DNA of 33,999 nt, taken from the IMG/VR virus record IMGVR_UViG_3300024520_000289, positions 1 through 33,999 of that record, one strand, 5' to 3'. This document shows positions 1-33,999 of the stretch, piece after piece. Origin of the DNA: a virus. The notes under the pieces were generated by a model, which saw only the letters and a list, made by a program, of their open reading frames with translations, searched no databases and had not been told where the DNA came from. The stretch's first letter is position 1. Each line of letters begins with the position of its first letter. Both the position numbers and the translations under genes were made by a program.

Positions 1-366
1 CAGTTCTGCGGTAAGCCCGGATGTCGAGTTGTCGTAAGCGACGAGGTCAGCGCCTTTGCCGTCTGCTGCTGTTGTCAGTTGTGACAGGCGTGGGATGCCT
101 GTGGAGTCGGTGGCGTCAGCCTCGCTTTTGAACGTGCCTGTTGCAACGTCGTACACGAGAGCGGTGTTGGTGTTCTTCCACGTTGAAGTACCAGTGTCGT
201 AGTACCAGAGCGACCCGGCTGACACCGATGTCTCGTCGAACGTAGGCCCGGTGTCTGCTGGGGGTGCGTCAGGGACGACCCCTGGTTGTGGGGCAGTTGC
301 TCGTTCGCGGCTGCTCACAGGCCTTGGCAGCTTTGTATCACTGTGGCGGGAGTTGCGAGATGGCAT
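1..366 (-). CDS. Tail fibre/spike-like protein, N-terminal part (cut by window edge)
   Basis: The reading frame is open from an ATG at 366 to base 1, giving 122 residues with no stop, so the gene continues beyond the window. The start is supported by an AGGAAG ribosome-binding site just upstream, overlapping the stop of the preceding gene. The visible part is a Pro-rich, low-complexity leader of about 50 residues. A Trp/Tyr/Thr-rich stretch (around SLWYYDTGTSTW) follows, and then a segment ending in GADLVAYDNSTSGLTAE. The last motif is typical of the start of phage tail fibre or tail spike modules, where it precedes a beta-helical or receptor-binding region. I infer a second adsorption protein in addition to the T7-like fibre at 5300-6613. 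The receptor-binding or enzymatic domain lies outside the window, so specificity cannot be judged. Confidence 0.65.
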   Translation of the reverse strand, partial: MPSRNSRHSDTKLPRPVSSRERATAPQPGVVPDAPPADTGPTFDETSVSAGSLWYYDTGTSTWKNTNTALVYDVATGTFKSEADATDSTGIPRLSQLTTAADGKGADLVAYDNSTSGLTAEL

Positions 367-372
367 GGGCGC

Positions 373-645
373 TTACTTCCTGTTGCGCCGTCGTGCAGCG
401 CGTCGTTCCGACCGTCTCTGTTTCCTTTTGCTCTTCTTGGCAGACGCCTTCACAGACGCTTCTTCAGCATTTGATGCGGCTTTCATGGCAGCTTCAGCGA
501 GCGCGGTTGTGAACAGGATGTTCGACTGGTTAGCGCGGATGCGGCGGATCAGTGCGGTGTTAGCCAGCCTGACTGTGAACAGTGTGACCAGGGCGACGGA
601 CTGTACGGAGACGACGCCGACACAAACCCAAAGCAGAATCTCCAT
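373..645 (-). CDS. Small membrane protein with very basic C-terminus (holin-like candidate)
   Basis: A 90-residue protein. The frame is open further upstream, but the ATG at 645 is preferred because AAGGAGAGAGAC lies directly before it and a membrane segment begins at once. Residues about 4-27 form one strongly hydrophobic helix. Residues about 30-65 are helical and Ala-rich, and residues 70-90 are almost entirely Lys and Arg. One N-terminal transmembrane helix plus a charged cytoplasmic tail is the layout of small class II/III-type holins and of some inner-membrane phage proteins. It lies between a putative lipoprotein and a tail gene, in the late block beyond the terminase. I see no family match, and holin is an inference from topology and position only. 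A nucleic-acid or membrane-anchoring role is also possible. Confidence 0.6.
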   Translation of the reverse strand: MEILLWVCVGVVSVQSVALVTLFTVRLANTALIRRIRANQSNILFTTALAEAAMKAASNAEEASVKASAKKSKRKQRRSERRAARRRNRK

Positions 646-737
646 GTCTCTCTCCTTACATGGGGGTGAAGTAGATGGATCAGTTTCAACTCGTGATCCA
701 GGAGCCAACCACAAAGGAGAACCGATGTGCGTTTGCG

Positions 738-1094
738 TCAGAGCGTCGAGGCTTCGTCGTACAGCCGTCGCAGGATGAAGCACGACCTCATATAGGTCAG
801 CTTCTGCGTCTGCGTCAGTCTGTCGTCAGCGGCAACACCTTCGTCGTGTAGACGGCAGATGGTGGCGACGTAAGGGCGGGCCTGAGCCCCTGGCACTCGG
901 TCGCCTGACTCTACGAGTCCACGCAGGCTGTCCACAGCCGAGGTGAACTCTGTGAGCTTTGCGGGGTCGTTCGCGACGTAAGCCTGGGTTCTCTGTGTGA
1001 CGGGTGTGAGTAGGTCTTTAGTGACCTCCGCGTCCACCGAGTAGGCTGCGGCGCAAGAGCCGAGGAGGACGCAGATCGACAAGAGCCTCCACAT
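738..1094 (-). CDS. Putative small secreted lipoprotein
   Basis: A 118-residue protein beginning with a short signal sequence. A positively charged start (MWR) is followed by a hydrophobic core and a lipobox-like L11-G12-S13-C14, which would be processed by signal peptidase II at Cys14. Cleavage by signal peptidase I after the following Ala run is the alternative. The mature part is soluble and helical, with two further Cys residues in its second half, and matches no family I recognise. The start codon overlaps the stop of the upstream gene (TGATG), so the two are translationally coupled. Its position next to a small membrane protein and a lipase makes a role in the envelope stage of lysis conceivable, such as an outer spanin. 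It lacks the Pro-rich character usual for outer spanins. Confidence 0.65.
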   Translation of the reverse strand: MWRLLSICVLLGSCAAAYSVDAEVTKDLLTPVTQRTQAYVANDPAKLTEFTSAVDSLRGLVESGDRVPGAQARPYVATICRLHDEGVAADDRLTQTQKLTYMRSCFILRRLYDEASTL

Positions 1095-1405
1095 CAGACA
1101 CCCCCTCTCAGTAGAGCGGCCCCGGTAGCCATGCTTCTCATGGCGACCCTCAGGACGCTACGCGAGACCGACCACAGTGCTTTGGACGCTCTGATCTTCT
1201 GAAGCTCCAGAAGCCCTTTGAGTTGGGCTTCCAGTTCCAGACTTAGATCAGTGATCCCTGCTGCGCTTGCGACAGCAAGCTCTGGCAGGATCAGGTTGAC
1301 CATAGCTGTGATCTGTTGGACTTCTTCTTCACTGACGAGCTTCGAGATCTCGTCTACCAAAGCGCCGCTGAGTTCGGACAGTGGATCGTTGTTCTCTTCG
1401 GTCAC
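1094..1405 (-). CDS. Hypothetical 103-aa helical protein
   Basis: The start is GTG at 1405 with AAGGAG about 6 bases upstream, and it overlaps the stop of the 36-aa ORF before it (GTGA). The first 30 residues are acidic. The middle (about 31-70) is a hydrophobic, amphipathic helical region, and the C-terminal 30 residues are basic and Ala/Gly-rich. There is no signal peptide or clear membrane span, although residues 40-52 are apolar. I do not recognise the family. It is the central member of a chain of overlapping genes (lipase, 36 aa, 103 aa, lipoprotein) that must be co-translated, so a function linked to the lipase or to lysis is plausible but not shown. Confidence 0.6.
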   Translation of the reverse strand: MTEENNDPLSELSGALVDEISKLVSEEEVQQITAMVNLILPELAVASAAGITDLSLELEAQLKGLLELQKIRASKALWSVSRSVLRVAMRSMATGAALLRGGV

Positions 1406-1512
1406 TGTTTCTCCTTCACGACCAGGGCTACCTTTTCACCGTCAGGCACATGGACTCCAAGGCTGTTGAGTTCCTTGGTGATCTGTTCCCTCATCTGTTC
1501 ATCTTGGATCAC
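1402..1512 (-). CDS. Very small coupled ORF (36 aa)
   Basis: This ORF fills the gap between the lipase and the 103-aa gene. It starts with GTG at 1512, inside the last codons of the lipase, with GAGGAAG placed 5 bases upstream. It ends in TGA overlapping the GTG start of the next gene. The product is a charged peptide with a Glu/Gln/Lys-rich N-terminal half, a GVHVPDG turn in the middle and a Val/Lys-rich end. Overlap at both ends and a good ribosome-binding site argue that it is translated, at least to carry ribosomes through. No homology is recognised and the function is unknown. Confidence 0.5.
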   Translation of the reverse strand: MIQDEQMREQITKELNSLGVHVPDGEKVALVVKEKQ

Positions 1513-2215
1513 AGTGCTTCCTCAACCGGCTGACGTAGGAGTCGATGTCGTGGGCGAGGCCTGGTTCTATTCGCCCGCTGATCCAGTCCCAGAGGGACTG
1601 CCTACGCTTGACCAGTCCCTTGTGAGTGACGACACGTCGGGTGCCTTGGTGGGTGTACCCAAGCAGCCATGGCGGTGTGGATGGCACGATGTCGCCTGCG
1701 TTCACGACTCTGAAGTGTGGGTCGAGGAACATGTCACGCCATCTACCGTCTCCGACCCTTGGGGCTCCGAAGCTGTAGACGGCTTCCACGTCTGCGTATG
1801 GCAAGTTCACTAACGCCGACGTAATCGCGGCTATGGCACCACCAAGGCTGTGCCCTGCGAGCCACGCGCTTGTTTGTATGTCGGGGTCTTGTTCGAGGAC
1901 TGGGGCGATCTCTCGGACTGCTGCGAGGAACCCGGAGTGGACTTGTCGGTAGTCTTCGAGTGTGGTCCTCCCCATGGAGGTGTTCCTCTTCCAGTCGGTG
2001 AAGTCGTCGGTTCCTCTGAAGCAGATGACGGTGTGATCCTTGGTTACCCACCCACGGGCCACGGTTGCTCCGCACTCCCAGGATCGGACTGACCCAAGGT
2101 GCGACCACTTGTCAACGAAGGCCTCGTGGCTTCCGTAGGTGTCACGGCACGCCTCGGCCAGTACCAGCGCACGGTGGGCACTGAATACGGACGGGTCGTG
2201 GGATGGTCTGAACAT
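1499..2215 (-). CDS. Class 3 lipase (alpha/beta hydrolase)
   Basis: A 238-residue alpha/beta hydrolase of the lipase class 3 family, which hydrolyses ester bonds of acylglycerols or related lipids. The family signature is complete. The FRGTD motif (residues 66-70) forms the oxyanion region. The nucleophile elbow is GHSLGG (121-126) with Ser123. SFGAPRVG (148-155) follows, then the acidic residue Asp175 in NAGDIVP and His222 in the C-terminal LAHD. No signal peptide is visible, so export would need lysis, a holin, or incorporation into the particle. It sits 7 bp after the 126-aa gene and overlaps the next small ORF. Esterases and lipases occur in some phages as envelope-attacking lysis enzymes (LysB of mycobacteriophages, from a different subfamily) or virion enzymes. 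Either role fits here. The family assignment is firm; the biological role is inferred. Confidence 0.9.
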   Translation of the reverse strand: MFRPSHDPSVFSAHRALVLAEACRDTYGSHEAFVDKWSHLGSVRSWECGATVARGWVTKDHTVICFRGTDDFTDWKRNTSMGRTTLEDYRQVHSGFLAAVREIAPVLEQDPDIQTSAWLAGHSLGGAIAAITSALVNLPYADVEAVYSFGAPRVGDGRWRDMFLDPHFRVVNAGDIVPSTPPWLLGYTHQGTRRVVTHKGLVKRRQSLWDWISGRIEPGLAHDIDSYVSRLRKHCDPR

Positions 2216-2222
2216 GGCCCGG

Positions 2223-2603
2223 TTAAGAGGGGATGATGGCGTAGACGAGGTTGATCGTGCCGCTGTGGTCGTTGGTGCCGAAGTCCCAGTTGAGGGCTTC
2301 GTTCTCTCCGCAGCAGAACCAGCCGTAGCGGTTCAGTGGCATCGACCAAGGGCTGTTCGTTTTGAAGTCCACCCGCATCACCTGGGTGATGCCGCTCTTT
2401 ATGAACCACGACTTTGAAGTGTTTGCTGCGTGGAACAACGCGAGGACGACGATCTTCTTCCCAGCGCCGGGAGCAGCGACGATCTCCTGCTCGTCGTCGT
2501 CTTGCGAGAACCCAACGCAGAGATGAGTGACCCCAGTGGAGCCGCGCTCGATCGTCTCCATGTCGTCGTAGTTAGCGGTGGACGTGTAGGTGGTGAGTGC
2601 CAT
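2223..2603 (-). CDS. Hypothetical 126-aa late protein, probably beta-rich
   Basis: A 126-residue protein starting with ATG at 2603. The ribosome-binding site is weak, and a 7-bp stem-loop lies directly upstream (2614-2635). The sequence alternates short hydrophobic strands with polar turns (KKIVVLALFHAA, and GTINLVYAIIP at the end) and has adjacent cysteines (FCCGEN). That pattern suggests a compact beta-sandwich such as a small virion decoration or tail-associated domain. No family is recognised. It is the first gene after the 460-bp structured non-coding region and the first of the second late block, directly upstream of the lipase. A structural or lipase-partner role is a guess. Confidence 0.65.
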   Translation of the reverse strand: MALTTYTSTANYDDMETIERGSTGVTHLCVGFSQDDDEQEIVAAPGAGKKIVVLALFHAANTSKSWFIKSGITQVMRVDFKTNSPWSMPLNRYGWFCCGENEALNWDFGTNDHSGTINLVYAIIPS

Positions 2604-2613
2604 TTGGTTACGG

Positions 2614-2635
2614 TTCCCTATTATTTACTAGGGAA
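2614..2635 (-). repeat. 7-bp stem-loop before the 126-aa gene
   Basis: TTCCCTA (2614-2620) pairs with TAGGGAA (2629-2635) around an 8-base AT-rich loop. It lies about 11 bases before the ATG at 2603, in the leader of the minus-strand transcript. There it could be an RNase III-type processing site or could modulate translation. It overlaps the next stem-loop by two bases, so the two cannot both be fully formed. Confidence 0.45.
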
Positions 2636-2654
2636 AGGCCCCTTAAGGGCCTTT
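2634..2654. terminator. 8-bp GC-rich stem-loop, weak terminator candidate
   Basis: AAAGGCCC (2634-2641) pairs with GGGCCTTT (2647-2654) around a 5-base loop. Each side is flanked by only three T residues, so as an intrinsic terminator it would be weak in both directions. It may instead be a processing stem. Confidence 0.35.
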
Positions 2655-2713
2655 ACCCCTGTCTAAAAGCTCTTGTGCCTCGTAGCTGCTTGCGCTTGGC
2701 TTCCACCCATGAA

Positions 2714-2736
2714 GGGAAGAAGAACCCCCGAAGGGG
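2714..2736 (-). terminator. cUUCGg hairpin with pyrimidine tail (minus-strand terminator candidate)
   Basis: Read on the minus strand, CCCC-TTCG-GGGG (2736 down to 2725) is followed by TTCTTCTTCCC. UUCG closed by C-G is an extra-stable tetraloop common in bacterial terminators. The tail is T-rich but interrupted by C, so efficiency is uncertain. It would act on transcripts running out of the terminase gene. The same bases can alternatively pair with the right arm of the long inverted repeat. Confidence 0.45.
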
Positions 2737-2749
2737 AAGAGAAAGGGGA

Positions 2750-2812
2750 AGTGGATTGGGAACGCTTCATTTGCGCCATATTTACTATAGTAGCGTTTTA
2801 CCCCAGTCCACT
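2750..2812. repeat. Nested inner stem enclosing a CTATAG-containing palindrome
   Basis: AGTGGATTGGG (2750-2760) can pair with CCCAGTCCACT (2802-2812) with one wobble. The adjacent AACGCT (2761-2766) pairs with AGCGTT (2792-2797). The apex contains the 10-base palindrome TACTATAGTA (2783-2792), whose CTATAG core is reminiscent of the melting region of T7-family promoters. An alternative pairing exists between ATTGGG (2755-2760) and CCCAAT (2821-2826), so at least two folds compete. Confidence 0.5.
2782..2793 (-). promoter_or_regulatory. 12-mer motif, copy 1 (candidate phage promoter element)
   Basis: On the minus strand this reads CTACTATAGTAA. It matches the copy at 2962-2973 at 11 of 12 positions. 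Two copies in the one large intergenic region, ahead of a new block of late genes, suggest a recognition site for the phage RNA polymerase or a regulator. This is inference. I did not see the motif at other gene boundaries. Confidence 0.3.
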
Positions 2813-2827
2813 AACTCCGACCCAATG

Positions 2828-2856
2828 TAAGTAGTTGCCCTGTATGGGGTTACTTA
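2828..2856. repeat. Small nested stem-loop
   Basis: TAAGTA (2828-2833) pairs with TACTTA (2851-2856), and inside it CCC (2838-2840) pairs with GGG (2846-2848) around TGTAT. It lies between the inner stem and the right arm of the long inverted repeat, adding to the nested structure. Confidence 0.4.
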
Positions 2857-2874
2857 ACGTGCCTTGTCGTTCCT

Positions 2875-2895
2875 CCCCTTCGGGGGTTCTTCTTC
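2875..2895 (+). terminator. cUUCGg hairpin with pyrimidine tail (plus-strand counterpart)
   Basis: On the plus strand CCCC-TTCG-GGGG (2875-2886) is followed by TTCTTCTTC (2887-2895). This mirrors the minus-strand hairpin in the left arm. There is no plus-strand gene upstream for it to terminate, so it may exist mainly as the second arm of the long inverted repeat or block antisense transcription. Confidence 0.35.
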
Positions 2896-2934
2896 CCCTC
2901 ATGGGTGGTCGTTGGGCAGGAGGTAGCCTTCGGA

Positions 2935-2951
2935 AGTGGGCAGAGCCCACT
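2935..2951. repeat. Perfect 7-bp stem-loop
   Basis: AGTGGGC (2935-2941) pairs perfectly with GCCCACT (2945-2951) around the loop AGA. There is no T-run next to it on either strand, so it is not a typical intrinsic terminator. It lies between the long inverted repeat and copy 2 of the 12-mer. Confidence 0.45.
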
Positions 2952-2961
2952 CCCAGTGGAA

Positions 2962-2973
2962 TTACCATAGTAG
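2962..2973 (-). promoter_or_regulatory. 12-mer motif, copy 2 (candidate phage promoter element)
   Basis: On the minus strand this reads CTACTATGGTAA, one base different from the copy at 2782-2793. It directly follows, in minus-strand order, the end of the 11-bp inverted repeat after the terminase. It could start transcription of the lipase block. The function is not proven. Confidence 0.3.
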
Positions 2974-3061
2974 GCCTGAGAGCCCCTCAGATGGTCAGTA
3001 GCGCGGGTCGCGACTACTTGCTCAGGTCTGTGGTCGAGTCCCTTTAGCGAGGCTCTCAGGC
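2974..3061. repeat. 11-bp perfect inverted repeat just after the large terminase gene
   Basis: GCCTGAGAGCC (2974-2984) and GGCTCTCAGGC (3051-3061) are perfect reverse complements separated by 66 bases. In minus-strand RNA this closes a large stem starting four bases after the terminase stop codon. The 88-base span has the size of a tRNA, but I could not fold a T arm or anticodon arm in it, so I do not call a tRNA. It could be a structured 3' end of the late mRNA. Confidence 0.55.
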
Positions 3062-3064
3062 GCC

Positions 3065-4873
3065 TTAGCGGCGAAGCCAGCCTTTAGGGCTGGTGGTCGT
3101 TTCCGTAGGTTTCGGTCCCAGGGTGGTCTTCATCCGCTCTCGCTGCCGTTTGAACGTGTCTTTCCATTCACGGTCGGAACTCTTCCGTTCCGCATCCTGG
3201 GCCATTGCTTTGGTGAAGTACGCGACCCCAATGGCGAGTGCATCGAGACGGTCGTCGTGCTTCAGGCACGACCTGTCAGCGGTCAGCCTTGTCAACTGGT
3301 GGAACAGTTGACGGTAGAGGGCCACGTCCTGGCCTTCGCCGCTGTGGCTCCGTTGGTCCTCAAGGATGACCTGCTTGTTGACGACCAGCCTGTGCTGGTT
3401 CATGAGCGGCTCCAGCGTCTGGATGATCCGCCGCTCCTTCTGCCCGGTTGACCACTCAGCATCCTCAACCTTGCAGGGGTAGATGCTGTGCATGATGGGC
3501 TTGAGCAGTTCGTTGAACATGCCTCCACCGTAGTTCGGCTCGACTATGCACTTGTTCACCTTCCAGTGCTTCGCTCGGTTCGCGAGGTAGGAGAGGTTCT
3601 CTTCGGTGAACCCTCCCACGAGACCACGGCACTCCATGAGGTAGATGAACCCGTACAGTTGCTTGAGTACGACGTAGGCAAGCTCGTCCTTACCGCGACC
3701 ACTGGGGTCAACCGCCATGATCGACCCCTGGTACTCCAGCATCTCGCCCTTCAACTGCATCGGGCGGTAGTAGCGGTCGCCTCTGAATCCGACGACGGGA
3801 ACGTCGCTGACGATGAGGTCAGGGCTCGCGGCCCACACTGGGTGTTCTGAAGTGAGGTCCGGGTTGAGGGCCATCACAATGAGATCGGATAGCTTCAGCG
3901 GATACCTGTCAGCGTCAGCCAACGAGGTGTCGAGCATGAACTGGAGCGCGAACCCAGAGCGACCGTAGCTCGCCTCACGTTCACACAGATCAGCCTCGGA
4001 GAACCGCTCAGGGTCACAGGGCTTGCCGCTCTTGCCGTCGAGCCCACCTCCTGTGCGGAGGCTTGGGTCGGCTTCCATCTCTTGTCGGAGTATCCCGGCC
4101 AGAGCGTAGCTGTGCGCCTTCATCCAAGCACTGCTCGGGTATCTGGCAGGCCAGACAATCCGCTTGTACCCACGCTTCTCAAGTTCTGCGTAGACGGTGT
4201 CCTCGCACTGTGGTGTGCCGAGGTACAAGACGACACCACCGGGCTTGAGGATAGCGTCGAACTCCTTGACACGTTCAGCGAGCTTCTCCCGCATCGTTTG
4301 TGTCTCGGACGTGTTCGGCGTCTCCACATCGTCAGGCACGATGAGATCGGCACGGGAGCCCGCGAGTTGCCCCATCACACCCACCGACTTCACACTTGGG
4401 GCGTGTGAGGCAGGGGCAAGGCCGACATCGAACGCTACGTTGGAGTAGCGGTGGCCCTTGTCGAAGTCCGGTTTCAACGGGGCCAGGACATCGACCTCGT
4501 GGATCAGTCGCTTGGTGAACGTGGAGAACTCGTCTGCACGCTGCTTGGCACTGGAGCAGACCATGTTGTTCAAGTCTGGTCGCATCGCCAGTACCCAGTC
4601 CACCACCGCACTCGTGATCCACGACTTACCTACCCCTCGGAACGCTTGCAGCACGACGCGCTTGGCTGGTGCCCCGTTCTCCTCATCCCAAAGGACCGGG
4701 TACTGCTCCTTGAACCAAGGCACGTCCTCTTTCAGGAGGTGGTGCTTGACCACACCCTGGAGGCAGTTAGCCATGTCGTACTGGACCTTGGTGGGCTGAG
4801 GTAGCCCAAGCGTGGCCCAGACGAGGAAGATGAACACGCGGAAGTCCTTGAGTCGGAGGTCCGCGAAGATCAT
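3065..4873 (-). CDS. terL: Terminase large subunit (T7 gp19-like)
   Basis: A 602-residue DNA-packaging motor and nuclease (T7 gp19 is 586 aa). It translocates concatemeric DNA into the procapsid at the portal and cuts it. The ATPase domain shows a Walker A motif AFRGVGKS (77-84) and a Walker B ADLIVPDD (175-182). The C-terminal RNase H-like nuclease has its expected acidic residues in AVDPSGRGKDE (Asp389), VEPNYGGG (Glu445) and HDDRLDAL (539-546). The C-terminus is basic and Thr/Pro-rich. The start is fixed by an ATGA overlap with the small terminase gene, so the two subunits are coupled. It is the last gene of the T7-like late operon and is followed by the structured non-coding region. Identification is firm. 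Confidence 0.97.
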   Translation of the reverse strand: MIFADLRLKDFRVFIFLVWATLGLPQPTKVQYDMANCLQGVVKHHLLKEDVPWFKEQYPVLWDEENGAPAKRVVLQAFRGVGKSWITSAVVDWVLAMRPDLNNMVCSSAKQRADEFSTFTKRLIHEVDVLAPLKPDFDKGHRYSNVAFDVGLAPASHAPSVKSVGVMGQLAGSRADLIVPDDVETPNTSETQTMREKLAERVKEFDAILKPGGVVLYLGTPQCEDTVYAELEKRGYKRIVWPARYPSSAWMKAHSYALAGILRQEMEADPSLRTGGGLDGKSGKPCDPERFSEADLCEREASYGRSGFALQFMLDTSLADADRYPLKLSDLIVMALNPDLTSEHPVWAASPDLIVSDVPVVGFRGDRYYRPMQLKGEMLEYQGSIMAVDPSGRGKDELAYVVLKQLYGFIYLMECRGLVGGFTEENLSYLANRAKHWKVNKCIVEPNYGGGMFNELLKPIMHSIYPCKVEDAEWSTGQKERRIIQTLEPLMNQHRLVVNKQVILEDQRSHSGEGQDVALYRQLFHQLTRLTADRSCLKHDDRLDALAIGVAYFTKAMAQDAERKSSDREWKDTFKRQRERMKTTLGPKPTETTTSPKGWLRR

Positions 4874-5070
4874 GCAATCTCCTCATCAAAACTGGGGAGC
4901 TTGCTCATCAACGACGGGCCGTCCTTGTGCGCCCCCATGTCAGCGTTGACGCCGTTGTTGTGGAGGAACTTGATGGCAAGCTCGATCACTTTCGGGTTGA
5001 CCTCGTCCAGCCCAAGCTCTTCGAGCAGGGTCTGTACGACAGTCTCGAACAGTGCGTTCATGTCACTCAT
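4870..5070 (-). CDS. terS: Terminase small subunit (T7 gp18-like), by position
   Basis: A 66-residue acidic protein; the frame is open upstream to 5133. The ATG at 5070 is chosen because AAGGTGAC precedes it and it overlaps the previous stop by ATGA, as does its own stop with terL. The product begins MSDMNALFETVV and is mostly helical, and its middle (NPKVIELAIKFLHNNG) is a recognisable motif of small T7-like gp18 proteins. Small terminases bind the packaging site and activate the large subunit. At 66 residues it is shorter than T7 gp18 (89 aa). The call rests on position directly before terL and helical character, with modest sequence support. Confidence 0.75.
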   Translation of the reverse strand: MSDMNALFETVVQTLLEELGLDEVNPKVIELAIKFLHNNGVNADMGAHKDGPSLMSKLPSFDEEIA

Positions 5071-5303
5071 GGTGTCACCTTGCTTACGAGGCTGGACACG
5101 GCTGCGGTGACCGCGACCCAGATCAGTGCCCAAGCCTTCTTCTTGCTCGTCTCCAGTTTGCGGATGCGTTCCCCGTACCCAGGGTTCTCGAAGTCACCAA
5201 CAAGTACGTCCTCGATGCGGTCCACCTTCAGGTTCAGGGTGTCGAGCCTGTCAAGGAGGTGCTGGTTGATAGCACGCCGGTCGTTGGTCACTTCGTCGGT
5301 CAT
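5067..5303 (-). CDS. Small tail-anchored membrane protein, XhlA/holin-like
   Basis: A 78-residue protein. Residues 10-55 are charged and predicted to form a coiled coil (heptad-like DRLDTLNLKVDRIEDVL). One hydrophobic transmembrane segment follows (about 57-73) with a short C-terminal tail. This layout, with the RIRKLE motif before the membrane helix, resembles the XhlA family of holin-associated membrane proteins. T7 encodes its holin gp17.5 in the same place, between the tail fibre and the small terminase, which supports a lysis role. It overlaps both neighbours by ATGA, so expression is coupled to the fibre and terminase genes. Holin is the likeliest call; a spanin-like protein is the alternative. 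Confidence 0.65.
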   Translation of the reverse strand: MTDEVTNDRRAINQHLLDRLDTLNLKVDRIEDVLVGDFENPGYGERIRKLETSKKKAWALIWVAVTAAVSSLVSKVTP

Positions 5304-6613
5304 GTCGTGATCTTCCAGATGGTCAGCGTGCCGTAGACGAAGTCCGCCGTGTCTGACGTGGCTGCGAGGTGACCTTCGAGGTCGAACGCGACTGTGCCCG
5401 CCGTAGCTACCACTCGACTCGTCGCCTGGGTGATCGATGTGTCAGGGCCGCACTTGTTCGACGGGTGGGTGTAGAGGGTTGATGCGGATGCGTCTACATT
5501 CTGTCGGATCTTCCACTCCGGTAGGGCGGTCGCGGAGCCTGTACCCTCGAACATGAGTTCCACTTGAAGGACGTAGAGCCCAACGGTCAGGAAGAAGCGG
5601 TTGGTTGATGTGTTGAACGTTACGTCCCCACCGGAGTTCCCGAAGACAGTGCCTGTAGACGTGAGGCTCAGCGTCGTCCAGCTTACGGCGTTGAGGGCTT
5701 GGGCACCGTCGTTCAACTGGCTGCTGTAGACGAGCTTCACCCGGTTGTCTTGCCCACTGAGGTTAGTCAGAAGGGCACCGTCGAGCGCAGGGAGTTGCCC
5801 GGTCACTGCGAGTTCGAGTACGTCTCCCGCATTCGTACCAGCGGGCTTCGTAGCCGCACTGCCGAGGCCGAGGTTGGTCCTCGCTGTCGATGCGCTGTCC
5901 AGTGAGAGCAGGTTGTCGTCTTGCCTGAGGTAGCTGGCGTCGTTCGCCGCGTTGTCAGACAAGTCGCTGTCACCTGTACCCTCGTTCAGGACAGCCGCTG
6001 ACCCTAACCCCAGGCCGTCCCTGGCAGTGCTTGGGCTTGCGGCAGCCCACGATCCGGTGTCGTTCACCTGCAACGTGTGATTGGCTTGGGACACGTTGGT
6101 CGTTGGCAGGTTGCCACTGTTGATCTCAGCGGCCTGAACGTCAGCGAGGCGTGCTGCATCCGATCCGAGTGCTGGCTCAGCCAGATTCTTTATGCGGCGA
6201 CTCTCCCCATCCCAGTGCGACTCGTCGTCACTTGCGAGTTGCAGACAATCGACCAGCCCATCGGCGTTCTCTTGCGAGACGTAGAGTTGCTGGAGTGCGG
6301 AGGTGTCCAGGTCAGCCTCTGATAGGCTTCCGTTGACGAAGTCCACCACACGACCCGCTTTGGTACTCGGGGTATTGCGAACGATCCGTAGCGTGTCGTT
6401 CGTCACGCGAGCAGGGGCTGAGGGTTGGAGCGTCACCGTCCCTGACCCCGACGAGCCTGACGCGACAAAGCCTGCCGCGTCAAGCTGCGTGTAGGAGCCA
6501 CCAACCGGGCGCTGCCACACTTCGATATGTGCGAGCTTCAGGAACTCTTTGTTGAAGCTGTAGACGGTCTGCTCTGTGTCAGTGACCGTCCAGTCCTGGT
6601 AAGAGGATGGCAT
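5300..6613 (-). CDS. Tail fibre protein (T7 gp17-like N-terminus)
   Basis: A 437-residue fibre. Residues about 5-125 match the T7 gp17 N-terminal domain that attaches the fibre to the tail. The clearest landmark is RVVDFVNGSLSEADLDT (88-104), equivalent to the RLVDFTDGS region of T7. The shaft holds two copies of STARxxLGLGSAA (195-207 and 242-254), a common trimeric fibre repeat. It also has Asn/Asp/Gly-rich stretches. The C-terminal 150 residues look beta-rich and end without a chaperone-type peptidase domain. The host-binding part has no recognisable relative, as expected for rapidly evolving tips. It starts 4 bases after the internal core protein stop. A second fibre-like gene begins at 366. 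Confidence 0.88.
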   Translation of the reverse strand: MPSSYQDWTVTDTEQTVYSFNKEFLKLAHIEVWQRPVGGSYTQLDAAGFVASGSSGSGTVTLQPSAPARVTNDTLRIVRNTPSTKAGRVVDFVNGSLSEADLDTSALQQLYVSQENADGLVDCLQLASDDESHWDGESRRIKNLAEPALGSDAARLADVQAAEINSGNLPTTNVSQANHTLQVNDTGSWAAASPSTARDGLGLGSAAVLNEGTGDSDLSDNAANDASYLRQDDNLLSLDSASTARTNLGLGSAATKPAGTNAGDVLELAVTGQLPALDGALLTNLSGQDNRVKLVYSSQLNDGAQALNAVSWTTLSLTSTGTVFGNSGGDVTFNTSTNRFFLTVGLYVLQVELMFEGTGSATALPEWKIRQNVDASASTLYTHPSNKCGPDTSITQATSRVVATAGTVAFDLEGHLAATSDTADFVYGTLTIWKITT

Positions 6614-6616
6614 GTG

Positions 6617-9600
6617 TTACTTCCCTTGGCGTAGCATTTGGACGCCAGTCCGGTTGATGGAGACTTGTTCTTTGAGGTCGGGGAATTCTTGCATCGTCCT
6701 TACCTTCGCGAGCCTGCGGTAGGTCTGAAGGTAGGTGTCGAGCCAGAGCTTTCTTGGGCTGTCAAACCCTTCCTGATCTTCGTAGGGGAGTGCTTGGTAC
6801 TCATCCGTCTTGATCAGTTCGTTCAATGACTCCAGCACGGTCTTGCCGTCGAACTCAACGAGGCCAACGAGTTCCTGCATGCGGTCGAACGCGGTCTGTC
6901 CACTCTTGTTTGTGAACTCGCGCAAGTCGATGCTCGGGCCTGATGGAGTCTTGAGCGTCGGAGATATGGCCGTTCGCATCGCACCCGATGTCCACATCTC
7001 CTGGGCCAGGGGGTCAGGGTTGACCCGGTTGACCTTGGTGATTGGGAACCAGGCGTTGAAGAACGAGCCCGCACCGTCGTTGACCCAGTCATAGGTCCTC
7101 GTCCTCGTCCGACCGAAGATGTCGCGCTTGTTCTCTACTTCATTGCTGAAGAAGGGAGTACGCGCCATCATCGCATCAGTGGCGTTACGGATGTCCTTGA
7201 AAGCGTCGTCACCTATGGTGGTCGCTTGACCAGCGATTGAGGGAACGAACGACCCAGCGTATTGGTGGAAGATCCGCTTGATCTTGTTCTCCTCCTTGCC
7301 CTGCAAAATGGTCAGCGCGTTCCCCATACCTTGCATGTAGGTCTTGTTGGTGAAGTTGTTCGCCAACGCGGTGTAGATGGAGAACCCCACCCCGGTGTCC
7401 TCCTCACCCTCGAAGTACGACATCTGAACGGAGTCAGCGATCGTTCCGAGAACAGAGGCGAACGGGTCGAAGCGACGGTAGGAGATGAACGTGTCGCCAA
7501 CGCGAATCGAGTAGGGCTGGTAACCAGCGGCTTCCCACTGTGCCCTTTCCTTCGGGTCGGCTGGTCCTTGACCTGTGATCGACATCCCAGCGTCAGGGTC
7601 GAACATGTTCATCGCAAGTTGCGTGAAGTAGCCAGCCATTGTGACTGACATCGCCATGCGTCCCATTGCGTCTGCCCTGGTCACGGCGTCGTCCGACATG
7701 GCGTCCCTGAGGAAGTGGTTGACCGGGGCGTCGAGCTTCTCCTCGAACCCGTGCAGGTCTACACCAATCTTGTTGCGCTTGCGCTTCATGTACTCGTACC
7801 CACCCATCAACTGCTCTAACGGGGTACGCCTGTACGCGAACTTCGCGAGGTTCACTGGAGTCTGGATGAAGGGGGCGAAGAACTTGAACGGAGGGAATGT
7901 CCGCACAAGCGTTCCGCCAACTGCCGCGACTTTGTCAATCGCTGTGTCCTCGGCGTCCGAAGTCCAGGTCAACTCCTTAGCCCTCGTGACACCCCGCTCA
8001 GAGAAGTAGTCCATGTCTTGCCCGAACTCTGCCTTCTCCGCTGCGATCCGCGCTTCGTAGTTCTTCGCCGTGGCGTCGTCGATCAGCTTGGCGTTCCGAG
8101 GAGCGTCAGCGTCGATTGCGCCTGACCGTGCGACCACCTCAGCGCGAGCCTCTCGCCATCGGTCCATACGAGTGAATGCGCGTCCGTCCTTGATCAGACG
8201 GTTGACGCCACCCTCGACGAACGTACTCAGTTCAGAGCCCTCCAAACCGAGGCCACGTCCCCGCCGAAGTAGATCAGCGCGGACCTGGGAGCGGTAGTGG
8301 ACCTGCTTGAACACCTCATCCATGGACTGGAGCGCACGCGACGGGACGCGGACAAGTTCTCCGGTCCTGTCAATGGCTTTGGCTACCTTGTCCTTGCCGA
8401 AGAGAAGGCCGGTCATGTGACCCACCCACGTCTTCTCGAAGGTATCGCCAGTGATGGCGTTGGAATATTCGAGCATCTTGCCCCTGGACGACATCTCACC
8501 GAAGCCCTCAAGGAGCTTCGAGTCGCCAGTCTTCCAGGCGTGGCTTGCGAACTTCAGGCCCTCCATCATTCCCCGCATTTGGGATGCCACGGTGTCCAGG
8601 GAGTGCCGCATCGCTTCGGTGTTGCCAGTCATCAGCCCACCGACCATCGTCTCGACAGGCCTGTACACCATCGCCAGCGCGTTCGACGTGATGTTCACGA
8701 CCTGAGTGACGGGGCCAGAGAGGAGTCCGTTCACCCAGTACTCGGTGACCATGTCCATCCAGCCGGTCTGCTTTCGCATGCCGTCGAGGTTGTGGAGCCC
8801 TGCGGCCCCTTGCTCGTCGATCGTCTTCTGGATGACGCGGAGCTTGTTGATCAGCTTCTTGCGACCGCCATCTCGGGTTGCCCCGGTGCGCTCAAGAACC
8901 TCAGCTACACCTTCCTTGATTTCGTTGGGCAGCTTCCCACGTTCCAGACCGAGGTTCCGCGTCCTGACACGGTGAGACCCAAGTGCGCGGGCTTGACCGC
9001 GAATCACACCCTTGAGTTCGCGCATGTAGATCCCGACGTTCTCGTAGTCGAGGACAATCTCTGCGAGTTGTGCGTCGTCCAGCGAGTCGATGGCGACATG
9101 ACCCCACTTGTTATTCACGGTGTGGTGGAGCGAGTTGAGGATGTGCTTGTCAGCCAACGTCTCGGACGTGATGCGAGCGATGTCCTCCTGGTTACCGCGC
9201 ATGGCGTGCCATCTGCGGTGCATCCAAGAGCCCAGTTCGTCGTCGTGGACGCCAAGCATGTCAGCGACTACATGGAGAGAGTCCTTCGCCATCTCGTGCA
9301 GCGTCTTCTTGTCTGCACCAGCTTTGATGATCTCCTCGTGGTAGACCTGCTCCATCGCACGATGGTGCGCGGCGGCGTCTGCCTCACCCTCGACGCGGAG
9401 GAGGTTCATGTCCTCAGGCTTGATGCCGAGTTTGTCCATCTCTTCTCTGTCGAGTGGCGGCTCGTCCACCGGACGACCCTGGTAGTCGCCGGTCGTCGGG
9501 GAACTACGTTGGTGCTTGATGTCGCCCAACGAGAAGTCTAACTCACCCGTGTCTGCCGTGAGATGGGGCTCAACCCCAATATTCCTGTCCATGATTCGCG

Positions 9601-10543
9601 CCGCTTGGGCGCGGACGAGCTTCGGGTCAACCCCGACAGCTTCGATCACCTTGTTCGCGTCACGCTTGTCGATCTCAAGGCGGACGGATTCAGGGTCGGC
9701 AGACTCCTTGAGGGCCTTGTCCACCCCGTCAGCCCCGTCGATCTCGTCCATCACCTCTTGGACCTGCTGCTTGCTCTTGCCTTCTGCCTTGGCTTTGCGG
9801 GCTGCCTTGAATTTCCGGCGAGCTACCAGAGCCCCATCAACGAGTGCGCCCAACCCCATACCTTCGAGGGCGTTCTTGAACCTACCCTCGAGTTCGGAGT
9901 CGTCGTCATCCGCAGCGAGGAACTGGAAGACCGCGTTATCGAGCGCCGTACCTTCCAGCATGTTCGACATGCGCTGGTCGTGCCCGTCGAAGAAGGCGAA
10001 GTCGGTGATGGCACCTTTGGCTACGTTGGCCTTGAACCCACCAGCCTGGATAGCCTTCGCACCCTTACCTGCTACGTTCAGCGCCCCTCCGACACCTGGG
10101 AGCCTCGCTGCTTGGGTGGTCCCACGCAAGAGTAAGCTCCCCGCCGTGAGTCCCTTGTGCGCCGATGCGGCGATACGAGCAGCCCGGACACCGTTAAGTA
10201 GTCCACCTGTAGCGGCGAACCCAGTGACGAACTGCGATACACCCTGGATCAACTTGCCAACAGTGGTGTCGGCAGTCGCGGTGACTTGCGTCCAGTCGTC
10301 AGGCACGAGGTCGAACGCGACGGTGTCAACGAGATCGAGGAGTTCGGCTCCTGCGCCGAGTACACCGAGGCCAGCCCCGTAGAGGGCATCCCCGAAGGAG
10401 AACATCTCCTCCTCTTGGACCTCGGTCTTTCTCTCTGGCGCGATCGGCACTTCAGGTGCTGGGTTGAGGATGGAACTTGAGACCACGCCGCCGTATGGGT
10501 CAGCATCCGTAGATGTGTTCCACAGGTCGTAGAGGTTTGGCAT
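6617..10543 (-). CDS. Internal virion (ejection) protein, T7 gp16-like
   Basis: A 1308-residue protein, almost the size of T7 gp16 (1318 aa), in the same place before the tail fibre. In T7 this protein is stored in the capsid core and ejected into the cell to help DNA cross the envelope. The N-terminal 180 residues contain Gly/Ala-rich hydrophobic stretches (around 48-72 and 95-180). Further hydrophobic helices occur in the second half. Long charged helical regions make up the rest. I do not see the N-terminal lysozyme-like transglycosylase motif that T7 gp16 carries, so the murein-cutting activity may be absent. The start overlaps the previous stop as TGATG. The call rests on size, position and composition. 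Confidence 0.85.
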   Translation of the reverse strand: MPNLYDLWNTSTDADPYGGVVSSSILNPAPEVPIAPERKTEVQEEEMFSFGDALYGAGLGVLGAGAELLDLVDTVAFDLVPDDWTQVTATADTTVGKLIQGVSQFVTGFAATGGLLNGVRAARIAASAHKGLTAGSLLLRGTTQAARLPGVGGALNVAGKGAKAIQAGGFKANVAKGAITDFAFFDGHDQRMSNMLEGTALDNAVFQFLAADDDDSELEGRFKNALEGMGLGALVDGALVARRKFKAARKAKAEGKSKQQVQEVMDEIDGADGVDKALKESADPESVRLEIDKRDANKVIEAVGVDPKLVRAQAARIMDRNIGVEPHLTADTGELDFSLGDIKHQRSSPTTGDYQGRPVDEPPLDREEMDKLGIKPEDMNLLRVEGEADAAAHHRAMEQVYHEEIIKAGADKKTLHEMAKDSLHVVADMLGVHDDELGSWMHRRWHAMRGNQEDIARITSETLADKHILNSLHHTVNNKWGHVAIDSLDDAQLAEIVLDYENVGIYMRELKGVIRGQARALGSHRVRTRNLGLERGKLPNEIKEGVAEVLERTGATRDGGRKKLINKLRVIQKTIDEQGAAGLHNLDGMRKQTGWMDMVTEYWVNGLLSGPVTQVVNITSNALAMVYRPVETMVGGLMTGNTEAMRHSLDTVASQMRGMMEGLKFASHAWKTGDSKLLEGFGEMSSRGKMLEYSNAITGDTFEKTWVGHMTGLLFGKDKVAKAIDRTGELVRVPSRALQSMDEVFKQVHYRSQVRADLLRRGRGLGLEGSELSTFVEGGVNRLIKDGRAFTRMDRWREARAEVVARSGAIDADAPRNAKLIDDATAKNYEARIAAEKAEFGQDMDYFSERGVTRAKELTWTSDAEDTAIDKVAAVGGTLVRTFPPFKFFAPFIQTPVNLAKFAYRRTPLEQLMGGYEYMKRKRNKIGVDLHGFEEKLDAPVNHFLRDAMSDDAVTRADAMGRMAMSVTMAGYFTQLAMNMFDPDAGMSITGQGPADPKERAQWEAAGYQPYSIRVGDTFISYRRFDPFASVLGTIADSVQMSYFEGEEDTGVGFSIYTALANNFTNKTYMQGMGNALTILQGKEENKIKRIFHQYAGSFVPSIAGQATTIGDDAFKDIRNATDAMMARTPFFSNEVENKRDIFGRTRTRTYDWVNDGAGSFFNAWFPITKVNRVNPDPLAQEMWTSGAMRTAISPTLKTPSGPSIDLREFTNKSGQTAFDRMQELVGLVEFDGKTVLESLNELIKTDEYQALPYEDQEGFDSPRKLWLDTYLQTYRRLAKVRTMQEFPDLKEQVSINRTGVQMLRQGK

Positions 10544-13500
10544 CAGTCGGGCCTGTCGGTGAGTAGTGCGCGTTGCGCCTTTACGAATTCAGCCCTGTCC
10601 ACTTTGAACAAGGCAGCGACCGCGTCGATCCCCGCACCGTCGCGGCGTACCGCTTCGTCGAGGGCCTTCCGGGTCGGGAAGAACGAGACCAAGTTGTGGT
10701 CAATTCGAGAGATGTCGAGTTTGATGGGGATGAACCCCTTCCCCTTAGGTCCACGGGCCTTGAAGGTGGGTTTAGACGCCTTCATCCCCTTGAAGGGAAT
10801 GTGTGCGCCAGCGAAGGCGCTAACGATCATGCCAGTGGCGGTCGGGCTTGGGCCTTCCACGTTCTGCCAGTCTTCTCTGGCGGCTTTGGTGTACACGAGC
10901 GCGTGCGAGTTACTTCGGAACGACTCGTACATACGTCGGTACTGGCGAACCTCGTCGAGCTTGCCTGACTTCGTTACGTTCGCTCCGAGGGCCGACAGCG
11001 CCATGCCGTACATCACCGGGTGCGCCGCGCCAACCGACTGAACGTGGCTGTCCAGGGTGCTGGAGAACGTCCCACCAGAGTGGGCCTCCAACGTGCCGGG
11101 TGTTGCCATCAGCCTTGCGTTGTTGAACGCGGCGATGCCGAATGGCTTAGCGAGGTGGAGGTTGATGTTGTCGGTGCCAGCGGCTCGTTTGAACTGGGCG
11201 AGGTAGTTACCCATCTCAGGTGGCGGGGGCGGGAGGTTGGACTTCACCTGCCGAACCTGCTGAGGAGGCAGAGGGGCCGGGGGTGTAGGGGCGATCGTTG
11301 TGGCACCTTGGCCTGACGTGGGTTGTGCTGCGGGGGCTTGGGTGGCACCCGGCGGCTGTGTCCCTACCTGACGCTTGAGCGACTCAGGGTTCGTCAGGAC
11401 TTCAATGACGAAGTCATCGAACGGGTTGCGCGTTGAGCCCTTCCACCGCGATCCACCTTCGATCACAGGTTCGCGCCAGCGTTCGGTGTCCACGGTGGAG
11501 CGGATGTACTCGATCGCCTTATCGGTGGCAATCTTGCGGGCAGCGGTCAGCTTACCCTCGAAGATGGCACCCATGAACACCTCGTCCTTCCTCAGAGCTT
11601 CAGCGAGGTTCGCACTCGTCTCAGCGAGTGCCGCGTCTACACGGGCGATAGCGTGTGCGTTGAGAGTGACTTCCGTCTTCCCAGGGGCTCCGGTGCGTAG
11701 ATTCGCTGGGGTTACCTTAGTGGTGACCCACTCAGACTTGGTGCCCAGGAACAACTGGAGCGTGTCTCCGCTTAAGGCCTTCACAGCCGCAACGACCTGA
11801 TCGTTCACGATGTCAGCAGCGCCTGCTGCTTCTGCGTTCATGCCCTTCAAGAGCTTGCGCCGTTCCTCAACAAGGTCGTGACCGTACTCAGGGTGTGACT
11901 CCTGTAGCTCGTTGATGAGACCCTCAGCAGTTGTGAAGTCGCCACGAGCGAGCGCCGCCATGGCTTTGGCGCGTTGCGTGTCCCCTGTGTCCTTCCACTG
12001 GCGATTCTCTGTGGTCACTTCCGTGAGTTCGTTCTCGAACTTGGCTACGAGATCACGGCGTTCTTCGTCGGTGGCTGCGTTCAGGAATTGGTCTTGGATG
12101 CTACGAAGCCGCTCAGCCCCGTCAGAGTTAGGTGGAGCGTTCGTAATGGCGCTGCGTATCTGACCCGCCATCTTGCTCCTTCTGTCACCTACCCTGTTGA
12201 TAGTCTGGTCGCTCATCTCCGCGTACCACTTGTTGGTCTCGGGGTTGGCGAGGGCGAGTGAGTTCGCTAAGGCGACTGCGTCGCCTGCGCGTTTGTGCTT
12301 GACGATCTCGTTCCGCAAGGATGTCTGGTTCACGTCAACGCGAGCCAGGGCGGAACGCATCTGAGCGGTGACCGTGGTGTCCCAGGCCTGAGCGTCTACG
12401 CCCTCAGGTCGGTTCTCGACGAGTTGCCGGGTAACACGACGTACCGCGTCAGCACCCTTGTTGGATGCGGCGAGCATCAACTCGTATGGGGACTGGACGC
12501 CGTCCTTGGTGGCAGCGTAGAAGCTGACCGCAGCGTCCTCGTTCTTCTGGGCTCTGGAGGCGTTGCCCTCGTAGGTGGCGAGGGTCTCGGAATCGCTGAT
12601 GATGCGACCCATCTTCGCGAACTCTTCTCCGAACTTGCCCTTGGTGACAGGAGCGTTGCCGACCTTCATGTCGCTCCAGCTTGCGAGCAACTCGCGGGCG
12701 TTGTCGAACCTCTCGTCGTCGTCCCCGTCCATCTTGATGCGGAGTGCGTTCCGCATTGCGTCCATCACGACAGCACCGGGGTTCTTAACAGACTTGCCGT
12801 ACACGTTACCCGTCTGCCAGTCTTGGAATCTGGTCAGTGCTTCGCTGAGTTCGTCGCCACTGAGTTGGTCGGTTCCGATGAGCATGTCGGTAGCCTGCGC
12901 CGTAAGGGCGTTTCTGGTGGCTGCGACGGTTCGCTCGTCACGCAGCCGCTGCTGCAACTGAGTGAGACGAGGCAGGTAGCGGTTGTTCCACTCCTCGGAC
13001 AGCGCACGGTTGAAGTGAGTGTCGTCCGCGAGGCCAGGGTTCACCTCATAGGCCCTCTCGCGGAGTGCGCTCAATGAGCCATCGATGAGGTTGCCTTCCT
13101 CCTGAGGAGGGATCTGGGTTGCCCCGTCCAACTGGGATGATTCCTGGTGCCCGGTCATCAGGGCACTCTCAGCAGCAATGCTCGCTTGGGATGCCATCGC
13201 ACGCGCCATCGACTCGCGGTAGCCGATGAGGAAGTAGGGCGAATGCTCTTCCGCTAAGGAGCCGTCACCGACCGCTTTGGCAAACGCCTTCTGTAGGTCG
13301 CTCTGCCCCTTCTGAGCTTCGACGTACCGCTCGTTCCACGCAGCACGACCCTCGTCAATCTGGTGGTCACGGTACTGGCCGACTGCTTTGCCGACGCCCT
13401 TCGCGAGCCCTGACGTAATGCGCTGCCAGTCAGTGCGGTCCACGCCAACGCGCTTGGAGCGAGCAAGGAAGAACCTGTCCTGCTGCTTCGCGATCGGGCG

Positions 13501-13548
13501 CACTTCTGCGCCCCGCAGGTTCTCTTCCTGCTTGCGAGGTCTTGCCAT
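10543..13548 (-). CDS. Internal virion protein, T7 gp15-like
   Basis: A 1001-residue core protein, larger than T7 gp15 (747 aa). It lies between the gp14-like and gp16-like genes, where gp15 is expected. Residues 1-700 are mostly charged alpha-helix with little hydrophobic character, typical of the stacked helical core. A Pro/Gln/Ala-rich linker (about 735-790), containing a run of five prolines, separates a C-terminal region of about 215 residues. That tail begins near MGNYLAQFKRAAG and contains conserved-looking segments around HPVMYGMALSALGANVT. It might account for the extra length compared with T7. No enzymatic motif is visible. The ribosome-binding site is modest. Function is inferred from gene order. 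Confidence 0.82.
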   Translation of the reverse strand: MARPRKQEENLRGAEVRPIAKQQDRFFLARSKRVGVDRTDWQRITSGLAKGVGKAVGQYRDHQIDEGRAAWNERYVEAQKGQSDLQKAFAKAVGDGSLAEEHSPYFLIGYRESMARAMASQASIAAESALMTGHQESSQLDGATQIPPQEEGNLIDGSLSALRERAYEVNPGLADDTHFNRALSEEWNNRYLPRLTQLQQRLRDERTVAATRNALTAQATDMLIGTDQLSGDELSEALTRFQDWQTGNVYGKSVKNPGAVVMDAMRNALRIKMDGDDDERFDNARELLASWSDMKVGNAPVTKGKFGEEFAKMGRIISDSETLATYEGNASRAQKNEDAAVSFYAATKDGVQSPYELMLAASNKGADAVRRVTRQLVENRPEGVDAQAWDTTVTAQMRSALARVDVNQTSLRNEIVKHKRAGDAVALANSLALANPETNKWYAEMSDQTINRVGDRRSKMAGQIRSAITNAPPNSDGAERLRSIQDQFLNAATDEERRDLVAKFENELTEVTTENRQWKDTGDTQRAKAMAALARGDFTTAEGLINELQESHPEYGHDLVEERRKLLKGMNAEAAGAADIVNDQVVAAVKALSGDTLQLFLGTKSEWVTTKVTPANLRTGAPGKTEVTLNAHAIARVDAALAETSANLAEALRKDEVFMGAIFEGKLTAARKIATDKAIEYIRSTVDTERWREPVIEGGSRWKGSTRNPFDDFVIEVLTNPESLKRQVGTQPPGATQAPAAQPTSGQGATTIAPTPPAPLPPQQVRQVKSNLPPPPPEMGNYLAQFKRAAGTDNINLHLAKPFGIAAFNNARLMATPGTLEAHSGGTFSSTLDSHVQSVGAAHPVMYGMALSALGANVTKSGKLDEVRQYRRMYESFRSNSHALVYTKAAREDWQNVEGPSPTATGMIVSAFAGAHIPFKGMKASKPTFKARGPKGKGFIPIKLDISRIDHNLVSFFPTRKALDEAVRRDGAGIDAVAALFKVDRAEFVKAQRALLTDRPD

Positions 13549-13564
13549 GGTGGTGCCCTAATCC

Positions 13565-14110
13565 TTACTTTTTGACGTTTGAGTAGACGTTCGTCCCGGT
13601 GGACAGAGCCGTTGAGAACGCCCCAAGTGCCGCCCCCAGCATGTTCGGCCCCTGGATACGGTTCGGTGTGGACGACAGCAGACGACCTTCGAGGCCGATA
13701 CGCGCCGCTTCCTTGTCTCGCTCCGCTTGGTCCTCGGTGAACTCCAGGTTCAGATCGAGGAGGGCTTGATACTCACCCTCCTGGCGCTCGAAGTCTTCGA
13801 GTAGCGCGTCGAGAGACCCTCCAGCTACGCCTGCCTCGGCGGCTGAAGCGACGACCCTGGACCTCGCTTCCATCGCTTCGCGGGAGATCTTCTTAGACTC
13901 CTCGCCTGTCCTCACCCGCTCCTGTTCGATTCGCGCACCGAGAGCATCGTATTGGTTACGCGCTGTCTGGCGTGCCGTCTCCTGGTTGCGGAGGGACATT
14001 GCTGCGTTGTGGCGATTCTGAGCGGCTGCGTTAGCGGACTGGCTGGATGCGTTGGCCGCCGCTCCTGCCAAGGAGACGCCAACTGCCGCGATCGTGAGTG
14101 GTTCACACAT
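13565..14110 (-). CDS. Internal virion protein, T7 gp14-like
   Basis: A 181-residue protein (T7 gp14 is 196 aa). It starts with a short hydrophobic segment after MCEPL (residues 5-22, Ala/Val/Gly-rich). Long Ala/Gln/Asn/Glu-rich helices follow (25-150), and it ends in a Gly/Ala/Thr-rich tail. T7 gp14 is the core protein thought to form the outer-membrane pore during DNA ejection. The MC start followed by a membrane-like stretch is shared with gp14 homologues. It overlaps the gp13-like gene by 8 bases and is followed after 16 bases by the gp15-like gene, giving the full T7 order 13-14-15-16. Confidence 0.85.
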   Translation of the reverse strand: MCEPLTIAAVGVSLAGAAANASSQSANAAAQNRHNAAMSLRNQETARQTARNQYDALGARIEQERVRTGEESKKISREAMEARSRVVASAAEAGVAGGSLDALLEDFERQEGEYQALLDLNLEFTEDQAERDKEAARIGLEGRLLSSTPNRIQGPNMLGAALGAFSTALSTGTNVYSNVKK

Positions 14111-14588
14111 GGGAGACGACTTTCAGGAACTGGACGACGGTTGTTTGGTTGACTTCGTACTCAGCGACGAACTCGAAGCCCAGCCACTTGAGCCAGCGGA
14201 GGTGGACTGTGTTGTGACAGTGAGCCACGTTGGTGAGTACTGGGTACTGCGACGACATGGTCGCGACCCACTTCTGCGACTCGCGTAGGAACAAGATGGA
14301 CGACTTGGCAATCAGGTCGGAGCCGAGTAACCAGGGAGACCCGACCCCGGCTACGTTTGTCGGGGCGCAGCCGAAGATCGCCAGTACCTCGCCGTCGAGC
14401 CGCGCACATAGGGCGTCTGGGGTGGCCGCGCAAGAACGAAGTAGTGCCTCCAAAGGGGTCACCCCACCGACCATCTCGCACTCAGCGATGTCCGCGTCTC
14501 GCATGACCAACGCGAGTTCGATACAGTCGTCCTCGGTCGCTTTCTTTACTGCAAGCGACTGGCTCGCCCTCGATACCGGATTTCCCAT
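14103..14588 (-). CDS. T7 gp13-like internal protein (DUF2833, GNAT-like fold)
   Basis: A 161-residue protein. Its C-terminal half aligns with T7 gp13: a hydrophobic strand with AIFG, then PWLLGSDLI (T7 WFVTSDQVW), and finally NTVHLRWLKWLGFEFVAEY (T7 NTSHIRFLKTIGAVFHEEY). The pattern is that of an N-acetyltransferase-like fold. In T7 it is an assembly factor needed for core protein incorporation, with no known acetylation activity. The ATG at 14588 lies inside the previous gene (43-base overlap) and lacks an obvious ribosome-binding site, so the true start could differ slightly. Family membership is well supported. Confidence 0.82.
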   Translation of the reverse strand: MGNPVSRASQSLAVKKATEDDCIELALVMRDADIAECEMVGGVTPLEALLRSCAATPDALCARLDGEVLAIFGCAPTNVAGVGSPWLLGSDLIAKSSILFLRESQKWVATMSSQYPVLTNVAHCHNTVHLRWLKWLGFEFVAEYEVNQTTVVQFLKVVSHV

Positions 14589-16927
14589 GATGCCGCCAGA
14601 AGGTTGGAGGGGTAAGGGGACGGGTTCCTGACGACGATGGTGCAGTCCTTTGCGGTTCCCCGAACTGCGTACTGGAACTCACCAGTTTGAAGTGGGGCAG
14701 CGCCGACGACTTGGTCACTGAACCCTGGCTTGAGCCCGTTCATCTTGTAGACGTAGGTGTCGCGGTTAGTGGCGGTCACCTCTACCTGGAACGCTCTTGA
14801 GTTCGCGTACTGGATGTACCCGTTGAGTACTGACTGCTTGGTGTCGTACTCAGATACGAACCCAGAACCATCCTGAGTCTTCACGATGGGTACTGTGAAC
14901 GTGTACGTCATGTCGTAGGTGACGCCGCAGTAGAAGAAGGTCGGTGCCGCGCCTCGGACGTAGACGTTTCCACCGGAGTGCCGCGTCTGATGCCTTACTC
15001 CGGTTTGTCGGTCAACGACTTCAAACACGTCTGCTTCGTTGACTGAGTACGGGGGTGCGAAGTACGCTTCGTCGTTGACCGCGTCGTAGGTCACCGAAAC
15101 GTCTGCTTCCGTAAACCGCCGGTCTAAGTGCGTGACGTAGCTGCTGTCAGTGTCTGTGAAGCCAGTGGCGAGGTCGATCGACTCCAGCGTCAACCCACTC
15201 GACCGTTCGACGAGCAAGTAGAGGCGGTTCTCGATGAACGCCATATGGTGGACTGTGTCAGTCGCGCCGAACGTCCATTTCCCCCACGAGGACATGACCT
15301 TCTCTTGTCCAGACCACATCCACTTGTAGAACCAGAGTGTGTTCCTGGTTGCATGGTCGTCCGTCTTGACGACCAGGGTGTCCTCAAGGGTGGTCAGGAC
15401 CATGTGGTCTACAGCACCCTCGATGTAGTTGGGAACCTGGGCGGACACGTCAAACCCAAGGAACGTGTCTTCGTTTTGGCCGCTGAACAGTTCCCGAACC
15501 CCGCTCTGGTCACCTCTTGGGAACGCGAAGAACATCGAACGACCCGCGCTCACTGGTCTGAGGTTGACGAAGTTCTCGAACTCGCTGATCGGTGTGATGG
15601 ACACCGTCCTGGGGGAGAGTATCTCGCTGCCGCGTAGAACAAACTGCGAGAACTGAGATCCGAGGATCATGTCTTCGTTGTGTGGGAGTGCCCATCTCAG
15701 GTGCGCTGGACGGTTGTGGTTCAGCTTAACGTCAATGGGTGCTGTGTCGCGCAGCGTCAGCATCGTCGTGCGCCAGACGTTGAAGTACTGACGTGTCTCC
15801 GACAGGAGGACTGCACCAGAACCAAGCATGCCCAGGCGATCTTTGTAGAAGAAGATGTCCTCGACAGGGGCTCCGATTAGGGCTGGAGGGGGGACCGACG
15901 CGGCGTCACCGACTGCCCTGTCATCCCAGGTGATCGGCCCGAAGGTGAAGGTTCCGTCCGACTCGCGCACCAACTGATGCGGCATGGTCGAGGCATCGAC
16001 CTTGTACTGCTCGCCCTCAGCTGCGGTCTCCACCCAGAGCCCGGTGGAGAACGGTTCGTTATCCTCGTCGTCAACTCGGAACTTGACGTAGTAGTCGTCC
16101 CCGTCGATCTCCGCGTCACCGATCACCTTCATCACGGTGCCGTGGTAGCAGATCTCGGGCAAGTACCCAGCCACCCTGGGTACTTCACGGTGAGCGACCG
16201 ACAGGACGGTGTCTCCTACGCTATCGTTAGCGGCGATGAACTCGATGGTTGTCGGGCTAGCCCCTGCGAGACGTATTACAGAACCCTGGTAGTTGATGGT
16301 GATTCCGGGGATCGTCCCCAACCCGACTCCGAGTTGGCTTGAGATCGCAGAGGTTTGGATTGTGGAGAGTTCACCAGCCAACGCTGCACTTCCGTCCCAG
16401 GTGTAAACTGTTGAGTAGTACGTTGTACCGCTAACGCGGACGCGAACTGCGTATTCGGTCTTGTACGAGCCCTGTCGTACAAATATGAATGCCTCGGTGT
16501 AAGCAGCGTCCTCATCGATCGTATCGGCGTCCATCGCCGTCGTGACTTGCTTGTTCACAACGAACGTGTAGTCGCTGACTGTGGTCAACTCAACGTCGTC
16601 GGACGATGCCATAGAACTCAGGTAGCTGTACCCACCTGGGGCGTTCACGGTCTTCGTCACGCCTGCCGCATCCCAGACGCTCACTCCTGAACTGGTGACC
16701 TTGACCATGTACTGCTCGGTCCCGTCACGGTTGATCGTGTGGTACTTGGAGTTTGCGGTGGCAGTTCCGAGGTCTGCTATGTGTTCTGTCGGTGGTCTCT
16801 TGGTCACCCCATCAACTGGTGAGAACCAACAGTTCTCAGCGGCCTCGCACTGGTCAGGACGACGAAGCGCCGGGGCCTGCTGCGACACACCACCTATGAG
16901 GTTTCGCGCTTCGGTTTTGATCAGCAT
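14546..16927 (-). CDS. Tail tubular protein B (T7 gp12-like)
   Basis: A 793-residue nozzle protein (T7 gp12 is 794 aa), forming the end of the short tail. The N-terminus is diagnostic: NLIGGVSQQAPALRRPDQ, then ENCWFSPVDGVTKRPP, matching NLKGGISQQPDILRYPDQ and the GLQKRPP of T7. The rest is beta-rich with many Thr, Ser, Tyr and Trp, as expected for the nozzle beta-propeller. It starts two bases after the stop of tail tubular protein A, and its end overlaps the gp13-like gene. Identification is secure. Confidence 0.95.
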   Translation of the reverse strand: MLIKTEARNLIGGVSQQAPALRRPDQCEAAENCWFSPVDGVTKRPPTEHIADLGTATANSKYHTINRDGTEQYMVKVTSSGVSVWDAAGVTKTVNAPGGYSYLSSMASSDDVELTTVSDYTFVVNKQVTTAMDADTIDEDAAYTEAFIFVRQGSYKTEYAVRVRVSGTTYYSTVYTWDGSAALAGELSTIQTSAISSQLGVGLGTIPGITINYQGSVIRLAGASPTTIEFIAANDSVGDTVLSVAHREVPRVAGYLPEICYHGTVMKVIGDAEIDGDDYYVKFRVDDEDNEPFSTGLWVETAAEGEQYKVDASTMPHQLVRESDGTFTFGPITWDDRAVGDAASVPPPALIGAPVEDIFFYKDRLGMLGSGAVLLSETRQYFNVWRTTMLTLRDTAPIDVKLNHNRPAHLRWALPHNEDMILGSQFSQFVLRGSEILSPRTVSITPISEFENFVNLRPVSAGRSMFFAFPRGDQSGVRELFSGQNEDTFLGFDVSAQVPNYIEGAVDHMVLTTLEDTLVVKTDDHATRNTLWFYKWMWSGQEKVMSSWGKWTFGATDTVHHMAFIENRLYLLVERSSGLTLESIDLATGFTDTDSSYVTHLDRRFTEADVSVTYDAVNDEAYFAPPYSVNEADVFEVVDRQTGVRHQTRHSGGNVYVRGAAPTFFYCGVTYDMTYTFTVPIVKTQDGSGFVSEYDTKQSVLNGYIQYANSRAFQVEVTATNRDTYVYKMNGLKPGFSDQVVGAAPLQTGEFQYAVRGTAKDCTIVVRNPSPYPSNLLAASWEIRYRGRASRLQ

Positions 16928-16929
16928 GG

Positions 16930-17511
16930 TCAGATGTCCAGGGGCCTTGCTCTGTTGATGTAGCTCATGTCCGATGGAGCGAACATGTTGTAGTTGCCGA
17001 GTTTCAACTCGTGCCGACGCAGCGACATGTACGACTCTTGCTCGTCCTGCCTCGTGTATCGAGACAATGCGTCGTCACCGATCGACTGGTCGCAGTAGCG
17101 GCGTGCGGCTTTGATTGCGATGTAGCGGCGAGCCTGCTCTGGGAGGTCTTCCCAGTCGAGCATCTCTACGACGTGCGCTGACACAGACTCGACGGTGCTG
17201 AAGTCTGTACTGGCCTCGATGAGGTCGAAGAGGTTCCCACCCCTGACGGTGTACCGGGCGTCTGCTGTGTCCACGCGGACGACTGCGTCACGCATTGGTA
17301 TGACACCGTTCGCGTCCACCTGGAGGGTCTGGCACGTCCGGTTCCACGACCAACCGAGTGACTGCACCTCGCGATCGATGTCGTCGAGGGTTGCTTCAGC
17401 CATGACTGATTGCACGCCAGCGTTGTCGCTAAGGTTGGCGACTGGAGTCTCACCGGCAGCGCGGAGGATCGCATTCACCGCGTCAATGCGGGATGTCTTT
17501 GCTGGTGGCAT
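16930..17511 (-). CDS. Tail tubular protein A (T7 gp11-like)
   Basis: A 193-residue adaptor joining portal and nozzle (T7 gp11 is 196 aa). I start it at the ATG at 17511, preceded by AGGACTC, rather than at an upstream ATG that lies beside the terminator. The product then begins MPPAKTSRIDAVNAILRAAGETPV, comparable with SAVNDILASIGEPPV in T7. The signature IDREVQSLGWSWN matches the INRQIQSRGWTFN of T7. It is the first gene after the strong terminator that follows the capsid gene. Thus its transcription depends on read-through, as in T7. Confidence 0.93.
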   Translation of the reverse strand: MPPAKTSRIDAVNAILRAAGETPVANLSDNAGVQSVMAEATLDDIDREVQSLGWSWNRTCQTLQVDANGVIPMRDAVVRVDTADARYTVRGGNLFDLIEASTDFSTVESVSAHVVEMLDWEDLPEQARRYIAIKAARRYCDQSIGDDALSRYTRQDEQESYMSLRRHELKLGNYNMFAPSDMSYINRARPLDI

Positions 17512-17525
17512 CTTGAGTCCTGACG

Positions 17526-17566
17526 AAAAAAAGCTGGGGAGCCCCAATTAAGGGAACTCCCCAGCT
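17526..17566 (-). terminator. Strong intrinsic terminator after the capsid gene (T-phi equivalent)
   Basis: In minus-strand RNA a perfect 10-bp stem (AGCTGGGGAG at 17557-17566 pairing with its complement at 17532-17541, loop of 15) is followed by seven U residues (17526-17532 as A on the plus strand). This is a classic rho-independent terminator. It lies 25 bases after the capsid stop, exactly where T7 has T-phi. It should be leaky, giving a high capsid to tail transcript ratio. Confidence 0.92.
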
Positions 17567-17591
17567 ATGGGAGAGAGAGAGAGCGGTTGCG

Positions 17592-18644
17592 TTAGAACGC
17601 GAGGGTCGGGGCAGCGGCGATGTTGTTCAGTTCGACAACACCTTCGGGGCGAAGCTCACCGTGGCCCATCTGGTAGCCAGCGACCAGGAGGTCACCGCGT
17701 AGCTCGATCTTCCGCTCGGTTTCGAGCGAGATCTCGGAGCCGATCGCGGACGCGACAGCACCACCCCAGAATGCAAGCGCAACAGGCGCATTCGTACCGG
17801 AAAGGTCTTCCTGGTACTCGTTGCCTTCTGATCCTGCCGTGGAGCCGTCGATCTTGTGATCAACGCCGTCGTAGTCGTCGGTCGGGAAGTTGTTCGTCTC
17901 GATCAACTGGAAGCCGTGGAGCATCCCGACGAAGCCTTCCTTGATCGATCCGTTGGGCGGGTTGAAGTCGGCGTTGATCGCCTCGCGGCCAGCGGTGGAG
18001 TTGATGAGCTTCTCCATCGTCGCCGGGGTGATGAGACCGTAGAACGCGCCGTCCTGGGGAATGTTCTTCTCCATCAGGACACGGCGTGCATAGGCGAACC
18101 CGTCCACGATTTCGGAAGCGGTCTCGTCAGCGCCGCCATCTCCGGTCACGTCGTAGAACTCGCCTTGCGGGGCTGCGGTGTACGACTGCGCTTGCCGCCT
18201 GCGGGCAGCACGGCACAGCACGCGGATGACGTTCTTGTCCGCCTCGACTGCGAGGGCGTGGGCCATCTCCTTGGTGTACTCCTGGCGAGCATCCCAGTAC
18301 GCGATCATCTCTTCCACCTTGTCAACGACAACGGCGGTGAGACGCTCACGGTCCAAGAAGATCGACTTGTCGCCCTGGGCGATGGTCTGGAGCCAGCTGC
18401 TGTCAACGAGGATGTTGTCCCCAGCGCGGTGGTACTTGGTGGACAAGCCGCCGAGTGCCGGGAAGAGAGCGGCCTTCGCGCCAGCAGCGACGGTCTTCAC
18501 GCGGTGGAGTGCGCGAGTCTTGAACTGCTCTTTGAACTCAGCGATGACTTCGCCACCGAACTGCTTCAGGGCGAGAGCGGAGCGGAGAGTCGCAGCGGCT
18601 GAGTCAGCTGACGACGGGTTCTGAGGAATGGGGTTGAGAGCCAT
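17592..18644 (-). CDS. Major capsid protein (T7 gp10-like)
   Basis: A 350-residue HK97-fold shell protein (T7 gp10A is 345 aa). The N-terminal arm (1-30) is Ser/Ala-rich, followed by the E-loop region with LSTKYHRAGDNI (about 68-79), then LVDSSWLQ and the long spine helix (DKVEEMIAYWDARQEYTKEMAHALA). The final part has FWGGAVASAIGSEISLETERK, typical of T7-like capsids. A strong AGGAGG ribosome-binding site precedes the ATG at 18644. It is flanked by a 138-base intergenic region upstream and the strong terminator downstream, so it is the best-expressed gene by layout. No frameshift-extended form is evident. Confidence 0.96.
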   Translation of the reverse strand: MALNPIPQNPSSADSAAATLRSALALKQFGGEVIAEFKEQFKTRALHRVKTVAAGAKAALFPALGGLSTKYHRAGDNILVDSSWLQTIAQGDKSIFLDRERLTAVVVDKVEEMIAYWDARQEYTKEMAHALAVEADKNVIRVLCRAARRRQAQSYTAAPQGEFYDVTGDGGADETASEIVDGFAYARRVLMEKNIPQDGAFYGLITPATMEKLINSTAGREAINADFNPPNGSIKEGFVGMLHGFQLIETNNFPTDDYDGVDHKIDGSTAGSEGNEYQEDLSGTNAPVALAFWGGAVASAIGSEISLETERKIELRGDLLVAGYQMGHGELRPEGVVELNNIAAAPTLAF

Positions 18645-18782
18645 GTTACTGGCCTCCTGATTACTTGGTGTTGCGTGTGTGTGTTAAGGAGACCTGGGGT
18701 CTCACTGGTTTGTTGCGACTGTTCACGTTCCAGGTTGTCCGCCGTAGCGGGCCAAGGTGTTACTGGTCGAAACGAATCTGGG
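18645..18782 (-). promoter_or_regulatory. Leader region of the capsid gene, probable late promoter
   Basis: These 138 bases between scaffold and capsid hold no ORF worth calling. They contain a 6-bp stem-loop GAGACC-TGG-GGTCTC (18689-18703) and the strong ribosome-binding site AGGAGG just before the capsid ATG. T7 has promoter phi10 here. I could not derive a promoter consensus from this window, so its presence is inferred from position. The stem may protect or process the capsid mRNA. Confidence 0.4.
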
Positions 18783-19544
18783 TTAGAAGTACGAAGCAGC
18801 GAGTCGCTTCTGTACGGATTGGCGGAACTGTTCGCTCCGCTTGTACTCGGGCTTCGAGATGTCCTCGATGAAGTCGTTGTAGCTGACGTACCCGTTGTTC
18901 CCCGAACCGACACCGTCGCCTGACAGCGTGCGCTGTGGCTTTACCGATGAGTTCTGGCGGAACCTTGCGTTCAGGCCTTTGACGGCTTCGGTGGCTGCGA
19001 CTTCGTTGCCGCTGTTGACGGCTTCGTTGAACGTCGTGGTCTCGGACTCATTGAGTTGAGTCGAGGCCCACTCGATCATCTGCGAGTAACCGTCCTTGCC
19101 ACCCGCGACTGTCATCAGTCTGTCCTGCATCTGCGAAGCCAGCGCGAACTGACCAGCCATGAACTGGTTGATCATGGCGTCGGACACGCCGGGGATGTCC
19201 GCTTTGACTTTCGCGATAGCTTCGTCCGAGAGCTTCCCAGACTCTACGTCGTAGCTGTCTGAGAACTGCTCGAAGTAGTCGTCTGGCTTCTCTGTCGGCT
19301 CTCCCGTTCCCTCTGTCGTGGGTTCCGCTGGTACGCTCTCTTCTTGAGTGCCCTGGTCCTCGGTGCTGCCACCTCTTGTCTTCTCCAGTTCGAGGTAGCT
19401 ACTCAACAACGCTTCCTGGTTGAGCGAGCCGTCCTCCTGCCGGAACTTCTCGGGCACGTCTGGTTGCGTGGGAGCTTCGGCATCAGGCTCGGGCTTCGCG
19501 GTCGGGTCGTTGCTCAGTGCTTCCGTTGAGGGCTTGATGTCCAT
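18783..19544 (-). CDS. Capsid assembly scaffold protein (T7 gp9-like)
   Basis: A 253-residue acidic scaffold (T7 gp9 is 307 aa). The first 110 residues are disordered and rich in Pro, Glu, Thr and Asp. Short helical parts follow, including EKFRQEDGSLNQEALLSSYLE (about 32-52), a motif shared by podovirus scaffolds. The C-terminal 40 residues are basic and aromatic (ending RLAASYF), the usual capsid-contact region. It guides capsid assembly and leaves the procapsid before or during packaging. A GGAG site precedes the ATG. The start lies within the end of the metallopeptidase-like gene (62-base overlap). Confidence 0.9.
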   Translation of the reverse strand: MDIKPSTEALSNDPTAKPEPDAEAPTQPDVPEKFRQEDGSLNQEALLSSYLELEKTRGGSTEDQGTQEESVPAEPTTEGTGEPTEKPDDYFEQFSDSYDVESGKLSDEAIAKVKADIPGVSDAMINQFMAGQFALASQMQDRLMTVAGGKDGYSQMIEWASTQLNESETTTFNEAVNSGNEVAATEAVKGLNARFRQNSSVKPQRTLSGDGVGSGNNGYVSYNDFIEDISKPEYKRSEQFRQSVQKRLAASYF

Positions 19545-19839
19545 CAGTGTCTCCGAGGATCTCGTTGACGATCCTCATCGCTTCCTTTGGGTTGTCTTTG
19601 ACGAAGGAGCCAAGGGCTTGCTCAAGAACTCGCACTTGAGACTCTTCGAGGTCGAGTCCGTACATGTCAGATATGGCGTGCAAGACCTCGTGCAGCAACG
19701 TCAGGGCTCGTGCTGCGCCCTTCAGTGATTGGTTCAGGAGGATTTCGGCGTCAAGCCAATCCCACCTCCCCATGTCACCAGACTCGTCGTCCGCAGGCAT
19801 AGGTTTCACATGCACATGTTGGGCACCCAGCCGGATCAC
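19483..19839 (-). CDS. Small HExxH metallopeptidase-like protein
   Basis: A 118-residue protein with the zinc-peptidase motif LLHEVLHAISD (48-58). His50, Glu51 and His54 would form the catalytic and metal site, and Glu65 or Glu66 downstream could be the third ligand. The context LLHEVLHAISDxxGLDLEES and the following FVKDNP resemble small phage and ImmA/IrrE-like metallopeptidases. It begins with GTG overlapping the portal stop (GTGA). Its last 20 residues overlap the scaffold start. T7 has no gene between portal and scaffold. An assembly-related processing role or a regulatory peptidase merely placed here are both possible. The fold call is fairly good; substrate is unknown. Confidence 0.75.
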   Translation of the reverse strand: MIRLGAQHVHVKPMPADDESGDMGRWDWLDAEILLNQSLKGAARALTLLHEVLHAISDMYGLDLEESQVRVLEQALGSFVKDNPKEAMRIVNEILGDTDGHQALNGSTEQRPDREARA

Positions 19840-21416
19840 TGCTGATCCCCCTGGGCAGCGGCGTTGTTGATGACTGGAGCGGTGCCCTGTTGCACCAGGG
19901 ATTGAGCGGCTTGCATCATCTGGGCTTGCTGCTGCTCTTGGGCGATCTGCTCTTCGCTCTTGATGAGTCCCTCGATGCGGACGCCAGCGTTGGCGAACAG
20001 GAAGTCCACCAGAGGGCCGAGGTTCGTTACGGCGGCTACTTGGTCCGGGCCGATGACACCCTGCATGACCCGGAAGACTGAGCGCACTCGCTCCAGTTCT
20101 TGGAATCTCCCCAGCGCATCAACCCCAGTGACGATGGTCGGGTGGATGTGGTCCTTCAGCTTGCCCTCGAACTTCGGGAGTCGCCCTTCGCTCTGTAGAC
20201 GGGAGAGGAGGCGTTTGATCAGGGGAAGCTGGAACTCCTGTGCGAGGATCGAGTACACGCCACCGAGTGCCGCTTCGAGATCCTGGGCGACGAAGCTGAT
20301 CTCGCCCATTGTGACGCGCTCGGCCTGCCGGGTAGCACTGCGGTTCAGAAGGAACGCATCCTCCAGCCGCTGAGCGATGACAGACTTCTCTTGCATCACG
20401 ACCTGGAAGTCGTGGAACTTCTGTACCTGGGCGAAGCTGATGTCGTCGGCGTCTCCATAGACCCAGTCACCGTTCTCAGCCTCGTTCATGTCGTGGGGGT
20501 CGGTCGTCCCATTGGGGGAGACGAGGCCGACAAGGCGTGCCATAGCAAGCGCACCGTCAACCGTGGCGCGGCTCAGGCGTTCGATGGCTGAGAGGTCACC
20601 GAAGTATTCCTCGATGAGTCCACGACCGTAGTCCTCACCAGCGACCTTCGTCCAGCGTAGGACGTGGAACGGGGTCTCGTCTTTGAGGTACTCGCCCTCA
20701 CTGCCGGGTACGAGGGTTCCGTTGATCTCTTGGTGGACGTAGTACTTCCCGTCGCGGAGTACCACCTTGGTGAACACTTCGACAGTCTCTGTGTCCAGCG
20801 CCGCGCCAGCCCCGTACTGCTCCTGCGTCTGGAGGGCGAGTTCGCGCACGTCGTCAGGTAGAGCGTGCGGGCTTAGTTCCTCGCGGAGGACGAAGCACAA
20901 TACGTTGCCACGAGGGTCACGCTTGCAGACGTACATGGAGAGTGGGTAGAACTCCAGGCCACCCTCGTCTGGAAGGAACATGCACACGTTGCCCGCGCAG
21001 ACCAGATGCTTGAGTATCTCCGCACCAGACACACGCAGGCCCTGGTGTTCGACCTCCGCTTGAACCTCTTGTTCCATACCAGCGAAGACTCGATCCACGT
21101 CAGCGCGGAGTTCGATGGAATCCGGGTCTTCCCCGGCCAAAAGCTCACGAGCCACGCTGTCGGGTACGAGGCGGAACATCTGAGCGGACGGGGGAAGGAG
21201 TGTGAGCAGGAGCTTGGACGACAGGTGGTTGAGTCCACGAGCGCCGAGGCTTTGCTCAGGGTCTGCGAAGTCCCGAACTGCTGTGTGACCGTCTGGAGGC
21301 ACCAGAGAAGGTATGGTCAACGCCGACGCACGCCGCGCTCTACGCAAGAAAGCGTCTCGCTTGCCGCGCATAGAGTCGTAGATCTGCTTCGCGGTCTTTG
21401 CGTCGTAGTAGTTCAT
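19836..21416 (-). CDS. Portal / head-tail connector protein (T7 gp8-like)
   Basis: A 526-residue portal (T7 gp8 is 536 aa), forming the dodecameric ring at the packaging vertex. Landmarks are the N-terminal helix with KRDAFLRRARRASALTIPSL, GARGLNHLSSKLLLTLLPP (about 58-76) and the stem region SATRQAERVTMGEISFVAQDLE. These are all characteristic of T7-type connectors. The C-terminal 50 residues are Gln/Ala-rich (EEQIAQEQQQAQMMQAAQ). It is preceded by the small gp7.3-like gene and followed by the overlapping metallopeptidase-like gene. Identification is firm. Confidence 0.95.
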   Translation of the reverse strand: MNYYDAKTAKQIYDSMRGKRDAFLRRARRASALTIPSLVPPDGHTAVRDFADPEQSLGARGLNHLSSKLLLTLLPPSAQMFRLVPDSVARELLAGEDPDSIELRADVDRVFAGMEQEVQAEVEHQGLRVSGAEILKHLVCAGNVCMFLPDEGGLEFYPLSMYVCKRDPRGNVLCFVLREELSPHALPDDVRELALQTQEQYGAGAALDTETVEVFTKVVLRDGKYYVHQEINGTLVPGSEGEYLKDETPFHVLRWTKVAGEDYGRGLIEEYFGDLSAIERLSRATVDGALAMARLVGLVSPNGTTDPHDMNEAENGDWVYGDADDISFAQVQKFHDFQVVMQEKSVIAQRLEDAFLLNRSATRQAERVTMGEISFVAQDLEAALGGVYSILAQEFQLPLIKRLLSRLQSEGRLPKFEGKLKDHIHPTIVTGVDALGRFQELERVRSVFRVMQGVIGPDQVAAVTNLGPLVDFLFANAGVRIEGLIKSEEQIAQEQQQAQMMQAAQSLVQQGTAPVINNAAAQGDQQ

Positions 21417-21426
21417 GGGTGTGATC

Positions 21427-21630
21427 TCAGTAGGTCAGTCCTGTTCCTGACACTGGCACATTGACCGGGCTTTTCGGGATCGCGAGGTTCGGTTGCAATG
21501 CGCCCTTCCTCCTCCGCTTCCGTTGCGTTGTCCCTGAGCGGGCGGCTTTTGCAGTCGGCGCTGGCGCCGGGGGTGGCGGGGGTGGCGGTGGCGGGAGCGC
21601 GGGCATTTTCGGGCTGTTCATGAAGCACAT
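21427..21630 (-). CDS. Small Pro-rich virion-assembly protein (T7 gp7.3-like)
   Basis: A 67-residue protein beginning MCFMNSPKMPALPP and containing a run of nine prolines, then a basic segment (QRKRRRKG). It ends NLAIPKSPVNVPVSGTGLTY. Small proteins with a Pro-rich N-terminus and a conserved Gly-rich C-terminal end (SGTGLTY here, SSGGGINI in T7 gp7.3) directly before the portal gene occur across T7-like and marine podophages. T7 gp7.3 is needed for tail or adsorption function in the particle. The ATG at 21630 follows immediately after the previous stop, with GAGGG upstream. Another frame over the same bases is open but shows none of these features. Confidence 0.7.
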   Translation of the reverse strand: MCFMNSPKMPALPPPPPPPPPAPAPTAKAARSGTTQRKRRRKGALQPNLAIPKSPVNVPVSGTGLTY

Positions 21631-21825
21631 CTACTTGTGACCCTCTCTTCGCTGCTGTTGGTCGTGTTTGCGCCTGAGGAAGCGAACGACGTTGCGCTGG
21701 CCTGCTTCAAAATCGAGGCGACGAACGCCTGTCGCCCATGGTTTCGGCTCGTCCCGGTGGCGATACAGTTCTTCCAACTCTCTGATCAGTGCTTCCGGCA
21801 CCCTGGGGAAAGGTTTCAATGACAC
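21631..21825 (-). CDS. Small conserved phage protein, unknown function
   Basis: A 64-residue protein, MSLKPFPRVPEALIRELEELY, then FEAGQRNVVRFLRRKHDQQQ. The pattern of a proline-containing N-terminus, an amphipathic helix and an AGQRxVVRFL segment recurs in small proteins between the nuclease and portal genes of marine T7-like phages, as far as I recall; the function is not known. Its stop abuts the start of the gp7.3-like gene. It is the first gene after the 13-bp stem-loop, so it heads the structural transcript. Confidence 0.7.
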   Translation of the reverse strand: MSLKPFPRVPEALIRELEELYRHRDEPKPWATGVRRLDFEAGQRNVVRFLRRKHDQQQRREGHK

Positions 21826-21849
21826 CTACTTAATTCCAAAAAGTGTTAT

Positions 21850-21882
21850 GGGGTAAGCACTTACGATCGAAGTGCTTACCCC
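21850..21882 (-). terminator. Perfect 13-bp stem-loop between replication and structural genes
   Basis: GGGGTAAGCACTT (21850-21862) pairs perfectly with AAGTGCTTACCCC (21870-21882) around a 7-base loop. In minus-strand RNA a run of five U residues appears 7 bases after the stem (21838-21842). It could be a terminator, somewhat atypical because of that gap, or an RNase III site like those that process T7 mRNAs. It marks the border between DNA metabolism and virion genes. Confidence 0.65.
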
Positions 21883-21886
21883 TGGT

Positions 21887-22138
21887 TCAACTGCTGCCGA
21901 CCGAGATCACAACCTCGGCCCGTGTCTCGACCCAACATCTCGCACCGCAGGACAGTGGTCTCTCTCTGAAGACGACTTCGGATGGCCCATTCGTAATGAC
22001 GTGGTGGCCCCACAAGACGCCGTGTGAAGTCTGGATAGAGAAGACCGGACGGTCGCCTGAGTCCTTGGCGTTAGCCCTGAGGTTGGGCTGGTTGACATGA
22101 ATCCGCTTGAGGCGACCGGGCTTGAGCTTCAGCAGCAC
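21887..22138 (-). CDS. Conserved small marine podophage protein, unknown function
   Basis: An 83-residue, beta-rich protein. Segments such as LKPGRLKRIHVNQ (5-17), GVLWGHHVITNGPSEVVF and LSCGARCWVETRAEVVI match a short protein family that I know from cyanophage and other marine T7-like genomes, located near the exonuclease and dNMP kinase genes. No function is established. Its start lies within the last codons of the dNMP kinase gene, and the 13-bp stem-loop follows its stop. The family memory is mine and should be confirmed by a search. Confidence 0.75.
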   Translation of the reverse strand: MLLKLKPGRLKRIHVNQPNLRANAKDSGDRPVFSIQTSHGVLWGHHVITNGPSEVVFRERPLSCGARCWVETRAEVVISVGSS

Positions 22139-22761
22139 AGGTCACTACGGTTCATGTCCACGTCAAGCTGCCACTCCCGTTGGATGCGACCAGCGTGGCG
22201 TGCGCCCTTGCGCCTCAAGCGGGCGAGGTCGCCATCGTTCGAGACTACGCGGTCCCACTTCCAGTCTTGAAGCGCACACTCACTGATGTGGGTGTCGTCC
22301 GGTGACCCTGGTCGTTTCAAGTGAAGGAGTTCACCCCCATGGTCCTGAATGAGACGAGCCTCGTTCTCGAAGCGGACATCAGGGATGATGACAAATTTGG
22401 TGTATCCCCAATCCACCATGAAGGGGACCCAAGCCCACACGTCAACGTGAAAGGACTCCCTCATTGTCACGCCGACGTGCTGGAGGACTGACCTCGCGCT
22501 GAGGAATGTGTTGTCGTCGGGCGGCATGCCGATGTCGCGGGGAGTGACCCTGGTGAGGGTGTTCTTCTGCTCGTCAGTCCCCCAGCACTGTTCCCTGGTG
22601 AGACCGTACACCTCCATGCAGTAGTGCTTGAGCGGAGTCGCGAACGAGCAGATCACCGAATCGGGAAGGTACTCACACAACACATTCGCGAATGTGTCCT
22701 TGCCACTCTGCTTGCGAAACCCGATGCCGATGAACTTCACCTCAGTCTTGGTGGGCTCCAT
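22129..22761 (-). CDS. Deoxynucleoside monophosphate kinase
   Basis: A 210-residue P-loop kinase related to phage dNMP kinases (T4 gp1 type), which phosphorylate dNMPs from degraded host DNA to dNDPs for phage replication. The P-loop is GFRKQSGKDT (14-23), with Lys21. A helical lid region follows (MPPDDNTFLSARSVLQHVGVTMRE), and then FVIIPDVRFENEARLI (about 122-137), where the Asp-Val-Arg-Phe-Glu-Asn-Glu signature is typical. The ATG at 22761 is inside the exonuclease gene, with GGAGAG upstream. Physical coupling to the exonuclease makes sense, since one supplies the nucleotides the other uses. Confidence 0.88.
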   Translation of the reverse strand: MEPTKTEVKFIGIGFRKQSGKDTFANVLCEYLPDSVICSFATPLKHYCMEVYGLTREQCWGTDEQKNTLTRVTPRDIGMPPDDNTFLSARSVLQHVGVTMRESFHVDVWAWVPFMVDWGYTKFVIIPDVRFENEARLIQDHGGELLHLKRPGSPDDTHISECALQDWKWDRVVSNDGDLARLRRKGARHAGRIQREWQLDVDMNRSDLCC

Positions 22762-23510
22762 ACCATCTCTCCCTTCTTCCAGTCCCAGTCGCCATGGCGA
22801 CAGATCCGCGCCATCCTCGCGTTGAGGATCGCCTGCTCTTCCGCATCCACGTCACCCTTCCACTTCGCCTTCGAGTACTCCTTGTTGAACGCCCCCATGG
22901 CTGCTGCCCACATAGCACCCGCGTCACCCTTCAGTGGGTCGAGGAGCTTCGCGGCACCGACTGGACCGACGCCAGGGCAGCCTGGGTAACCGTCCGTCAC
23001 ATCTCCCATCAAGGTCTGCAACATGTGCCAGTGGTCGGCGTCGTCCACAGTCACCGTCTGGACCTCAGTCATCTTGTCCGGGTTGAAGAGCAACCCAGGA
23101 ACGCCGCGCATGTCCTTGTCGATGGAGACAATGCAGGTGTCCCTGCCGTTGGACATGAGACCCATGAGGTCGTCAGCCTCAAGACCCTCGGTCAACGAGC
23201 ATGTGTAGCTCTCTCTCAGCCTCTCAAGCAGTGCGTTCATCGCGAGCGGCTTCCGTTTCCCCTTGCGATTCAGCTTGTAGTTCGGGTTCTCTTCCTTCCG
23301 CCAGTTCCTCGTCCCCGTGAGGCAGAGGGTCATGTCCGTAGCTTCACCAGGGAAGGTGTCGCGTAGCTCCTCAAGGTCTGACTCAAGCTGCTGCCAACCT
23401 TGGCGTGCGTCAGCGACCAGGGAGTACATGTCGTCACCCCAGTCATGTGAACGCTCGCAGCCGACTGCTGCTCGGTAGACGTAGATGTCCCCGTCAACGA
23501 TTAGGTGCAT
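22737..23510 (-). CDS. 5'-3' exonuclease (T7 gp6-like, FEN family)
   Basis: A 257-residue nuclease (T7 gp6 is 300 aa) that degrades host DNA and removes RNA primers. The FEN-type acidic site is complete: Asp6 and Asp8 in LIVDGD, Glu111, Asp113 and Asp114 in EGLEADDL, Asp131 and Asp133 in SIDKDMRG, and Asp170 and Asp173 in GDVTDGYPG. The helix-hairpin-helix GCPGVGPVGAAKLL (177-190) follows and binds duplex DNA. It starts at 23510, overlapping the end of the LAGLIDADG gene by 10 bases, and its end overlaps the dNMP kinase start. Confidence 0.93.
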   Translation of the reverse strand: MHLIVDGDIYVYRAAVGCERSHDWGDDMYSLVADARQGWQQLESDLEELRDTFPGEATDMTLCLTGTRNWRKEENPNYKLNRKGKRKPLAMNALLERLRESYTCSLTEGLEADDLMGLMSNGRDTCIVSIDKDMRGVPGLLFNPDKMTEVQTVTVDDADHWHMLQTLMGDVTDGYPGCPGVGPVGAAKLLDPLKGDAGAMWAAAMGAFNKEYSKAKWKGDVDAEEQAILNARMARICRHGDWDWKKGEMVWSPPRLR

Positions 23511-23878
23511 GGTCCTGTCTCTCTCCTCTTGATTCGTGAAAGCACTGCAAGGAGCGTCCCTCTTTCACTTGGCCTAACGTGTCGCAACTGAAGCACGATC
23601 TCGCACTGCTCTCGCTTCTCGTGTAGGTACTCTCGCAGTGCGAGCAACGCTGTGACCGCTCCCTCCCCGTACACCTCCCACGCCCAAGCGATGCGCTGCC
23701 CTGGCTTGCGGCGTCCGCTTCGGTAGATGCGCCCACCGAATCTGGCCTGGAGAAGTCCGAGTGCTGGGTAGTAGGTGTTGCTGCACTGGATGCGAGGAGT
23801 GCCTCGGTGAAACCTGAAGCACCCCTCGCCGTCAAGGAAGCCCGCCAAGTACGCCAGGGTCAGTGAGTCTCTGCCCAC
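23501..23878 (-). CDS. LAGLIDADG-type homing endonuclease-like protein
   Basis: A 125-residue protein starting with GTG at 23878 (GGGAAG upstream). The motif LAYLAGFLDGEGCF (8-21) is a clear LAGLIDADG signature, with the catalytic acidic residue at the end of the helix (Asp16 or Glu18). The next segments (IQCSNTYYPALGLLQARFGGRIY, then WEVYGEGAVTALLALREYL) fit the alternating strands and helices of one such domain. With a single motif it would act as a homodimer. It is free-standing, squeezed between DNA polymerase (19-base overlap) and exonuclease (10-base overlap), without a visible intron or intein. Homing endonucleases cut intron- or gene-lacking relatives and spread by repair. Confidence 0.8.
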   Translation of the reverse strand: MGRDSLTLAYLAGFLDGEGCFRFHRGTPRIQCSNTYYPALGLLQARFGGRIYRSGRRKPGQRIAWAWEVYGEGAVTALLALREYLHEKREQCEIVLQLRHVRPSERGTLLAVLSRIKRRETGPCT

Positions 23879-25803
23879 GTCTTCCCGATCTTGTACTCGC
23901 CGTCGAGGGGGCAGCGGAACTTGAAGTCTCTGCCAGCCTTCTTGATCGAGGTGACCATAGTCTCCCCGACATCGTCACCGTACCGCTCACGAGCCTCAAT
24001 CTGGAACTCGTCGTGGACGTGGGCAACGTGGCAGTAACCATGCGCGGTGGTTGAGGATGGGGGGCCGTCCCCTCTAACCAACCCACGCTTCCCTGCAACG
24101 AAGTCGAAGTTGACCGTGGCCTGCTTCATCAACACAGCCTCTGCCCCAGCCAGCAAGTAGTTAAGGACGACGTGGCTCGACGGGATTGGGATGCGCCGCC
24201 CGTCGAGGCCTCGTATTGCTGCGTTCTTCTTCCTCCTCCATCCGACGTACTGCCCTCCGCTGAAGCTCGCGATGTAGTCCTCCTTTGACACGTTGCGGCT
24301 CGACTCCCTGAAGTGTGGGTACGCGACTCGGTTGTTCAGATCCCACATGAGGTCGCCCAGCCCCTGGAGTCGGTTGAACATGTTCGAGATGAGGAGCTTC
24401 CCTGCGTCCGGGTCGCCGTCACCCAAATGGGTTGGCCCAGCACCGAACAAGAATGCGTACATCTTTGTCTTCGCCATTGAGCGCGTGTCCAACCCCATCG
24501 CCTCTTGGTTCTTGGAGTGCGGGTCGCCAGTCGTGACGACGTTGATGTACTCACCCGCGTCGTAGGGGGCGAGGTAGTGAGCAAGGTTCCTAAGCTGGAA
24601 CCCGGCACCGTCTGCGCCGACCAGGACGTTGCCGTCTTCCACGGTGAAGAGCGAGCGGCACTCCAGTCCATACGGGGTGTGGGCTCGACCGCCGCCTGCC
24701 ACACGACACGGCGTGTGACCACATGTGCCGCACACCCCAGGCACCTGGGCCATGTTAGGAGACACATGAGCGCAACGACCGTGTGGTGTGCCAGTGGCAA
24801 TCACACCACCGTGGATGCGACCGTCGCCCTTGACCCTCTTCAGCCAAGCGTTGCGACCTTCTGCCAACATGCCCAGGCGCTTCTGGATCATGAAGTAGTG
24901 AGCGAGGTGCTGGGCTTCAGGGTAGTCGAGAGAGCGCAGTACCTCTTCGTTGACCTGGGGTGAGCCACCCTTGGTCGGGGTGGCGACCCACCCGTACTTC
25001 TCCTTCAGCGCAGCAGCGATCTGCTGGCGTGACCCAGGGTTGAAGTGAACCGTCTTGACCTTACGGATACGCTTCACCTTGGTGAAGTACTCGACCTCCT
25101 TGGGCGGGAACAGCTTAGTGAGTTCCTGTCGGAGTTTGGCCTGCTCTTGGAGCAGAACGCCGAGTAGTCCCTCAGCATTCTTGAGGTCGAAGCGGAACCC
25201 GCTCTTCTCCTGGTGGAACATGATCGCAGCGAAGTCGTGTTCCAGGTGTACCGCCCGTGAGTCCAGGTTGCAGGCCCGCAGGGCGTTGTACAAATGTACG
25301 TTGACCATGACATCTTGAAGGCAGTACTCACCCATGTCTGGTGTGTACTGTGACCAGTCCGTCGTTGAACTGAAGTTGCCCTTAAACTCACCAAGTCGGT
25401 GTCCCCATGCTTCGAGTGAGTGCCTGCCGATCAGTCGAGTCGGCAACGGTGCAGGGGGGACGGCGTCAGCGCCGTGTGTAGCGGCAAGAGCTTTCCATTG
25501 AGCGTGCCTCGCCATGTCCCGCGACTTCACGTCAGAGAAAGCGAGTTGGGCCATGAGCTTGGTGTCGAACAACTCACCATGCAGCTTGATGCCCGTCACC
25601 TTTTCAACCGCAGGCAGATCGAAGCTAAGGATGTTGTGCCCAGAGAGCAACGACGCCTTGCTCAAGTACGCGACACCCTCCGAGATCTCGTCCGGTTCAA
25701 ACAGCTTGATGGCACCGCTGTCTAAGTCGTAGGCAGCGATGCAGTGGATGCGGTCGAGACTGTCCAGAAGACCGTTTGTTTCGATGTCGAATAGAACCCT
25801 CAC
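23860..25803 (-). CDS. DNA polymerase, family A (T7 gp5-like)
   Basis: I start it at GTG 25803, which overlaps the previous stop (GTGA) and follows a GGAGGAG site. This gives 647 residues (T7 gp5 is 704). The 3'-5' exonuclease has Asp6 and Glu8 (FDIETNG), SGHNILSFD, and Tyr160/Asp164. Polymerase motif A is VGADGAGFQLR (Asp398), motif B is R441-x3-K445-x3-Y449-x3-F453, and motif C is HDE (597-599). Three things are odd. The residue equivalent to T7 Glu480 (E. coli Glu710) is Gln403. The usual motif-B tyrosine (T7 Tyr530) is Phe453. A Cys-rich insertion with C358, C361 and C366 sits before motif A. The Tyr449 position (E. coli 762) is Tyr as in T7. Confidence 0.96.
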   Translation of the reverse strand: MRVLFDIETNGLLDSLDRIHCIAAYDLDSGAIKLFEPDEISEGVAYLSKASLLSGHNILSFDLPAVEKVTGIKLHGELFDTKLMAQLAFSDVKSRDMARHAQWKALAATHGADAVPPAPLPTRLIGRHSLEAWGHRLGEFKGNFSSTTDWSQYTPDMGEYCLQDVMVNVHLYNALRACNLDSRAVHLEHDFAAIMFHQEKSGFRFDLKNAEGLLGVLLQEQAKLRQELTKLFPPKEVEYFTKVKRIRKVKTVHFNPGSRQQIAAALKEKYGWVATPTKGGSPQVNEEVLRSLDYPEAQHLAHYFMIQKRLGMLAEGRNAWLKRVKGDGRIHGGVIATGTPHGRCAHVSPNMAQVPGVCGTCGHTPCRVAGGGRAHTPYGLECRSLFTVEDGNVLVGADGAGFQLRNLAHYLAPYDAGEYINVVTTGDPHSKNQEAMGLDTRSMAKTKMYAFLFGAGPTHLGDGDPDAGKLLISNMFNRLQGLGDLMWDLNNRVAYPHFRESSRNVSKEDYIASFSGGQYVGWRRKKNAAIRGLDGRRIPIPSSHVVLNYLLAGAEAVLMKQATVNFDFVAGKRGLVRGDGPPSSTTAHGYCHVAHVHDEFQIEARERYGDDVGETMVTSIKKAGRDFKFRCPLDGEYKIGKTWAETH

Positions 25804-26105
25804 TCCTCCTCCTCTTCCCATGGTTTTCCTCTGAGAACTTTGATGCCCCAGAGGAAGTCCTCAATGACCTCGTCGTCTTCACCGACTTTGATCGCCACCT
25901 TGCGGAACTCAAGAGCGACCCTTGACGCAGCCAACGCCCACAACTCGCACATCGCCGCGTCCGACGCAGGCCACTCAACCGCAGGCAACGCGACCGTTAG
26001 CTCAACTGCGTCCTCTCGGCAGTTGGCGCCTTCGATGGTCACGACACATTCCAGCCCCTGGTTGTTGTTGATGGGCCGTGGATCACGCATGTGTACGGTG
26101 ATCAT
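25800..26105 (-). CDS. Hypothetical 101-aa acidic protein
   Basis: A 101-residue protein whose start overlaps the preceding stop as ATGA and whose stop overlaps the polymerase start as GTGA. The middle (residues 25-85) alternates short strands and helices. The C-terminus is a run of glutamates (WEEEEE) encoded by the same repeat that supplies the GGAGGAG ribosome-binding site of the polymerase, so the acidic tail may simply follow from that site. I recognise no family. Its location between helicase and polymerase suggests a replication accessory role, without direct evidence. Confidence 0.7.
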   Translation of the reverse strand: MITVHMRDPRPINNNQGLECVVTIEGANCREDAVELTVALPAVEWPASDAAMCELWALAASRVALEFRKVAIKVGEDDEVIEDFLWGIKVLRGKPWEEEEE

Positions 26106-26314
26106 GTCTTCGGTAGCCGGTAGGAAGCGAAGGTCTTCCCTTCAACGTCAACCATCTTCGTCTCGACCTCGTACCCCTCTTTGCGAAGCTCGCGGATGCG
26201 AGACGCCAGTCGGGAACAGCCGAACCAGCAGAGAGCATCCATCTGGTTCAGCTTGTGGCCCTTCGAGAGCCACCGAATGATGCGTGCCTTTTGACTCAAT
26301 GGCTTCGGTTTCAA
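26102..26314 (-). CDS. Small winged-helix-like DNA-binding protein (HTH_39-like)
   Basis: About 70 residues. QKARIIRWLSKGHKLNQMDALCWFGCSRLASRIRELRKEGYEVET fits the small phage helix-turn-helix family (HTH_39): a helix, a FGCxRLxxRIxxLRKEG recognition segment and a beta wing (TFASYRL). I prefer the TTG at 26314, with AGGGAG upstream and directly after the helicase stop. Another in-frame TTG lies at 26359, without a good site and inside the helicase gene. The protein probably binds DNA as a regulator or replication accessory. The start of the next gene overlaps its stop (ATGA). Confidence 0.75.
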   Translation of the reverse strand: MKPKPLSQKARIIRWLSKGHKLNQMDALCWFGCSRLASRIRELRKEGYEVETKMVDVEGKTFASYRLPKT

Positions 26315-26315
26315 A

Positions 26316-27965
26316 TCAGAACTCCCTGTTGTTCTCGGTTGCCTTCTGAAACGTGTCAAACCCCATTGGGAGGAACGCCTCCCGAAGTCTCCCGGTGTCG
26401 CGGTCGTATCGATACGCGCACAGCGGACCTGTCCAACCCTTCGGTCGGTTCTTCAAGCAGCGGACCACCGCGAGACAAGGGTCGTCGCCCTGTTGGTCAC
26501 GCTCGATTCCGAGAGCAACCCAGGAAAGGTGCCCGATGCCTCGCGACCCTCGCAGTTGGTTGAGGCGAGTGCGGGCACCCTCCTCGTGCGACTGGTTCTT
26601 GCCTGGGTCTTTCAGGTGCGAGACCAGGAGTAGTCCGATCCGCAGTTCGACGACGATCTTCTTCAGCTTCGTCATCAGGTTGTCGATGATGCGCCTTTCG
26701 TCCCCCTCTGTCTCTTCCGCTATCAGATGTGAGAGGTGGTCGAGTACGACGTAGCGACACCCTCGCGCGACAGCGAGGTATCTGACCTTGCTTACTATCC
26801 AGTCAGGCCCAGTCGAACGGCTGGCGTCCACAACGATGCAGTGGTCGTTAAGCCAACTCAACGCATCTCGGACGCCATCGGCATCAAGCGGTGCTTCAAG
26901 GTCGTGGACCTCACGGTTCAGACGCACGCCTGCCAGACCTAACGCAGTACGCTCTGGCTCTTCCTCCAGTGGGATGTAGCCAACGCACTCGCCTCGGTCC
27001 ATCAGGTCGTATGCCATCTCGCGAACGAACTCGGTCTTGCCGACCCCAGACCCGGCGCACACCGTGACGATCGAAGGGCGTCGGAAGCCCACCAGCTTTT
27101 CCTCCATGAGGTCGAACATGTAAGGAATGCGGGGTACTTCGTCCTGCGCTTCGATCATCTGGATCACGTCGTTGATCGAGAGGATGCCCGGTGGTGAGTA
27201 CGCTTTAGCTTGCCACTGTGCGGTGACGAGCAACGCACCTTCACCTTGAACCAGACACTCGTTCGCGTCCTTGAAGGGGAGGTGTGCGATAGCCGCTTTA
27301 CCTGGGGTGAGAAGCTCCGCGCACTCGACTGCTGCGTCCTGCCCTGGCTTGTCCATGTCGAACATGAACACGACCTTGCCGAAGGACTCGACGAATTCGA
27401 GGTTCGCCGCGATTGCCTTGGCCGCAGCCTTGGCACCGTTGGGGACCGATACTGCGGGGTACTTGTTGTCGCCGCACTCCTGGCTCACGGTAAGGCAGTC
27501 GATCTCCCCTTCTGTTACGAGGAGCATGCGGCCACCTTCACTGAACAGGTGCTGCCCGAACAACGGGAGGCCCTTTGACTCACCCAGTATCGAGAAGTCC
27601 TTGTTCGCGAACCGCACCTTCTGTGCGACGACCGTTCCATTGCGGTAGTAGGGAGCGATCTGTACTGCCTTGCCGTCCAGCTTTCCGATCGCATACCCGT
27701 AGCGCCGACATGTGTCCTCTCTGATAAGGCGTCGGCTTAGCGATTGGATCTGACCGTTGATCAGACCTTTGACGCTCTTTGTTGGTTTGGCTCTCGTCGG
27801 TTCCCCATCGTGCTTGTGCTTGCCGCACGAGTAGCAATGCGAATGTCCGTCAGCGTAGACAGCCACCGCGTCACTGCTCCCGCAGTCGTCGCACGGCTGA
27901 CGGGACGCCACCATCGTTTCCGAGTCACCAGACCCTGCACAAGTTGGGCATCCCGTACTACTCAT
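26316..27965 (-). CDS. DNA primase-helicase (T7 gp4-like)
   Basis: A 549-residue bifunctional protein (T7 gp4A is 566 aa) that unwinds the replication fork and makes RNA primers. The N-terminal zinc-binding domain has Cys25, Cys28, Cys44 and Cys47 (CDDCGSSD and CYSC). An extra CPTC pair at residues 6-9 is upstream. The TOPRIM-type primase core shows TEGEIDC (Glu152, Asp156) and FDMDKPG (Asp203, Asp205). The RecA-like helicase has Walker A AGSGVGKT (304-311), IPLEEEPE and the Walker B YVVLDHLSHL. A basic RGSRGIGHL segment follows. Its start overlaps the preceding stop by ATGA. Confidence 0.96.
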   Translation of the reverse strand: MSSTGCPTCAGSGDSETMVASRQPCDDCGSSDAVAVYADGHSHCYSCGKHKHDGEPTRAKPTKSVKGLINGQIQSLSRRLIREDTCRRYGYAIGKLDGKAVQIAPYYRNGTVVAQKVRFANKDFSILGESKGLPLFGQHLFSEGGRMLLVTEGEIDCLTVSQECGDNKYPAVSVPNGAKAAAKAIAANLEFVESFGKVVFMFDMDKPGQDAAVECAELLTPGKAAIAHLPFKDANECLVQGEGALLVTAQWQAKAYSPPGILSINDVIQMIEAQDEVPRIPYMFDLMEEKLVGFRRPSIVTVCAGSGVGKTEFVREMAYDLMDRGECVGYIPLEEEPERTALGLAGVRLNREVHDLEAPLDADGVRDALSWLNDHCIVVDASRSTGPDWIVSKVRYLAVARGCRYVVLDHLSHLIAEETEGDERRIIDNLMTKLKKIVVELRIGLLLVSHLKDPGKNQSHEEGARTRLNQLRGSRGIGHLSWVALGIERDQQGDDPCLAVVRCLKNRPKGWTGPLCAYRYDRDTGRLREAFLPMGFDTFQKATENNREF

Positions 27966-28222
27966 GCGGTGCCCTTCTTCTTCTTGCGCTTTGACTTAAC
28001 GGCTTCCTGCTCCCGCTTGCGCTTCGACCGCTCGGCATACCCAACGACGTACCCGAATGGGTTGTCACCGACAGCCACGTTCTCCGCGACCCGCCACACC
28101 TCAGCGAACCTGTGGTGCCTGACGTAGCCCTCGGCCCACGCGCCGAGGTCGTCTTCGTTGTCGAACACAGCACGCACCCTGCCACTGTGGATCACAACGT
28201 AGTGGTACTTGACATCCGTCAC
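27962..28222 (-). CDS. Hypothetical 86-aa protein with a basic tail
   Basis: An 86-residue protein starting with GTG at 28222, overlapping the nuclease stop (GTGA), and ending in an ATGA overlap with the helicase. The first 60 residues look like a small alpha/beta domain (YHYVVIHSGRVRAVFDNEDD, then FAEVWRVAENVAVG). The last 25 residues are rich in Lys and Arg (KRKKKKG). Several tightly packed T7-like genomes carry an unassigned small gene here; T7 itself has lysozyme gp3.5 at this point. No amidase motif is visible, so it is not a gp3.5 homologue. A nucleic-acid-binding role is suggested only by the basic tail. Confidence 0.7.
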   Translation of the reverse strand: MTDVKYHYVVIHSGRVRAVFDNEDDLGAWAEGYVRHHRFAEVWRVAENVAVGDNPFGYVVGYAERSKRKREQEAVKSKRKKKKGTA

Positions 28223-28608
28223 CTGAAGTCCTCCTCGTAGACTTCGACGATTCGCGGTCGCCAGACTTCAGCCTTACCGCCGCGAACCTTCTTCACCTTG
28301 CGCCACCCATGAACGAGAATGCGCCCGCCTGACTGGAGCCAGACGAGCGCCTTCGGTTCAGCCTTGATCTTCTTGAGCCGTGCTGAGACGCATGATCCAC
28401 TCGTGACCTGAACAGCAGCAATGCCACCGGAAGGTGAGATCGCTACGAGGTCCGCGAAGTTGTACAAGTCAAGTCTGTTCTGAAGGGTGAACAGTTGTCT
28501 CCCCATCAGTTTGCGACCGACTGCCGCCTTCAGTGTCCAACGCTCTACGACCCAAGGCTCCCAGCCCTCCTTGCGGAGGTACGCCAGGGAGCGAGCGGTC
28601 GGGGTCAG
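28219..28608 (-). CDS. PD-(D/E)XK-like nuclease in the endonuclease I position, probable CTG start
   Basis: From an ATG at 28506 the product is 95 residues, but the same frame upstream codes for 34 more residues that fit the family: TPTARSLAYLRKEGWEPWVVERW. No ATG, GTG or TTG occurs there. A CTG at 28608 overlaps the stop of the ssDNA-binding protein gene as CTGA, with a GGGG stretch upstream, so I call it at CTG, 129 residues. The core DLYNFADLVAI, then GIAAVQVTS, matches phage nuclease-like proteins with a D...QVT variant of the PD-(D/E)XK site. It lies where T7 has Holliday-junction endonuclease I (gp3, 149 aa), so a resolvase or debranching role is likely. The start is less sure than the family. 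Confidence 0.72.
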   Translation of the reverse strand: MTPTARSLAYLRKEGWEPWVVERWTLKAAVGRKLMGRQLFTLQNRLDLYNFADLVAISPSGGIAAVQVTSGSCVSARLKKIKAEPKALVWLQSGGRILVHGWRKVKKVRGGKAEVWRPRIVEVYEEDFR

Positions 28609-29243
28609 AAAGACGCCCCATCGAAGGACGTGTCATCCGAGGTCGCGGTGTCGAACGCGGTCTCGTGAACGTACCCACCGTCGATCGGGGTGAAGCCGTG
28701 GCCTTGCGCGTCGGACGTGTTGATGAACTCCCTGAGTTCGATGATCTGCACGCCCTTCAACCCCAGCTTCACGCCGCATCCCTGTGCGTTGTACCCACGG
28801 CACTCCGAGGACACGAGGACGACGGAGCCGCCACCGATGTTCGGGATTGCATCCCCGACGAGGAGCTTCCCTTCCGAGTCGTACACGTCAGGGCGGAAGT
28901 CGAACGCCTTGCCGTCGCGCTTCCTCGTGACCTGGGCTGGGAGCTTGAACTTGAACAGCATGCGCCCGGTCTCGACCCCAACGTCGTCGGTCTCCGGTTC
29001 CCATGGGCGGTCCTGGCGTGCAGCGGCCTTGGGGTTGAGCTTCTTCTGGTACGCGAGGTTGGCCTCGAAGACCTTTTCGAGTTCGGTGATCATCGGGCTC
29101 GCCGTACCCGTAGGCACAGCAAGGGTGCAGCGGTACTCCATCCCGTCTTCGTTGAAGTTGGAGGTGGGCTCCGAAATGAAGGCCCAGGTGAGTTCGCCCT
29201 GGGGCGTGGTGAAGTGCATGGATGGGGTGTCTTGGTAGTTCAT
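28605..29243 (-). CDS. Single-stranded DNA-binding protein (T7 gp2.5-like)
   Basis: A 212-residue ssDNA-binding protein (T7 gp2.5 is 232 aa) that coats unwound DNA and recruits polymerase and helicase. The beta-rich middle includes TWAFISEPTSNFNEDGMEYRCTL near the N-terminus, the FDFRPDVYDSEGK region, and GGGSVVLVSS, as in marine T7-like homologues. The C-terminus is acidic and ends in phenylalanine (SDDTSFDGASF), like the functionally essential acidic tail with terminal Phe in T7. Start at ATG 29243 after AGGGAGAG. Its stop overlaps the putative CTG start of the nuclease. Confidence 0.88.
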   Translation of the reverse strand: MNYQDTPSMHFTTPQGELTWAFISEPTSNFNEDGMEYRCTLAVPTGTASPMITELEKVFEANLAYQKKLNPKAAARQDRPWEPETDDVGVETGRMLFKFKLPAQVTRKRDGKAFDFRPDVYDSEGKLLVGDAIPNIGGGSVVLVSSECRGYNAQGCGVKLGLKGVQIIELREFINTSDAQGHGFTPIDGGYVHETAFDTATSDDTSFDGASF

Positions 29244-29255
29244 GTGTCTCTCCCT

Positions 29256-31721
29256 TTACGCGAAGAAGTAGGTCGATGAGACGACGATCTCAGGGTTGAG
29301 GTTGCCGTACTCAGGTGTCGGGGGTAGTGAAGCGCAGTGCTGTGCTTCTTCCAGTTGTGAAGTGAACCCGTCTCGTATTTGAGTGAGAAGATCCTGGTTG
29401 AAATGGTCAGCCGCTACACGCCGAAGCGTGGATGCCATCACCTCAGCGTCAGCCGCGTGAGTGCCATATGAGTCATGCACCATAGCGAACGCAGACACAC
29501 CCTGTGCCGTGGCTGAGTTCACTGTGCAGTGGAGTACGCTCGCGTCGAGTGAGTGGATCAGGTTCGGTGCGATCCCGTTCGACTGCTTTCGCTTGTCGAG
29601 TTCGTTGGTCGGTAGCTTGAGCGACCTGTAGATGGTCTGCATCCCAACCTTCGTCTTGATCTCCTCACCCTTGAGCTTGTTCGTCTCTTGCCTGATCGTC
29701 AAGCCAGATGGAACTGTCCAGGTAGGGGCCAGACCAACGCGGTTGAACACACCAACACACTCGCGGAACCACTCCATTGCAACGCCTGCGCTGGTCACGG
29801 TCTCGTGGATTGCGTGCCAGATCAAGTCAGTCAGGTAGACCGATGACTCGTGGCGCTTGAATGGTGGCTTGTCGAGTAGGCCCTGGTCGAGCAACACCTC
29901 ACCAAGCCACTCATCGACGTACTCTCGGCACGCGAACTTAGTGCCTGAGTACGGGACGACCATGACGCATCGCTTCGTAGCCTTACGCGGGATGCGCTGG
30001 TCAGGCATCAAAGACAGCCATGTCGCAGCGGTCTCCCGTATGCCCTTCTTCTCGTGGCCCTTAATGTCACGCACCAGCTTGGCCGTGACCTTGTCTGCCA
30101 CATCCTGGTAGATGTCCTCTGGCTTGTCAGCCGGGGACACGTTGGTTGCCTTCGCACCAACCTCGTCCCGCATGAGAAGCGAGAACAACTGTAGTCCGTT
30201 GTTCGTCCCATCCATCGCGATCGGAAGCCGTGATGCGAACGGCTTACCTACCTCCTCAGCCTTGAGCAGCCCAGCCCACTCGAAGGCAAAGGCAAGGAAC
30301 TGGAAGGGCGCATCCGCTGAAGTCCAACTACACCGACCCAACGGAGCGTTCGCGATGTCGAGGATCACCTCGCGGTGGTTGTCAACCCAGGCCACGCGCT
30401 CATCCAGCGGGAGCTTGTCAACCTTGTTGCCCCAGCAGTTCGCGCCGTGTATCGCCAACCAACGACGCGCTGCCCCTGACCTCACGTCCTTCGACTCATC
30501 GAAGCACAGCAGACCCTTGGACAGGTCGTTCCCCTGTGGGCTCAAGAACTGAGGCACCGAGTACACCCGGCCTCGGAAGTCCATCTTGTATGGATACCAG
30601 AAGGGCTGGTACAGGAGTTCGCGTGCGATTGCCAGCGTCCTCCCCGTGTGCGTGCGCTTACCTTTCAGCTTCTCTTCTGCTGAGTACGCACGAGCGGCCC
30701 GTCGCTTCCACTCCTTGACCAGGGTGTGGTCCCTGGGGAGGTCGTCCAGTTCTGGCGCACGCGCAGGCAACGGGTACTTCTCCCGCAGTGGGAGCCCACC
30801 CTGTCCGCCACCACTGTCCCAGATCTTGTTGGCGACGGCGAACACCTTCATGTTCACCCTCCACCCCGTGTGCTGCATTGAGTTGACCGCGCTGTACACA
30901 GCAGGAATCTTGTCCAGGTCGTACAGGTGGAAGTTGGCACGCTTCGTCGCAATGAGCGGCCACCGCATCATCACGTTGTCGGGGTAGCCGCCCTCTGTCG
31001 GGCTAACCCAGTCACGCGGTGGCTCGACCATCGGCATGTAGAGAGGACGAGACGCCTCGTGATGAGTGTGGCAGTCCTCGATCCAGTCCTGTGCCTCATC
31101 CGTCAGCGTGATTGACGAGATCTGCCTGGGCTTCTTGGTCTTGTAGCACGGCTTGTTCCGCTGGGTGATCAGGTTCCCAACCTGTTCCAATATGCCGATC
31201 AGGGTGTACCCAAGTGAGTACATATCCTTGCGCGGCCACGCCTGCCACTGATCTTGGAACTCGTTCAGCTTGCCGATGTACACCTTGCGCTTGTGGCTGA
31301 CGGTCTTGCTTTCAGTGAGTCTCGTGATGTGCCGCCACTGCTCGGGGTGTGCTTTGGCAAACTCGGTCAGCCGTACCTCGTCTTCGGCAGCCTTCGCTAC
31401 CTTGTAGGCTGTCGTCTGCGTCGGTGTGTCTGGCACCGTCGTCGAGTCAATCACGATCTGCACGGTGATGAGGGCCAGCCGCTTGTGGCACACCATCTCC
31501 AGGTACTTCGTCGCGACGTTGTTCCGCCCTGGTTTGCCACGTTGCCCACCAACGAAGTTGGTGATTGCTCTCGCAAGACAGCCGACGTTGTCCTGCATGA
31601 GGATGCGGTGCGGTAGTAGGTTGTTGCTCCGCTTCTTCTCTTCAAGTACACGACGCTGATGCCTGTAACGTGTCACTCCTTCGTTGTGCATCTTCGCGTT
31701 CAGTTCATTCTGGCTTTGCAA
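29256..31721 (-). CDS. Phage RNA polymerase, single-subunit (T7 gp1-like)
   Basis: An 821-residue single-subunit RNA polymerase (T7 is 883 aa) that transcribes the phage's own promoters. Active-site landmarks are PYKMDFRGRVYSVP (377-390), motif A AMDGTNNGLQLFS (Asp504, T7 Asp537), motif B KRCVMVVPYSG (Lys583 and Tyr591, T7 Lys631 and Tyr639) and motif C HDSYGTH (Asp750, T7 Asp812). The segment GIAPNLIHSLDASVL also matches T7. The C-terminus ends STYFFA, like the FAFA end required in T7. Motif B reads P-Y-S-G where T7 has A-Y-G-S. The gene is 7 bases after the 145-aa gene and 12 before the ssDNA-binding protein gene. Confidence 0.97.
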   Translation of the reverse strand: MQSQNELNAKMHNEGVTRYRHQRRVLEEKKRSNNLLPHRILMQDNVGCLARAITNFVGGQRGKPGRNNVATKYLEMVCHKRLALITVQIVIDSTTVPDTPTQTTAYKVAKAAEDEVRLTEFAKAHPEQWRHITRLTESKTVSHKRKVYIGKLNEFQDQWQAWPRKDMYSLGYTLIGILEQVGNLITQRNKPCYKTKKPRQISSITLTDEAQDWIEDCHTHHEASRPLYMPMVEPPRDWVSPTEGGYPDNVMMRWPLIATKRANFHLYDLDKIPAVYSAVNSMQHTGWRVNMKVFAVANKIWDSGGGQGGLPLREKYPLPARAPELDDLPRDHTLVKEWKRRAARAYSAEEKLKGKRTHTGRTLAIARELLYQPFWYPYKMDFRGRVYSVPQFLSPQGNDLSKGLLCFDESKDVRSGAARRWLAIHGANCWGNKVDKLPLDERVAWVDNHREVILDIANAPLGRCSWTSADAPFQFLAFAFEWAGLLKAEEVGKPFASRLPIAMDGTNNGLQLFSLLMRDEVGAKATNVSPADKPEDIYQDVADKVTAKLVRDIKGHEKKGIRETAATWLSLMPDQRIPRKATKRCVMVVPYSGTKFACREYVDEWLGEVLLDQGLLDKPPFKRHESSVYLTDLIWHAIHETVTSAGVAMEWFRECVGVFNRVGLAPTWTVPSGLTIRQETNKLKGEEIKTKVGMQTIYRSLKLPTNELDKRKQSNGIAPNLIHSLDASVLHCTVNSATAQGVSAFAMVHDSYGTHAADAEVMASTLRRVAADHFNQDLLTQIRDGFTSQLEEAQHCASLPPTPEYGNLNPEIVVSSTYFFA

Positions 31722-31728
31722 CAGTGGA

Positions 31729-32166
31729 CTACCTCCTTTGGTACATGCGGTGAGGGGTTGCTGGGGTTGGTTGGTACTGCACTACGCGCTCGCCCCAGTT
31801 GAACGCGCCGAGTAACTCACGCTTCGCCTGTTCCGCTGCACGGTCCAGACAGAAGAGTGCTTGGCTGTGCGTCATCCACGCCGCAGCGTGAAGGACGTTG
31901 CGATGCGTGTTGACGCGAGTCCCCGGCATGACGAAGGAGAGGAGATGCTGAGCTTCACGCCTGTCAGGTGCTGATGCTGGGACCGACTGGACCGCCCCGT
32001 ACAAATCCCAGGTAGTGGAGTGGTCGCGCTCCATACCAGGACGCCACCCAGGTGGTACAGGCGTGCCAAAGTGGACGCATGGTGCGTCGGTCGAGTACGC
32101 GGATGGGAGGTCGATGATCGACCGTGCCTTCCGCAGCACTTGCAAAGGTCCGATGACTGGAAACAT
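31729..32166 (-). CDS. Hypothetical 145-aa protein before RNA polymerase
   Basis: A 145-residue protein starting at ATG 32166 with AGGGAGAT upstream. The N-terminal half is Pro- and Ser-rich with no clear fold. The second half contains a long helical region with several His, Ala and Leu residues (THRNVLHAAAWMTHSQALFCLDRAAEQAKRELLG). A positively charged tail follows. No family is recognised. It lies between the integrase and RNA polymerase, where marine T7-like phages often keep early host-takeover genes, so it may be an early protein. That is position-based inference. Confidence 0.65.
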   Translation of the reverse strand: MFPVIGPLQVLRKARSIIDLPSAYSTDAPCVHFGTPVPPGWRPGMERDHSTTWDLYGAVQSVPASAPDRREAQHLLSFVMPGTRVNTHRNVLHAAAWMTHSQALFCLDRAAEQAKRELLGAFNWGERVVQYQPTPATPHRMYQRR

Positions 32167-32298
32167 GAAACGGAATCTCCCTAATGGTTGAGTTGGGTGT
32201 GTACGGACGCTCAGACAGTTAGGTGTCTGAGGTCAACTCGAACGTAGGCTCCCCATGCACAGCCGAAGACCGGCGTGCAACGCCCTCTCGTGTCCCTC
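32167..32298. promoter_or_regulatory. Intergenic region between integrase and 145-aa gene
   Basis: These 132 bases carry a perfect 8-bp stem-loop, CTCAGACA (32210-32217) with TGTCTGAG (32224-32231) and a 6-base loop. There is no T-run, so termination is unlikely; an operator, processing site or part of an attachment region are possible. The ribosome-binding site of the 145-aa gene lies at the left end. An early host-type promoter should be here or upstream, but I cannot point to a convincing -35/-10 pair. Confidence 0.4.
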
Positions 32299-33138
32299 TT
32301 AGTCGAGCAGCGACATGGCGGCTTGCATCGACCGTGTGTCCAGGTGTGCGTACCGCATCGTCGTCTGGATGTTCGCGTGCCCAAGCCACTGCTTGATCAC
32401 AGGTAGACTCGCGCCCTTACTGAGCAGCCGACTCGCACAGGTGTGCCTGAGGATGTGAGGCACGACCTCCTTGTCGTCGCCCAGGCCTGCTTCCTCCCGT
32501 GCCTGCTTCCATGCCTTGTTGAACGACGACTGGCTCAGTCGGGTGAAAGGCCCGAAGCCATCATGTCGCACCGCGACAAGGTTGCGGAGGCGAGCCGTCA
32601 GCGGGATCGCACGGGGACGACCACCCTTGGTGTTACGGACAAGAGCGGTAACGACCTCACCCTTGGCCGCGAGTCCATCGGGAGTCAGGTCTTGTTTGAC
32701 GATGTCCTCCCACCTGAGGCGTAGTGCTTCGGATACACGCATGCCGCTGTCCGCCAGCCAGGACACCAGCCCCCGGTAAGCGAGGGGCATGCCGTCGAGG
32801 AGCTTCGAGTACTCGGCGTCGGTCAGGACGCGGGTGCGGCCCTCTGGCTCACGCTGGCGTGCGATGGTGGGCACGCTGTCGATCTGCCCTTCCGTCTGTG
32901 CCACGCGGAGCATGGTGTTAAGGGCGGCGAGCTTGCGGTTGACACCAGCGGGCGTCAGGCCTCGGCCCTTCAGGATCGCGACAAGCCCGTTGAGGGACTT
33001 GACGTTCACATCCTGAACTCTGGTACTGTCACCGAGGATGTCGATGCAGTGGGTCGCGTTGCGAACGGAGTCCTCCTCGGACTTCTGTCCAGCCCAACGA
33101 ATTGAGTGAGTGTGATTTAGGAGATACCGTAGTTCCAT
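32299..33138 (-). CDS. int: Tyrosine-recombinase integrase
   Basis: A 279-residue tyrosine recombinase with all catalytic residues: Arg134 in GMRVSEALRLRW, Lys171 in NTKGGRPRAIPL, His228 and Arg231 in HILRHTCAS, His254 in LGHANIQTT and the nucleophile Tyr263 in MRYAHL. The N-terminal 95 residues form the core-binding SAM-like helices. It lacks a clear arm-binding domain, so it is compact, similar to integrases beside RNA polymerase in some marine T7-like phages. Those integrate into host tRNA genes. It is divergent from the plus-strand gene at 33297. No tRNA-like attachment site was recognised. Start is the ATG at 33138; the ribosome-binding site is weak. Confidence 0.95.
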   Translation of the reverse strand: MELRYLLNHTHSIRWAGQKSEEDSVRNATHCIDILGDSTRVQDVNVKSLNGLVAILKGRGLTPAGVNRKLAALNTMLRVAQTEGQIDSVPTIARQREPEGRTRVLTDAEYSKLLDGMPLAYRGLVSWLADSGMRVSEALRLRWEDIVKQDLTPDGLAAKGEVVTALVRNTKGGRPRAIPLTARLRNLVAVRHDGFGPFTRLSQSSFNKAWKQAREEAGLGDDKEVVPHILRHTCASRLLSKGASLPVIKQWLGHANIQTTMRYAHLDTRSMQAAMSLLD

Positions 33139-33296
33139 GGTGCTGAACCCTAACGTAGCCCTACTACACCGACCTAAAGCCGCCCGACCTTGCTGGTCGA
33201 GGCGTGAAGTGTAGCGCGGCGCATCGCTACCTTCGGCCCAGATGCTAAACGATTGTTAGGAAACGAGGAAGACCCCGTCACCAGGAGAGGGTAGGA
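33139..33296. promoter_or_regulatory. Divergent control region, integrase and HTH gene
   Basis: The 158 bases between the divergent integrase and the plus-strand HTH-like gene must hold promoters for both. Two dyads are visible: CGACC (33185-33189) with GGTCG (33195-33199), and GTAGCG (33211-33216) with CGCTAC (33225-33230). Either could be an operator for the HTH protein. The ribosome-binding site AGGAG of the plus-strand gene is at 33283-33287. I cannot assign exact -35/-10 elements or attP here. Confidence 0.4.
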
Positions 33297-33722
33297 GTGG
33301 ACTTCACACCGATCGAACCTGAGTACACATGGCGACTTAGGGCAATGATGACTCAAGCGATTAAAGACGCTTGTCGAGTTCATCAGGTCAACCAGGGCGA
33401 ACTTGCTGACAAGATCGGATGCACCCGGGAGACGTTGTTGCTGTCGCGCTCAGTCAAGATCAATCACGACGGGATGCCGCGACGGATCATGGGCGTGGAC
33501 AAGTGCGTCGAACTCGCTCGACTCGCCGGTTGGACCGCTTGGTCCAGGTGGGATATGGCCGTGGCGTGGACGGAAGAGACGCTGATCCGATCCGAACACG
33601 CGCACTGGGAAACCCTGAAGTTGCTACGGCGTGCGGATCGCGAAGCCAGGATGGACGAGTTGGTCGAGAACAGGACGGGGATCAGCAAGCCGCAAGGCAA
33701 TAAAAAAAGCCCAGGCACATAG
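33297..33722 (+). CDS. HTH-domain protein, putative phage regulator
   Basis: A 141-residue protein and the only convincing plus-strand gene. It begins with GTG at 33297, ten bases after an AGGAG site. Residues about 31-55 (VNQGELADKIGCTRETLLLSRS) look like an Xre-type helix-turn-helix, with the QGELADKI helix, a GCT turn and a recognition helix. The middle contains KCVELARLAGW and several Trp. The C-terminal 45 residues are charged and helical. Divergent orientation from the integrase fits a repressor or a regulator of the lysogeny decision. The gene converges on a minus-strand ORF, with a shared terminator overlapping its last codons. The HTH call is moderate. Confidence 0.72.
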   Translation: MDFTPIEPEYTWRLRAMMTQAIKDACRVHQVNQGELADKIGCTRETLLLSRSVKINHDGMPRRIMGVDKCVELARLAGWTAWSRWDMAVAWTEETLIRSEHAHWETLKLLRRADREARMDELVENRTGISKPQGNKKSPGT

Positions 33723-33735
33723 CGCCTTGGGCTTT
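33702..33735 (-). terminator. Intrinsic terminator between convergent genes
   Basis: AAAGCCCAGGC (33706-33716) pairs with GCCTTGGGCTTT (33724-33735) with one bulged base. On the minus strand the stem is followed by seven U residues (A at 33702-33708 on the plus strand), a good terminator for the ORF at 33745-33960. On the plus strand only three T follow, so it acts weakly for the HTH gene, whose last codons overlap the stem. Confidence 0.88.
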
Positions 33736-33744
33736 GGTTCCCGG

Positions 33745-33960
33745 TCATCTGTTCTTGAAGTACCACCTGATCAGGTTGGCGAACACGAGGACCGCTTCAA
33801 TCTCGTGTAGCTGGGCGGCTGAGAACCCTTCAACGTGGCTAAGGAGTGCTTCCCACGCTTGGGAAAGCTCCACTTCAGGCGGTTCCTCGGGCCGGGCTGT
33901 GGCTTGCTCTGCTTCTCGCAAGGTGGTTCTCCAAGGGTCGGGTGTGGGCTGAGGGTACAC
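33745..33960 (-). CDS. Small acidic protein of unknown function (start uncertain)
   Basis: A 71-residue product when started at GTG 33960 (GAAGAG a few bases upstream). The frame stays open to the window edge at 33999, so the true start may lie outside. It begins with Pro-rich sequence (PQPTPDPW) and Glu-rich stretches (ARPEEPPEVELSQAWEALLSHVEG). It ends in an amphipathic helix, EIEAVLVFANLIRWYFKNR. A strong terminator 10 bases after the stop supports that something is transcribed here. No homology is recognised. Confidence 0.55.
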   Translation of the reverse strand: MYPQPTPDPWRTTLREAEQATARPEEPPEVELSQAWEALLSHVEGFSAAQLHEIEAVLVFANLIRWYFKNR

Positions 33961-33999
33961 TACAACTCTTCGTAACGGCGCGAACAGAAGCGAAATTAG

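Follow-up and report, generated by a model that had tools for sequence, protein, structure and literature searches.

A 38-bp inverted repeat after terL in a T7-like phage and a candidate DNA maturation element in post-terL regions

Results

The window (the whole stretch of 33,999 bases that was analysed, a virus record of 59.5% GC) carries a 38-bp inverted repeat in the non-coding gap directly after the large terminase subunit gene (terL), a place in which T7-like phages show an excess of inverted repeats and of the hexamer CTATAG. Our tentative preference is to see the repeat as corresponding to the right-end/concatemer-processing region of T7 and as working chiefly at the DNA level. It is not fully understood how T7-type phages mark their ends and complete them, as has been said of the left repeat (PMC3350473). 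The post-terL signature, found across about 80 lineages, makes the old question of T7-type end formation directly testable, since it provides concrete sites for terminase-recognition tests, and the repeat in the window is its most extreme palindromic form.

An integrase-bearing T7-like phage

The genes of the window lie on the minus strand and include those for a T7-type RNA polymerase, a gp2.5-like protein, primase/helicase, DNA polymerase, portal, capsid, tail and internal virion proteins, terminase and a tyrosine integrase. The phage is uncultured and integrase-bearing and forms a deep branch of the T7-like phages: its best terL matches are 50–52% identical and its best RNA polymerase matches about 35% identical. 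We found no relatives closer than about 50% in terL, and no closer ones via terL, RNA polymerase or lipase. The portal search returned only an identical fragment, a 9.6-kb contig (L092, IMGVR_UViG_3300024518_000665) that encodes an identical portal protein, covers a different part of the genome and probably belongs to the same virus population. The tyrosine integrase gene (32299–33138, minus strand) is located upstream of the phage RNA polymerase gene, and the phage may therefore be temperate.

The terL gene (3065–4873, minus strand; PHROG 38, E 4.6e-105) is directly upstream of a 461-nt gap (2604–3064, minus strand), the sole large non-coding gap of the window. Past the gap, the first gene (2223–2603, minus strand) encodes a protein of 126 aa of no known family, and the operon after terL continues with late-type genes, namely a class 3 lipase gene (1499–2215, minus strand; Lipase_3, E 3.6e-20) and genes for small membrane or lipoprotein-like proteins (the latter judged by eye). 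Because these late-type genes come after the gap, the physical genome end need not be at the gap. Distant relatives of the lipase are found in cyanophages such as P-SSM2. Elsewhere, a gap within the structural-gene region (21826–21886) holds a perfect 13-bp hairpin (GGGGTAAGCACTT/AAGTGCTTACCCC) followed by CACTTTTT, which has the classic shape of a terminator.

The inverted repeat and the other parts of the gap

The two arms of the repeat (2703–2740 and 2871–2908) are complementary at 36 of 38 positions and enclose a spacer of 130 nt (2741–2870), in which an 11-bp stem (2750–2760/2802–2812) is nested. Both the repeat and its intergenic position, reported in a preliminary description of this DNA, are borne out: the expected number of such repeats by chance is about 4e-12 (34 kb, span up to 450), and the score of 32 compares with at most 14 in 300 dinucleotide shuffles of the region. 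No other inverted repeat in the window comes near it in length. We found no DNA homologous to the 461-nt gap in phages, IMG/VR or species genomes, and no Rfam family above its gathering score in the window (the repeat region gave chance-level matches only).

On either strand the gap as a whole folds far more stably than its shuffles (z −11.7 minus, −10.3 plus), and it contains further symmetrical elements: a hairpin right after terL (2974–3061) with perfect 11-bp arms (2974–2984/3051–3061), a short hairpin GGAAGTGGGC/GCCCACTCCC (2932–2954), and a palindrome around CCCTTAAGGGG just ahead of the next gene (2631–2658). The palindrome CTATAG (2785–2790, within TACTATAGTA), present as a single copy in the 34-kb window, lies in the loop of the repeat, and its near-copy CTATGG (2965–2970, minus strand, in CTACTATGGTAA) is 180 nt away. 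Together with a CTAAAG, the gap thus has three CTATAG-like sites (one exact and two with one mismatch) vs 0.43 expected, at offsets from the terL stop of 17 (CTAAAG), 94 (CTATGG) and 274 nt (CTATAG), and these sites do not form an array phased at about 11 bp.

Inverted repeats and CTATAG sites after terL

The survey covered 165 terL loci, each with 400 nt or more of downstream sequence, taken from IMG/VR, from isolates and from species genomes (as prophages). Inverted repeats with a score of at least 12 were found at 0–500 nt after terL in 36 of 161 loci (22%), as compared to 0–4.5% of loci per 500-nt bin over the 4.5 kb upstream of terL, and the excess was kept at the level of 82 lineages (19/81 after terL vs 0–2/82 upstream). 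With a score of 13, repeats were seen in 35 of 165 loci vs 3 of 495 shuffles. Since the upstream bins are mostly coding, the comparison was also made among non-coding gaps, using a crude gene calling (ORFs of at least 60 aa): repeats are present in 19 of 86 gaps after terL, 5 of 136 upstream and 31 of 298 further downstream, several of the last group still being within the post-terL region. The repeat in the window is the strongest among the 165 loci. Locus L032 also has a long inverted repeat, interrupted and about 228 bp in size (591–818 nt after terL), each arm of which holds a smaller palindrome (CCAACCTTGGGTTGG), a design similar to that of the element in the window.

An unplanned, exploratory hexamer search (about 165 loci among L004–L224 plus the window) ranked CTATAG first among the hexamers after terL in T7-like phages, with 75 occurrences vs 7.9 expected (9.5x) in post-terL gaps and 0.97x in other non-coding gaps, a result that held in subsets. 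IMG/VR contigs and host prophages each show the enrichment on their own, and it amounts to 7.2x after clustering. Along the sequence, the first 250 nt hold 82 sites where 10.1 are expected (8.1x), followed by 3.9x at 250–500 nt, whereas every bin upstream of the terL stop gave at most 1.6x and those further downstream at most 1.5x, save for one bin at the far end to which few loci extend (2 vs 1.0). GC-rich relatives have CTTAAG as their top hexamer after terL and are enriched there in hexamers of the arms (AAGGGG, CCCTTC and AAGAAG); the CCCTTAAGGGG palindrome also uses enriched words.

CTATAG-like sites are spaced by 11–12, 21–23 and 32–36 bp, and many loci (e.g. L038, L054, L062 and L026) contain arrays phased at about 11 bp. 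The best period is 11.4 bp, with a coherence of 0.341 vs a maximum of 0.209 in 1000 random placements (a null that does not model tandem duplication; 38 loci contributed the 10–12 bp spacings). This period points to protein-bound DNA. The association of repeat-bearing with CTATAG-bearing loci is not significant. In the literature that we searched, we found no published description of post-terL CTATAG arrays, and nothing relevant to CCTAAAG repeats or to CTATAG in connection with terminase. Like the surveyed post-terL elements, the gap in the window is non-coding, holds an above-chance repeat within 500 nt of the terL stop and has CTATAG sites; it lacks the phased array that a subset of loci show.

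Strand preference of the repeat

Both differences between the arms give U-G pairs in minus-strand RNA and A-C mismatches in plus-strand RNA, exactly as had been described; the suggestion drawn from this, i.e., that selection acts on an RNA structure, did not find support and we reject the wobble pattern as evidence for it. Any transition between two arms yields a G-U pair in one strand and an A-C mismatch in the opposite one, and the same-sense orientation of two differences is therefore a coin toss (about half by chance). Folding of both strands, proposed in the preliminary description as a check, gave a divided answer: the arm duplex alone is favoured in the minus sense by 8 kcal/mol (−81.3 vs −73.5 kcal/mol for plus), whereas for the complete element plus-strand RNA is the more stable form (−125.3, z −10.7; minus strand −115.6, z −9.1). 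Small cUUCGg hairpins within each arm, also described earlier, could form, although in the best local fold of either arm G-runs and C-runs mostly pair in a different way, and the local arm folds (−10 to −15 kcal/mol) are much weaker than the long duplex.

Analogous post-terL repeats show no such bias. Mismatches in those with a score of at least 13 tend slightly in the opposite direction, with 15 G-U vs 28 A-C in the sense strand (p 0.07), the counts being 10:19 to 15:28 across 26–50 long post-terL inverted repeats, and the mean folding energies of sense and antisense RNA are equal (−122.8 and −122.9 kcal/mol, p 0.65, 163 loci). There is thus no sign of selection as transcribed-strand RNA in this class of repeats.

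Discussion

On the favoured reading, T7-like phages maintain a non-coding cis-element rich in palindromes immediately downstream of terL, corresponding to the T7 DNA from gene 19 to the right terminal repeat, and the repeat would be part of it. The symmetrical arms and the CTATAG sites may be recognised or folded (as a cruciform or a fold-back hairpin) at the stage when concatemers produced by replication are recognised, cut and completed for packaging, and we infer that terminase or processing enzymes act on the element. We favour an element working at the DNA level because of the position beside terL, the strand symmetry and the helical phasing in relatives, and also because a hairpin end has been reported on T7 concatemers, according to the title of Chung et al. 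1990 as cited in PMC4925675. Of the roles proposed in the preliminary description, a packaging or replication element is of the type favoured here, and a role as terminator or mRNA 3' end is possible; the RNA inference based on wobble pairs is the part that falls away.

Several observations speak against the favoured reading. The searches gave no close relative in which to see this very repeat conserved. T7, LUZ100, Syn5 and P-SSP7 do not have a comparably long repeat after terL, SP6 and phiKMV lack one in all of their 500-nt bins, and CTATAG is entirely absent from phiKMV and LUZ100. The CTATAG-like sites of the window are not phased, and repeats and CTATAG are not significantly associated among the loci. 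The terminal repeats of SP6 and phiKMV are kilobases beyond terL, so that 'after terL' does not equal 'genome end', and genes are found between terL and the terminal repeat in P-SSP7, Syn5, SP6 and phiKMV. Furthermore, any transcript crossing the gap would also form the long hairpin.

The main rival is that the transcript leaving terL folds into the 38-bp hairpin, which would end or stabilise the late mRNA, be cut by RNase III or act as a (bidirectional) terminator that insulates terL against the late operon behind it. We regard this as possible, if rather doubtful. The repeat directly follows a gene in the transcribed direction, its RNA fold is very stable, the two differences between its arms read as U-G pairs in the sense strand, and each arm has a terminator-like GC hairpin with a U-rich tail, in opposite directions; LUZ100, moreover, has the phage promoter phi8, mapped transcript ends (T20–T22) and its terminal repeat in the post-terL region (PMC10134795). 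A scan for a GC hairpin with a U-run at once behind it gave weak matches on both strands (at 2725–2739 and 2871–2886), 7 being found over 4 kb vs 3.1 expected. Against such an RNA element, plus-strand RNA folds at least equally well, sense and antisense folding is equal in the 163 loci, the 26–50 analogous repeats are without G-U bias, the U-tails are weak (UUCUUCUU), and the long duplex buries the terminator hairpin.

The gap could also control the next late operon or be an origin of replication, with ACTATAG-like starts for the phage RNA polymerase and a repeat that shapes melting or access, which we consider unlikely. T7 and SP6 promoters end in CACTATAG, the T7 phiOR and LUZ100 phi8 promoters lie right after terL, and CTACTATAGTAA and CTACTATGGTAA in the gap score high nowhere else in the window. 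The motif, however, is missing from other gaps where promoters are expected, CTATAG in relatives is not enriched in other non-coding gaps, and it occurs in phased arrays, mostly without a preceding CA, unlike single promoters. A search for a genome-wide promoter motif built from the repeats of the gap gave one confined to the gap, and promoter consensus sequences of T7, SP6, T3 and Syn5 had no convincing match. Least probable, in our judgement very improbable, is a small MITE- or REPIN-like insertion with 38-bp terminal inverted repeats that was captured by the phage: the size of 206 nt, the long near-perfect arms and the smaller palindrome in each arm agree with it, but the flanks, when read, show no direct target repeat at the borders, no second copy was found in the window, and the arm core is present neither in IMG/VR (exact 19-mer) nor in 84,980 species genomes (exact 25-mer). 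Having neither target duplication nor copies, a mobile element was rejected as a candidate.

A wider form of the DNA-level reading would be that an undescribed cis-acting DNA element directly after terL (inverted repeats and helically phased CTATAG) is common to T7-like phages and is read by terminase as a maturation/packaging signal, the 38-bp fold-back repeat performing here the hairpin step of concatemer processing; taken as a whole, we see this as speculative and on balance improbable.

Comparison with known systems

Intrinsic (bidirectional) terminators resemble the element in the GC-rich hairpin and U-rich tail of each arm, and differ from it in that the window has a 38-bp duplex, a 130-nt loop, weak U-tails and no strand preference. 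LUZ100 lacks the long inverted repeat and CTATAG but is likewise an integrase-bearing T7-like phage (terL 49% identical), with regulatory sites and its genome end located after terL. The T7 right end has the order gene 19, phiOR, short repeats and terminal repeat (the concatemer junction), with no post-terL inverted repeat longer than about 9 bp by the same measure, whereas in the window, a metagenomic contig, the gap is followed by late-type genes. The T7 post-terL region contains CTATAG, CTAAAG and C5/G5 palindromes, including a CCCCCATAGGGGG palindrome, and SP6, like T7, has CTATAG-like sites after terL. T7 and the window thus have in common non-coding DNA rich in palindromes and repeats right after terL, with CTATAG/CTAAAG sites.
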